Below the pieces are notes generated by a model. That model worked only from the letters and a program-made list of their open reading frames with translations, searched no databases and was not told the DNA's origin. A stretch of 49,768 nt of DNA, taken from the NCBI GenBank assembly GCA_017449495.1, contig JAFTFO010000007.1, forward strand, positions 1-49,768, written 5' to 3'. Shown here piece after piece: positions 1-49,768 of the stretch (its first letter is position 1; each line of letters starts with the position of its first letter). The DNA is from Prevotella sp. GTDB taxonomy: Bacteria > Bacteroidota > Bacteroidia > Bacteroidales > Bacteroidaceae. The translations under genes were made by a program, and so were the position numbers.

Positions 1-289
1 TCAGAGGACTGTAGTCCCGCGAATAGTTTCCCTTTCCTGCCGGCCTCTTCCTCCTTCTGACAACAAAGGTAAGGATTTGGCCGTGATTGAGCAAATTCTT
101 CACTGATATAATCTATCAGAGCGCAAAATTAGAGTCCCTCTGTTATATTAACCTCTGTTATATGATGTCTATATACACACAAATTAAAAAACATAGCCGC
201 CAGTGCCGCCTTTGTGGTTAAATAGATCGGTGAATTAGCGTGCTTCCACAAAGATAGTACTAATAGTTTAGTAGCCCCCTATTTGAATC
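1..289. other. Left-edge intergenic stretch, no convincing gene
   Basis: No start-to-stop gene is supported here. On the minus strand a frame stays open from about 142 to the window edge, but it has no usable start. Two boxes matching the Bacteroidetes -7 consensus lie on the minus strand: TATCTTTG near 252-259 and TACCTTTG near 67-74. Transcription may therefore leave the window to the left. A small inverted repeat (GGACT..AGTCC) sits at 6-17. Confidence 0.4.
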
Positions 290-706
290 TTATACAGCTA
301 TCAGTTCTTGTCCCATCATATGGAATGCCTGTCTAATCTTCTGCATCCGTTCGACACTGGGCTTCTTGATGCCATAAATATATTTGGCCAGAAGACTTTT
401 GTTGATTCCAATATATTTGGCCATCTCAGAGACGTTTATCTGAGGAAAACGGCTAAAAATCCTTGCAACCTCATTGTCTGGATTAGGCTCTGTGGTATCG
501 TAGAAAGAGGATATATGTACATCTTCATCCAACTTTTCCCAGCGGATGTCATCACCAAAGCGCCCGATTGTGAAATCAAGCCGCTCTGATTCAGAGGCAT
601 CTTTTAGTACAGGGAATGCTTCTAAAGGGCGACTTAGGGTTTCACCGCTGTCTGTCATCAAAAAAATACGCTTTGCATCAAACCAAATCTTTTTAATCTT
701 TACCAT
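290..706 (-). CDS. DUF2442-type protein with C-terminal helix-turn-helix
   Basis: This 138-residue protein has an N-terminal half (about residues 1-75) resembling DUF2442, with the phrases KKIWFDAKRIFLMTDSG and LDFTIGRFGDDIRWEKLD. The C-terminal half (about 88-135) resembles an XRE-like helix-turn-helix (VSEMAKYIGINKSLLAKYIYG). It lies 2 bp downstream of the DUF4160 gene, so the two are almost certainly co-transcribed. From family knowledge, DUF2442 and DUF4160 genes are often paired in toxin-antitoxin-like modules. The HTH makes this the likely DNA-binding, autoregulating partner, and a palindrome that could be its operator lies upstream of the pair. The toxin-antitoxin role is inferred; no biochemical activity can be read from the sequence. 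Confidence 0.75.
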   Translation of the reverse strand: MVKIKKIWFDAKRIFLMTDSGETLSRPLEAFPVLKDASESERLDFTIGRFGDDIRWEKLDEDVHISSFYDTTEPNPDNEVARIFSRFPQINVSEMAKYIGINKSLLAKYIYGIKKPSVERMQKIRQAFHMMGQELIAV

Positions 707-708
707 AA

Positions 709-954
709 TTATTCATCGTTATCATCCATGTGTTCATGCCATTTCTCTATGAATTCTTCCTGAAAAGTTTCACACAGAGCCTTGGCTTTCTTCAGATCCT
801 TTGGCTTCATCCCTTCGTTCTTGATAAGTTCTATGTCAGGTTCTAGAGAGAACTTTGCACGACCATCAGCATTCTCCACATGAACATGAATAGGCATGTG
901 CTCCTCAGAATAGAAGTAGAATCGTAACCCAAACGCTAAGAGTATTGTTGGCAT
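709..954 (-). CDS. DUF4160 family protein
   Basis: This 81-residue protein starts MPTILLAFGLRFYFYSEEH and contains the DUF4160 hallmark of an N-terminal FYSEEHxPxHVHV stretch (residues about 13-24). An upstream in-frame start at 1083 would add 43 residues, but that extension runs through the promoter and palindrome at 973-999, so the start at 954 is preferred. It is the first gene of a two-gene unit with the DUF2442/HTH protein. The family is small, soluble and of unsettled function; the pairing suggests a toxin-antitoxin-like module. It could instead be a non-toxic accessory protein. Confidence 0.75.
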   Translation of the reverse strand: MPTILLAFGLRFYFYSEEHMPIHVHVENADGRAKFSLEPDIELIKNEGMKPKDLKKAKALCETFQEEFIEKWHEHMDDNDE

Positions 955-972
955 ATAATCGCTATTTTTGTG

Positions 973-999
973 CAAATATAGGGATAATTTTTTATCCCT
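973..999 (-). promoter_or_regulatory. Promoter and palindromic operator of the DUF4160/DUF2442 pair
   Basis: On the minus strand a TATATTTG box (973-980) fits the Bacteroidetes -7 consensus and sits about 19 bp before the DUF4160 start. A perfect 8-bp inverted repeat (AGGGATAA, TTTT spacer, TTATCCCT) occupies 980-999, immediately upstream of and touching the -7 box. A dimeric repressor bound there would block the promoter. The HTH protein encoded by the second gene is the natural candidate. Confidence 0.6.
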
Positions 1000-1089
1000 C
1001 CAAATGTTTCGAAGATTATTTTTATTATTTGTGCTAAAAACTTTTTGATTACACAAAATGTGTAATAAGCCTTGACGGCACAATCAGCG

Positions 1090-1410
1090 TTATTCTTTCA
1101 CGAACCCTTTGTTCTTCCACTTCCCTGACCGCCAGCGGCGCATGAGGATGACGCCCCGGATGTTCTCGTCGAGGGCAAAGCCTACCCACATGCCCACGAG
1201 GCCAAAGCCCAGAGGAATGCCGATGACATAACTCAGCCCCACGGCAATGCTCTAGTTGAAGATGATGGCGATGACCACAGGATAGATGGCATCGCCTGTG
1301 GCCCTCAGGGTACCAACGGCGAAGATGTTCGATGTGCGGCCAATCTCCAGAAACCAGTCGATGAAAAGCACCCATACACCCATCGCAATGATTTCGGGAT
1401 TATCTGTAAA
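1090..1410 (-). pseudogene. MATE efflux transporter, C-terminal remnant
   Basis: Read on the minus strand from 1410 to the TAA at 1090-1092, the sequence encodes a MATE-type C-terminus: TDNPEIIAMGVWVLFID, LEIGRTSNIFAVGTLRATGD, then IGIPLGFGLVGMWVGFALDE and a final RGVILMRRWRSGKW. An in-frame TAG at 1252-1254 interrupts it after AIIFN, where a tryptophan codon would be expected. Only about 100 of the family's roughly 450 residues remain. Immediately upstream (1411 onward) the frame reads unrelated sequence and then stops. It is a decayed fragment and not a functional gene. Confidence 0.8.
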
Positions 1411-1546
1411 GGCACGGTCACCGACTACTCAGGCTCTTCTGATTTCACCCAAGGCAACAGCGTCGTTGCTACCAACGGCATCATCCAGCAAGCCCTCTTG
1501 GAAGTTATTTGGAAATCTTAACATTTTTATATGTATAGGGATGGGG

Positions 1547-1615
1547 TTACGTGCGCTCTTTCTCGAAGGTGATGCCGTTGTAGAGGGCCTGGGAGCCATC
1601 GCTGTTCTCTGATAC
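1547..1615 (-). pseudogene. Displaced 3' end of an HU-like gene
   Basis: On the minus strand this stretch encodes a C-terminus containing SDGSQALYNGITFEKE followed by TAA (1547-1549). That nearly matches the end of the intact HU-like protein encoded at 3077-3463 (SDGSQALYDGITFEKE). At DNA level about 50 bp is almost identical to 3084-3140. No start or DNA-binding body is present. The stretch between it and the MATE remnant (1411-1546) carries an open plus-strand frame without a start and no recognised feature. Confidence 0.75.
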
Positions 1616-1619
1616 TCCT

Positions 1620-2951
1620 TTAAAGGAAGGGGGTCATGTAAACCGGAAGTATAAGAGTATCCTCATCCTTTTTCAAATCCTTGGTGTATATAAGATAGCG
1701 TTTTTCTACAATATGTGAATACTTCTGACAGAATACGTCAAGCGATTTGTGAGTCTTATAGCCGGAGGATTTCACCTCTATCGGATGAAGTTTGGCTCCT
1801 CGTGAGAGTAGGAAGTCTATCTCGTAGCTGTGGGTCTCATCCTTGGGCCATGTGTAATAAAAAAGTTTGTTTCCAGAGGCAGCCAGCATTTGGGCAATAA
1901 CATTCTCATAGACATATCCCAGATTAGTGCTCAACTTGTCATTCAACAGTTTCTGATAGATGATGTTCTCGGTGTGGTCTTTGTCCCAAAATGCCAGCGT
2001 GACGAACAGGCCAGTGTCTGCACAGAAAATCTTGAACTTGGAAATATCTTTGGTCAGCGACATGCCCACATTCGGGTCGTTGGAATGATAGGAGAATAGA
2101 GTGGTCTTGCTGTCTTCAAGGTCTTTTAGAAATTCCAACAGTTTGTCATCATCGACATCACCCAATACGGCATATGGCTTATAGCGATTGTTTGTCTGAC
2201 TGAGTTGGGAGGGGATTTCCATGAAGAGCGTTTCTAGACGACCAGAACCATCGATTTTTTGGAAATCTTCTTGATATACCTTAATTATACCACGTTTAAC
2301 ATGATCTACTAAACTGAAATTGTTGGTCTCAATATATGCATTCACAGCTTGTGGCATACCGCCTACCAGCATGTAAAGCCTGAAGTCGCGCATCTTGTCC
2401 CGATGGGCTTTATCCAGCGGAAGGCGTTTCTCATAGAATGTGCGAAGCAATGACACTGAGGCTTCGTCGCCAAGAGCCCATCTGAATTCCTCATAATCCA
2501 TGGGGTATAGGGTGACGCGTTCCTCTTCGCTTGGGATAGTTATGTTCTTCGTGTTCTTTTTGATGCTGATGAGGGAGCCAGTTTCAATGTAATCGTAGCG
2601 TCCGTCTTTAACCAGATATTTGATGGCTTGTCGGGCAAGAGGACATTTTTGTACTTCATCGAAAATGATGACCGATTTACGCTCTTTCAACACCACGTTA
2701 TAGATGGCTTGTAACTGAAGGAAGATATAATCCTTATTCATTAAGTCGCTGAACAAGGATTTGACCTCTTCGGATGCTTCGTTGAAGTCAATGAGGATGT
2801 AGGATTCATATTCGTTCTTTGCAAACTGTTCAACAAGTGTAGACTTGCCGACACGTCGTGCCCCTTCTACCAAGATGGCGGATTTGCCGTCCTCTACACG
2901 TTTCCACTCAAGAAGACGGTCGTATAGCTTTCTTTTGAATAGCCGATCCAT
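1620..2951 (-). CDS. AAA ATPase with DUF4143-type C-terminus
   Basis: This 443-residue protein belongs to the large family of archaeal/bacterial ATPases with a DUF4143 tail. The P-loop is VEGARRVGKST (about 28-38). The Walker B region is SVIIFDEVQKCPLARQAIKYL, split as usual by FDE. The sensor-like TGSLISI and the LYPMDYEEF motif are typical. Near the C-terminus, YEIDFLLSR and HPIEVKSS form a D..ExK pattern like a PD-(D/E)xK nuclease fold. Length and motifs indicate an intact gene. These ATPases are common single accessory genes in Bacteroidales and their cellular role is unknown; no partner gene is adjacent. The start at 2951 directly precedes MDRLFKRKLYDRLL, the usual beginning for the family. 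Confidence 0.9.
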   Translation of the reverse strand: MDRLFKRKLYDRLLEWKRVEDGKSAILVEGARRVGKSTLVEQFAKNEYESYILIDFNEASEEVKSLFSDLMNKDYIFLQLQAIYNVVLKERKSVIIFDEVQKCPLARQAIKYLVKDGRYDYIETGSLISIKKNTKNITIPSEEERVTLYPMDYEEFRWALGDEASVSLLRTFYEKRLPLDKAHRDKMRDFRLYMLVGGMPQAVNAYIETNNFSLVDHVKRGIIKVYQEDFQKIDGSGRLETLFMEIPSQLSQTNNRYKPYAVLGDVDDDKLLEFLKDLEDSKTTLFSYHSNDPNVGMSLTKDISKFKIFCADTGLFVTLAFWDKDHTENIIYQKLLNDKLSTNLGYVYENVIAQMLAASGNKLFYYTWPKDETHSYEIDFLLSRGAKLHPIEVKSSGYKTHKSLDVFCQKYSHIVEKRYLIYTKDLKKDEDTLILPVYMTPFL

Positions 2952-3076
2952 GTTTTTAATTATTTGTTGTTGGGTGCAAAGATAGCTATTTTGTTTTGAT
3001 TACGCAAATGTTTTTGAAGAAAAACTCCGAAAATACCGAAAAGTTCCATCTGAATATCTCCGAAAATACCGAAATC

Positions 3077-3463
3077 TTATTGCTGCTCCTTCTCGAAGGT
3101 GATGCCGTCGTAGAGGGCCTGGGAGCCATCGCTGCTCTCGGGGATGAAGTGGAGGCGGACACCACGGATGTGTTTCTTGGCACGGAAGTCCTCGAGGCGG
3201 TCTACCTTGTCGCTCTCTATTTCGAGTTTCATCAGGCCCCAGTCGCGCAGACGGACACGGTCGCCCTGGCGCAGATGGCGGTTGATGACATCCGAAAGCC
3301 GTATGACGGCGGCTGTCATCACGTCCTCGCTGATGGGGTTCTGCTCGCAGGCCTCCTTGATGAGTTGGTCTGAACTGATGGTCTGTTGATGCACGGCCAC
3401 TGCCTTGTATTTGCCGAAAGTGGGGAGCTTCGGTTTGGTCTCTTTCTTGATCCTGTATTTCAT
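3077..3463 (-). CDS. HU-like DNA-binding protein
   Basis: This 128-residue protein resembles the divergent Bacteroidales HU/IHF-like family (HU-HIG type). Residues about 30-100 carry the fold: the helical part is SSDQLIKEACEQNPISEDVMTAAVIRLSDVINRHL, given here in pieces, followed by GDRVRLRDWGLMKLEIES. The arm ends in KKHIRGVRLHFIPESS. It is expected to bind or bend DNA. The gene is transcribed away from the iteron region and from the VirE-type primase, a gene pairing often seen in Bacteroidales accessory loci. It has three tandem copies of a promoter-containing 78-bp repeat upstream, and its 3' end is duplicated at 1547-1615. Confidence 0.85.
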   Translation of the reverse strand: MKYRIKKETKPKLPTFGKYKAVAVHQQTISSDQLIKEACEQNPISEDVMTAAVIRLSDVINRHLRQGDRVRLRDWGLMKLEIESDKVDRLEDFRAKKHIRGVRLHFIPESSDGSQALYDGITFEKEQQ

Positions 3464-3479
3464 CGTTCCTTTTTGGGGA

Positions 3480-3668
3480 CAAAGATACGAATAAGCGAGG
3501 AAAAAGCCAAAAGATTTTTGAGATTTTTCGAGCGGGAGTATTTTCGAGCGTTCAGCTCAGAGATACGAATAAGCGAGCAAAAAGCCAAAAGATTTTTGAG
3601 ATTTTTCGAGCGGGAGTATTTTCGAGCTTTCAGCTCAAAGATACGAATAAGCGAGGAAAAACCAAAAT
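3480..3668 (-). repeat. 78-bp tandem repeat carrying minus-strand promoters
   Basis: Units begin at 3483, 3561 and 3639, exactly 78 bp apart; two are complete and the third is cut off at about 3668. Copies differ at only a few positions. Read on the minus strand, each unit contains CTCGCTTATTCGTATCTTTG or a close variant, which includes a TATCTTTG -7 box. The array therefore holds up to three promoters pointing at the HU-like gene that starts at 3463. Confidence 0.85.
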
Positions 3669-3732
3669 TGTAATTTGCATCTACTAAAATGAATCTATAT
3701 TATTGAGTATTAATGACTTTATGCAAATTCCA

Positions 3733-3787
3733 CCTCTATTTTCCTTCTACTTTACCTCTACCTTGCCTCTACCTTTCATCTACATCA
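3733..3787. repeat. Left 11-bp iteron array (CCTCTA orientation)
   Basis: Five 11-bp units start at 3733, 3744, 3755, 3766 and 3777. Their first six bases are CCTCTA, CTTCTA, CCTCTA, CCTCTA and CATCTA. The period is exact. This is the reverse complement of the motif in the right array at 4057-4122. Confidence 0.85.
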
Positions 3788-3875
3788 TCTGAATAGTAAC
3801 AGGATTGTCAGAGACAAGCGTCCAAACTCCATCGTTACTGCCGGCTTCTGGGATGCAGGAAGCCTGAAGCGTGCA

Positions 3876-3957
3876 AAATTCTCTAGAGAATTTATGGGTT
3901 TCCTTACGGTAAAGTCTCGCGAAGGTGCCACCTTTGTGATGAATTCTCTAGAGAATT
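3876..3957. promoter_or_regulatory. Two identical 16-bp palindromes
   Basis: AATTCTCTAGAGAATT occurs at 3877-3892 and again at 3942-3957, with centres 65 bp apart. The first copy extends to 18 bp with flanking A and T. They lie nearly midway between the two 11-bp arrays. Perfect palindromes of this length suggest a dimeric binding protein, which cannot be named from the sequence. Confidence 0.8.
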
Positions 3958-4056
3958 TCAAAGAGAGGCGGCTTAAAGGTTAATGAGAGGTAGGGGTGGG
4001 GCATCAGTTTGGAGGGTGCAAAGTTGCATGAAGGGAGATGCAATGTTCTATTAAGG

Positions 4057-4122
4057 TGGAGGATAGATAGAGGCAAGGTAGAGGAAAAATAGAGGATATA
4101 TAGAGGTAAAATAGAAGAAATA
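4057..4122. repeat. Right 11-bp iteron array (TAGAGG orientation)
   Basis: Six units start at 4057, 4068, 4079, 4090, 4101 and 4112, exactly 11 bp apart. They begin TGGAGG, TAGAGG (four times) and TAGAAG, with A-rich spacers. A further TAGAGG lies at 4190-4195 just before the primase gene. The array ends about 10 bp before the primase promoter. Confidence 0.85.
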
Positions 4123-4131
4123 ATCAGAAAA

Positions 4132-4168
4132 AGTTTTGTATAATTCGCTAAAAATTAGTATTTTTGCA
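4132..4168 (+). promoter_or_regulatory. Promoter of the VirE-type primase gene
   Basis: A TTTTG at about 4134-4138 is followed by TATTTTTG near 4158-4165, at a spacing close to that expected for Bacteroidetes promoters. It lies directly downstream of the TAGAGG array and 50 bp before the ATG at 4217. Confidence 0.6.
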
Positions 4169-4216
4169 GCCAGATAACGAATGATTTAGTAGAGGTAGAA
4201 TTAAAAAATCGAATTT

Positions 4217-6343
4217 ATGAAGATAAGTTTACTGAAAATATCGCGCAAGAAGATGGTGATCAACCGTCTGGAGTTGAATGATCTGGCAGAGATGATCCGC
4301 AAGAGTCCCGAGGAGCAGAAGGTGTTCAATCTGCGCCTGAACTATCAGTTCTATCAACCAAAGCGGTTGGACGACGGACAGATCGTGATTGATGCGCAGG
4401 ACCACACGGTGAACCTGCCGCGCATACTCTTTGCCGCAGAGTGCGTGAACTATAAGGAGATACAGAAGGGGTTGAGGTACAACGGGCTGGTGGTGGTTGA
4501 GGTGAACGGCCTGAAGACGTATGAGGAGGCTGTCGCCATCAGGAACCAGGCGGCGCGGATGGACGAGACGGTGATGGCTTTCCTGGGGGCGTCGGGCAAG
4601 TCGGTGAAGATTGTGTGCCGAGGCGAAATGTTCGGAGCATTGGCATTGCCGGAGAAGGAAGAAGAGGTGAGGCAGTTCCACAAGAACCTGTATGAGACGG
4701 CGCGGAGGGCCTATCAGAATCAGTTCGGGCTCGACATTGAGTATCTGGAGCCGAGGCTGGAACGGACGGTCTATCTGAGTGCCGACCCTGAGATGTACTA
4801 CAACCCTGAGGCACGACCCTTCAAGGCGGATACGGCCAAGCATGAACAGCCGGAACCAGCACCCATCTCGTGGGAGAGTGACATGCTGATGCCTGGGCGC
4901 ACCATGAAGCGGACGTATCACTTCAACTGGGTGTTCATCCTCCGCGAGGTCTTGGGCGGCTACTTTGACCTGCCCGACGAGGACCGCCAGATGCAGCTGC
5001 TACAGCAGATAGCCCGCAAGTCGCTCGAACAGGGCATACCGCTCTCGCATGCCCAGGGCATGACGCTGGAGCATCCGCTCTTCCACAACGATCCGGAACT
5101 GGTGAAGAGTGTCTTTGCTTCCACCTATGAGATCCCGCTGATGGAAGATTATCGGAAGCGGAACAAACTGAAGCCGCTGAAGAGCGTGCCTGATGAACTG
5201 ATACAGACCATGCGGACGGAGATATTCCTCAATGCCAATTTCGACATGCGCAAAAACCTGATGACGGGTGTGGCCGAGTACCGCATGAAATACGCTGAGG
5301 ACCAGACGTTTAAGCCGCTGACCGAGGAGGTGCGCAACGATATGACGCTGCAGGCTATAGAGCTGGGCATCAAAGGGTGGGATCAGAACGTGAACCGCTT
5401 CATCGACTCCACCCGCATCGAGCAGTACGACCCCGTGAACACGTGGCTCGACAGCCTGCCTGCATGGGACGGGAAGGATAGGATAGAGGAGCTTGCCCTG
5501 CGAGTACCTACGGAACAGCCGCACTGGGAGAAATACCTGCGGTATTGGCTTGTGGGGATGGTGGCTCAGTGGCGTGAGAGCGATCAGCAGTTGACGGGCA
5601 ATGCGCTGACACCGCTGCTGATAGGCCGTCAGGGGTGCGGCAAGACGCGCTTCTGCAAGATTCTGCTGCCGCCGGAGTTGCGTGACTACTACAACGACAA
5701 GCTGAACTTCAAGAACGAGTTTGACCTGAACATCGCGCTGACCTCGTTTGCGCTCATCAACATCGATGAGTTTGACAAGACCACCTCGTCGCAGCAGATT
5801 GTGCTGAAGTACCTGTTGTCGTCTGCCGACGTGAAGTTCCGTCCGCCTTACGGCAAGACCATCAAGCAGTATCGCCGCTACACCTCGTTCATCGGAACTA
5901 CGAATCAGCAACAGCCGCTGGTCGATCCCACGGGTTCGCGCCGCTTCGTCTGTGTGGGCATCCCGGCTGGCAAGAACATCGACTTCACCGACAATCTCAA
6001 CCATCGCCAACTCTATGCCCAGGCTCTCCACCTCTTTAATAAGGGTGAGCGCTTCTGGCTGGAGGATGACGAGATACAGACGCTGATCGAGGAGAACGTG
6101 CCCTACCAGCGCACCATCGACCTGGTGGAGATGATCAACGAGACGTTCCGCAAGCCCAAGGACGGCGAGGGCCGGTGGTGGAGCACGTCGGAGATACTTG
6201 CTACGTTCTCAGGGCGTTACGCCTACTTCGATGCCAAGCGGGCCACGCCTGCCGTGCTGGGCAAGTCGATGAACAACTACCGCTTCAACTTCCGCCACCG
6301 CATGGTGAACGGCTGTTCGGAGTACTGGCTCTGCGAGAAGTGA
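4217..6343 (+). CDS. VirE-type primase/helicase protein
   Basis: This 708-residue protein matches the Bacteroidales architecture of a BT4734-like (VirE N-terminal) domain followed by a VirE ATPase domain and a DUF3874-like tail. The N-terminal part (about 1-300) is primase-like by family. The ATPase has a Walker A GRQGCGKTRF (about 468-477) and a Walker B-like ALINIDEFDK (about 512-521), preceded by WDGKDRIEEL, a VirE hallmark. The tail ends SEYWLCEK. Such proteins are associated with phages, plasmids and integrative elements and are expected to act in DNA replication. Here no integrase, relaxase or phage structural gene is visible. Its neighbours are the HU-like gene and an iteron/palindrome region, so it may be the replication gene of a reduced element. 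The first ATG was chosen; a second Met at residue 13 is possible. Confidence 0.85.
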   Translation: MKISLLKISRKKMVINRLELNDLAEMIRKSPEEQKVFNLRLNYQFYQPKRLDDGQIVIDAQDHTVNLPRILFAAECVNYKEIQKGLRYNGLVVVEVNGLKTYEEAVAIRNQAARMDETVMAFLGASGKSVKIVCRGEMFGALALPEKEEEVRQFHKNLYETARRAYQNQFGLDIEYLEPRLERTVYLSADPEMYYNPEARPFKADTAKHEQPEPAPISWESDMLMPGRTMKRTYHFNWVFILREVLGGYFDLPDEDRQMQLLQQIARKSLEQGIPLSHAQGMTLEHPLFHNDPELVKSVFASTYEIPLMEDYRKRNKLKPLKSVPDELIQTMRTEIFLNANFDMRKNLMTGVAEYRMKYAEDQTFKPLTEEVRNDMTLQAIELGIKGWDQNVNRFIDSTRIEQYDPVNTWLDSLPAWDGKDRIEELALRVPTEQPHWEKYLRYWLVGMVAQWRESDQQLTGNALTPLLIGRQGCGKTRFCKILLPPELRDYYNDKLNFKNEFDLNIALTSFALINIDEFDKTTSSQQIVLKYLLSSADVKFRPPYGKTIKQYRRYTSFIGTTNQQQPLVDPTGSRRFVCVGIPAGKNIDFTDNLNHRQLYAQALHLFNKGERFWLEDDEIQTLIEENVPYQRTIDLVEMINETFRKPKDGEGRWWSTSEILATFSGRYAYFDAKRATPAVLGKSMNNYRFNFRHRMVNGCSEYWLCEK

Positions 6344-6394
6344 ATGCTTATCGTTGAAATAAAAAAGGCTTATTGACGTTATTTAAGGTGTGAG

Positions 6395-6428
6395 ATTGCC
6401 TTTATTTGCAGGAAAAGTCGTAACTTTG
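6395..6428 (+). promoter_or_regulatory. Promoter of the fic gene
   Basis: TAACTTTG at 6421-6428 matches the -7 consensus, with ATTG at 6395-6398 in the -33 position. The downstream AGCGAAAAG context resembles that following the promoters at 11431 and 48770. Confidence 0.55.
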
Positions 6429-6550
6429 CAGCGAAAAGTTGCATCCTAACGATTAGGTAGTTTTTTTGATTTAATAATTTAAGGCGCAAGAACGATAACC
6501 AATTATGAAGAAAAGACAGTATGAGCAGCCTTCGATAAAGAACAATAGAT

Positions 6551-7561
6551 ATGGCATCAAAGAAAGAATTACTAGAGGTGCTAAACGAGTACAAACGACT
6601 CGGAATCGCTGATCAGATAGACTACGACAAGTTCTGTCTCTATTCGCTTATTACCCATTCTACCGCTATTGAAGGTTCGACAGTTACGGAGATAGAGAAT
6701 CAGTTGCTGTTTGATGAAGGCATCGCAGCCAAAGGGCGAACCATGCAAGAGCAACTGATGAATCTCGACCTGAAGAAAGCCTATGAACATAGCCAGCAGT
6801 TGGCAAAATCTCATACAGACTTCTCCGTAGATATGTTGAAAGGCTTGTCTGCTATCGTCATGAAGAATACTGGTAGTGTCTACAATACTGCGTTAGGCTC
6901 ATTCGATGCTTCTAAAGGCGACTTGCGACTGGTAAATGTTACTGCAGGCGCAGGAGGAAAATCGTATTTGAACTATCAGAAAGTGCCTGCCAAACTAGAA
7001 GCATTCTGCCAACAGGTTAATGAACGTCGCGCAGCATTGGCTTCTGACGATGTGATCAGCCAATATATGCTCAGTTTCGATGCCCATTTCCAATTGGTGA
7101 CGATTCACCCCTGGGTAGATGGCAATGGCAGGATGTCCAGACTCGTCATGAACCATCTGCAATTTGAATATGGTTTGATTCCAGTAAAGGTCAACAAGGA
7201 GGATAAGGCAGAGTATATTCAGGCCTTGATTCAATCCCGTGAACACGATTCGATGGAACCATTCCGAGAGTTTATGCTACAGGAGCACATCAAGAATCTT
7301 CGCCATGAGATGGACAATTTCCATCAGTCACAAGAAGGTGGACAGAAAACCGGAAAGGTGGACAGAAAAGGTGGACAGGAAACGCGCGACGCTATCCTGC
7401 AGATGATTCGTGAGGATGCACATATCTCCTCGTCAAAGATGGCTGAGCGCTTAGGTATCAATCGCAGTGCCGTCAGCAAGCATCTCAAGAAAATGCAAGA
7501 CACAGGTGTCATTAGAAGAGAAGGACCAGATAAAGGTGGTAAATGGGTAATAATAAAATAA
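6551..7561 (+). CDS. Fic family protein with winged-helix C-terminus
   Basis: The 336-residue protein contains the Fic active-site motif [12 protein letters not shown] (around residues 186-197), so the catalytic His and the phosphate-binding GNGR are present. Residues around 35-42 (STAIEGS) match the N-terminal inhibitory helix motif [ST]xxxE[GN], as in self-inhibited class II Fic proteins. The C-terminus (about 278-336) is a winged helix ([20 protein letters not shown]). The linker repeats GGQ/VDRKGGQ, encoded by three near copies of GGTGGACAG. Fic enzymes usually AMPylate proteins; the target is unknown. The gene stands alone behind its own promoter. It could act as an autoregulated modifier, since the wHTH suggests DNA binding. 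Confidence 0.9.
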
Positions 7562-7568
7562 AGTAATT

Positions 7569-8411
7569 ATGGCAGCAGGAAAGTGGATAGGAGGATTCAT
7601 CGGATGGATGGCCGGAGGCCCGTTGGGCGCTCTGGCAGGCTATCTCGTGGGGTCGTTGTTCGACTCGATGCTCGACGGGGTGAACTCTCCGGATAATTCA
7701 GGCACGTGGGGCTCAGGCTCTCAGCGTGATAACAGTCAGAGGCGTTCGTATCAGGACTTCAACGAGGCCTATCAACGGGCCTATCGTCAGCGGCAGCAAC
7801 AGGGGCAGCGCAACAGCTTCCTCTTCTCGTTGCTCGTGCTCTCTTCTTATATTATCAAGGCCGACGGCAAGGCGATGCACTCAGAGATGGAACTGGTGCG
7901 CCAGATGCTCCGCCAGAACTTCGGACAGGATGCCGTCAGTCAGGGCAATGAGATCCTGAACAAACTCTTCGATGAGCAGAAGCGTGAGGGCTGGACGCAG
8001 TTCAAACAGACTGTGCGCCAATGCTGCGGACAGATCAACCAGCAGATGGACTACTCGCAGCGTCTGCAGTTGCTGAACTATCTGGTGATGGTGGCTCAGG
8101 CTGACGGTCGTGTGCCTCAGAGTGAGATTACGGCCCTGAAGGATTGTGCTCAGTGGATGGGACTCTCAACGAGTGAGGTTGACTCGATGCTGCATCTGCA
8201 AGGCGACACGCTGGAGGATGCCTATAAGGTGTTGGGTGTCAGTCCGAACGCTACTGATGACGAGGTGAAGAAAGCCTATCGCAAACTGGCCCTCGAGCAT
8301 CATCCAGACAAGGTGGCAGCCCTGGGCGAGGATGTGCGCAAGGCGGCTGAGAAGAAGTTCCAGGAGATCAATGCTGCCAAGGACCGTATCTGGAAGGCAA
8401 GAGGACTTTGA
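7569..8411 (+). CDS. TerB-like / J-domain (DjlA-like) co-chaperone
   Basis: Of its 280 residues, the first 35 are a glycine-zipper hydrophobic segment ([20 protein letters not shown]), probably membrane-associated. Residues about 85-200 form a TerB-like helical domain ([16 protein letters not shown] and [15 protein letters not shown], two DG repeats). Residues about 217-280 form a J domain with the essential HPD at about 245-247 (LEHHPDK). DjlA-type proteins stimulate DnaK ATPase at the membrane. The gene starts 7 bp after the fic stop, so it may share its transcript. Start choice is supported by the immediate glycine-zipper segment. Confidence 0.9.
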
Positions 8412-8468
8412 GCGTTGAGCTTTGAGCTTGGAGCTTTGAGCGTTGAGCTTTGAGATATGAGCTTTGGG
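8412..8468. repeat. Intergenic microrepeat, GAGCTTTGA type
   Basis: The whole gap between two convergent genes consists of imperfect tandem copies of GAGCKTTGA/GAGCTTGGA. No hairpin terminator of the usual kind is visible. Confidence 0.75.
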
Positions 8469-10142
8469 TTAGAACTGCCAGCGGCTGGGTAACTGCCTGT
8501 CGGGCCATAGATGCTTGGCATACTGATAGTGGTAGAGTTCGTAGAGTCGTGTCAGTCGTGTCAGCCGTTCCTTGAAGGCTTCGTAGTCCTTGTGCTCCGG
8601 CTGTGTCCACTGGACTTCAGAGAGTGCAGACATGCGAGGCAGGGCCTGATACTCGACCATCGCCTCGTTGGTCATGTACTCCGCCCAGAGGTTGGCCTGT
8701 GCGCCGAGGATGTGCTCCCGGGCTGTTACGGAGAGACTGTCCGGGGCAGGATCGAGTGAATAGACCTTCTCGATGGGGATGAAACCGCCACAACGGCTGG
8801 GCTCAAACTGTGTATCCTTCACCTGCTGGTAGTCGAAGTAGCAATAGGTGGTGGGGGTCATGACGACATCGTGGCCTGTCTCTGCAGCCTTCGCACCAGG
8901 TTCGGTGCCTCGCCAAGACATGATCATCGCACTCTGGGGGGAGCCGTCGAGGATCTCGTCCCATCCTAAGGCGCGACGGCCTTTGGAGGTTAGGAAATCA
9001 AAGACTTTTTTGGTGAAATGTGCTTGTAGGGGTGAGAGTTTGGAGGTCAGGGGCTCAAAATCCTCCGCGGCCTGTTGAGGGGCTGGAAGTTGCTTTTGCA
9101 GGGCTTGGCACCTGGTGCATTGGAGCCATTTGTCTGTGGGCGTCTCGTCGCCGCCGATGTGGATGACTTCGGAAGGGAAGATATCCATGATCTCCGTCAG
9201 CACATCCTCGACAAACTGATAGACACGCTCGTTGCTGACGCAGAGCACATCCTTATAGACACCCCAGTAGTGCCCCACCTGATAAGGCCCGCCCGTGCAG
9301 CCCAACTCCGGATAACTGGCGAGGGCTGCGAGCATGTGTCCGGGCATGTCGATCTCAGGGATGACGGTGATATGACGGGCAGCGGCGTAGGCCACGACCT
9401 CACGGGCCTCGTCCTGTGTGTAATAGCCGCCATAAGGGATGCCGTCGTCGATGTCGGAGTTAGTGCCGATGATGGTGCCAGAGCGCTTTGATCCTACTGA
9501 TATCAGTTTTGGCCACTTCTTGATCTCGATGCGCCAGCCCTGATCATCCGTCAGATGCCAGTGGAAACGGTTCATGTTGTGGAGCGCCAGGAGGTCGATG
9601 AACTTCTTCACGAAATCCACAGAGAAGAAATGACGCGAGCAGTCGAGGTGCATGCCTCGCCATGTGAAGCGGGGGGCATCGGTGATGACGACAGGGTTCA
9701 TGATGAGCCCTTCTTTCACGGCCTTCCTCAATGTCTGAATGCCATAGAAGACGCCTGCGGTAGAACCCCCTTGAATAGATACACCCTTCTGGCTGACGGT
9801 GAGGATATAGCCCTCCGCCTCTTTCACGTTGGGTGAGATGGCCAGTTCGATATAGCGTACCTTCTTCGTTCGTTTCTGAACAATGGGCAGATCATTCCAA
9901 GTAACCTCTTTCAGATACTGCTTTAAGAACTCGGCCTCTTGTTGAAGGTCTGCTGTTGCCAGTATCTCGACACTCGCTTCGAGGATAAACGGCTCCCCTT
10001 TCTGCATGACAATACTCTGTGGCAAGGGCACCACTTCATAGTCGGCCGGATTACCTGCCAGTGCCCTTGCTGGGCTATATGATAACAGACACATGATCAA
10101 TGATATACCTATCAGATGTCTTCCGCCTATTCTTGTAATCAT
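8469..10142 (-). CDS. Beta-N-acetylhexosaminidase, GH20
   Basis: This 557-residue exported enzyme has an N-terminal hydrophobic signal (residues about 8-30). A GH20b-like domain spans about 35-155 and the catalytic barrel begins at about 158 (PRFTWRGMHLDCSRHFF). The catalytic Asp-Glu pair is D332-E333 in HIGGDETPTDKW, and NRFHWHLTDDQGWRIEI is typical of the family. It removes terminal beta-linked GlcNAc/GalNAc from glycans or chitooligosaccharides in the periplasm or outside the cell. It lies downstream of a LmbE-like gene on the same strand across a 49-bp microrepeat, consistent with amino-sugar use. Length and motifs indicate a complete enzyme. Confidence 0.92.
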   Translation of the reverse strand: MITRIGGRHLIGISLIMCLLSYSPARALAGNPADYEVVPLPQSIVMQKGEPFILEASVEILATADLQQEAEFLKQYLKEVTWNDLPIVQKRTKKVRYIELAISPNVKEAEGYILTVSQKGVSIQGGSTAGVFYGIQTLRKAVKEGLIMNPVVITDAPRFTWRGMHLDCSRHFFSVDFVKKFIDLLALHNMNRFHWHLTDDQGWRIEIKKWPKLISVGSKRSGTIIGTNSDIDDGIPYGGYYTQDEAREVVAYAAARHITVIPEIDMPGHMLAALASYPELGCTGGPYQVGHYWGVYKDVLCVSNERVYQFVEDVLTEIMDIFPSEVIHIGGDETPTDKWLQCTRCQALQKQLPAPQQAAEDFEPLTSKLSPLQAHFTKKVFDFLTSKGRRALGWDEILDGSPQSAMIMSWRGTEPGAKAAETGHDVVMTPTTYCYFDYQQVKDTQFEPSRCGGFIPIEKVYSLDPAPDSLSVTAREHILGAQANLWAEYMTNEAMVEYQALPRMSALSEVQWTQPEHKDYEAFKERLTRLTRLYELYHYQYAKHLWPDRQLPSRWQF

Positions 10143-10194
10143 CTATAAACTATAAACTATAAACTTTAAACTATAAACTATAAACCATAAACTA
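10143..10194. repeat. Intergenic microrepeat, TATAAAC type
   Basis: About seven imperfect copies of a 7-bp unit (TATAAAC, with variants such as TTTAAAC and CATAAAC) fill the gap between the two minus-strand genes. Confidence 0.8.
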
Positions 10195-11328
10195 AAACCT
10201 GTATTCCACGAATGCTTCCATCGCCTCATAGCAGGCCAGCCCGAGTGCGTCGTAGCGCATGGCCGTCTCACGATTCCTGTCCTCGGCACGCTGCCAGAAC
10301 AGCCGTTCGTCGTTACCCAGGAACGGCGCACTCTCCATCTGGCTCTGATGCCGGAGGATGGCGTTCCGCTTCTCACGCAGTTCCTCAGGACTCATCGGCA
10401 CGCACATCTCGATGTCGGCCACATCCCATTCTGCCCAGGCCCCTCGATACATCCATACCCGGCAGTCCTTCAACCACTCGGCACCGGCTTTCTTCTCCTC
10501 GTCGATGGCAGCGAATACGGCATCCGTACACTTACGATGGGTGCCATGAGGGTCAGCGAGATCGGCTGCCACATAGATCTGATGAGGCTGTATCTCCTCC
10601 AACAGTTGCATGATCGGCTCCACATCGCGCTCCGTCATAGGCAGTTTCTCAATCTTGCCGCTCTCGTAGAACGGCAGGTCGAGGAAGTGGATATGATCCT
10701 TGGTGATATGGTTATAGCCACAGGCATTACGGGCCTCGCCACGACGGATCAGACCCTTCACGGTGAGGATGGTCTTATTGTCCCAATCCCCCTCTTTCTT
10801 CTCCTTCAGGTAACTCATGATTTCACGATAGCGGATCTTGATGACCTCGTCGGAGCCGTTGGCAAAGAGTTTGTTGAAGCCGTTGATGAAGTGCATATAG
10901 AGCCGCACTTCCTCATCCGCCACAGCGATATTGCCCGATGTCTCGTAGGCCACATGCACGTCGTGCTTCTGTTGCATCAGCCGTCGGATGGTGCCTCCCA
11001 TCGAGATGACATCGTCGTCGGGGTGGGGGGAGAAGACGATGACCCGCTTGGGGTAGGGCTTGGCCCTCTCCGGACGGGTGGCGTCGTCGACATCAGGCTT
11101 GCCGCCAGGCCATCCGGTGATGGTGTGCTGCAGTTCGTTGAACACCTCGATATTCACCAGTCCGGCCTGGCCGCCGAACTGTTCTACGAGATGTCCCAGA
11201 CCATTATCTACATAGTCTTTGGTCGAGAGTTTCAGCAGAGGCTTCCCAGTTTTGTTGCAGAGTTCGATGACCTGTCGCCTTAACTGGTGGTCAGGCATCT
11301 TGATGTTGGCTGTCAGATTCAGATTCAT
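10192..11328 (-). CDS. PIG-L/LmbE-type deacetylase, stand-alone NagB C-terminal type
   Basis: The 378-residue protein has the LmbE/PIG-L zinc motif SPHPDDDVISMGG (near residue 100) and a later metal-binding DPHGTH. Its N-terminal part (RRQVIELCNKTGKPLLKLST, then TITGWPGGKP) is what, from family knowledge, follows the deaminase domain in the roughly 660-residue Bacteroidales NagB-LmbE fusion. Here the NagB deaminase half is absent. The gene is not simply truncated, because it has its own promoter just upstream (11360-11367 on the minus strand) and a regular start. It probably deacetylates a GlcNAc-type substrate. It sits upstream of the GH20 gene, which supports an amino-sugar role. Confidence 0.82.
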   Translation of the reverse strand: MNLNLTANIKMPDHQLRRQVIELCNKTGKPLLKLSTKDYVDNGLGHLVEQFGGQAGLVNIEVFNELQHTITGWPGGKPDVDDATRPERAKPYPKRVIVFSPHPDDDVISMGGTIRRLMQQKHDVHVAYETSGNIAVADEEVRLYMHFINGFNKLFANGSDEVIKIRYREIMSYLKEKKEGDWDNKTILTVKGLIRRGEARNACGYNHITKDHIHFLDLPFYESGKIEKLPMTERDVEPIMQLLEEIQPHQIYVAADLADPHGTHRKCTDAVFAAIDEEKKAGAEWLKDCRVWMYRGAWAEWDVADIEMCVPMSPEELREKRNAILRHQSQMESAPFLGNDERLFWQRAEDRNRETAMRYDALGLACYEAMEAFVEYRF

Positions 11329-11359
11329 AATGATATAGTAGTAATGGTTATTTGTCCGA

Positions 11360-11367
11360 CAAAGTTA
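11360..11367 (-). promoter_or_regulatory. Promoter (-7 box) of the LmbE-like gene
   Basis: TAACTTTG on the minus strand lies 32 bp upstream of the LmbE-like start, preceded by an A+T-rich stretch. No clear TTTG -33 element is present. Confidence 0.55.
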
Positions 11368-11430
11368 CGAATTATAAATGGAACAGCCTTGATTTTTGGG
11401 AAGATTAACACTCGTATGGGAAAAAATGAT

Positions 11431-11438
11431 TAACTTTG
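11431..11438 (+). promoter_or_regulatory. Promoter (-7 box) of queH
   Basis: TAACTTTG lies 21 bp before the ATG at 11460. The context AAAATGATTAACTTTGCAG is shared almost exactly with the promoter at 48770-48777. The box overlaps a TTG that could be misread as an upstream start of queH. Confidence 0.6.
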
Positions 11439-11459
11439 CAGGCGAAAGCAGTAATAACA

Positions 11460-12068
11460 ATGAAGAAACCAGCGATTATGATCCCTGAGGGGTTACGGGA
11501 AGTGTTGTTGCATGCCTGTTGTGCGCCATGCTCCTCTGCCATCGTAGAGTGGATGGTGCAGCACGATGTGCGCCCTGTGATATTCTATTACAATCCGAAT
11601 ATTTGGCCCCGTGAGGAGTATGAGATCCGTAAGAGTGAGAGTAAACGTCATGCAGAGTCGCTCGGACTGCGGTGGATAGATGGTGACTACGACCACGAGC
11701 AGTGGCGGCAGGATGTCTGCGGTCTCGAGAATGAACCTGAGCGTGGCAAACGCTGTGATGCGTGTTTTACACTTCGCCTGACCGTTGCTGCCAGAAAGGC
11801 TAAAGAGTTAGGAATAAGATACTTCACCACTACGCTGGCATCCTCTCGCTGGAAAAGTCTGGAGCAGATAGAACGTGCAGGCCATCTGGCAGAACAGGCT
11901 GTTAATGGAGTCTCACAAAAAGGACAGTCCCCTCTCTGCGATTCTGTCACTTTCTGGGCGCAGAACTGGCGGAAGGGAGGACTCTATGAACGGCGTAATC
12001 AACTATTGAAAGAATTTAACTTCTACAACCAGCAGTATTGTGGCTGTGAGTTCTCTCAGCGGAAGTGA
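11460..12068 (+). CDS. queH: Epoxyqueuosine reductase QueH
   Basis: The 202-residue protein matches QueH (former DUF208), which reduces epoxyqueuosine to queuosine in tRNA in the last step of the pathway. Cysteines expected to hold the iron-sulfur/metal centres are C20, C21 and C24 (HACCAPCSS), the CDAC motif in the middle and the C-terminal CGC. FYNQQYCGCEFS near the end is characteristic. The ATG at 11460 is chosen because the earlier in-frame TTG lies inside the promoter box. An unusual stretch, VSQKGQSPLCD, sits between EQAVNG and SVTFW where relatives have a shorter loop; it is encoded by a GGACAGTCCCC-containing insertion. Confidence 0.9.
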   Translation: MKKPAIMIPEGLREVLLHACCAPCSSAIVEWMVQHDVRPVIFYYNPNIWPREEYEIRKSESKRHAESLGLRWIDGDYDHEQWRQDVCGLENEPERGKRCDACFTLRLTVAARKAKELGIRYFTTTLASSRWKSLEQIERAGHLAEQAVNGVSQKGQSPLCDSVTFWAQNWRKGGLYERRNQLLKEFNFYNQQYCGCEFSQRK

Positions 12069-12126
12069 AAAGGTGAAAAGGTAAAAGGTAAAAAGGTGAA
12101 AAAGTGAAAAGGTAGAAAGAGGAAAA
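12069..12126. repeat. Intergenic microrepeat, AAAAGGT type
   Basis: Imperfect copies of AAAAGGTG/AAAGGTA follow the queH stop directly and run up to the shared promoter block. A related purine-rich repeat lies at 16089-16133 and 40516-40549. Confidence 0.75.
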
Positions 12127-12180
12127 ATGAAAGAAAAATGAGTTTTTTCTTTGTATTTTGCTCACTTATTCGTAACTTTG
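12127..12180 (+). promoter_or_regulatory. Extended promoter block, copy 1
   Basis: The block runs from an ATGAAAGAAAA start through a T-rich stretch to TTTTGCTCACTTATTCG and the -7 box TAACTTTG at 12173-12180. It is nearly identical over more than 50 bp to 23280-23332 upstream of the Kor operon. It drives the cupin regulator and acyl-CoA ligase genes. Confidence 0.75.
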
Positions 12181-12221
12181 CGCCCCAAAATTAATAATGT
12201 ATTAAATTGATATAAAGACTT

Positions 12222-12806
12222 ATGTCCAACACTAACACTTACGTTGGTTCCAAGATTAAGGGACTCAGAGAGACAAAAAACCTCAGCGTCGAGGAAGTCG
12301 CTGAGAGTACAGGTCTGTCGGTGGAGCAGATCAACAGTATCGAGAATGACCAGAACCTGCCCTCGTTAGGGCCGCTGATCAAGATAGCCCGTGCACTGGG
12401 TGTCCGGCTGGGCACGTTTATGGATGATAACGACTCGCTGGGGCCCGTCGTGACCCGTGCTGCCGACCGTGAGCGCGATAGCAGCATCAGTTTCTCCAAC
12501 GGTGCCACTGATGCCCGTAAGCACATGGAGTATCATCCGCTTGCCCAGCAGAAGGCCGGCCGACATATGGAACCGTTCATTATTGATATCAATCCCACGG
12601 ACAATCTCGACTATAAACTCTCTGCCCATGAGGGTGAGGAGTTCATCTATGTGATGGAGGGAGAGATAGAGTTGGAGTATGGTAAGGACAAATATCTGCT
12701 CAAGCAGGGTGACTCTATCTATTACGACTCTATCGTGAAGCACCATCTGCACGGAGCACTGGGAAAGTCGGCTAAGATCCTCGCACTGATCTATATTCCG
12801 TTCTGA
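12222..12806 (+). CDS. XRE-family regulator with cupin domain
   Basis: The 194-residue protein has an N-terminal XRE helix-turn-helix (about residues 9-65; [21 protein letters not shown]) and a C-terminal cupin (about 115-192; [21 protein letters not shown], then [14 protein letters not shown] with metal-type histidines). Such proteins sense a small ligand in the cupin pocket and control nearby metabolic genes. It is 28 bp upstream of an acyl-CoA ligase gene, a frequent pairing in Bacteroidales, so it probably regulates that gene or its own operon. The ligand may be the acid or acyl-CoA handled by the ligase; that is inferred. Confidence 0.9.
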
Positions 12807-12834
12807 GTCACAGATTAACACAGATTTTCAAGAG

Positions 12835-14565
12835 ATGGAGAAGAATGTGAGATTGGATATGGCAGGCAGGCCTCTGCCAGACAGGACATACCCCGCCGAG
12901 ACAGGAAGTGCTGGCTACCAGCTTTATGAGCGCACCCTCGGCCAGTGGCTCGAGCATTGGGCTGAGACCACGCCAGATAAAGAGTATATCGTGTATTCAG
13001 ACCGTGACCTGCGTTTCACGTGGTCGAAGTTCAATGAGCGTGTGGATAATCTCGCCAAGGGCCTGATTGCCATCGGCGTGAAGAAAGGGTCGAATGTCGG
13101 CATCTGGGCTACCAACGTGCCCGACTGGCTCACCTTCCTCTATGCCACGGCGAAGATTGGTGCTGTGCTGGTGACGGTGAACACCAACTATAAGCAGAAC
13201 GAGTTGGAGTATCTCTGCAAAGACTCCGACATGCACACCCTCTGTATCACCGACGGCACATGGGACTGTAACTACGTGGACATGACCTACACCATGCTGC
13301 CCGAGTTGAAGAACTGTGAGCGTGGTCATCTGAACAGTGAGCGCTTCCCTTGTATGAAGAACGTAGTGTTCATCGGCATGGAGAAGTATCGGGGTATGTT
13401 CAACACCGCAGAACTGCTGCTATTGGGACAGAACATCGAGGACGAGGAACTGCTGGAGATGAAGAAGAACGTCACGTGCCACGATGTCTGTAACATGCAG
13501 TACACCTCAGGTACAACGGGATTCCCCAAGGGCGTGATGCTGACCCACTATAACATTGCCAACGACGGCTACTTCACGGGTGAGAACATGGGCTTCACGC
13601 AGGATGATAAGCTCTGCGTCTGTGTGCCGCTGTTCCATTGCTTCGGTGTAGTGCTGGCCACGATGAACTGTCTGACGCACGGCTGTACTGAGGTGATGGT
13701 CGAGAAGTTCGACCCGTTAGTGGTTTTGGCCTCTATTCATAAGGAGCGTTGTACGGCTGTTTATGGCGTGCCCACGATGTTCATTGCCGAACTGGACCAT
13801 CCGATGTTTAACATGTTTGACGTGAGTTGTCTGCGTACTGGTATCATGGCAGGTTCCCTCTGTCCTGTGGAGCTGATGAAGCGTGTAAGCGAAAAAATGT
13901 TCATGACCATCACGAGTGTCTACGGACTGACCGAGTCATCACCCGGTATGACGCAGACCTGTCTGAACGACTCGTTCGAGCAGCGTTGCACGACGGTAGG
14001 CCGCGACTATCCCTTCGTCGAGGTGAAGGTGCTCGACCCTGAGACCAACGAGGAGTGTCCTGTTGGTGTGCAGGGGGAGATGTGCTGCCGAGGCTTCAAC
14101 GTGATGAAGGGTTACTATAAGAATCCGCAGGCCACGGCTGAGGTGATCGACAAGAACGGATTCCTCCATTCCGGCGACCTCGGCGTGAAAGACGAGAACG
14201 GCTTCTACCGCATCACCGGTCGCATCAAGGATATGATTATCCGCGGTGGTGAGAACATCTATCCCCGTGAGATCGAGGAGTTCCTCTACCACATGGAGGG
14301 CATCAAGGATGTGCAGGTGGCCGCCGTGCCATCGAAGAAGTATGGTGAGGCCGTGGGTGCCTTCATCATCCTGCAGCCTGGCGTGAAGATGGAGCCGGAG
14401 GATGTGCAGGAGTTCTGTCGCGGTAAGATTGCCCGCTACAAGATCCCGAAGTATGTGTTCTTCATCGATGAGTTCCCATTGACTGGCTCTGGTAAGATTC
14501 AGAAGTTTAAGTTGAAGGAGATGAGCCTCGACCTCTGCAAGAAGTTCGGATATGAGGTGATATAA
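12835..14565 (+). CDS. AMP-forming acyl-CoA synthetase
   Basis: This 576-residue ANL-superfamily enzyme activates a carboxylic acid with ATP and transfers it to CoA. Core motifs are complete: [16 protein letters not shown] (P-loop), [28 protein letters not shown] (hinge Asp/Arg) and the catalytic Lys in [13 protein letters not shown]. The overall pattern is closest to medium/long-chain fatty acyl-CoA ligases of the FadD/AcsM group. The exact substrate cannot be told from the sequence. It follows the XRE-cupin regulator at 28 bp in what looks like a two-gene operon. Confidence 0.9.
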
Positions 14566-14726
14566 GTTATAGTTTACAGTTGACGGTTTACAGTTCTTGC
14601 GTCCTTTCAGTAGCAAGCGAGCAAAGCTCGAGCGTACAGATGATAAGCTGGCAAGCCGTTCTGAGGATACCGCCTATAGAAGTAATCAACTGTAAACAGT
14701 AAACCGTAAACAGTAAACAAGATAAT
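14566..14726. repeat. Inverted microrepeats flanking a ~90-bp segment
   Basis: The left part holds GTTTACAGTT-type repeats and the right part holds AACTGTAAAC/AGTAAACCGT repeats in the opposite orientation. Between them lies about 90 bp with a small hairpin (CGAGC aaa GCTCG) that looks unlike the surroundings. No promoter box is obvious before ffh. Confidence 0.7.
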
Positions 14727-16088
14727 ATGTTTGAGAATTTAAGTGACAGATTAGAGAGATCGTTTAAGATACTGAAAGGTGAGGGAAAGATCACCGAGAT
14801 CAACGTTGCCGAGACCCTGAAGGACGTGCGCCGTGCATTGCTCGATGCCGACGTGAACTATAAGGTGGCCAAGACCTTTACTGATACGGTGAAGCAGAAG
14901 GCGATGGGTATGAACGTGCTCACTGCCGTGAAGCCCAGTCAGTTGATGGTGAAGATTGTTCACGACGAACTGGCAGCGTTGATGGGCGGTACCGCCTCAG
15001 AACTGAAGGTTGAGGGCCGTGCCGGTGCGCCTGCCATCATCCTGATGTCGGGCCTGCAGGGTTCAGGTAAGACCACGTTCAGCGGTAAGCTCGCCAATCT
15101 GTTGAAGACGCGCCACCACAAGAAGCCCCTGTTGGTGGCCTGCGATGTCTATCGTCCCGCTGCCATCGAGCAGTTGAAGGTGGTTGGCGAGAGTGTCGGT
15201 GTGCCTGTCTATACCGAGCCTGACAACAAGAATGTGGTGGAGATTGCCAACCATGCCATTCAGGAGGCGAAAGCCAAGGCCAACGATGTGGTGATCATCG
15301 ATACCGCTGGTCGTCTGGCTGTCGACGAGGAGATGATGCAGGAGATTGAGACGCTGAAGAAAGCCGTCAATCCTAATGAGACGCTCTTCGTGGTCGACTC
15401 GATGACAGGTCAGGATGCCGTCAATACCGCCAAGGAGTTTAACGACCGCCTCGACTTCGACGGCGTGGTGCTGACGAAGCTCGACGGTGACACCCGAGGT
15501 GGTGCAGCCCTCTCCATCCGCACCGTCGTCACGAAGCCCATCAAGTTCGTCGGTACAGGTGAGAAGATGGAAGCCATCGACGTGTTCCATCCCGAGCGTA
15601 TGGCCGACCGCATCCTCGGCATGGGTGATATCGTCTCTCTCGTGGAACGTGCCCAGATGCAGTACGACGAGGAGGAAGCCAAACGCTTAGAGAAGAAGAT
15701 CCGTAAGAACAAGTTCGACTTCGACGACTTCATGGGTCAGATCCAGCAAATCAAGAAGATGGGTAACATCAAGGACCTGGCTGCCATGATCCCCGGTGTG
15801 GGCAAGCAGATCAAGGACCTCGATATCGACGACGATGCCTTCAAGGGTATAGAGGCCATCATCAACTCGATGACGCCGAAGGAGCGTGCCAATCCCGACA
15901 TCATCAACCAGAGCCGTCGCCGACGTATTGCAGCCGGCTCTGGCACGAAGCTCGACGACGTGAACCGTCTGATGAAGCAGTTCGACCAGACGCGTAAGAT
16001 GATGAAGATGGTCACAGGCATGGGCTCCTCGAAGATGGCCCAGATGGCCAATGCCATGAAGGCCATGAAGGGTGGAAAGCCTTTTTAA
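14727..16088 (+). CDS. ffh: Signal recognition particle protein Ffh
   Basis: The 453-residue SRP54 GTPase has an N-terminal helical bundle (about 1-90), a G domain with GLQGSGKTTFSGKLA (G1), DTAGR (G3) and TKLDGDTRGG (G4), and a methionine-rich M domain from about 300 to the end (MGQIQQIKKMG, SRRRRIAAGSG, MMKMVTGMGSSKMAQM). It binds 4.5S RNA and signal peptides and delivers ribosomes to FtsY. Length is normal. It is followed by folD after a short microrepeat, and the two may be co-transcribed. Confidence 0.96.
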   Translation: MFENLSDRLERSFKILKGEGKITEINVAETLKDVRRALLDADVNYKVAKTFTDTVKQKAMGMNVLTAVKPSQLMVKIVHDELAALMGGTASELKVEGRAGAPAIILMSGLQGSGKTTFSGKLANLLKTRHHKKPLLVACDVYRPAAIEQLKVVGESVGVPVYTEPDNKNVVEIANHAIQEAKAKANDVVIIDTAGRLAVDEEMMQEIETLKKAVNPNETLFVVDSMTGQDAVNTAKEFNDRLDFDGVVLTKLDGDTRGGAALSIRTVVTKPIKFVGTGEKMEAIDVFHPERMADRILGMGDIVSLVERAQMQYDEEEAKRLEKKIRKNKFDFDDFMGQIQQIKKMGNIKDLAAMIPGVGKQIKDLDIDDDAFKGIEAIINSMTPKERANPDIINQSRRRRIAAGSGTKLDDVNRLMKQFDQTRKMMKMVTGMGSSKMAQMANAMKAMKGGKPF

Positions 16089-16133
16089 AGGTAAGAAGAT
16101 AAAAGGGTAAAAAAGTAAAAAGATCAAAGTTCA
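16089..16133. repeat. Intergenic microrepeat, GTAAAAAG type
   Basis: Imperfect GGTAAGAAG/GGTAAAAAAG/GTAAAAAG copies fill the ffh-folD gap. Confidence 0.65.
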
Positions 16134-17015
16134 ATGTATAATTTGATAGACGGAAAAGCAACAGCAGCAGCCATCAAGGCTGAGATAGCAGAAGAGGTAA
16201 AAGAGATTGTAGCCCGTGGCGGCAAGCAGCCCCATCTGGCAGCCGTGTTGGTGGGTCACGACGGAGGCTCGGAGACGTATGTAAAAAATAAGGTACTCGC
16301 GTGCGAGGCTTGTGGCTTCAAAAGCACGCTTATCCGCTTCGAGGCAGACATCACTGAGACTGAGCTGTTGGCCTGTGTGGATCAGCTCAACAACGACGCC
16401 GATGTCGACGGCTTCATCGTGCAGCTGCCCCTGCCGAAGCATATCGACGAGCAGAAGATCATCGAGGCCATCGACTACCGCAAGGACGTCGACGGTTTCC
16501 ATCCCGTCAATGTCGGTCGTATGGCGATAGGCCTGCCCTGCTTCATCTCCGCCACGCCCCTGGGAATCATCACCCTGCTGAAGCGCTATGGCATCGAGAC
16601 CAGCGGTAAGAAGTGTGTCATCCTCGGTCGTTCCAACATCGTCGGCAAGCCCATGGCCCAGCTGATGATGCAGAAGCAGTATGGCGATGCCACGGTGACG
16701 GTCTGCCATTCGCGCTCGAAGACCCTGAAGGAGGAGTGCCGACAGGCCGACATCATCATCGCCGCCATCGGACAGCCCGACTTTGTGACGGCCGACATGG
16801 TGAAGGAAGGCGCCGTAATCGTCGACGTCGGTACCACCCGGGTACCCGACGCCACCCGTAAGAGCGGTTACCGTCTGAATGGCGACGTGAAGTTCGATGA
16901 GGTCAGCCCCAAGTGCTCCTATATCACCCCCGTTCCCGGTGGAGTAGGGCCGATGACCATATGCTCACTGATGAAGAATACCCTCGCCGCTGGCAAGAAG
17001 GAATATTATAAGTAG
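16134..17015 (+). CDS. folD: Bifunctional methylenetetrahydrofolate dehydrogenase/cyclohydrolase FolD
   Basis: The 293-residue enzyme interconverts methylene-, methenyl- and formyl-tetrahydrofolate in the cytosol. It shows the YVKNK motif with the catalytic Lys (about residue 46), QLPLPKH, the substrate/cofactor region [10 protein letters not shown], the Rossmann part [14 protein letters not shown] and the C-terminal [10 protein letters not shown] signature. All signatures are complete. It is downstream of ffh and upstream of a repeat-filled gap and a TPR microprotein. Confidence 0.96.
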
Positions 17016-17076
17016 TCAGGAGTTAAGTAGTCAGGAGTTAAGTAGTCAGGAGACAGGAGTCAGGAGTTAAGTAGGT
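17016..17076. repeat. Intergenic microrepeat, AGTAGTCAGGAGTTA type
   Basis: Three near-perfect 15-bp units and a degenerate fourth follow the folD stop directly. The last copy ends a few bases before the ATG of the TPR microprotein. Confidence 0.85.
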
Positions 17077-17256
17077 ATGACAGCCGAAGAGTATTACCAG
17101 CTTGGCAACAAAGCCCGGAAGCGTGGGGCGTGGCACGAAGCCATTAACTACTACATCCAGGCTATCGACCTCGACCCCGACAGTCCCGCTGTCGAGGCCA
17201 AGCGGATGCTCGACGATATCCTCGACTACTATTGTAAAGATATGTATAACCCTTGA
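17077..17256 (+). CDS. TPR microprotein
   Basis: This 59-residue protein is essentially one tetratricopeptide unit. MTAEEYYQLGNKARKRGAW begins it, and WHEAINYYIQAIDLDPDSP matches the TPR consensus for helix A/B and the conserved W, G, Y, A and P positions. It ends DYYCKDMYNP. A putative 25-residue frame overlaps its stop (ATG at 17256) and ends in the ATG of the next gene, which hints at translational coupling, but that frame resembles nothing known. The role of the microprotein is unknown; lone TPR units usually mediate binding. Confidence 0.65.
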   Translation: MTAEEYYQLGNKARKRGAWHEAINYYIQAIDLDPDSPAVEAKRMLDDILDYYCKDMYNP

Positions 17257-17329
17257 TGAAGAATATCCAGATTATCGTGCCCAGCCACAAGGCCGAATTA
17301 AGATTGTTGAAGACTGATGTTAATTGGCA

Positions 17330-18904
17330 ATGAAGTATATTTTTAATCGAATCAAAAACAGAAATGTTGTCATGGCTGTAGCCATGTTTATGAGTATCGG
17401 CATGGACGCTCAGTCAACGGCTGAAGATTTGCGCGACAAGGCCGATAGTCTCTATAACATTCAGCAGTATGACGAGGCAAAGACCGTCGCCCTCGAAGGA
17501 CTTGACCGCTTGGGGAAGGGGAGAGATGCTGATGCTACTTCGGATATTGTCGAAGAGACCAAAGGCGACCTGCTGAATCTGATGTCGATTATCAATGTGC
17601 GTCAAGGTAATTTTGAACAAGCGGCCGAGTATGCCAAGCAATGTAACGATCTTGACTTGAAGCGTGGCGACCCGGACATGATCTCGTCGAGCTATAACAC
17701 ACTAACAGCTATCTATATGTCGATGCGCCAGCCCAAAGAGGCAGAGAAATATATCCTGAAGGCGATGGAGTATGCCAAAAAGGCTGACAATCCACAGCGT
17801 AAGGCTGTGCTCAACGGGATGGCCTCGGAAGTGTACCACAAACTGGGACAGGAGGAACAATCGCTCGACTATGCCACCCGCGCCTACCAGCTGGAGCAGC
17901 AGTTGGGCAGAAAAGATAAGATGGCTGTGCGTCAAGCACAGCGGGCTGCATCACTGATTTCGCTGAAGCGGAATGTTGAGGCAGAGAAGGCCCTCGGCGA
18001 GGCGATACCAGGACTTCGTGAGAGTGGTAACCGCCATTCTCTCGGCATCGCCTGTAACCAGATGGGACTGCTTTTACACCAACAACAGAATGATTCTGCT
18101 GCCGTGAGATATTTCAACGAGGCACTCAAGATATTCCTTGATCAGAAGGACCTTTATAATGAGAGTGCATCGCGAAAAGGTCTTTACGAAGCCTTGAGGG
18201 ATACTGATCCAGCACTCGCCATGCAGCATAACGATCGCTATCTGGAGTTGCGTGACTCGATCTACGACTCTGAGACAGGTGAGTTGCTCTCGAAATACGC
18301 TGCTGAATACGGCAACTACGAGTTGCAGACAGAGAACGAGGAGATGCAACGTACCAACCGCTTATATATAATAATAGGTATAGTAGTGTTAATACTTCTG
18401 TTGCTGGGATGGTTGCTGCACTATCGCCTGATGCGTCGTCGGCAGCGCCTTCAGCAGGAGTTGAATGCCCAACTACAGCAGTCGCTCGACAAACTGACAG
18501 CTGAGAATAAACGGTTGAACCAGCAGGACGAGGAAGTGGTGAGTGACGAGTCGCGAGAGTTCCAGTTGAAGATTATCGGCATCGTCAATCAGCAGATGGA
18601 GAAAGGTGATGTCAGCGTCGATTCCCTCGCCTCCGAACTCTGTCTGAGCACTACCCAGTTGCGCAGTCGTATCAACGACCTGACGGGTGAGACACCACAA
18701 AACTACATTCTCGGCATCCGAATGCAGAAGGCGCGCCACTTGATGATGGCTCAGCCATCGCTCGCCATGGGTTCCATAGCCTTACGCTGTGGCTACGAGG
18801 AGAAAGCATCGTTCAGTCGTGCTTTCAAGCGATATTTCGGCATGTCTCCCACCGATTATCTGAAGTCTGATACGCAAAACAAGCCTGAAAACGGCGTTTT
18901 ATAA
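17330..18904 (+). CDS. Membrane-anchored TPR/AraC-type transcription regulator
   Basis: The 524-residue protein (ATG at 17330; an earlier in-frame TTG is unlikely) begins with a signal/anchor segment. Several TPR-like repeats follow (about 25-330; GNFEQAAEYAKQC, QPKEAEKYILKAMEYA, EEQSLDYATRAY). A transmembrane helix (about 347-368; LYIIIGIVVLILLLLGWLL), a coiled coil (about 375-405) and a C-terminal AraC/XylS DNA-binding domain (about 425-515; two HTHs, ending FSRAFKRYFGMSPTDYL) complete it. The layout suggests periplasmic TPRs sensing a signal and a cytoplasmic AraC head. It stands immediately upstream of a run of exported-protein genes whose promoter carries two direct repeats, so it is the likely activator of that operon. 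Confidence 0.9.
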   Translation: MKYIFNRIKNRNVVMAVAMFMSIGMDAQSTAEDLRDKADSLYNIQQYDEAKTVALEGLDRLGKGRDADATSDIVEETKGDLLNLMSIINVRQGNFEQAAEYAKQCNDLDLKRGDPDMISSSYNTLTAIYMSMRQPKEAEKYILKAMEYAKKADNPQRKAVLNGMASEVYHKLGQEEQSLDYATRAYQLEQQLGRKDKMAVRQAQRAASLISLKRNVEAEKALGEAIPGLRESGNRHSLGIACNQMGLLLHQQQNDSAAVRYFNEALKIFLDQKDLYNESASRKGLYEALRDTDPALAMQHNDRYLELRDSIYDSETGELLSKYAAEYGNYELQTENEEMQRTNRLYIIIGIVVLILLLLGWLLHYRLMRRRQRLQQELNAQLQQSLDKLTAENKRLNQQDEEVVSDESREFQLKIIGIVNQQMEKGDVSVDSLASELCLSTTQLRSRINDLTGETPQNYILGIRMQKARHLMMAQPSLAMGSIALRCGYEEKASFSRAFKRYFGMSPTDYLKSDTQNKPENGVL

Positions 18905-18905
18905 C

Positions 18906-18966
18906 ATTCGGACAACAAAATATAAGATTCGGACAACCAACTTAGCCTGACTTCATCGTATCTTTG
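18906..18966 (+). promoter_or_regulatory. Candidate AraC-type operator and promoter
   Basis: ATTCGGACAAC occurs at 18906-18916 and again at 18927-18937, a spacing of 21 bp or two helical turns, on the same strand. The -7 box TATCTTTG follows at 18959-18966. No TTTG -33 element exists; the second repeat sits about where it would be. This is the arrangement expected for activation by an AraC-family protein. Confidence 0.7.
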
Positions 18967-18995
18967 CAGTCGAATTCAATTCAACCGCGAGAACG

Positions 18996-19193
18996 ATGAA
19001 TAAGGACATCCACCAACAGACCAATCGTCAACGGGCTTCGCAACAGCTCGTCAGCGATTACATGAGTTTCCTGATAGATCAGGAGACGCTGGTGGAGCAT
19101 GTCGTTGAGCGAAGGCTGAATGAATGCTTGACAGAGATGGAAGAGAGAATTACGAACCATATTATTAACCAATTAAAAACAGTTATCAAATGA
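18996..19193 (+). CDS. Small hypothetical protein, first gene of exported-protein operon
   Basis: The 65-residue protein is predicted soluble, helical and without a signal peptide (MNKDIHQQTNRQRASQQLVSDYM, here in part). Charged helices such as LVEHVVERRLNECLTEMEERI suggest a small coiled or helical bundle. Its stop overlaps the start of the next gene as ATGA, so translation is probably coupled. I recognise no family. It is the first gene after the candidate AraC-type promoter. Confidence 0.6.
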   Translation: MNKDIHQQTNRQRASQQLVSDYMSFLIDQETLVEHVVERRLNECLTEMEERITNHIINQLKTVIK

Positions 19194-19903
19194 AGCAGAA
19201 AAGAAGTATGAAAGGCCTGCTGCTGGCAGTATTCCTTGCCTGCGCAGGAAATGTAGCGGCCAAAGACGTGATGTGTCTGAAGACCAACACGGGGCAGTAC
19301 ATTGAAGTCGTTCGTGTGAGTATGCTCGTAATCCCTGACGGAGGTAACACCTTCGAGATCGTTGTACGTGACGGCGATGGGGCTACGGGTGTGGAGAGCG
19401 TCAGTTTTGAGACGCACGCCTCTGACATCGACCTGAGCAAGTATCAGGGCAGCAGCTCTGGTGAGAGTTCTACGATCGATGTGAGCAAGCCCGTCTGGCT
19501 GATTACCAACACAGGAAAGCATTTCCTTGTGAAGGATGTCAGCATGTTGGCCAGCGTCGACTCTCAAGGTGTCTATGAGGTGGTGACCGCCAGTGGCAAC
19601 GAGACGGGTGTCACCAGTGTGAGCTTCTTCCGTGGCCCGGAGACTGAGCTGCCTACAGGTATCCAAACCGTCAAAGAGCTGCGTAACGTAGAGTCGCTGC
19701 AACTCGTCACCCCAGTCAGTTCACAGTTGTCGCTGTCGGGCTGTGGTGAGGCCAATGTAGCTACGGTCTATGGCATGGACGGTCAGCAGAAGGTTGAGGC
19801 TCCAGTCAGCAATGGCTCTACAACAGTCGTCGTCAGCCATCTCAAGGCTGGTGTCTACATCGTCAAGGTTGGCAACAAAGCCTTGAAGTTCATTAAAAAA
19901 TAA
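19190..19903 (+). CDS. Exported two-repeat protein with T9SS-like C-terminus
   Basis: The 237-residue protein has a signal peptide (about 1-25; LLAVFLACAGNVAA). Two similar segments follow: about 26-80 (CLKTNTGQYIEVVRVSML, then GVESVSF) and about 102-150 (LITNTGKHFLVKDVSMLA, then GVTSVSF). The C-terminal part (about 168-237), ending LKAGVYIVKVGNKALKFIKK, resembles the type A sorting domain used by type IX secretion. It is probably exported and anchored or released at the surface. No enzymatic motif is visible. It is the second gene of the operon and overlaps the first by 4 bp. Confidence 0.75.
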   Translation: MKQKRSMKGLLLAVFLACAGNVAAKDVMCLKTNTGQYIEVVRVSMLVIPDGGNTFEIVVRDGDGATGVESVSFETHASDIDLSKYQGSSSGESSTIDVSKPVWLITNTGKHFLVKDVSMLASVDSQGVYEVVTASGNETGVTSVSFFRGPETELPTGIQTVKELRNVESLQLVTPVSSQLSLSGCGEANVATVYGMDGQQKVEAPVSNGSTTVVVSHLKAGVYIVKVGNKALKFIKK

Positions 19904-19952
19904 ATAAGGTATCACAACTAAAGTAATCATCAATTTAAAATCAAAGATCATT

Positions 19953-21053
19953 ATGAAAAAGATATTTTCCACCATCGTAATGGCCGTTTTCGCCATGACA
20001 TCCTTTGCCCAGAGCACACAGGAGTACTATCGTGTTGAGTTCACTGTGCCTATCGTAGGCTCTAACACCGGCACCAACAACAGTGTTGCAGCCACGATGA
20101 AGGACGACTTCACCTACTGTAACCCCCTTCATGAGTATCTTGACTTCCCCGCAGGTGGTAATCTGCTGGCTGTAGGAACGGCCAACGATATGGGTTTCCG
20201 TACTACCACCAGTAACGTGACTGAGAATTCTGCCTTCTATCTCGACAATGGTCGAGTGACCTGGACCACCGCTGGCCAGACCGCTGTCCACAACTATCCC
20301 TATCAGGTAGACCGTGTCAAGAGTATCACTGCCTATTCCATCCCCGTGGAGACCGTTGAACTGCTCGACTCTACTGAGACTCATGAGATTACCTTTATCG
20401 GCAATAACAAGAAGTATCGTGTGTCGGAGTTCACCTTCAACCGCCTGCCTCGTAATGTAGCCGAACTGAAAACCCTGATGGAGAATGCCGACGGATCACG
20501 TACTGAGGCTGCCAACAATCCCCTGTTTGTGGCTGCTGTGATGTATCTGGTTTATCCTCGTCTGCTGGATTGCAGTCAGGACTGCCGTGAGATGATCGAC
20601 TTCCTTTTCGGAACCCAGTATGAGCAGCTACAGACCACAGGTATCGCCAATGTGACGTTCCAGGATCTCTGCATCGCACAGTTCACTGGCAATGGCGGTA
20701 AGGACTATGGCGGCGGTATGCAGCACAATAATCTCTTCCAGCATTTCGCAGGTGCTACTCCCGGCAATCAGTACAAACCCAACGGCAAGAGCTATTGGGA
20801 AGGTCCGTACAAAGTGCGCGTAGCTTGGGATGCCAACACTCCTACCGAGTATTCTGCCCAGAAGCGTGCCACCATCGCCCGTCTGCTCCTGATGCCGAAT
20901 CCCGATGCCGAGACGAAGGATCAGATCTCGTTCGAGGATCCCACGGCTCACATCGTGAAGTTGCGCTCCACTAACAGCAACGGCTGGTTCATCATGGATG
21001 GCGAGAAGATATACTACTCAAAGGGTAAGGATCAGTATGACGACAGTTTCTAA
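19953..21053 (+). CDS. Exported protein of unknown function (possibly DUF6935-like)
   Basis: The 366-residue protein has a clear signal peptide (MKKIFSTIVMAVFAMTSFAQ). The mature part has no motif I can assign firmly. The region KSYWEGPYKVRVAW to AHIVKLRSTNSNGWFIMD resembles the DUF6935 type, which I can state only from memory. Cysteines at LLDCSQDCREM may form a disulfide. It belongs to the operon of exported proteins, 50 bp after the previous gene. Confidence 0.6.
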   Translation: MKKIFSTIVMAVFAMTSFAQSTQEYYRVEFTVPIVGSNTGTNNSVAATMKDDFTYCNPLHEYLDFPAGGNLLAVGTANDMGFRTTTSNVTENSAFYLDNGRVTWTTAGQTAVHNYPYQVDRVKSITAYSIPVETVELLDSTETHEITFIGNNKKYRVSEFTFNRLPRNVAELKTLMENADGSRTEAANNPLFVAAVMYLVYPRLLDCSQDCREMIDFLFGTQYEQLQTTGIANVTFQDLCIAQFTGNGGKDYGGGMQHNNLFQHFAGATPGNQYKPNGKSYWEGPYKVRVAWDANTPTEYSAQKRATIARLLLMPNPDAETKDQISFEDPTAHIVKLRSTNSNGWFIMDGEKIYYSKGKDQYDDSF

Positions 21054-21086
21054 ATCAAATACATATTTACAAACATTAAAATACAA

Positions 21087-22112
21087 ATGTCAATGAGAAA
21101 GAATGCAATCATGAAGGTGGCAGTAGCAGGAGCTCTGCTCTTCGCAGTGAATATGAACGCCAACGCTCAGTTTGGCAATGTCTTGAAGAAAGCTAAGAAT
21201 GCCGTGGTGAAGGAAACCACTCAGAAGGCACAGGAGGAAAAGGCGCTGAAAGACTATGAGCGCGATCATCCCCGCCGCCAGGAGGAGAACAATGTCAAGA
21301 AGGCTGGTGGCATGGATAAGTACTTAGGTCTGGACCAGACAGAAAATGGACGTATCGTCTATAAGTACTTCGCTATGGAGTATGGTGAGGGTGATGACAC
21401 ATCGTCGAACAGGGCTAATGCCCGTGGTGCCGCCCAGACGCTGGTAAACATCCAGCGTTGGATGAAGGGAAATACTGAGGACTTTGAGTTTTACGCCCAG
21501 ACAGCCCATGCACTCGATCTGTTCAACAATCAGATACCTGAGCAGATTAAGGCAATGAGTAAGTCAAGTCACAAGCTGAACAAGCCGCTTCCCCAGAAAG
21601 AGATTGACGCCTTCAAGGCCGAGAACGCCCGTGTGAAGAAGCTCTATCTTGAGTTTACAGGTACGAAGGAAAAGACCGCCGAAGAGTTGAAGGCTGAGGC
21701 TGACAACAAATATGTGCAGGATATCATCAACCAGAACTACCTGCTCAACGACTTGACTGATAAGAATCGTCAGGCTAAGGCTGTTGCTGACTACAAGGCT
21801 AAGGTAAACGCCAAGGTGAAGGAGAAGCTCGCTCCCACCAAGATCCTCGGCACCTACAGTACCTCGTTCGCTTGGCAGGGACTGCCTCTGCAGAATTATC
21901 CTGAACTGAAGGAGAAGTATAGCAGCGTGCAGGAGATGCAGTTCAAGACCTTCTATCAGAAGGGTGGCAAGTACTATGTCGTGAAGAGTGCCTTCCGTCA
22001 GAGTATCGACCAGGGCGACAACCTCCATGGTGCCCAGCCCCAGAAGTTCTACTGGCCTGGACTGGAGACACCCGTCGAGATTCCGGCTGACAAGATCCAG
22101 GGTAAGTTCTAA
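21087..22112 (+). CDS. Exported helical protein of unknown function
   Basis: The 341-residue protein carries a signal peptide (VAVAGALLFAVNMNANAQ) followed by FGNVLKKAKNAVVKE, a start seen in many uncharacterised Bacteroidales periplasmic proteins. Much of the mature part is charged and helical (about 30-260), followed by a more strand-like end (GKYYVVKSAFRQSI). No catalytic motif is visible. It is 33 bp after the preceding gene and presumably in the same operon. Confidence 0.6.
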   Translation: MSMRKNAIMKVAVAGALLFAVNMNANAQFGNVLKKAKNAVVKETTQKAQEEKALKDYERDHPRRQEENNVKKAGGMDKYLGLDQTENGRIVYKYFAMEYGEGDDTSSNRANARGAAQTLVNIQRWMKGNTEDFEFYAQTAHALDLFNNQIPEQIKAMSKSSHKLNKPLPQKEIDAFKAENARVKKLYLEFTGTKEKTAEELKAEADNKYVQDIINQNYLLNDLTDKNRQAKAVADYKAKVNAKVKEKLAPTKILGTYSTSFAWQGLPLQNYPELKEKYSSVQEMQFKTFYQKGGKYYVVKSAFRQSIDQGDNLHGAQPQKFYWPGLETPVEIPADKIQGKF

Positions 22113-22147
22113 TAACAAGAATAAAGCAGATAAAAGTTAGGAATACA

Positions 22148-22564
22148 ATGAAGAAATCAATTGTATTGAGAATGGTCATGGCAATAGCCTTGATGCTCAC
22201 AGTGAATGTCCATGTGATGGGTGATAACCTCCGCAAGGGTGGTAGTATAGTAGGAAAGATTGAGTCTAATGGCGATGTCCGCATCAATGGCTCTATCGTA
22301 GGCCGGTTCGAATCGAATGGTGACATCCGTGTCAAAGGCTCTATCGTGGGCCGAATCGAGAAGAACGGAGATATCCGCAAGAACGGTAGCATTATCGGTA
22401 GGGTGGAGCAGAACAACGACGTCCGCATCAACGGTTCTATCGTGGGCAGGATTGAAAAGAACGGCGACATTCGCAAGAACGGCTCCATTATTGGCCGTGC
22501 TGAGCAGATGACCGATGTCCGTCGCGTGGCAGTGATGTATTTCTTCCCGTTCTTTAGTTTGTGA
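22148..22564 (+). CDS. 5-fold beta-flower-type repeat protein
   Basis: After a 25-residue signal peptide, the 138-residue protein consists of six consecutive 16-residue repeats with consensus GDIRxNGSIVGRIExN (residues 26-121), then a hydrophobic tail ending VAVMYFFPFFSL. The repeat and aromatic-rich end agree with what I remember of proteins annotated as 5-fold beta-flower, a small closed beta structure common in Bacteroidales. The repeat is also visible at DNA level as 48-bp units. Its role is unknown; it is probably exported. It is the fifth gene of the operon. Confidence 0.75.
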   Translation: MKKSIVLRMVMAIALMLTVNVHVMGDNLRKGGSIVGKIESNGDVRINGSIVGRFESNGDIRVKGSIVGRIEKNGDIRKNGSIIGRVEQNNDVRINGSIVGRIEKNGDIRKNGSIIGRAEQMTDVRRVAVMYFFPFFSL

Positions 22565-22603
22565 CACAAAGACCGTGATTTTAACTTATAATTCAGATAT
22601 ACA

Positions 22604-23149
22604 ATGAAGAAGATTATATTCTCTATCGCTATCTTGGCAGCGTCGGTCTGCATGATGGCATCGTGTGGTAACAAGAGTGCAAACAACGCTGGTCGTTCTG
22701 ACTCTCCAGAGGTGGCTGCCGAGACTGAGCAGGTCCTGCCTGAGGTGAAGACCAACTTTGAGCAGAAAACCTTCACCGTGAGTGTGCCTGAGGGTTGGAA
22801 CACAACTCCCAACCGTGAGGCAGAGACCTCAGACCTCATGGTGTTCAAGGGCGACATGGAGCAGATTATGTCTATTCCTTGTGTGATTATCAATGTGGAT
22901 GAGCCAGAGGATGGCAAGAGTTTCGAGGAAGGTGTACAGGCCGTACAGGAAGAATCGGGTGCCAAGCCCATCGCCGACATCACCATCGACGGCAAGACCT
23001 TTAAGGGTTTCGAGTTGAAAGAGGGTGAAATGACAGGTACCATCATGGCCCGCGAGGAGAATGGCAAGATGATTGGTATAACCCTTGCCAATGTACAGCC
23101 CACCGATCCAGAAGTGCAGGCTATACTCAAAAGTCTGAAGGTGAAGTAA
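22604..23149 (+). CDS. Exported lipoprotein, DcrB-like
   Basis: The 181-residue protein has an SPII signal with lipobox around MMASCGNKS (Cys at about 20). The mature domain (about 48-180; FTVSVPEGWNTTPN to EVQAILKSLKV) has the pattern of small PsbP/DcrB-like domains found on lipoproteins. It is the last gene of the operon and is followed by a strong hairpin terminator at 23234-23267. Confidence 0.7.
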   Translation: MKKIIFSIAILAASVCMMASCGNKSANNAGRSDSPEVAAETEQVLPEVKTNFEQKTFTVSVPEGWNTTPNREAETSDLMVFKGDMEQIMSIPCVIINVDEPEDGKSFEEGVQAVQEESGAKPIADITIDGKTFKGFELKEGEMTGTIMAREENGKMIGITLANVQPTDPEVQAILKSLKVK

Positions 23150-23233
23150 TCTCACATATGGCATATCAGGCTTTTATGTGCTCTTGACTGCTGAAAATGA
23201 AAATCTAAAAGAGGATGTGCCTATTTTGAAGTG

Positions 23234-23267
23234 AACCCCGAAAGTTAGACAAAAAACTTTCGGGGTT
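23234..23267 (+). terminator. Strong hairpin terminator, IS-end-like
   Basis: AACCCCGAAAGTT (23234-23246) pairs perfectly with AACTTTCGGGGTT (23255-23267) around an 8-nt loop. A short T-rich tail follows. The preceding GAAGTGAACCCCGAAAGTTA resembles a terminal inverted repeat of IS3-family elements as I remember them. Confidence 0.75.
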
Positions 23268-23279
23268 TATTATGTCAAA

Positions 23280-23332
23280 ATGAAAGAAAATAGTTTTTTT
23301 CTTTGCATTTTGCTCACTTATTCGTACCTTTG
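23280..23332 (+). promoter_or_regulatory. Extended promoter block, copy 2
   Basis: This copy matches 12127-12180 over more than 50 bp, including TTTTGCTCACTTATTCG and the -7 box TACCTTTG at 23325-23332. It is the upstream promoter of the Kor operon. Confidence 0.75.
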
Positions 23333-23375
23333 ACTTACGTCGAAGGTAGACTGCATCTCGGAAAAACAAAAAAAA

Positions 23376-23418
23376 ACAGGTTTTCTTTTGGTTTTTCGCT
23401 CGATTTGCACTACCTTTG
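23376..23418 (+). promoter_or_regulatory. Second promoter of the Kor operon
   Basis: TACCTTTG at 23411-23418 lies 40 bp before the ferredoxin-subunit ATG. Upstream is TTTTCGCTCGATTTGCAC, a diverged version of the block above. The Kor operon thus has two promoters in tandem. Confidence 0.65.
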
Positions 23419-23458
23419 CACCCCGAATTCAGGATTTAATGCATTAAACAAATATATT

Positions 23459-23689
23459 ATGGCTAAAATGAAGGGTGCCATTGAGGTGAATACTGAAAGG
23501 TGTAAGGGATGTTCTCTCTGTATCATCGCCTGTCCCCAGAAGGTCATCGCATTGGCTAACAAAGTGAACCTGCACGGCTATCCTTATGTGGAGGCTGTCC
23601 GCGAGGAGGCCTGTATTGGCTGTGCCTCGTGTGGCATCGTCTGCCCCGACGGCTGTATCACCGTGTATCGTAAAAGAGTGGAGGAATAA
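23459..23689 (+). CDS. korD: 2-oxoacid:ferredoxin oxidoreductase, ferredoxin (delta) subunit
   Basis: The 76-residue protein holds two 4Fe-4S motifs, CKGCSLCIIACP and CIGCASCGIVCP, at about residues 15-26 and 47-58. It passes electrons from the TPP subunit to ferredoxin. Start MAKMKGAIEVN fits family members; a longer in-frame extension runs through the promoters and is rejected. It is the first of four genes in the order delta-alpha-beta-gamma. The substrate, 2-oxoglutarate or a branched-chain 2-oxoacid (Vor type), cannot be settled from the sequence. Confidence 0.9.
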   Translation: MAKMKGAIEVNTERCKGCSLCIIACPQKVIALANKVNLHGYPYVEAVREEACIGCASCGIVCPDGCITVYRKRVEE

Positions 23690-23692
23690 GTT

Positions 23693-24778
23693 ATGGCAGA
23701 AGAGAAAGAAGTTGTGTTGATGAAAGGCAATGAGGCGATAGCCCATGCTGCTATTCGTTGCGGATGCGACGGCTATTTCGGCTATCCTATTACTCCGCAG
23801 AGTGAGGTGATTGAGACGCTGGCTGAACTGAAGCCTTGGGAGACCACTGGCATGCAGGTGGTGCAGGCTGAGAGTGAGTTGGCCTCTATTTATATGGTCT
23901 ACGGCGCTGCCGGAGCTGGCAAGCGTGCGATGACCTCGTCGAGTTCTCCTGGCATCGCCCTGATGCAGGAGGGTATCACGTATATGGCTGGTGCTGAGGT
24001 GCCGGGTGTATTTGTCAATGTGCAGCGTGGTGGTCCTGGTCTGGGAACGATCCAGCCTTCACAGGGTGACTACTTCCAGGCTACGCGTGGCGGTGGTAAC
24101 GGTGACTACAAGGTGATCGTGTTGGCTCCGAACTCCGTGCAGGAGATGGCCGACTTCGTGGACCTCGCCTTTGAACTGGCCTTCAAGTATCGCAATCCGG
24201 CGATGATCCTGTCGGACGGTGTGATCGGTCAGATGATGGAGAAGGTGGTTCTGCCCCCGCAGAAGCCTCGTCGTACGGACGAGGAGGTGATTGCTCAGTG
24301 CCCGTGGGCTTCGACTGGTAAGCCGAAAAACCGTGAACGTGTGGTCATCACCTCGTTGGAATTGAAGCCAGAGATTATGGAGCAGCGCAACATTGCCCTA
24401 CAGGAGAAGTATCGTAAGATTGAAGAGAACGAGGTGCGCTATGAGCAGCAGTATTGCGATGATGCCGAGTACGCCATCGTGGCTTTCGGCTCTGCTGCCC
24501 GTCTGTCGGAGAAGGCTATCGAGATTGCCCGTCAGGAGGGTATCAAGGTGGGTCTGTTCCGCCCCATCACGCTGTTCCCGTTCCCCACGAAGGAGATTGC
24601 CAAACTCGCCGAGGGCAAGAAGGGCATCCTGGTGGTGGAGATCAACGCCGGACAGATGGTGCAGGATGTACGCCTCGCCGTGAATGGTGCCATCCCCGTG
24701 GAGCAGTTCGGTCGCTTGGGTGGTATCGTGCCTGAGCCCGAAGAGATTGTAGGTGCCCTTAAGAAGTTGATTATATAA
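23693..24778 (+). CDS. korA: 2-oxoacid:ferredoxin oxidoreductase, alpha subunit
   Basis: The 361-residue subunit starts 3 bp after the ferredoxin gene. It shows the pyrimidine-binding domain (GNEAIAHAAIRCGCDGYFGYPITPQSE in parts), the ASIYMVYGAAGAGKRAMTSSSSPG region and a C-terminal transketolase-like domain (VGLFRPITLFPFP). It supplies part of the TPP site and CoA-dependent oxidative decarboxylation. Automatic pipelines often call this type VorB; korA is used here for the order and ferredoxin partner, without certainty about the substrate. Confidence 0.9.
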   Translation: MAEEKEVVLMKGNEAIAHAAIRCGCDGYFGYPITPQSEVIETLAELKPWETTGMQVVQAESELASIYMVYGAAGAGKRAMTSSSSPGIALMQEGITYMAGAEVPGVFVNVQRGGPGLGTIQPSQGDYFQATRGGGNGDYKVIVLAPNSVQEMADFVDLAFELAFKYRNPAMILSDGVIGQMMEKVVLPPQKPRRTDEEVIAQCPWASTGKPKNRERVVITSLELKPEIMEQRNIALQEKYRKIEENEVRYEQQYCDDAEYAIVAFGSAARLSEKAIEIARQEGIKVGLFRPITLFPFPTKEIAKLAEGKKGILVVEINAGQMVQDVRLAVNGAIPVEQFGRLGGIVPEPEEIVGALKKLII

Positions 24779-24854
24779 AACACCGAGGTACAGAGATACA
24801 GAGAATTAAGAACTCTGTTACTCTGTGTCTCTGTGTTGGAAATATTAGATTATT
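24779..24854. repeat. Intra-operon microrepeat, ACAGAGA type
   Basis: ACAGAGATACAGAGA on the left is answered by CTCTGTGTCTCTGTG on the right, so the gap can fold into a hairpin. It separates korA from korB inside an operon and could lower read-through. Confidence 0.7.
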
Positions 24855-25625
24855 ATGGATAGAAATCAAATCGCTCAACCAGAGAATATCGTCTGCAAGA
24901 AGCCGACGCTGATGAACGACAATAACATGCACTATTGCCCGGGCTGCTCGCACGGTGTGGTGCATAAACTCATTGCCGAAGTCATCGAGGAAATGGGTAT
25001 GGAGGACAAGGCCGTGGGTGTATCGCCGGTAGGCTGTGCCGTCTTCGCGTACAATTATATAGATATCGACTGGCAGGAGGCTGCCCACGGTCGTGCTCCC
25101 GCACTGGCTACGGGTATCAAGCGTTGCTGGCCTGATCGTCTGGTGTTTACCTATCAGGGTGACGGTGACCTCGCATGTATCGGTACCTGTGAGACCATCC
25201 ATGCCCTGAACCGTGGTGAGAACATCGTCATCATCTTCGTCAACAATGCCATCTATGGTATGACGGGTGGTCAGATGGCTCCTACGACGCTGATAGGTCA
25301 GAAGACCTCTACTTGTCCTTATGGCCGTGATCCGCAGTTGCATGGCTATCCCCTGAAGATGGCGGATATCGCTGCCGGACTGGAGGGGACCTGTTACGTG
25401 ACCCGTCAGAGTGTGGAGAGTGTGGCCAGCATCCTGAAGGCCAAGAAGGCACTGCGCAAGGCTTTCGAGGCTTCGATGGCTGGCAAGGGCTCCAGCCTCG
25501 TGGAGTTTGTCTCTACCTGTAACAGCGGTTGGAAACTCTCACCCGCCAAGGCTAATGAGTGGATGAAGGAGAATATGTTCCCCTTCTATCCGAAAGGTGA
25601 CTTAAAAGATACGACAGACAAATGA
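24855..25625 (+). CDS. korB: 2-oxoacid:ferredoxin oxidoreductase, beta (TPP) subunit
   Basis: The 256-residue subunit has the cluster/TPP motif HYCPGCSHGVVHKL near residue 30, the TPP-binding GDGDLACIG with a following NNAIYGMTGGQ, and FVSTCNSGW near the end. It carries thiamine diphosphate. It lies after a 76-bp microrepeat gap and its stop overlaps the gamma gene by 4 bp (ATGA), which couples the two. Confidence 0.92.
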   Translation: MDRNQIAQPENIVCKKPTLMNDNNMHYCPGCSHGVVHKLIAEVIEEMGMEDKAVGVSPVGCAVFAYNYIDIDWQEAAHGRAPALATGIKRCWPDRLVFTYQGDGDLACIGTCETIHALNRGENIVIIFVNNAIYGMTGGQMAPTTLIGQKTSTCPYGRDPQLHGYPLKMADIAAGLEGTCYVTRQSVESVASILKAKKALRKAFEASMAGKGSSLVEFVSTCNSGWKLSPAKANEWMKENMFPFYPKGDLKDTTDK

Positions 25626-26164
25626 AGAAAGAGATAATAATTTCAGGTTTCGGAGGTCAGGGCGTGCTCTCGATGGGTAAGATTCTGGCCTATTCAGGAC
25701 TGATGGAGGACAAGGAAGTGACTTGGATGCCGGCTTATGGTCCTGAGCAGCGTGGTGGTACGGCCAACGTGACGGTGATTGTCAGTGATGAGCGTATCTC
25801 TTCCCCTATCCTTAGCAAGTACGACATCGCCGTGGTGCTGAACCAGCCTTCACTGGAGAAGTTCGAACCGAAGATCAAGCCCGGAGGTATCCTCATCTAC
25901 GACGGCTTCGGCATCATCAACAAGCCTACCCGTAAGGACATCACCGTCTACGAGATTAACGCCATGGATAAGGCTGCCGAGATGAAAAACGGTAAGGTCT
26001 TCAACATGATTGTTCTGGGTGGTCTGCTGAAGGTGGCCCCCGTAGTCAGTGACAAGGGTGTGGAGAAGGCGCTGAAGAAGACACTCCCTGAGCGTCATCA
26101 CGACTTGATTCCTTTGAATATGGAGGCACTGAAGGAAGGTGCCAAGATCATAGAGCAAGTATAA
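25622..26164 (+). CDS. korC: 2-oxoacid:ferredoxin oxidoreductase, gamma subunit
   Basis: The 180-residue gamma domain begins KKEIIISGFGGQGVLSMGKI and has PAYGPEQRGGTANVTV and NMIVLGGLLKV, all normal for the family. It completes the four-gene set. Its stop codon lies inside the left arm of a perfect hairpin shared with the convergent tex gene. Confidence 0.92.
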   Translation: MKKEIIISGFGGQGVLSMGKILAYSGLMEDKEVTWMPAYGPEQRGGTANVTVIVSDERISSPILSKYDIAVVLNQPSLEKFEPKIKPGGILIYDGFGIINKPTRKDITVYEINAMDKAAEMKNGKVFNMIVLGGLLKVAPVVSDKGVEKALKKTLPERHHDLIPLNMEALKEGAKIIEQV

Positions 26165-26200
26165 AGTAAGGCCTTCCCAGTTCGGGAAGGCCTTACTTTA
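26162..26200. terminator. Bidirectional terminator between korC and tex
   Basis: A perfect 17-bp stem (26162-26178 with 26184-26200) surrounds a 5-nt loop. The stems start and end with TAAAG/CTTTA, so both the korC stop (26162-26164) and the tex stop (26198-26200) form its ends. T-rich ends face both directions. Confidence 0.9.
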
Positions 26201-28372
26201 TAATCCTTTCATGGAGAGAGAGATGCGGTTGCGCCTGCGGTCTACCTCGATGACACGTACCTTGATGTGCTGATGGAGTTTGACCACATCGAGCGGATGG
26301 GCGATGCGACGGTCAGCCATCTGTGAGATATGGACGAGGCCGTCTTGATGGACACCGATATCCACGAAGGCACCGAAGTTGGTGATATTGGTGACGATGC
26401 CAGGAAGGATCATCCCCTCTGTAAGGTCATCGATGGAAGCAACGTTCTTGTCGAACTCAAACTCTTCCAGTTGCTCTCGTGGGTCACGTCCAGGCTTCTC
26501 CAGTTCCTTCATGATGTCAGTAAGCGTGGGAATGCCTGTCTCTGCCGTCACGTATTGCTTGATGTCGATAGCCTCACGCTTTTCTTTATTATTAATAAGG
26601 TCTGCGACGGTACAGTTCTGGTCCTTTGCCATCTTCTCTACGATGGCATAGCTCTCAGGGTGGACGGCAGAGTTGTCGAGTGGATTCTTGGCACCAGGGA
26701 TGCGCAGGAATCCTGCACACTGCTGGAAGGCAGATGGCCCCAGTCGTGGTACTTTCTTCAGTTGGGCACGGGAAGTGAAGGCACCATTCTCACGACGATA
26801 GTCTACGATGTTCTTGGCGAGGGTGGGGCCGAGGCCGCTGACATACATCAGCAGGTGCTGCGAGGCGGTATTGAGGTTCACACCTACGCTGTTCACACAA
26901 CTCTCCACCGTCTGGTCAAGTGAGTGCTTGAGTTTCGTCTGGTCTACGTCGTGCTGATATTGTCCGACACCAATGCTCTTGGGATCTATCTTCACCAGTT
27001 CTGCCAAGGGATCCATGAGCCGACGACCAATGGAGACGGCACCGCGAACGGTCACATCCTCGTCAGGAAACTCCTCACGGGCGATCTTCGAAGCCGAATA
27101 GACCGAAGCTCCAGACTCCGAGACGACGAACACCTGCGGCTGGGAGTCTGGTGCTTTCGAACTGGTGTCGATATTGTATTTTCCTGCGAGGACATCCTTG
27201 ATGAATTCGTTGGTCTCGCGACTGGCTGTGCCGTTGCCGATAGAGATAGCTTCCACCTGATATTTCCGAATCAGCTTCAAAATGCTCATGGCAGCCTCCA
27301 TCCGTTTGTTCACAGGAGGGTGGGGGAAGATGGCCTCATGGTGGAGCAGGTTGCCCTGGGCATCGAGGCACACCACCTTACAGCCTGTGCGGAAGCCTGG
27401 GTCGACGCCCATCACCCGTTTCTGTCCGAGTGGTGCGCCTAACAGTAGTTGTCGCAGGTTCTCTGCAAAGACGTGGATGGCCTCTTCGTCGGCTTGCTCC
27501 TTGCTGAGTGCAGCGAACTCCGTCTCGATGGCTGGCTTGAGCAGGCGCTTATAACCGTCTTCAACAGCTTCTGCCACCAGTTTGCCACAGGGCGTGTTCC
27601 CATAGACATAATGACGCTTTAGTCGTTCGACGGCCTCTTCGTCGTCGGGGGTGATACTGATACGGAGGATGCCCTCTGCCTCACCGCGACGCATGGCCAG
27701 CAGACGGTGGGAAGAACAGCGCTTCAGCGGTTCCGACCAGTCGAAGTAGTCGCTGTATTTAGCGGCCTCATCGCTGTCTGCCTTTGCCTTCACCACCTTC
27801 GAGGTGATGATGGCCTGACGGGCAAAGGCGTTTCGCAACTGCTGACGGCTGCGCTCGTCTTCACTGACGGTCTCGGCAATAATGTCCTGTGCGCCCTTGA
27901 GGGCATCGGTGGAAGTGGCGATGGCATCGCCACATACAAAACGCTCGGCGGCACGCTCAGGATCACGCTCTCGTTGTTGAAGCAGAATCATGGCCAGCGG
28001 CTCCAGTCCCTGTTCTCTGGCTACCTGGGCTCTCGTCCGTCGTTTGGGCTTGTAGGGCAGATAGATATCCTCCAGTTCCGTCGCATCCCAGCAGGCGTCG
28101 ATACGCTGCTGCAACTCGGGCGTCATCTTTTCGAGGTCGGTGATGGTCTTCGTGACCGTCTCTTTACGCTTTTCTATTTCTTTCAGTCTGTCATAGCGGT
28201 CGCTGATGGCAGCTATCTGTACCTCGTCGAGACCTCCCGTACGCTCCTTTCTGTAACGTGAGATAAAGGGAATGGTACAGCCTTCCTCGAGGAGTGACAG
28301 CGTGTTGGCTACGGCCCGCTCCTGAAGGTTTAGGGCGTTGGCGATGAGCTTAGCAAAGATGTTCTTTTCCAT
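26198..28372 (-). CDS. tex: RNA-binding transcription accessory protein Tex
   Basis: The 724-residue protein shows the Tex order: N-terminal helical region, YqgF-like RNase H fold (MGVDPGFRTGCKVVCLDAQGN, in parts), helix-hairpin-helix repeats (VGVNLNTASQHLLMYVSGLG) and a C-terminal S1 RNA-binding domain (GMILPGIVTNITNFGAFVDIG). It is a conserved nucleic-acid-binding factor in transcription. MEKNIFAKLI at 28372 is preferred; an in-frame extension to 28540 crosses two promoter boxes and the upstream divergent gene. Confidence 0.93.
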   Translation of the reverse strand: MEKNIFAKLIANALNLQERAVANTLSLLEEGCTIPFISRYRKERTGGLDEVQIAAISDRYDRLKEIEKRKETVTKTITDLEKMTPELQQRIDACWDATELEDIYLPYKPKRRTRAQVAREQGLEPLAMILLQQRERDPERAAERFVCGDAIATSTDALKGAQDIIAETVSEDERSRQQLRNAFARQAIITSKVVKAKADSDEAAKYSDYFDWSEPLKRCSSHRLLAMRRGEAEGILRISITPDDEEAVERLKRHYVYGNTPCGKLVAEAVEDGYKRLLKPAIETEFAALSKEQADEEAIHVFAENLRQLLLGAPLGQKRVMGVDPGFRTGCKVVCLDAQGNLLHHEAIFPHPPVNKRMEAAMSILKLIRKYQVEAISIGNGTASRETNEFIKDVLAGKYNIDTSSKAPDSQPQVFVVSESGASVYSASKIAREEFPDEDVTVRGAVSIGRRLMDPLAELVKIDPKSIGVGQYQHDVDQTKLKHSLDQTVESCVNSVGVNLNTASQHLLMYVSGLGPTLAKNIVDYRRENGAFTSRAQLKKVPRLGPSAFQQCAGFLRIPGAKNPLDNSAVHPESYAIVEKMAKDQNCTVADLINNKEKREAIDIKQYVTAETGIPTLTDIMKELEKPGRDPREQLEEFEFDKNVASIDDLTEGMILPGIVTNITNFGAFVDIGVHQDGLVHISQMADRRIAHPLDVVKLHQHIKVRVIEVDRRRNRISLSMKGL

Positions 28373-28403
28373 GTGCGATAGGATAAAATCGTTAATTTGT
28401 GTG

Positions 28404-28441
28404 CAAAAATAACAATAATCCGTGAGAATTGTGTAATTTTG
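28404..28441. promoter_or_regulatory. Divergent promoters of tex and the LolA-like gene
   Basis: On the minus strand TATTTTTG (28404-28411) is 32 bp before tex. On the plus strand TAATTTTG (28434-28441) is 22 bp before the ATG at 28464. Confidence 0.6.
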
Positions 28442-28463
28442 CACCTCGAAAGTGAAAAAAAGA

Positions 28464-29090
28464 ATGAGAATAAGGATTGTTTTGGTACTGATGGCGCTGT
28501 TGACGGCCCTCTGTTCTGTGCAGGCGGAGGAGACGCCCAATGCCCGTCAGGCCCGTCGTATCTTCAATAATGCCTACCAGCAGGTGTTCGGAGAGCAGGG
28601 AGCCACCTTGCACTACGACGTGAATATCATCGGCATCTATAAGACCGACGGCACCATCTGGTATAAGGGTAAGAAGAGTAAGTTCGAAGATGCGAAGATG
28701 AACTCTTGGAACGACGGCTCGACAGTCTATACCATCAAGAAGAAAAAGCGCAAGAAGGAGGTAGAGGTCTATCATGCGAACAACAACAAGTCGGACAAGT
28801 ATTCCTCGAAGTTCAAGTTCGAGCCCGACAATTTCGACTATAGCATCTCTGAAGACAGCCAGGGGCTGATGCTGACGCTGAAGGCCAAGAAGGGTGCGAA
28901 AGGTATCAAGGAGGTTCATGCCTTGGTGGAGCGCAAGACTTATCACCCTATCAGTGTCCGTATTAAAATAGCCTTCGTCTGGACGACCATCAAGATATCT
29001 CATTTCCGCTCTGGTGGCATTACAGACGAGATGCTCCGTTTCCCCAAGGAAAAGTTTAAGGACTATGAGTTTGTCGATAAGCGCAACTGA
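28464..29090 (+). CDS. Exported LolA-like protein
   Basis: This protein has 208 residues from the ATG at 28464; a GTG at 28452 would add four. A signal peptide (MRIRIVLVLMALLTALCSVQA) precedes a domain with a beta-sheet pattern like LolA/LolB carriers: LHYDVNIIGIYKTDGTIWYKG, then STVYTIKKKKRKKEV. Such periplasmic proteins bind lipids or lipoproteins. Sequence similarity to true LolA is weak, so the function is left open. An ABC-F gene follows after 37 bp. Confidence 0.65.
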   Translation: MRIRIVLVLMALLTALCSVQAEETPNARQARRIFNNAYQQVFGEQGATLHYDVNIIGIYKTDGTIWYKGKKSKFEDAKMNSWNDGSTVYTIKKKKRKKEVEVYHANNNKSDKYSSKFKFEPDNFDYSISEDSQGLMLTLKAKKGAKGIKEVHALVERKTYHPISVRIKIAFVWTTIKISHFRSGGITDEMLRFPKEKFKDYEFVDKRN

Positions 29091-29127
29091 GAAAAGGTAA
29101 ATCGTAAATCCGAAAATCGTCAAGAGT

Positions 29128-31125
29128 GTGATTTCTGTTGAAGGACTGACAGTAGAGTTTGGTGTAAAGCCGTTATTCGCTGATGCAAGTTTTGTCATCA
29201 ACGACCGCGACCGTATTGCTCTTGTGGGAAAGAACGGCGCCGGCAAGTCGACGATGCTGAAGATCCTCTGCGGACAGCAGAAGCCAACGGCAGGAAACGT
29301 CAGCGTTCCTACCGACTGTCGTATCGGCTATCTGCCTCAGGTGATGATCCTGCAGGATGATACGACCGTCCGTGAGGAGGCTCAGAAAGCCTTTGCAGAC
29401 ATCACGAGGATGAAGGAACGCCTCGATAAGATGAATCAAGAACTGGCTGAGCGGACTGACTATGAGAGTGAGGGCTATCTCGCGTTGATAGAGAGATACA
29501 CCACCGAACACGAGCGCTATCTGATGATGGGGGCAGAGAGTCGGGAGGCAGAGCTTGAAAGGACACTCGTGGGACTCGGATTCCTGCGCTCGGACTTCGA
29601 ACGCCCCACCTCGGAGTTCTCTGGGGGTTGGCGTATGCGTATCGAACTGGCAAAGATCCTTCTGCAGAAGCCCGACGTGCTGCTGCTCGACGAGCCTACG
29701 AACCACCTCGATATCGAGTCGATACAATGGCTGGAGCAGTTCCTGGCGCAGTCGGCGAGTGCTGTTGTCCTGGTGAGTCACGACCGTGCATTTATAAATA
29801 ATGTGTCAAACCGAACGCTGGAGATCTCCTGCGGACGGGTCATCGACTATAAGGTGAAATACAATGAGTACGTCGTACTCCGCAAGGAACGGCGTGAGCA
29901 ACAGCTGCGAGCCTACGAGAACCAGCAGAAGGAGATAGCCGATATGAAGGCGTTCATCGAGCGCTTCCGCTATCAGGCCACGAAGGCTGTGCAGGTGCAG
30001 CAGAAGATCAAACAGTTGGAGAAGATCGTGCCCATCGAGATCGACGAGGTGGACAACTCGGCCATGCACCTGAAGTTCCCGCCCTGTCTGCGCTCTGGCG
30101 ACTATCCTGTCATCTGCGACGATGTCCGCAAAGACTATGGTGCCCACACGGTTTTCGACCATGTGACACTTACCATCAAGCGAGGTGAGAAGGTGGCCTT
30201 CGTAGGTAAGAACGGCGAGGGCAAGTCGACGCTCGTGAAGTGTATCATGGGCGAGATCCCCTTTACGGGCGAGTTGAAAATCGGCCATAATATCCAGATT
30301 GGCTATTTCGCCCAGAATCAGGCGCAGTTGCTCGACGAGTCGTTGACCGTCTTCCAGACCATCGACTACGTCGCTAAGGGCGATATCCGCCTGCGCATCA
30401 ACGATATACTGGGCGCTTTCATGTTTGGCGGCGAGGAGAGTGATAAGAAGGTGAAGGTGCTCAGCGGCGGCGAACGCAGCCGTCTGGCCATGATCCGTCT
30501 GCTCTTGGAGCCCGTGAACCTGCTGATCCTCGACGAGCCCACGAACCACCTCGACATGCCTTCGAAGGATGTGCTGAAGGAGGCCATCCGCGCCTTCGAC
30601 GGGACAGCCATCATCGTGAGCCATGATCGTGAGTTCTTGGACGGCCTCGTCACGAAGGTCTTTGAGTTCGGAGGTGGACGAGTCAGGGAGCACATCGGCG
30701 GAATATATGACTTTTTGCGGGAGAAACAAATCAGTGAACTGAGTGAATTGGGTAAGCAAAGTAAGAGTTTAGCCAATGTAAACTCACAGTTTACCGAGAC
30801 TAAACTGTCAGTTTCCCCTAAGCAAACTGTCAGTTCCCAGCAAGGAAACGCTCAGGAAGCACTCTCCAAAACCCTCAGTTATGCCGAGCATAAGGAGCAG
30901 CAGAAGCGTATTAAACGTGGCGAGAAGGCCGTGAAAGAGTCGGAGGCGAAGATCGAAAAGATGGAGAACCGCCTGAAGGAACTCGACGAGCTGCTGATGG
31001 TGCCTGAGAACGCCTCGGACATGGAGCTGGTGACAGAGTACACCTCGACCAAGCGCAGCCTCGACGAAGAGGTGGAGCGCTGGGAGAAATTGAGTGAGGA
31101 ATTAGAAACACTTTTAAATAAATGA
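29128..31125 (+). CDS. ABC-F family ATP-binding protein
   Basis: The 665-residue protein has two ABC domains and no membrane segments. Domain 1: GKNGAGKST, signature FSGGWRMRIELAK, LLLDEPTNHLD. Domain 2: GKNGEGKST, LSGGERSRLAMIR, LILDEPTNHLD. ABC-F proteins act on the ribosome (translation factor or antibiotic protection). The start is GTG, as MISVEGLTVEFG is the expected beginning. A linker after domain 2 (about residues 540-575) is low-complexity and derived from AAACTGTCAGTT repeats. A coiled-coil C-terminal domain follows. The next gene starts 1 bp after its stop. Confidence 0.92.
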   Translation: MISVEGLTVEFGVKPLFADASFVINDRDRIALVGKNGAGKSTMLKILCGQQKPTAGNVSVPTDCRIGYLPQVMILQDDTTVREEAQKAFADITRMKERLDKMNQELAERTDYESEGYLALIERYTTEHERYLMMGAESREAELERTLVGLGFLRSDFERPTSEFSGGWRMRIELAKILLQKPDVLLLDEPTNHLDIESIQWLEQFLAQSASAVVLVSHDRAFINNVSNRTLEISCGRVIDYKVKYNEYVVLRKERREQQLRAYENQQKEIADMKAFIERFRYQATKAVQVQQKIKQLEKIVPIEIDEVDNSAMHLKFPPCLRSGDYPVICDDVRKDYGAHTVFDHVTLTIKRGEKVAFVGKNGEGKSTLVKCIMGEIPFTGELKIGHNIQIGYFAQNQAQLLDESLTVFQTIDYVAKGDIRLRINDILGAFMFGGEESDKKVKVLSGGERSRLAMIRLLLEPVNLLILDEPTNHLDMPSKDVLKEAIRAFDGTAIIVSHDREFLDGLVTKVFEFGGGRVREHIGGIYDFLREKQISELSELGKQSKSLANVNSQFTETKLSVSPKQTVSSQQGNAQEALSKTLSYAEHKEQQKRIKRGEKAVKESEAKIEKMENRLKELDELLMVPENASDMELVTEYTSTKRSLDEEVERWEKLSEELETLLNK

Positions 31126-31126
31126 T

Positions 31127-33160
31127 ATGAAAAGAATCGTAACAATGATGGCAATGGCATCAATTTCCCTGATGACAATGGCTCAGGACGGACTGCGCTC
31201 CGGACTGGATGTGACGGACTTCAACCAGACGGTCCGCCCTGGTGATGATTTCTATGAGTACGCCTGTGGTGGATGGATGAAGAAGAATCCTCTGCCGGCA
31301 GCCTATTCCCGCTATGGCAGTTTCGACCGTTTGCAGGAAGAGAACGACAAACGGGTGAACGGCATCCTGAAGGAACTTCTGGAGAATACTTACGAGAAAG
31401 GCACGCTGGAACAGAAACTCAGCGACCTCTACAAGCTGGCGATGGACTCTGTCCGCAGGAATCAGGAGGGTGTGGCTCCCCTGATGCCGCTGATCAAGCG
31501 CTTGGAGGCTGCCAAGACCAATGCGCAGTTGCAGACTATCCAGCTGGAACTGGCCCCCTATGGAGAGGAAGAGTTCTTCTTCTGTGGCTTCGGTGCTGAC
31601 GAGAAGAACGCTACGCAGAATATCCTGACCGTATATCAGGGTGGTCTCTCGATGGGACAGAAGGAGTATTATCTCGATAACGATAAGGCGACGGCCGATA
31701 TCCGTGAGGCCTTCAAGAAGCACGTTGTCAAGATGTTCCAGCTCTTCGGCTTCAGCAAAGGTGCTGCCACGAAGAAGATGCAGAACATTATGAAGGTGGA
31801 GACGGCTCTGGCCAAGGTGTCGAAGTCTCGTACGGAACTCCGTGACCCAGAGGCCAACTACAATAAGATGACGCTGCAGGAGTTTGAGTCGAAATATCCC
31901 AACCTCCCGCTGGTAAAGGTGATGAACGCCCAGGGCGTCGATACGAAGTACCTGCAGGAGATGGTTGTCGGACAGCCTGCCTTCTTGGAGGGCGCCAACG
32001 CATTAGTGGCTGGTATCAAACCTGCTGAGTATCGCGATGTGATGGAGTGGGGCTTTATCTCTGGCGCAGCCAACTACCTGAGCGACGCTACAGTCGCAGA
32101 GAGCTTCGACTTCAATGGCCGTGTCCGTTCTGGCCGTAAGGAGAATCATCCCCTCTGGAAGCGCAGCACGGCTCAGGTGGAGCGTGTGATGGGTGAGGCG
32201 CTGGGTAAGATCTACTCGGAGAAATACTTCCCTGAGGCCTCTAAGCAGCGTATGATTGCGCTGATCAAGAACCTCCAGATTGCCCTTGGCGAGCGTATTG
32301 CCGCCCAGGACTGGATGGACGATTCAACGAAGGTGAACGCCCTGCTGAAGCTTAATACCTTCTATGTGAAGGTGGGCTATCCTGACAAGTGGACGGACCT
32401 CTCGAAGCTTCAGATCGATCCTGCCAAATCTTATTACGAAAACATACAGGAGTGCGCCAAGTTCTGGAACGCCTGGAGGATCGATCATACCGTTGGCAAA
32501 CCCGTTGACCGTGACGACTGGTACATGACACCACAGACTGTCAATGCCTACTATAACCCCACGACCAACGAGATTTGTTTCCCCGCAGGCATCCTGCAGT
32601 ACCCATTCTTCGACATGAGTGCCGACGATGCCTTTAACTACGGGGCTATCGGCGTGGTGATCGGCCATGAGATGACCCACGGTTTCGATGATCAGGGTCG
32701 TCGCTTCGACAAGGATGGAAACATGCATGACTGGTGGAAGGAAGAAGACGGAAAGAACTTTACAGCTCGTACAGATAAGTATGCTGATTTCTTCTCTGCT
32801 ATCGACGTGTTGCCCGACCTGAAGGGTAACGGCCGTCTCACCTTAGGAGAGAATCTGGCAGATCACGGTGGTCTGCAGGTGGCCTATGCCGCTTATAAGA
32901 ATGCAACGAAGCGTGCACCGCTTGGTGAGAAGGACGGTCTGACTGCCGACCAGCGCTTCTTCCATGCCTATGCTGGTGTCTGGGCTGGTAATATCACAGA
33001 GGAGGAAATCCGGAATCGTACGAAGAGCGACCCCCACTCATTGGGTCGTTGGCGTGTCAACGGGGCACTTCCGCATATCAATGCCTGGTACGAAGCCTTT
33101 GGCGTCAAGGAAGGCGATAAGATGTTTATTCCTGAGTCAGAACGTCTCCAATTGTGGTAA
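31127..33160 (+). CDS. M13-family (neprilysin/PepO-like) metallopeptidase
   Basis: The 677-residue exported zinc peptidase has a signal peptide ending around TMAQ (residue 20). The zinc motif is VVIGHEMTHGFDDQG (HExxH). The third ligand region is ENLADHGG. The M13-typical NAYYNPTTNEICFPAGILQ, in parts, precedes the active site. The C-terminus ends ERLQLW, similar to the usual CxVW. It degrades peptides in the periplasm or at the surface. It follows the ABC-F gene by 1 bp and ends before a strong terminator. Confidence 0.93.
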   Translation: MKRIVTMMAMASISLMTMAQDGLRSGLDVTDFNQTVRPGDDFYEYACGGWMKKNPLPAAYSRYGSFDRLQEENDKRVNGILKELLENTYEKGTLEQKLSDLYKLAMDSVRRNQEGVAPLMPLIKRLEAAKTNAQLQTIQLELAPYGEEEFFFCGFGADEKNATQNILTVYQGGLSMGQKEYYLDNDKATADIREAFKKHVVKMFQLFGFSKGAATKKMQNIMKVETALAKVSKSRTELRDPEANYNKMTLQEFESKYPNLPLVKVMNAQGVDTKYLQEMVVGQPAFLEGANALVAGIKPAEYRDVMEWGFISGAANYLSDATVAESFDFNGRVRSGRKENHPLWKRSTAQVERVMGEALGKIYSEKYFPEASKQRMIALIKNLQIALGERIAAQDWMDDSTKVNALLKLNTFYVKVGYPDKWTDLSKLQIDPAKSYYENIQECAKFWNAWRIDHTVGKPVDRDDWYMTPQTVNAYYNPTTNEICFPAGILQYPFFDMSADDAFNYGAIGVVIGHEMTHGFDDQGRRFDKDGNMHDWWKEEDGKNFTARTDKYADFFSAIDVLPDLKGNGRLTLGENLADHGGLQVAYAAYKNATKRAPLGEKDGLTADQRFFHAYAGVWAGNITEEEIRNRTKSDPHSLGRWRVNGALPHINAWYEAFGVKEGDKMFIPESERLQLW

Positions 33161-33185
33161 AAAATAGTCTTTTTTGCATAAAATG

Positions 33186-33219
33186 CCGTCGTAAATATAA
33201 ATTTACGGCGGTTTTTTTT
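33186..33219 (+). terminator. Rho-independent terminator after the M13 peptidase
   Basis: CCGTCGTAAAT (33186-33196) pairs with ATTTACGGCGG (33201-33211) with one G-T pair. Eight T residues follow. Confidence 0.9.
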
Positions 33220-33247
33220 GTGAGTTAAGTATTTTTTGCTATCTTTG
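33217..33247 (+). promoter_or_regulatory. Promoter of the kinase/AAA/FHA/phosphatase cluster
   Basis: TTTG at 33217-33220 and TATCTTTG at 33240-33247 are 19 bp apart, an ideal Bacteroidetes promoter, 31 bp before the first ATG. It starts inside the T tract of the preceding terminator. Confidence 0.8.
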
Positions 33248-33278
33248 CACCTAACTTAAGTTAAAAAGCCAATTTGAT

Positions 33279-34217
33279 ATGGACGAAGATATTACACTAC
33301 ATCCAGAAAAGAATAGTGAGGAAGTGCTTGAGAGACAGCATGAGGAAATCAGTCTGACTCATGATGCTGAAACCGATGGTGAGCAGCAGATGCAGATGCA
33401 AAGTGCCGTCGGCGTGAAGTGCCCCCACTGCGGAACAATCAATGATCCTGAGGCGGTCTATTGTGCATCATGTGGACAGCCTATCGGCAAGATGGCCTGT
33501 CCTAACTGTGGGGCGGAACTGGACCCCGATGCTGACTTCTGTGAGTCGTGTCGCAGATATGTCAGGATGGACGTCTGTTCTTTCTGCGGAGCTGGACTGT
33601 CCAGCAACGACGCCTTTTGTCCTGAGTGCGGTAGCCCCAGGGGTGGCATTGTCTGTCCGGTATGTCATACATTGAACGACTTCTCATTCTGCAAACAGTG
33701 TGGGACAGCCCTGACGGAGGAGGCTCGGCAGCTGCTCGAAAGAGTCCACGAGATGCCCGAGTTCAAGGAGCTGCAGAGGTTGGCTACCGGTCTTCAGCAG
33801 TTGGAACAGTCTATCCCTTACTCCTCAGAGCGTGACCTGCTCAAGGACCAGCGGAACATCAAACTGCGTGAACGGGTTCTCACCTTGTTGGCAGAAGACC
33901 GCGGTATTGCTCATCCGGTGATTCCTGATGCAGAGAACAAACGGTTGAGCAAGGAGGAGTATGATGCCAAGAAGAAGGAACGCCTCGAACAGATCGCTGC
34001 CATCCTGGATAAGTTGGTGCAGGCTCCGCAGCCGAAACCGGCCCAGGTGCGCAACTATGCGATGGCCTGTCGGCCTCAAGGTGTCAGACTGGCATGGGAG
34101 TGTAATTTCAAGCACGCCCTCCACTCCAGTCCCTGTGGCTGTGCCAAACCACAGTTAGGTGGCAAGTGGGTTATTCTTGGCAAAGACGTAAGAAAGGAAA
34201 TTAAAGACGATTTGTAA
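33279..34217 (+). CDS. Four-zinc-ribbon protein, first gene of the cluster
   Basis: The 312-residue protein has four CxxC...CxxC zinc ribbons: C48/C51-C62/C65, C74/C77-C88/C91, C100/C103-C114/C117 and C126/C129-C138/C141. An acidic N-terminus (1-45) contains T6 in DITLHPE, similar to motifs in the kinase tail. The middle (about 145-255) is helical and charged. The end has PCGCAKPQLGG and GKWVILGK. No transmembrane segment is visible. It is probably a scaffold or adaptor. The kinase gene follows after 5 bp. Two other proteins of the cluster also start with zinc ribbons of this type, which suggests a shared assembly. Confidence 0.8.
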   Translation: MDEDITLHPEKNSEEVLERQHEEISLTHDAETDGEQQMQMQSAVGVKCPHCGTINDPEAVYCASCGQPIGKMACPNCGAELDPDADFCESCRRYVRMDVCSFCGAGLSSNDAFCPECGSPRGGIVCPVCHTLNDFSFCKQCGTALTEEARQLLERVHEMPEFKELQRLATGLQQLEQSIPYSSERDLLKDQRNIKLRERVLTLLAEDRGIAHPVIPDAENKRLSKEEYDAKKKERLEQIAAILDKLVQAPQPKPAQVRNYAMACRPQGVRLAWECNFKHALHSSPCGCAKPQLGGKWVILGKDVRKEIKDDL

Positions 34218-34222
34218 AAGAT

Positions 34223-37210
34223 ATGAGTACGGAAAGAACCTTGGATACAGAACGTCCAGAAGAGACGGATCAGACGTTGCGGCCTGATCAGGATACGACG
34301 ATGCGCCCTACGACCATCGAGCCGGAGGCTCCCTTGTTGGACGGTACGGCGCGAGCTGACGGTATCGGCGTTTCGAATGATGATGTCAAGGAAGATAGTT
34401 TTATCCTAAAAGGTATCAGCTACAAACGACTGAGTGTCCTGAGTGACAACTCTGGCGAGGCACAGGTATTCCTCGTGGAACATGACGGGGATACATACGT
34501 CCTGAAGATCTATTATCCGAACTTCGATGTGAATAAGAAAATCCTTCAGGCCGTGTATAACTTCGGTTTTGAGATGATCGTCAGGGTCTATGACTTCGGA
34601 AAGACCTATGTTGACGGCAAACACCGGTATTATGAACTGATGGAGTATCTGAAGGGAGGTACGTTGTCGCAGTATCGCCTGAACGGTGATATGGATAAGT
34701 TCCGCCGCATCGCCCTGCAGGCTGCTGCCGCTTTGGCCTATTGTCATCAGAGCAACATCCTGCACAAGGATGTCAAGCCCAGCAACTTCTTCTTCCGCGA
34801 CCAGGAACATACGGAGCTGGTGCTGGGAGACTTTGGTATCTCGAGTCTGTTAGACCAGGATGGTAAGGCCCATAAGACCACTCAGGCCCGTACCCCAATC
34901 TTCGCTGCGCCGGAGATGTATGCCGATGTCATAGACGGTGTGGTGGAGGTGACACCTGCCGCCGACTTCTATTCGTTAGGCATCACCTTGATGGCACTGT
35001 GGTTGGGAGAGTCGCCCATGAGTTCCAATGAACGGGTGATGATGCGTCAGAAGAATGAGGGTCGCATCCCCCACATGAACGAGCTGCCTGAGCGTATCAG
35101 ACTGCTTGTGCAGGGACTGACCGTTGTGAACCCCACCAAGCGCTGGGGATATGACCAAGTGGAGGAGTGGTTCTTAGGCGGAACGCCTCAAGTGGACCTG
35201 TCTTCACCTTTCCTGAAGTATAAGAGTTTCATCGTGGATCCGGATCGTAACATCGTGGCTGATAACATCCATGAGCTGATACCTCTGCTCCTCGATAATG
35301 AGAAATTGGCGATGGGCTATCTGTATAATGGCCGTATCAGCAGTTGGCTGGAATCTTGTGGCAACCAGAAACTGAGTACCATCGTCAGGGATATCGTGGT
35401 GAATCGCTATCCCGTCGATCAGCGGGCAGGCTTGATGGCTGCTGTCTATGCCATGGAGCCGACCTATCCTTATAAGGATGTGAAGGGAAACTTGTGCGAC
35501 GATGTGCATAGCGTGGCTATCTCACTGCTGAGCTATCAGAAGGAGTATGGACTGTTGCTGACCAACCCAAACGACAGCCTGTTCTTGTATCTGGAGTCGC
35601 ATACGAAATGCCATGTGGACCGTATTCGTTCTTATTTCGTAAAGAAAGATCCTTCCCTGAATCGTGTGGCCATCATCAGGACGGCTTTTGAGATAGACCC
35701 GGAGATTCCGTTGCTCGCTCGCTACCCGTCTTCTTCGTTGAAGGAGATCGTGAAAGCGTTCGGTAGGGAAAAACTGCCGGAGGATGACTGGCGCAGCCTG
35801 ACGGACGGTCGCCTGTTGTCGTGGATGTACAGTCATGAGGATCGGATGGCTTGTGAGAGTCTCAGAATCCTGACGGAGGGGCAGCCCTATTCAGAGGCCC
35901 TGGCGTATAAGGTGCTTTATAACCTGGACCGTGATGCCGCTTACGATCTGAAACGAGCCTTCACGCCTGCCCAGATTGGCGAATATCTCTCTGAACGTCT
36001 GAAGAATGCTGAACATCTCGGAGATAAGGAGTTCAAGGAGGTGATGAGTGACCTGACGGATCTGAATGGTCGTTTCAGCTATTATGCCCAGTTACATGGA
36101 TGGACGGAGATCCTGAGCGAGTATAACCGCAGCTTCGATCTGAAGTCGGAAGAGAACCGGTATCGTCTGGGACTCTACGACTATAAGACGGCTGCCTACC
36201 GTTTCTGCCGTATCCTCGGTGTGACGCCAGCCTATCAGATGCCTGACGGGACGGAGTATACCGACGGGCTGAACTTGAACGTCCATAACAACTCCCAACT
36301 TCGTAATGAGATCCGTAATGGCTCGTTCACGCAGTGGCTGTCTATCTTCTATCACGAGAATCCGTTTGCCGATTTCTCCGAACAGTATGCTTACGAGCGG
36401 TCGCTGGAACAGTGGCTGAGAGCCCTTGGTAGCATTGACTCCTCTTATACTTATTATAAGCGGTTCACTGATGCCCGTGATGAGACGACCAAGAGAGTGC
36501 AGAGTGTCAGGGACAACTGGGCTCTGGCCAAGAGCAGGGAGAATCTGTGGCGAACAGTGTTCTATTCGTTATGTGGCATCTGGATCCTGTTGGTGCTGTT
36601 CATCGGTGTCAAGGATCGTACCTATTTGTTGAATCATACCTTCCTCTGCATCGGTCTCCCGTTGGGTGGCATGACAGGTATTATTGTAGGAACAAGAGCC
36701 TATTTCAGGGGATATGACTTCTTCTTCTCCTTCCTATGGAGTATAGCGGGTGCCTTCACCTCCTTTATACCTATTTTAATTCTTAAATATATCGGCCAGT
36801 CTCATCCGAGCCTGTTCAATGTGGCCATCATCCTCATTACCCTGGCCTATATGCTGATCTGTCATCTGACGGACTTCCGGGGTGATCAGAAGGCAGACAG
36901 CAAACTGATTTCTGAGGTACTTGATGACGATGTGAAGTCAACGTTGCTGGAGCCGTTGTATTATACTTTCAAGACAAAGTCCTATAAGTTTAATGGCTCT
37001 AAGTTCGGTATGTTGAACGATGTGATGGATCAGGTACGTTCCATCAGTGGTGAGAGTGTACTGCACTATGTGCTTTGGAGTATTCTGGCGCTGATCTTCG
37101 TCTTGAACTTCATCATCTTCAGCCCCAGTCTGCTGAATGTCAGCAACCCGGATAAACTCAGTATCTCTCCTACAAAGGTGATACGCCAAATAGAAAAAGA
37201 TGTGGAATAA
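34223..37210 (+). CDS. Membrane-anchored Ser/Thr protein kinase
   Basis: The 995-residue protein has an N-terminal Thr-rich tail (1-60) with three TxRP motifs at T9, T18 and T26. The kinase domain (about 65-325) has a weak glycine loop, K95 (YVLKIYY), the catalytic HKDVKPSN with D183, D203-F-G, APE (229-231) and D248, so it should be active. About 330-770 is a long helical region of unknown type. Four hydrophobic segments lie at about 775-885 and another at about 950-975, anchoring the protein in the inner membrane with the kinase in the cytoplasm. Its stop and the next start overlap (TAATG), coupling translation to the AAA protein. It has no PASTA domains. Confidence 0.88.
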
Positions 37211-40200
37211 TGGTTTGTGAGAATTGTCATAAGGAAAACAGAAGCGTAGCGAAGTTCTGCAAGTGGTGCGGTGCTCCATTGGCCAGTCAGGACTTGCTGG
37301 ACCGTCTGGTAGGACTTGATGAGGTGAAGCGGCAGTTGAAGACGATTGTCAACACCTATACCTACCTTCAGTCCCGCAAGGATATCGCTAAGGTCCGTAT
37401 CTCCGTCAATGCCATCGTCATTGGTGAGACAGGAACGGGTAAGACCATGCTTGCTGAGATCCTTCGTGACTATTTCTACAAACATAAGATCATAGAGAAG
37501 CCGAAACTGACGATGGTCGACGCCGTGGACTATCAGCGGTTTGTGGACAAGTGGGACGATAATATCAAGAAGGCAAAGGGAGGTATCTTGTTCTTCGACA
37601 ATGTGCAGAAACTCCTGCCTGATAAATATTCCAATCAAGTGAATCCGCTCGACAAGTTGTTCGTGGAGATGGATAAATGGGAGGATAATCCCATCGTGGT
37701 CATCTCTGGTCTGACGAAGGGTCTGGAGGACTTCCTTGAGAGCAATCCGGCCGTCACAAACCGTTTCAAGTACACCTTCCGTCTACCCACTCCCGGCTAT
37801 CATGAGCTGACGGACATCTGTAAGATGAACCTGCGGACCAGGTATGGTATCACCAAGTTCTCGCAAGAGGCAGAAAACCAGCTCTCTCGCTACTTCAAAT
37901 ATCAGGTCAAGACTAAGGACGAGCTCTTTGGCAACGGTCATCTGGCCCATAAGACAGCCGAGGATATCTTCACCCAGTTCATCAGCCGTGGGGCCGACGC
38001 AGAACAGGTGGAGCGGGATGACATCAAGGGCTATGTGCCGGAGGAACGGACCGTTGAGGATATCCTGAAGGATCTCGACAGGTTCATCGGTATGGACGAG
38101 GTGAAGAGCGCTGTTCGTGAGATGGCCTTCTCCGTACAGAACAGCATCCAGCGGGCTGAGCGTGGCTTGGGGGGGCAAGAGAAGATGTCGATGCATATCA
38201 TCCTGACGGGTAACCCCGGAACGGGAAAGACGACCATCGCCAGGAAACTGGGTGAGATATTGGCATCTGTAGGATACCTTGACAGTGGTCATGTCGTAGA
38301 GGTGGACCGTGCGAAGATGGTGAGCCCCTATCAGGGGGAGACCCCTAAGGTGGTTGACCGTCTGTGCGACAAGGCGATGGGGGGCATCCTCTTTGTGGAT
38401 GAGGCTTATACCCTTGCCCCGTTGAATGTCTCTGGAGAACGTGACAACCAAGGCGCCCAGGCGCTGGAGAAACTGATGAAGCGTATGGAGGACGACCGTG
38501 GGAAGTTTGTTGTCATCGCCGCCGGCTATCGCATGGAGATGGAGAACCTCTTCCGCATCAACCCGGGTTTCCGCAGTCGTTTCAACTATTTCCTTGATAT
38601 AAAGGACTATACGCCAGACCAGTTGTTTGGGATCATGCTCGTCTTTGCGAAGGATAAGAAATACATCTTCTCGAAAGAGGGAGAGGAACTGGCCCGTAAG
38701 ATGATCACGGAGATGTATAACTCCCGTGACAAGGACTTTGCGAACGGTCGTACCATGCGTTCGCTCTTCGACCAGATCTGCAAGAAGCAGGCACAGCGGC
38801 TGCAGGCTGCCAATATTGCCAATATGACGAACGAGGAGCTGATGACCATCACGGCAGAGGATATTCCTTACGAGGCTCCTAAGTCGGTGGATATTACCGA
38901 CTGTCTCGCAAAACTTGAAGGTCTGGTGGGACTCACTGCCGTGAAGAAGGAAGTATCCAACTTGGCCTCCTTCCTCAATCTGCAGATTATGCGTGGTGAG
39001 ACCAATACCTTCCAAGGGAAACATTATGTCTTCACAGGTAATCCCGGTACGGGTAAAACCACCGTCGCTCGTATCATGGCCGATATCTTCAGGACCTTAG
39101 GCATTGTGGCGAAGGGTCAACTGGTGGAGGCCGACCGCTCGAAGCTGGTGGCAGGCTTCTCCGGGCAGACAGCCATCAAGACCAACCAGTTGGTGGATCA
39201 GGCCATGGGTGGCGTGCTGTTCATCGATGAGGCTTATACGTTGAAGTCTGGCGATGGTGACACCTTCGGCTCCGAAGCTATCGACACGCTGTTGAAGCGA
39301 CTGGAAGACGACCGCGGCAAGTTTATCTGTATTGTGGCCGGCTATACTGATCAGATGCACGACTTCATCGATTCAAACCCGGGTCTGAAGAGTCGTTTCA
39401 CGCAGACCATTCATTTCGACGACTATACACCTGATGAGCTGACCGAGATATTCCTCAATCTGGCTAAAGGCAAGAACTTCAATGTCGACGAGGAGACCCG
39501 TGCGGCCATCCATCGCCAGTTTGAGCAGCTCTACCTGCGCCGGGATAAGAACTTCGGAAATGCCCGTGAGGCCAGAAGGGTGTTCGACGAGGCTGTCGAG
39601 CGCCAGAGTCAGCGTCTGGTGAAGCTGATGAACGATCCCGGCTTCCAGGAGAGTGATATGTATAGCTTGACGACCGACGATCTGCCCATGGCACAGAGCG
39701 AGGCAGCCCGTCCGCTCGACGAGGTGCTCAACGAACTTGATGAGTTTGTGGGTATGCGCTCTGTAAAGAACTCTATCCGCCGGCTGGCCGTACAGAGCAT
39801 GTTCATGAAGCAGCGTGCCGCCATGGGAGCAGGAAAGGTTCAGCAGATGGCGATGAACTTCATACTGACAGGTAATCCTGGAACGGGAAAGACCTCTATC
39901 GCCAGGAAGATGGGTGAGATACTCCAGGCAATGGATATTCTGCCTACGTCGAGGGTGCTGGAGGTGAGCCGTGCCACCTTGGTTGGAAAGTATATGGGTG
40001 AGACGCCGAAGATCGTCAACAATATGTGTGACAAGGCTATCGGCGGCATCCTGTTCATCGACGAGGCCTATACCCTCAGTGAGGGCACAGACCAGTATGG
40101 TAAGGAAGCTATCGACACGCTGATGAAACGTATGGAAGACGACCGTGGTAAGTTCGTGGTGATCGCTGCTGGCTATAAGGATAAGATGGAGGCGTTCCTT

Positions 40201-40515
40201 CAGATTAATCCGGGCCTTGCCAGTCGTTTCACTCACAAGCTTCACATCGACGACTATAACGAAGACGAGTTGCTGGCCATTTACAAGCAGATGGCTCAGA
40301 AGGAACAGTACACGCTCTCGCCGACGGCAGAGTTCAAGGCACTTGACACCATTTACAGGATGGTGCTGGCCAAGGATGAGTCGTGGGGCAATGCCCGTGA
40401 GATGCGTAACCTGCTTGACGCAACGATTCAGAAACTTTCGCTCCGGGTGTCACAGATGCCCAGTGATCAGGTGACGAAAGAAACGTATCAGTTAATATTA
40501 CCAGAAGATATATAA
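37210..40515 (+). CDS. Zinc-ribbon protein with four CbxX/CfqX-type AAA modules
   Basis: The 1101-residue protein starts with a zinc ribbon (C3/C6-C17/C20). Four AAA modules follow. Module 1 has Walker A GETGTGKT (72-79) and GGILFFDN (Walker B with N131 instead of Glu). Modules 2, 3 and 4 have GNPGTGKT (334-341, 610-617, 888-895) and intact VDEAYTL/IDEAYTL (E398, E674, E952). Modules 2-4 are the CbxX/CfqX type, as in Rubisco activase CbbX and the ESX protein EccA; module 1 is diverged and probably unable to hydrolyse ATP. The fused modules could form a pseudo-hexamer or a large remodelling machine. The substrate is unknown. Confidence 0.88.
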
Positions 40516-40549
40516 TAAAGGTAAGAAGGTAAAAAGGTTAAGTGAAAAT
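40516..40549. repeat. Intra-cluster microrepeat, GTAAAAAGGT type
   Basis: AAAGGTAAGAAGGTAAAAAGG lies between the AAA and FHA genes, here quoted with one base more than the repeat needs: the unit is GGTAARAAG. It resembles the gaps at 12069 and 16089. Confidence 0.55.
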
Positions 40550-41104
40550 ATGATAATTTGTCCGACTTGTAAAGAAGAGATTGACGACGATTCCCGCTAT
40601 TGTGACCAGTGTGGACAGGCTCTGCTGTATTGTAACCAGTGTGGCCGGGTAGGCATTGGCCGACGTTGTACCTATTGCGGTGGTCTCATGGTGCCTCCCG
40701 GCAGTGAGACACAGCATGCGGGGGATAGCTTTGCTTCAGTGGGATATGCCACATACGGTTCCCTCAGACAGGAAGATTCACGTCATGGAACGGGTGGGGG
40801 AAACATGCCCGTGCTGACACTTGCCAACGACAATCTGAATATCCGGATTGTGGCCATGAATGGTGCTATTATCGGTCGTCGCAAAGGACCCTATACTCAT
40901 TTCTTTGAGAAACAAGCATACGTGTCGGGTGTTCATGCCCAACTGATGTATAATGCCCAGACGGGATGGGGTGTCGTCGACAAACATTCCTCCAACGGAA
41001 CGAAACTAAACCAGCGCCAGATACAGCCTGATGTGGAGATGACATTGAACAATGGGGATATCCTGACGATTGCAAATGTCAATCTGCAAGTCATTATTAG
41101 ATAA
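40550..41104 (+). CDS. Zinc-ribbon / FHA domain protein
   Basis: The 184-residue protein has an N-terminal double zinc ribbon (C4/C7-C18/C21 and C28/C31-C40/C43), a linker (45-85) and a C-terminal FHA domain (about 88-184). The phosphothreonine-binding residues are present: G109-R110, S126 and H129 in YVSGVHAQL, and N149-G150-T151 in HSSNGTKL. It should bind phosphothreonine on partner proteins, probably made by the adjacent kinase. Six bp separate it from the phosphatase gene. Confidence 0.87.
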   Translation: MIICPTCKEEIDDDSRYCDQCGQALLYCNQCGRVGIGRRCTYCGGLMVPPGSETQHAGDSFASVGYATYGSLRQEDSRHGTGGGNMPVLTLANDNLNIRIVAMNGAIIGRRKGPYTHFFEKQAYVSGVHAQLMYNAQTGWGVVDKHSSNGTKLNQRQIQPDVEMTLNNGDILTIANVNLQVIIR

Positions 41105-41110
41105 AGACAG

Positions 41111-41857
41111 ATGATTGAATTGAATATATCTGCTGCCAGCTGGACTGGCCGCGTGAGAAGTCAGAACGAGGATATGGTGTTGGTGGATCACCAGTTTATC
41201 CGTGAAGACTCCTGTCAGACCCAGTTCGTCTTAGGACGTGAAGATCGTCTGCTGATAGCTGTTGCCGATGGGATGGGAGGCCACAACCGTGGAGATGTGG
41301 CCAGTTATGATACCCTGCACAACCTCGAGTATTATTTCTACGATATCCCGTCGAGCCTCACTGCCGGCGACTTCAACGAAGCCATTGTAGACTGGCTGGA
41401 TTCCATCAATAACTACATCATCTCAAAAGGCCGTGCCGACGAGCAGTTCAAGGGCATGGGGACAACATTGGTAGGCTTCGCCTATTACAACAACGACTTC
41501 TACTCATTGAACTGTGGTGACAGCCGCCTGTATCGTTTCCACAACCACCAGTTGACTCAGTTGACGAAAGATCACTCATTGAGTAATATGTTGGCTGATG
41601 AGAAGCGTACAAACATCATCACCAACTGTATCGGTGGGGGATTCAACTCATCCTTTATCGACATGGTACAGATGACGGGCGATGTGGCTCAGGGTGATGT
41701 GTTCCTGCTCTGTAGCGACGGACTGACTGATATGCTCCCCGACGGGGAGATAAGTGGTCTTTTTGAACAGCATGCCGATGCCAGCGCCCTCTGTAGCGCA
41801 GCCATTGAGGCTGGAGGTATTGACAATGTCTCCTGTTGTGTGATAACCGTCAAATAA
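41111..41857 (+). CDS. PP2C-family Ser/Thr phosphatase
   Basis: The 248-residue protein is a single, complete PP2C domain: RSQNEDM near residue 16, VADGMGGH with D53-G54, MGTTLVG, CGDSRLYRF, LCSDGLTD and GGIDNVSCCVI. It is metal-dependent and would reverse the phosphorylation made by the adjacent kinase. No signal peptide or membrane segment is present. It is the last gene of the cluster; the next gene (metA) is 38 bp downstream without a clear promoter, so they may share a transcript. Confidence 0.92.
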   Translation: MIELNISAASWTGRVRSQNEDMVLVDHQFIREDSCQTQFVLGREDRLLIAVADGMGGHNRGDVASYDTLHNLEYYFYDIPSSLTAGDFNEAIVDWLDSINNYIISKGRADEQFKGMGTTLVGFAYYNNDFYSLNCGDSRLYRFHNHQLTQLTKDHSLSNMLADEKRTNIITNCIGGGFNSSFIDMVQMTGDVAQGDVFLLCSDGLTDMLPDGEISGLFEQHADASALCSAAIEAGGIDNVSCCVITVK

Positions 41858-41895
41858 TTAATTGTAAATAGTAAATTGTCAAATCGTAAATATAG
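41858..41895. repeat. Intergenic microrepeat, TAAATTGT/CGTAAAT type
   Basis: The gap consists of short repeats of the kind TTGTAAATAGTAAATTGTCA. No terminator or promoter box is seen between the phosphatase and metA. Confidence 0.65.
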
Positions 41896-42813
41896 ATGCC
41901 ATTAAGATTACCCGATAAACTTCCCGCCATCGACCTGTTGAAGAATGAGAATATCTTCGTGATGGACAACACCAGGGCACATGCACAGGATATCCGTCCC
42001 TTGAGGATTGCCATCCTGAACCTGATGCCGCTGAAGATTACCACCGAGACAGACCTGATCCGTCTGCTCTCCAACACCCCGTTGCAGTTGGATATCAGTT
42101 TCATGAAGCTGAAGAGCCATACGCCGAAGAATACGCCGATAGAGCACATGATGATGTTCTACCGTGACTTTGCGGAGATGCGTCATGAGAAATACGACGG
42201 CATGATCATCACGGGGGCACCAGTTGAGCAACTCGACTACGAGGATGTCGGGTATTGGAGTGAGATAACTGAGATCTTTACTTGGGCCCGGACGCATGTA
42301 ACCAGTACCTTATATATATGTTGGGCTGCTCAGGCAGGTCTCTATTTCCACTATGGGGTGCCGAAGTATCCACTGCCGATGAAGATGTTCGGCATCTTCC
42401 CTCAGAAGCCATTGGACCCCCAACTGCCTATCTTCCGGGGCTTCGATGACGTGTTCATGATGCCTCATAGCCGCCATACGGAGTTACGTCGTGACGATAT
42501 CCTCGCCAACCCCGAACTGAGCCTGATCGCCGAGTCGGATGAGAGTGGCGTGAGCATCGTGATGGCTCGGGGGGGACGTGAGTTCTTCATCACAGGCCAT
42601 CTGGAATATGCGCCCAATACCCTCGATAACGAGTATCGTCGCGATAAGGATATTCGTAAGGATGTGGCACCTCCCCGGAATTACTATCGCAATAATAATC
42701 CTGAGAACCCGCCGTTGGTCACCTGGCGCTCCCATGCGAACCTCTTCTACACGAACTGGGTGAACTACTACGTCTATCAGGAGACACCTTATAATATTAA
42801 TGACATCACTTGA
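41896..42813 (+). CDS. metA: Homoserine O-acyltransferase MetA, predicted acetyl-CoA type
   Basis: The 305-residue enzyme acylates homoserine in methionine synthesis. The nucleophile is C142 (ICWAAQAGLY), with H235 and E237 in FITGHLEY. The residue that sets acyl-CoA choice in this family, position 111, is Glu (TGAPVEQLDY). From studies of the family, Glu111 goes with acetyl-CoA and Gly111, as in E. coli, with succinyl-CoA. It is thus probably an acetyltransferase despite its MetA fold. Its end overlaps the U32 peptidase gene by 14 bp. Confidence 0.92.
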   Translation: MPLRLPDKLPAIDLLKNENIFVMDNTRAHAQDIRPLRIAILNLMPLKITTETDLIRLLSNTPLQLDISFMKLKSHTPKNTPIEHMMMFYRDFAEMRHEKYDGMIITGAPVEQLDYEDVGYWSEITEIFTWARTHVTSTLYICWAAQAGLYFHYGVPKYPLPMKMFGIFPQKPLDPQLPIFRGFDDVFMMPHSRHTELRRDDILANPELSLIAESDESGVSIVMARGGREFFITGHLEYAPNTLDNEYRRDKDIRKDVAPPRNYYRNNNPENPPLVTWRSHANLFYTNWVNYYVYQETPYNINDIT

Positions 42814-44635
42814 ACTGTTGGCTCCGGCCAAGAACCTTGCCTGTGGCATAGCGGCCATCGACCACGGTGCCGATGCCGTCTATATCGGCGCCACGCGCTT
42901 CGGTGCTCGTTCCGCCGCCGGCAACAGTCTCGATGATATCCGACAGCTCTGTGACTACGCCCGTCCCTTTGGCGTCAAGGTCTACGTGACTGTCAACACC
43001 ATCCTCTATGATGAGGAACTCGATGACACCCGTCAGTTGCTGCATGACTTGCAGGCTGTTGGCGTCGATGCCATCCTCGTTCAGGACATGGCTGTCCTTC
43101 AATTGTCAATTGTCAATAGTCAATTGTCAATTCCCCTCCATGCCTCTACCCAGACCGACAACCGTACGGTGGAAAAGGTGAGCTGGTTGCGAGACTTAGG
43201 TTTCTCAAGAGTGGTCTTGGCCCGCGAGCTCTCCGTCGAGGAGATAGCGGCCATTCATCGTGAGGTGCCTGATGTAGAGCTGGAGGTGTTCGTTCATGGT
43301 GCCCTCTGTGTCAGTTACTCGGGTCTCTGCTACGCCTCCCAGTATTGCTTCCATCGGAGTGCAAACCGTGGTGAGTGCGCACAGTTCTGTCGCATGAAGT
43401 TCTCGCTGGTCGACGGCGAGGGTAGGGAAGTGGAGCACGACCGTTATCTGCTCTCCCTGAAGGATTTGAACCAGAGCGACCATCTGGAAGAACTCATTGA
43501 GGCGGGTGCCACCTCTTTTAAGATAGAGGGGCGTCTGAAGGATGTCAACTACGTGAAGAATGTCACAGCCGCCTATAGTCAGCGGCTCAACGAGATCGTC
43601 CGCCGTCATCCCGATAAGTACCGTCGCAGTTCGTTGGGTGAGTGTCGTTATACCTTTACACCCGACTTGCGGAAGACCTTCAATCGTGGTTATACCACCT
43701 ATTTCCTACATGGCCGTCAGCCCGATATTGCCTCCTTCGACACGCCGAAGGCCATCGGCGAATATGTCGGGACGGTGAAGGAACTGCGGGGTGACTCTTT
43801 CAATGTGGCAGGCACGGCGAGCTTTGTCAATGGCGATGGACTCTGCTTCATCAACGCCGACCGTCAGTTGGAGGGCTTCCGTGCCAATCGTGTGCAGGGC
43901 AACCGTATATGGCCTTACCGTATGCCTCAAGGCCTCCGTCCTGGCGTGCGGCTCTATCGGAATAATGATCAGGAGTTTGAACGACTTCTCTCCAAACCGA
44001 GTGCAGAACGGAAGATTCCCGTGACGCTGGCTATCAGTGCCTTTGATGATGATGGCTTTGCCCCGGGCTTCCAGCTGAAGATCAGCAATGGAAAATATAC
44101 TCATGCAGTCCGCATTCATGCAGAGCATCAGATGGCCTTGAAATCTCAGCGTGAGCAGATTGTCAGGGAGTTGTCGAAGCTTGGTAATACGCCGTATCGC
44201 TGTGAACGGGTGGACATTCCCGATGACTTTGACTATTTCATTCCTGCCAGCAGATTATCTGAATTGCGGCGTTTTGCGGTGGACTCCTTTGGGGCAGGAA
44301 ATCATGGGGACTGTCCCTATGATAGCAGCGTAGCGGAGATCAGAGGGACTGTCCCCGTGATTCCTTATCCTTACCCCTATCTCTATAATATCTCCAACCA
44401 CCTCTCCCAGCAGTTCTATGGCGCCTCCGAAAAGACTGCCTACGAGCTGAAACCCGCTGCTGGCCCCATCATGCAGTGCCGCCATTGCATCCGCTACGCC
44501 CTGGGCTATTGTGTCAAGCGTGGTGGTCAGCATCCCACTTGGCGCGAACCTCTCTCTCTCGTCTTAGGCGACGGTCGTCGCTTCCGTCTTGAGTTCGACT
44601 GTAAAAACTGTCAGATGAATGTCTATGCGCCGTAG
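42800..44635 (+). CDS. U32 family peptidase / RNA hydroxylation-type protein
   Basis: The 611-residue protein matches U32 peptidases with a DUF3656-like C-terminus. Signatures are LLAPAKNLACGIAAIDHGADAVY (in parts), FVHGALCVSYSGLCY and NRGECAQFCR with the expected cysteines. Relatives (TrhP, RlhA) hydroxylate RNA bases; which one this represents is not clear. Two insertions are unusual. LQLSIVNSQLSI (43100-43132) is encoded by AATTGTCA microrepeats. A loop around 44300-44360 (GNHGDCPYDSS and EIRGTVPVI) is encoded by two GGGACTGTCCC copies. Both keep the frame. It overlaps metA. Confidence 0.88.
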   Translation: MTSLELLAPAKNLACGIAAIDHGADAVYIGATRFGARSAAGNSLDDIRQLCDYARPFGVKVYVTVNTILYDEELDDTRQLLHDLQAVGVDAILVQDMAVLQLSIVNSQLSIPLHASTQTDNRTVEKVSWLRDLGFSRVVLARELSVEEIAAIHREVPDVELEVFVHGALCVSYSGLCYASQYCFHRSANRGECAQFCRMKFSLVDGEGREVEHDRYLLSLKDLNQSDHLEELIEAGATSFKIEGRLKDVNYVKNVTAAYSQRLNEIVRRHPDKYRRSSLGECRYTFTPDLRKTFNRGYTTYFLHGRQPDIASFDTPKAIGEYVGTVKELRGDSFNVAGTASFVNGDGLCFINADRQLEGFRANRVQGNRIWPYRMPQGLRPGVRLYRNNDQEFERLLSKPSAERKIPVTLAISAFDDDGFAPGFQLKISNGKYTHAVRIHAEHQMALKSQREQIVRELSKLGNTPYRCERVDIPDDFDYFIPASRLSELRRFAVDSFGAGNHGDCPYDSSVAEIRGTVPVIPYPYPYLYNISNHLSQQFYGASEKTAYELKPAAGPIMQCRHCIRYALGYCVKRGGQHPTWREPLSLVLGDGRRFRLEFDCKNCQMNVYAP

Positions 44636-45566
44636 TCTTTCATTTTTTCATTTTTTCATTCTTTCATTATTATTGGTCAGTTGTTATAACCGCGGGCCCA
44701 TTACCCCCGATGCCTGGAACCTGACAGAACAGCAGCTCGACTCCATCTCCTTCTATACCACCCACCACTATACCCAGAACTATAATTTTGTGGTGACGGG
44801 CGACTCCTTGGTTGTCGTCGCTCAGGAACCTGGGGCCATGTCTATCCCCGATGTGGTGTCCGTGCTTAACTCTCACATCTCTCTCGATTCCATCACCCTG
44901 AGGAAATATGAGCGCATCGTCGTGGCCGACATCATGACCGTTCCCTCCGACACCATCGACTCCGTCTGGGTGAAGGTGGCCCGCGACCAGCTCACCTTTG
45001 GCTGGATTCATGAGAACGAGCTGCTGGCGAAGGTCTCGCCCGACGATCCCATCAGTCAGTTCATCGACCTCTTCTCCGATGTCCATCTATTGGTGTTCCT
45101 GGCTTTCTGTGTAGTCATCGTGGCAGCCTATGGCGTACGCCGACTGATGCGACGGGGAGCGAAGATCGTGCATTTCAACGATATACCCTCGTTCTATCCG
45201 ACGGCCCTCTGTCTGCTGGTAGCCTCTTCGGCCGTACTCTACAGTTCCATCCAGCTCTTCGGGCCAGAGTCGTGGCGCCATTTTTACTACCACCCCTCGC
45301 TCAATCCCTTCGGCCTGCCCCTCCACTTAGGACTCTTCGTGTCCTCCGTCTGGGCCATCATCATCGTCGCCATAGCCACCGTCGACGATGTCACGAAGCA
45401 CTTACCCTTAGGCAGTGCCATCCTCTACTTAGGCGGTCTGACCGCCGTCTGCGCCGTAGACTATGTGATCTTCAGCATCACCACCTTATATTATATAGGT
45501 TATCCCCTCCTTATCGCCTATTTCATCTTCGCCCTCCGCCGCCTCTCCCTCCAGGAAAGCATCTGA
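44619..45566 (+). CDS. Membrane lipoprotein with C-terminal helices
   Basis: The 315-residue protein begins inside the end of the U32 gene. A short hydrophobic segment ends in a lipobox-like LLLVSC. Residues about 25-150 are soluble (TEQQLDSISFYTTHHY onward), and five hydrophobic segments follow (about 155-175, 193-210, 228-252, 265-285, 287-305). The signal segment FFHFFILSLLL is encoded by a TTTTTTCA microrepeat. No known domain is recognised. A second in-frame ATG at 44625 is an equally good start. Confidence 0.65.
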   Translation: MSMRRSLSFFHFFILSLLLVSCYNRGPITPDAWNLTEQQLDSISFYTTHHYTQNYNFVVTGDSLVVVAQEPGAMSIPDVVSVLNSHISLDSITLRKYERIVVADIMTVPSDTIDSVWVKVARDQLTFGWIHENELLAKVSPDDPISQFIDLFSDVHLLVFLAFCVVIVAAYGVRRLMRRGAKIVHFNDIPSFYPTALCLLVASSAVLYSSIQLFGPESWRHFYYHPSLNPFGLPLHLGLFVSSVWAIIIVAIATVDDVTKHLPLGSAILYLGGLTAVCAVDYVIFSITTLYYIGYPLLIAYFIFALRRLSLQESI

Positions 45567-45882
45567 ACTGAAGGCCTCTCTTCATGCACGCGCACGAACC
45601 TTATTTTATATAAAGAAAGGTGCAGTCTGCATAAAATTATCTTTTCTTTGAAATTTCTTCCTTTTTCCTTGCAAGTTTCATTTTTAATTCGTATCTTTGC
45701 CCCTGACTAAGCCAGCCGCTTGCGGCAGGGCGGGTCAAGACATCGATGGAGTGGGGCCACCAAGCCGTTTGTAGGGCAGGCCTCGGAAAGGCGTTTACGA
45801 ACGTTATCATTCTGTACTATCAAACTTCGCAACTTTGAATCGTGTTACAGAAGATAATGCAACGGGAACGCTTACGTGGGTA
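45567..45882. other. Intergenic stretch with promoter and small hairpin
   Basis: A promoter-like TATCTTTG lies at 45692-45699 on the plus strand, with TTGC about 20 bp upstream. A GCCGC..GCGGC hairpin follows at about 45715-45727. A 30-codon frame (45746-45838) and an open frame ending VDYIPTVAI before the TAA at about 45907-45909 are present, but neither is supported as a gene. The composition shifts toward A+T from here. Confidence 0.45.
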
Positions 45883-46044
45883 GATTATATCCCGACTGTT
45901 GCTATATAATACAATAATGTATAGCATTTGGTTGAATATATAATCACTTGGCGTGGGCTGGCTGCGTTGCTTATCCTTAACACGGGGCAATGCGAAGGCC
46001 TGATAGTAGGGATGGGCGAAAGTAGAAACTCCCATGCCTTTTTT
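45883..46044 (+). ncRNA. Candidate structured RNA ending in a terminator
   Basis: Pairings seen: GATTATAT 45883-45890 with ATATAATC 45938-45945, enclosing GCTATA 45901-45906 with TATAGC 45920-45925; GGCGTGGG 45950-45957 with CCCATGCC 46031-46038, enclosing GCGTTGC 45964-45970 with GCAATGC 45987-45993. CCCATGCC can instead pair with 46009-46016 (GGGATGGG, one mismatch). A T6 tract follows at 46039-46044, so the end looks like an intrinsic terminator. It could be a free RNA or a leader controlling the gene at 46118. The 5' end is uncertain and may be the promoter at 45692. No known family was recognised. Confidence 0.55.
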
Positions 46045-46117
46045 GTTTCCACCAAGCTTAGACGAATTATTAATGGCAGAATTCGGGAGTTTAGGAAGCA
46101 ACTTATACTAAACAATT

Positions 46118-46648
46118 ATGGACAAGAACAATTTAAGAAGAGTCAAGGTCGTTATCGCAGTATTGTATACAACCGTACTTGTTAACATGCCTTTTTCAAC
46201 CAAAGCTCAAGATCGAAAAGAGAATACCTACGAAGTGGGATATAATGCTGGTACTTTCGACGATGTGAAACTGTCTGGAAGCTATGGCTTGTCTATGACC
46301 GCACTGCCTTGGGAAATAACGGACAATCTCTATGCTGGTGTTCATTTTTCACCTTTCTACTTTAACTTCGGACTAGTTGATAAAGATGCTATATCCGATA
46401 TGATCAAGCTTGGCCCTGCTATTGGTTACTACTTTACACCCACCATTTTTGTGGCTATGCCAATCGCTGTTGCTTGCGAAGTTTATTTTAAAGATCATGA
46501 TACTAAGACAGCATGGGGTATGTCTTGGGCACCAAGTATATATGCGGGTAGCAACAAATTCGGAATATTTGCCGGTCCAATGTTTACGATAAGTTTCGAA
46601 GGTGATTCGAAAGTAAGCACTGGATTTAGGGCAGGATTGTATTTTTAG
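46118..46648 (+). CDS. Small exported beta-barrel-like protein
   Basis: The 176-residue protein has a signal peptide (residues about 9-30, ending FSTKAQ). The rest alternates short hydrophobic strands: YEVGYNAGTFDDVKLSGSY, AGVHFSPFYFNFGL, IGYYFTPTIFVAMP, and ends with aromatic RAGLYF, as expected for an 8-stranded outer-membrane barrel. It is visibly richer in A+T than the upstream core genes. It lies 74 bp after the candidate RNA/terminator. Confidence 0.6.
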   Translation: MDKNNLRRVKVVIAVLYTTVLVNMPFSTKAQDRKENTYEVGYNAGTFDDVKLSGSYGLSMTALPWEITDNLYAGVHFSPFYFNFGLVDKDAISDMIKLGPAIGYYFTPTIFVAMPIAVACEVYFKDHDTKTAWGMSWAPSIYAGSNKFGIFAGPMFTISFEGDSKVSTGFRAGLYF

Positions 46649-46698
46649 ACAATTCCGTATTACATAATATTTTAAAACATTTAATACAAAGATAATTC

Positions 46699-47577
46699 AT
46701 GAAAAAGTATTTCTCATACAGGATGACCATTATGATGGTCACAATTCTGAGCATGACCCTTGTATCTTGTGACAAGAAGGATCCGACAAGCAGCGACTCT
46801 AAAGGAATAATGCAAGAGATTCAAAGATACAAATGGACAGGTCAATCTATAGAAGAAGAAGTATACTCTTATGGGACAGCAACATATACTCAGACATGGA
46901 CGGTCTACTTCATTAATGACAGTCAAGGAGTCATGCACTGGACAGCTGTAGATCGTGATACAGCGTTGGGTACGAGCCGGGACGAAGATGATATTGAGTT
47001 TTATTATGAAATTAAAGGCAATACGATACACCTGTATGGAGGAAGCAATTTCGTATTTGAGTACTATGACGGTTTCCTTGTAGAAGGCGAAACTATATTC
47101 AGTCCTAGCAGTTTGGGTTCTTCAGACTATGCATATTTGCAGAATTATTTAAATGATAATGGTGAGAACAATGGTGGAAGCGACGGCCGGATTGATACAG
47201 AAGTATTCTTTATCAACGACAATGAAATCCTGATGGGCGTTAATTATGATGAAAGCTCAGGAGCATATCAATATGTCTTGCAATTCGGCTTTGGTGTCAA
47301 TGATAAGAAAGCATACGATAAAGGGCTTACGAAACTGACGGCAACTATATGGGCTGATAACGGTAGTTTTGACGGATATAAATCAAGTAACTTTGGCAAA
47401 AAGAAAAAGCTGGAACTGGATGTCTACCCAGGATCGGAAAGTTACTATGGATGGGAATGGCTCTTTTCAAAGGACAAAGAAGTAACACTTCATTACGACT
47501 TTTCCTATTACAATTCTAATAATGGGCAGACATATTATGTAACCGAAAACCATATCGTCAAATTGAAAACAAATTGA
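46699..47577 (+). CDS. Lipoprotein of unknown function
   Basis: The 292-residue protein has an SPII signal with lipobox TLVSCDKK (Cys about 25). The mature part is rich in beta strands and aromatic residues (YTQTWTVYFINDSQGVMHW, YYEIKGNTIHLYGGSNF). The C-terminal half contains GAYQYVLQFGFGVNDKKAY. It has no recognised family. It lies in the A+T-rich block of lipoprotein genes. Confidence 0.6.
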   Translation: MKKYFSYRMTIMMVTILSMTLVSCDKKDPTSSDSKGIMQEIQRYKWTGQSIEEEVYSYGTATYTQTWTVYFINDSQGVMHWTAVDRDTALGTSRDEDDIEFYYEIKGNTIHLYGGSNFVFEYYDGFLVEGETIFSPSSLGSSDYAYLQNYLNDNGENNGGSDGRIDTEVFFINDNEILMGVNYDESSGAYQYVLQFGFGVNDKKAYDKGLTKLTATIWADNGSFDGYKSSNFGKKKKLELDVYPGSESYYGWEWLFSKDKEVTLHYDFSYYNSNNGQTYYVTENHIVKLKTN

Positions 47578-47726
47578 TAATAATGCAAAAGATAATTATT
47601 ACTAAAGTGGGGTTAATTGATCTCAAAGTCATATATAGAGCTCTTTAGCTAAACCGAACACGCAAATATAATAATTAAATGAACATGATTTCGCTCACAT
47701 TTACTAAATATTTAAAAAAGAAACAA

Positions 47727-48200
47727 ATGAAAAGATTAAGATTTATGCAAACGCTTTTAATCGCCTCAGTATTATGTTTGGGCTTTTCCAGTTGTGGCGA
47801 TGATGACGAAACAGTAACTACCGTTGACACAGATTTTTCAAAATTGATTCGTGGTCACTGGGCAAATACTGATGTGGATGAAGATTACTACTATGTATCT
47901 TTGAGCATCGATTATAAAGGTTCTGGAACTATTAGTTTCTATGACCTCATCAACGACGATGACCAATATGGAGTTATGGCCTTTGGTACTTACACTCTAA
48001 ATGGCAACAAATTGACCGCCATCTATAACGATGTTGATTGTAAAGATGCTAATTATAAGTCATTTACATATCATGGTTTCAGTGATGGAAAATCAAGGAC
48101 TATAGTTTATACCATCCAATCATGTGATGGTAATAAACTTGTCCTGACAGATGAAAGTGGGAAAAATGCAAATTACGAAAAGTACGCAGATGTAAAATAG
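47727..48200 (+). CDS. Lipocalin-like lipoprotein
   Basis: From the ATG at 47727 the protein has 157 residues; an in-frame ATG at 47679 would add 16 that do not fit a signal. The lipobox is GFSSCGDD. The mature part has the pattern of small lipocalin-like Bacteroidales domains: LIRGHWANTDVDEDYYYVSL, GVMAFGTYTLNGNKLTAIY, NKLVLTDESGKNANYEKY. The ligand and role are unknown. Confidence 0.6.
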   Translation: MKRLRFMQTLLIASVLCLGFSSCGDDDETVTTVDTDFSKLIRGHWANTDVDEDYYYVSLSIDYKGSGTISFYDLINDDDQYGVMAFGTYTLNGNKLTAIYNDVDCKDANYKSFTYHGFSDGKSRTIVYTIQSCDGNKLVLTDESGKNANYEKYADVK

Positions 48201-48263
48201 GATGACACAAAACAAATGTATTAATGAGCGAAATATTGTTCTGTCATTCCTATAAAGAATCAA

Positions 48264-48273
48264 GGGGGGGGGG
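48264..48273. repeat. Ten-G homopolymer tract
   Basis: A run of ten G residues stands in an intergenic gap, followed within about 65 bp by CCTGCCCCCTC, which can pair back to it. A GGTC aaa GACC hairpin lies just after it. Confidence 0.8.
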
Positions 48274-48359
48274 CTGGTCAAAGACCATTTTGGGGTTATA
48301 CAGATTGGTCCTGCCCCCTCTCTATGTTATTCATTTAAGAAAAGTTGATAAGTTTTAAA

Positions 48360-48710
48360 ATGAAAGCAAATAGATTATTCATAATGGTTCTTACTGTAAT
48401 ACTAATTGCAGGTTGTTCTAAAGAAGAGAGTAATGACGTTATAAATGATCTGACAGGAACTTGGATTGGAAATAAGTCTGCCAGTGCAACAGGTGGTAAA
48501 CGTACTTTAAGTGTAACTTTTCGCAATGACCGAACTGGTAGTTTGACTTATGAGTCGAACGTTTACTATCGTCATGCAGAATTTAATTATATTATAAGTG
48601 GAAATACCGTTAATTGTGCTGGTGTTATTGTTGGTGAAGATGGAAGATCCAACGAATCATGCTTGGCATCTATGAAGTATATGACAAGTTTTTTGCATGT
48701 GGTTGTTTAG
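48360..48710 (+). CDS. Short lipoprotein, possibly frameshifted at its end
   Basis: The 116-residue protein starts at 48360 (ATG after a purine-rich stretch). The lipobox is LIAGCSKE. LTGTWIGNKSASATGGKRTLSVTF (in parts) resembles a lipocalin-like domain start. The last 15 residues (LASMKYMTSFLHVVV) are unlike the rest. A neighbouring frame reads LGIYEVYDKFFACGC and continues to 48739, so a frameshift near 48655 is possible but not proven. Confidence 0.5.
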   Translation: MKANRLFIMVLTVILIAGCSKEESNDVINDLTGTWIGNKSASATGGKRTLSVTFRNDRTGSLTYESNVYYRHAEFNYIISGNTVNCAGVIVGEDGRSNESCLASMKYMTSFLHVVV

Positions 48711-48719
48711 ATAAAATAG

Positions 48720-48808
48720 ATAAAAGTATATTTTATTAAACTTTCCTTGGTTTTATGAAGGAAAATGATTAACTTTGCAGCCGAAAGTTGATTATAATAT
48801 ACTTTTAT
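48720..48808 (+). promoter_or_regulatory. Promoter flanked by a 13-bp inverted repeat
   Basis: ATAAAAGTATATT (48720-48732) and its exact reverse complement AATATACTTTTAT (48796-48808) flank the -7 box TAACTTTG at 48770-48777. The right arm overlaps the ATG at 48807. The XRE-type protein of the next gene probably binds both arms and represses itself. Confidence 0.75.
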
Positions 48809-49007
48809 GGATTTTAGAGAGGTTGTTAAGGAGCGCCGAGGTGTTTTGGGTATATCCCAATTGGATTTGGCAGAGATGGCTGGCATTAGTTTGGCCACAA
48901 TAAAGGACATTGAGCGTGGTGCAGGAAATCCGTCGATGAAAACCGTGACTCGAATCTTGGAGGTGCTGGGACTGGAGATACAGTTCCGTATCAGACAGAC
49001 GACATAG
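48807..49007 (+). CDS. HipB-like XRE transcription regulator, no HipA partner
   Basis: The 66-residue protein is a single XRE-type HTH (ISQLDLAEMAGISLATIKDIE) and ends GLEIQFRIRQTT, a HipB-like ending. HipB antitoxins normally precede a HipA kinase gene. Here the following 55 bp hold none and the next gene is on the other strand. It is an orphan or a remnant, with a promoter enclosed by an inverted repeat. Confidence 0.82.
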   Translation: MDFREVVKERRGVLGISQLDLAEMAGISLATIKDIERGAGNPSMKTVTRILEVLGLEIQFRIRQTT

Positions 49008-49062
49008 GCGTATACGAATCACACGAACCTTTTTTATATTAAGAGATATTGCGAGAGTAGCT

Positions 49063-49533
49063 TCACCACAGCCAGTCTTCCTCTTCGTCGTCGTAGACGA
49101 GGGGGCCGCTCCAGCCGTATTCCTGGCAGATGGCGGCGATGAGCTCCTGGTCTTCAGGGGTGATGAGGCGAAGGCCCTTGCGGATCTCGAAGTACTGGGT
49201 GCGGCCGAAGTGCATGATGAGATCCCGACGTATCGCCTTCTCCACACGGGCCGGCATGTCGAGGTAGAAGTGGGTCATGCCCTTCTTCATGACGACCCGC
49301 TCGTTCGGACGGAACTTCTCACAGTGCTCCCCGCCGACCTTCGGGTTGCGAGGGTTCATCGACAGTTGGGCATACGGCATCGTGTCGCCATACTGTCCTA
49401 CGAGCCAATGGAGGCATTGCTCCTTGAGCGGACAGCTCTCGATGAAACACATGAGGTAGTGGTGGGTCTTCTCGCGGAACACCTCTTCCTGCGACGGCGT
49501 CGCCTGCTGTTTTTGGTCTTTCTTTGTATTCAT
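49063..49533 (-). CDS. DUF6078-like protein
   Basis: The 156-residue cytosolic protein has a conserved-looking core with cysteines: YLMCFIESCPLKEQCLHWL and GGEHCEKFRPN, then the helical VEKAIRRDLIMHFGRTQYFEIRKGLRLI and an acidic end (YDDEEEDWLW). I remember this pattern as DUF6078 in Prevotella and Bacteroides. The cysteines could bind a metal. Function is unknown. A -7 box TACCTTTG on the minus strand is only 7-14 bp before the start. Confidence 0.65.
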   Translation of the reverse strand: MNTKKDQKQQATPSQEEVFREKTHHYLMCFIESCPLKEQCLHWLVGQYGDTMPYAQLSMNPRNPKVGGEHCEKFRPNERVVMKKGMTHFYLDMPARVEKAIRRDLIMHFGRTQYFEIRKGLRLITPEDQELIAAICQEYGWSGPLVYDDEEEDWLW

Positions 49534-49539
49534 GATGCA

Positions 49540-49547
49540 AAGGTAGT
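49540..49547 (-). promoter_or_regulatory. Promoter (-7 box) of the DUF6078-like gene
   Basis: TACCTTTG on the minus strand precedes the ATG at 49533 by 6 bp, implying a very short or leaderless transcript. Confidence 0.5.
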
Positions 49548-49650
49548 AATAATTCTCCTATTATCAAAAAAATAGCCTTTCTTTTTTATCTTTTTGGAGA
49601 AATGTTATAGTCTTTTAGTTCTTCTAATTAATTTCATAAATATTTGCTTT

Positions 49651-49740
49651 AGCCTACATTTTTATAATTAACTATCTGTATTACAGATATTAACATTATG
49701 TAGGCTTATTTGTTGAGCCTACATAATGCCTACATTTTTG
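49651..49740. repeat. Palindromes and AGCCTACAT repeats at the right edge
   Basis: CATTATGTAGGCT (49694-49706) pairs perfectly with AGCCTACATAATG (49716-49728). Further direct copies of GCCTACATTTTT are at 49652 and 49729. TATCTGTA T TACAGATA (49673-49689) is a separate perfect palindrome. No gene is seen in 49548-49768, a markedly A+T-rich stretch. Confidence 0.75.
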
Positions 49741-49768
49741 ATTGATAGGATACGTAAAAATGATATCA

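Follow-up and report, generated by a model that had tools for sequence, protein, structure and literature searches.

Introduction

TerY-P is a triad of a vWA protein, a kinase and a PP2C phosphatase. CbbX, which is a rubisco activase, and EccA contain one AAA module each. Among defence systems, MADS is a MAD1-MAD8 set with a methyltransferase, and IetAS consists of the IetA ATPase and the IetS protease. In the T6SS threonine-phosphorylation pathway, FHA reads a phosphothreonine (PMC3953482; PMC12607579); Fha is phosphorylated by PpkA, and the two form condensates that recruit T6SS parts (PMC12607579). According to another study, T7SSe has genes for a kinase, a PPM phosphatase and an FHA protein of its own, and TsfV, the AAA+ protein of T7SSf, has no detectable homology with EccA (PMC11217815). 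The archaeal ArnA-ArnB-ArnC/D circuit has a zinc finger and FHA protein within a phosphorylation circuit (PMC6509490).

The window analysed here is a 49,768-nucleotide stretch of a Prevotella sp. contig. It carries a five-gene operon coding for a zinc-ribbon protein (ZR), a membrane Ser/Thr kinase (KIN), a tandem AAA protein (AAA), a zinc-ribbon/FHA protein (ZR-FHA) and a PP2C phosphatase. Like PpkA-Fha-PppA, the operon combines a membrane Ser/Thr kinase, an FHA reader and a PP2C-type phosphatase; its motor, however, is a tandem CbbX-type protein, and zinc ribbons are found on three of its five proteins (ZR, AAA and ZR-FHA). The kinase with a PPM phosphatase and a separate FHA protein also resembles T7SSe. 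The zinc-ribbon/FHA protein resembles the Arn circuit, but the operon has no vWA partner among its five proteins and no archaellum, and it has an AAA machine.

Comparison with Described Systems

The operon and TerY-P both have a kinase and a PP2C. Neither a vWA domain nor a protease was listed by Pfam for the five proteins (for the AAA protein, among the best 25 of 76 families), which sets the operon apart from TerY-P; IetAS was matched only by a generic AAA similarity (74 of 510 bits). Only the kinase domain of KIN resembled a MADS protein, MAD6, at 84 of 460 bits, and the nine flanking proteins are of other kinds than the MADS set. The same nine include no red-type rubisco genes, which speaks against the rubisco activase function of CbbX. 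The zinc-ribbon and PP2C parts of the Ser/Thr phosphatase NF011149 (PRK14559) matched ZR, the ribbon of ZR-FHA, and PP2C with 36.6, 21 and 68.2 of 374 bits, far below the cut-off, and NF011149 is one protein of 642 positions, unlike the separate proteins of the operon. In the literature searched, no description of a system with these five genes was found; the earlier note, made from the sequence alone, could put no name to the combination either.

Organization of the Locus

The ORF listing placed the five genes next to each other on the + strand at 33279-41857, with intergenic gaps of 5, -1, 34 and 6 bp. The features are as follows.

33185..33212, +: intrinsic-terminator-like hairpin (12 pairs, then a T run), with the M13 peptidase gene on one side and the operon on the other
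33217..33247, +: Bacteroidota-type promoter-like motif TTTG-N19-TATCTTTG (presumed consensus) upstream of the ZR gene
33279..34217, +: ZR, four-zinc-ribbon protein; 312 aa ORF
33420..33701, +: four zinc ribbons of ZR (aa 48-141), made up of eight CxxC pairs
34095..34169, +: C-terminal motif of ZR (aa 273-297), W-x-C-N..H..P..C..P..GG-x-W, belonging to no known family
34223..37210, +: KIN, membrane Ser/Thr kinase; 995 aa ORF
34223..34384, +: N-terminal tail of KIN, bearing the D-x-T-[LIVM]-R(P) repeats
34484..35161, +: KIN catalytic domain; Lys95, HxDxKxxN, DFG and APE present
35174..36532, +: middle region of KIN, ~450 aa, matching no family
36554..37123, +: four KIN hydrophobic segments, aa 778-967
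37210..40515, +: AAA, zinc ribbon and four AAA modules; 1101 aa ORF
37216..37269, +: zinc ribbon at the N terminus of AAA, its two CxxC kept in 15/15 proteins
37297..38019, +: AAA module 1, in altered form; DN closes Walker B, and the YxG[EQ]T pore loop is lacking
38062..38865, +: AAA module 2, canonical; best CbbX match of the stretches
38887..39687, +: AAA module 3, canonical; best EccA1 match of the stretches
39727..40509, +: AAA module 4, canonical
40550..41104, +: ZR-FHA, double zinc ribbon and FHA domain; 184 aa ORF
41111..41857, +: PP2C phosphatase; 248 aa ORF, metal-binding Asp residues conserved

The region has 5 terminator-like hairpins where shuffles gave 5.9, and the one at 33185..33212 has the longest stem. 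The TTTG-N19-TATCTTTG class of motif, which we take to be the Bacteroidota-type promoter consensus, was found as TTTG-N17-22-TANNTTTG within 130 bp upstream of the operon at 64/76 loci (0.5 expected). A sigma-70 reading was dropped in favour of the Bacteroidota-type motif alone, since its scan yielded 8 sites where 9.0 were expected.

The nine flanking proteins scanned were ABC-F, M13, MetA, U32, Tex and four without a family. The metA gene lies 3' of the operon at 79 of the 80 loci compared (the best 80 of 196 relatives); at the sole exception, L080, the locus is cut by the contig end. The gap between operon and metA is at most 60 bp in 60 of 61 scored loci, with a median of 15 bp. Because it is so short, metA is probably co-transcribed with the operon in the window's lineage. 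Thus the packed cluster of the earlier note was confirmed for its five genes and their gaps, but the transcribed unit probably extends to metA.

Conservation and Distribution

Relatives were collected by a contig scan, from which the best 80 of 196 were used, labelled without exception Prevotella, Prevotellaceae or Xylanibacter; loci were scored by tblastn (cut-off 1e-5, best hit taken, no limit on coverage). All five genes were present in order at 77 of these 80 Prevotellaceae loci. Cultured carriers from the rumen include Xylanibacter ruminicola (L076). Against four near relatives, dN/dS of the operon genes was 0.03-0.13, with dS of 0.6-3.2 being partly saturated and one PP2C value not computable. 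The order at 77/80 loci and the low dN/dS exclude chance, and the five genes are a real unit. Complete sets were also found at one place in 13 further loci, reaching a second class of the phylum; at one of them (L192) AAA is split into two ORFs. The conserved neighbourhood that the earlier note had proposed to look for is therefore strong. Pairwise distances of ZR, KIN and AAA correlate at 0.91-0.93 among themselves and at 0.61-0.76 with the flanking ABC-F, M13, MetA and U32 (37/80 loci, where nine genes were comparable). In four genomes of the same genus M13 and metA adjoin each other and the operon is absent, so that it is gained or lost as a whole at one site.

PP2C is absent from the locus in G108, G137 and L085, and no homologue was detected elsewhere in the G108 or G137 genome at E<=0.001. 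Reset by this enzyme is therefore not essential everywhere. A plasmid search with ZR as the only query gave one generic zinc-ribbon match at 24% coverage.

Kinase and Its Threonine Tail

KIN matches Pkinase (Pfam, 9e-31). The Lys, HxDxKxxN, DFG and APE residues are present in 88/88 family-level and 16/16 phylum-wide proteins, and KIN thus has the residues expected of an active Hanks-type kinase. Four or five hydrophobic segments were predicted in 14 of 16 proteins, three in L195 and two in L194. The description of KIN as an active-looking membrane kinase is borne out at this level.

The N-terminal tail carries a threonine-specific and orientation-specific repeat, its threonines being of the TLRP and TMRP class. 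The motif [DE]xT[LIVM][RK] was found 148 times in 75/88 tails, against 2.2 (sd 1.4) in shuffles, and its reverse was not found in the 88 tails. T[LIVM][RK] occurred 238 times and S[LIVM][RK] 7 times. Among 2028 ORFs of non-viral loci, some of which overlap, 92 had two close motifs, and 73 of the 92 were KIN. The strict motif is missing in 13/88 family-level tails and in 7/16 phylum-wide tails (L114-L116, L131-L133 and L194), of which L114 still has T[LIVM][RK].

FHA Reader, Phosphatase and Zinc-Ribbon Protein

ZR-FHA contains an FHA domain (3e-11) and a double zinc ribbon by Pfam. The FHA residues G, S, H and D are present in 90/90 proteins and R (one gap) and N in 89/90 each; phylum-wide the binding residues are kept in 13-14 of 14. 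With its G-R, S-x-x-H and N-G residues, the Arg being residue 110, ZR-FHA qualifies as a predicted phosphothreonine reader. Its profile matches archaeal ArnA (5a8i) over positions 3-180 of 188 (E 2.7e-5), and FHA-only structures outscore ArnA. The phosphatase matches PP2C_2 (Pfam, 4e-13), with metal-binding Asp residues in 85/85 family-level and 14/14 phylum-wide proteins, as in the PP2C/PPM family. Both assignments agree with the earlier note. The catalytic and phosphothreonine-binding residues vary hardly at all across the operon homologues, and the suggested phosphothreonine circuit is likely.

ZR contains double zinc ribbons by Pfam, and its eight CxxC pairs confirm four ribbons; the first is missing in L114-L116. 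Many Prevotella have a D-I-T-L-x-P site at the start of ZR, but this N-terminal motif is present in only 38/84. In the C-terminal motif the W, C, H, P, C, P, GG and W are invariant in 15/15 proteins; this motif was absent from the earlier note. A PDB search with the ZR profile, including this region, gave no convincing match beyond the zinc ribbons.

Tandem AAA Protein

Pfam identified four AAA and four AAA_lid_6 stretches in the AAA protein, and NCBIfam grouped it with SpoVK, EccA and CbbX, with four stretches each. Modules 2-4 have the AAA_lid_6, Walker and pore-loop features of the CbbX/EccA/SpoVK type, and module 1 has them in part, its Walker B being DN where the canonical motif is DE. 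Both CbbX (3zuh, 3syk) and EccA1 (9lur) can be aligned to the canonical modules, which contain Walker A/B, the YxG pore loop and SRF. Of the four CbxX-type modules claimed earlier, three are thus canonical, but the first is not. The altered module is a conserved head, forming a single clade (14/14, midpoint-rooted tree), and is followed by two to four canonical modules, depending on the homologue; the pore-loop pattern is present in 38/43 later modules, with 5/43 giving no match. In contrast to CbbX and EccA, the AAA protein has three to five modules per chain, the head module being altered, and it carries a zinc ribbon.

Discussion

We consider it fairly probable that the operon codes for a phosphothreonine switch, anchored in the membrane, that sets the place and timing of the action of a tandem CbbX-type AAA+ remodelling motor. 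KIN, held in the membrane through its C-terminal hydrophobic segments, would sense a signal and phosphorylate the threonines of its own tail, with its D-x-T-[LIVM]-R(P) repeats; in many Prevotella it would also act on the D-I-T-L-x-P site of ZR. The conserved binding residues of ZR-FHA suggest that it would bind these phosphothreonines, and it may gather the AAA motor at the membrane via the zinc ribbons also present on ZR and AAA; that the proteins touch each other through their ribbons is a guess. The altered AAA head would serve as an adaptor, and the two to four canonical modules would pull on or remodel a client. PP2C would strip the phosphates and reset the assembly. Against this reading stand the tails that lack the strict motif, the loci without PP2C, the presence of the ZR N-terminal motif in fewer than half of the proteins and the five later AAA modules with no pore-loop match.

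More tentatively, and with somewhat less than even confidence, we propose an undescribed class of machine, in which the kinase makes its own repeat tail a multi-phosphothreonine dock that recruits and gates a single-chain CbbX-type AAA array of variable length, and which is portable across the phylum, its client being encoded elsewhere. Such a dock may seed a condensate, by analogy with what is reported for PpkA and Fha.

It seems unlikely that the operon codes for an unfoldase of stress response or quality control, with phospho-parts that act on expression or stability and not on recruitment. It would agree with the pore loops of the later modules and with an AAA conserved like its housekeeping neighbours (mean distance 0.146, against 0.155 for MetA and 0.154 for ABC-F, 37 loci), but it leaves unexplained why the tail repeats are specific for threonine and why FHA is conserved.

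An anti-phage or conflict system, in which KIN would detect infection and either ZR or the AAA machine would be the effector or activator, is distinctly improbable. The operon is patchy, being found in 12/151 sampled genomes of the family and 6/197 of the other class; it comes and goes as a block, and two divergent lineages of it occur within one family. A gene of the SUKH family, whose members are often immunity proteins, lies directly 3' of the L195 copy, and a transposase adjoins the damaged L299 copy. The KIN domain resembles MAD6 and PD-T4-6 in PADLOC, but the comparison with this database, suggested by the earlier note, returned only generic kinase and AAA matches, and no effector domain was listed by Pfam (for AAA, among the best 25 of 76 families). 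Among 42 proteins flanking distant copies, PADLOC at 1e-10 matched only UvrA and an ABC-type ATPase. Matches to mad3/mad8 and other PADLOC flank entries were discarded as a defence link, both proteins being UvrA and ABC-type ATPase by Pfam. Against defence stand also metA at 79 of the best 80 loci and the viral contigs, where the AAA profile retrieved 77 loci, 74 of which have an AAA ORF and none of which had ZR, KIN, FHA or PP2C at 1e-5.

A role in controlling secretion or a surface machine, like that of PpkA-Fha-PppA with T6SS or of the kinase, PPM phosphatase and FHA genes of some T7SS (PMC11217815), is very unlikely. The three signalling parts are the same, and among solved structures EccA1 comes closest to AAA module 3. 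However, the T6SS sheath markers VipB (PF05943) and Bacteroidota TssC (PF17541) and the WXG100 marker (PF06013) of T7SS, the EccA system, were found in 0/13 module-bearing genomes, of which 11 are at least 90% complete and G000 is 68% complete; VipB and WXG100 were positive in named controls, and TssC was in none of 14 of them, but the module-free relative G013 was positive for it. By these markers the operon stands apart from the T6SS pathway and, unlike T7SSe, has no WXG100 in these genomes; for these markers, the absence of secretion genes noticed earlier for the neighbourhood extends to the genomes.

Least credible is that the operon activates a metabolic enzyme as CbbX does, in the window's lineage possibly MetA, which the close downstream metA would suit, but metA is retained in 9/10 module-free genomes and was not found (tblastn 1e-10) at L114-L116, L133, L134, L192, L193, L195-L197, L199 and L299, with only about 270 bp downstream covered at L196.

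We favour the phosphothreonine-gated remodelling motor as the more probable reading. The earlier interpretation is partly supported: of its stress, defence or complex-remodelling device the remodelling part gained support and the defence part less. If the reading is true, circuits of kinase, FHA protein and phosphatase, known chiefly for switching secretion systems, would also gate free-standing remodelling motors, and the homologues would offer a natural series of AAA arrays of three, four and five units beneath one conserved head, together with a testable set of defined phosphothreonine sites. It would also give a function to an operon strongly conserved in rumen Prevotella, for which the literature searched had no described role.

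Operon organization and flanking sequences

The five open reading frames that an earlier note had placed in one unit were confirmed at their positions, all on the + strand and with gaps of 5, -1, 34 and 6 bp. Pfam/NCBIfam scans likewise bore out its domain assignments: a four-zinc-ribbon protein (ZR), a membrane Ser/Thr kinase, an AAA protein with a zinc ribbon and four CbbX/EccA-type modules, a double zinc ribbon protein with an FHA domain (ZnR-FHA) and a PP2C phosphatase. The features of the region are as follows.

33185-33212: terminator-like hairpin between the M13 peptidase gene and the operon
33217-33247: Bacteroidota-type motif TTTG-N19-TATCTTTG, after the hairpin and ahead of gene 1
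33279-41857, + strand: five-gene operon
41858-42813: stretch after the operon that holds metA

Terminator-like sites are no more numerous in the region than in its shuffles. Of the 76 loci that extend far enough upstream, 64 have this promoter-like motif, which follows the Bacteroidota-type consensus, no more than 130 bp ahead of gene 1 (0.5 expected). In the window, metA lies 38 bp after the last operon gene, and 60 of the 61 loci scored have 60 bp or less here. Because of such close spacing, methionine synthesis may be co-transcribed with the operon in the window's lineage. The nine flank proteins scanned in the window comprise Tex, ABC-F, M13 peptidase, MetA, a U32 peptidase and four that matched no family.

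Conservation of the five genes in Prevotellaceae

A search of the genome collection with the AAA protein gave 196 relatives, the best 80 of which are all labelled Prevotella, Prevotellaceae or Xylanibacter. To the question whether the five genes stay together, these best 80 loci give a clear answer of strong conservation, as all five are present in order in 77 (tblastn at 1e-5, taking the best hit for each gene and applying no coverage cut). The remaining three begin close to the edge of a contig; in L085, one of these three, PP2C is also absent ahead of metA. The flanks are metA downstream (79/80), M13 upstream (71/80) and ABC-F (73/80). With the five genes present, upstream M13 was not found in L050-L053, and neither M13 nor ABC-F was found in L102.

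Protein distances were compared in the 37 of 80 loci in which nine genes had >90% coverage. Those of ZR, kinase and AAA correlate at 0.91-0.93 among themselves and at 0.61-0.76 with ABC-F, M13, MetA and U32. The corresponding values for ZnR-FHA and PP2C are 0.73-0.87 with other module genes and 0.54-0.81 with flanks; flank genes correlate with each other at 0.50-0.76. All five genes look to be under selection: measured against L034, the nearest relative, substitution ratios run from 0.03 (AAA) to 0.13 (PP2C), though dS is high (0.7-1.6).

Presence, absence and spread of the module

The module was detected in 12 of 151 sampled genomes of the family (G000, which is the window's own, G005, G017, G052, G071, G073, G075, G090, G108, G109, G123 and G137) and in 4 of 10 genomes of the sampled genus. 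In G073 and G090 it is split over two contigs each. In four module-free genomes of the same genus M13 and metA are adjacent, separated by 405, 112, 239 and 366 bp (L293, L294, L295 and L298), so the module is gained or lost as a whole block. In L297, the fifth, M13 and metA are separated by other ORFs, and G136, the sixth, gave no metA hit at 1e-50. PP2C alone is absent from the module in G108 and G137, and no homologue was found elsewhere in either genome at E <= 0.001. The window's own genome carries a second, divergent PP2C gene (contig C22, 117198-117995, 34% identity).

Across the order, 19 of 295 genomes had a match to the kinase profile at 1e-20. Apart from the window's own, three matches are in other families (G171, G385, G162; two full-length, one partial), and the other 15 are confined to the first 373 of 1006 profile positions. 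Two of these short matches were inspected and rejected as different gene sets. They represent another kinase-phosphatase set (L200:8282-15877, L201:8764-13569) with kinase and PP2C genes beside ~510 aa proteins starting with MSGPK, and in L200 also a gene resembling a radical-SAM activase.

When 296 genomes of the phylum were searched with the ZR profile, another class yielded five strong matches (G507, G511, G557, G657, G702), and a class-wide search there found 6 of 197 genomes. Complete sets are found in L192, where AAA is divided between two ORFs, and in L193, L195, L196, L197 and L199; in L194 and L198 the set is truncated at a contig end, and L299 has its kinase and AAA in pieces. With L114-L116, L129, L131, L132 and L133, the number of complete sets at a single locus reaches 13, not counting the window and the 80 named loci.

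L114-L116, from three genomes of other genera of the family, carry the module at unrelated sites. In an unrooted concatenated tree they group with L192 and L193 of other families (support 1.0), apart from the window type. Two old module lineages thus coexist in the family, via transfer or differential loss.

Conserved residues and the threonine repeats of the kinase tail

The kinase, called active-looking in the earlier note, retains its catalytic residues: Lys95, HxDxKxxN, DFG and, from the APE motif, PE are present in 88/88 family-level (the window, 76 from named loci and 11 others) and 16/16 phylum-wide kinases. Two to five hydrophobic segments lie near the C-terminus, and the middle 450 residues matched no family in domain scans. 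The phosphothreonine-binding FHA residues (G109, R110, S126, H129, N149, G150) are each retained in 89-90 of 90 proteins; the phylum-wide figure is 13-14 of 14, with W in place of N149 in L114. The metal-binding Asp residues of PP2C are conserved in 85/85 family-level and 14/14 phylum-wide proteins. In ZR, the C-terminal motif W-x-C..H..P..C..P..GG-x-W is invariant (15/15), and the first ribbon is missing in L114-L116.

The catalytic domain of the kinase is preceded by a tail, 36-293 residues long, in which [DE]-x-T-[LIVM]-R(P) is frequent. The motif [DE]xT[LIVM][RK] occurs 148 times in 75 of 88 tails, as compared with 2.2 in shuffles uncorrected for relatedness (sd 1.4, maximum 7), and its reversed form is absent from all 88. 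T[LIVM][RK] was counted 238 times (14.6 expected) and S[LIVM][RK] 7 times (10.1 expected). FHA domains recognise pThr and mostly not pSer, according to PMC6509490. The 16 phylum-wide tails, which differ in sequence and share the motif, have 30 copies in 9 tails (0.4 expected). L192, for example, has seven DKTL motifs, and D-K-T-[IV]-R recurs in the tails of L195, L196, L198 and L199. The seven tails without it are L114-L116, L131-L133 and L194, with T[LIVM][RK] only in L114. Two looser motifs close together were found in 92 of 2028 ORFs (>=80 aa, from non-viral loci and the window; as some loci overlap, a few genes are counted twice). This kinase accounts for 73 of them; the remaining 19 contain two motifs each and belong to a few families. 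Many near ZR proteins start with D-I-T-L-x-P, and [DE]xT[LIVM] lies within the first 50 ZR residues in 38 of 84 (6.5 expected).

The AAA protein

Motifs were counted in 15 AAA proteins; the module-1 pore loop and the tree were analyzed in 14. Two CxxC are found at the chain start in 15/15. The number of Walker A motifs in complete chains is three in L115 and L116, five in L195, L196 and L199, and four otherwise. The Walker B of module 1 ends in DN in 10/15, EN in L192, DS in L114 and DD in L115 and L116; in L194 DE is retained and Walker A is broken. A pore-loop pattern of the YxG[EQ]T type is absent from module 1 in 14/14 and present in 38 of 43 later modules. Canonical modules match the crystal structures of CbbX and EccA1, which module 1 matches weakly (EccA1, 1.8e-13). 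The midpoint-rooted tree unites all 14 copies of module 1 in a single clade, whereas later modules show lineage-specific duplications. Given this altered, single-clade module 1 and the duplicating canonical modules, we read the protein as a conserved adaptor head followed by a growing and shrinking array of predicted active units.

Comparison with known systems

That no secretion genes lie nearby, as noted earlier, was followed up genome-wide for T6SS and WXG100 markers. None of the 13 module-bearing genomes searched has VipB or WXG100, for both of which named controls were positive. Nor do these 13 carry the Bacteroidota TssC family, which one module-free relative has; for this family no named control was positive.

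A role in conflict was considered as an alternative. The suggested PADLOC comparison of the five proteins gave generic kinase and AAA matches only. Among 42 flank proteins of 14 other loci, 10 were re-scanned singly and two matched PADLOC at 1e-10; they are UvrA and an ABC-type ATPase, which account for all six families listed, and were rejected as a defence link. Pfam assigned 47 families to the 42 proteins, and the 25 listed are mostly metabolic or transport families. A closer scan of nine flank proteins revealed a transposase beside L299 and a SUKH-family (SMI1/KNR4) gene directly after PP2C in L195 (10445-10963). SUKH-family proteins are often immunity proteins, and this gene is the sole flank that speaks for a conflict role.

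No characterised system with the same five genes, nor any description of them, was found in the literature searched, which is weak evidence as most subscription papers are outside its coverage. The GTPase-centred systems described by Kaur et al. (PMC7159879), with a kinase beside PP2C and vWA genes and with zinc-ribbon GTPases, are not this set. The family has a second kind of multi-AAA operon (L125:4467-16937, L126, L127, L121, L123, L128), encoding a radical-SAM activase, a ~500 aa protein without assignment and an AAA protein, which in L125 combines two AAA stretches with a trypsin-like protease domain. By eye, some of its proteins have zinc-ribbon-like or vWA-like starts, and L123 includes Hsp70.

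Proposed mechanism

The comparisons directly support a conserved five-gene operon with conserved predicted active sites, a putative pThr reader, a threonine-specific kinase repeat tail, zinc ribbons on three proteins and an AAA array with a modified head. In the proposed circuit, the kinase would autophosphorylate its own repeat tail, on which the FHA protein would dock. The zinc ribbons may mediate the gathering of components, the AAA protein could remodel a client, and PP2C would reset the assembly. The nearest working precedent is PpkA/Fha of T6SS. There, Fha is phosphorylated by PpkA, and the two proteins form condensates to which parts are recruited (PMC12607579); Fha also reads a phosphothreonine of TssL (PMC3953482). 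The ZnR-FHA protein resembles archaeal ArnA (PMC6509490).

As far as our searches reach, the operon is undescribed. It is a real, conserved five-gene phospho-signalling and remodelling unit. The kinds of parts are known; the novelty lies in how they are combined, in the repeat docking tail and in the head-plus-array AAA protein.
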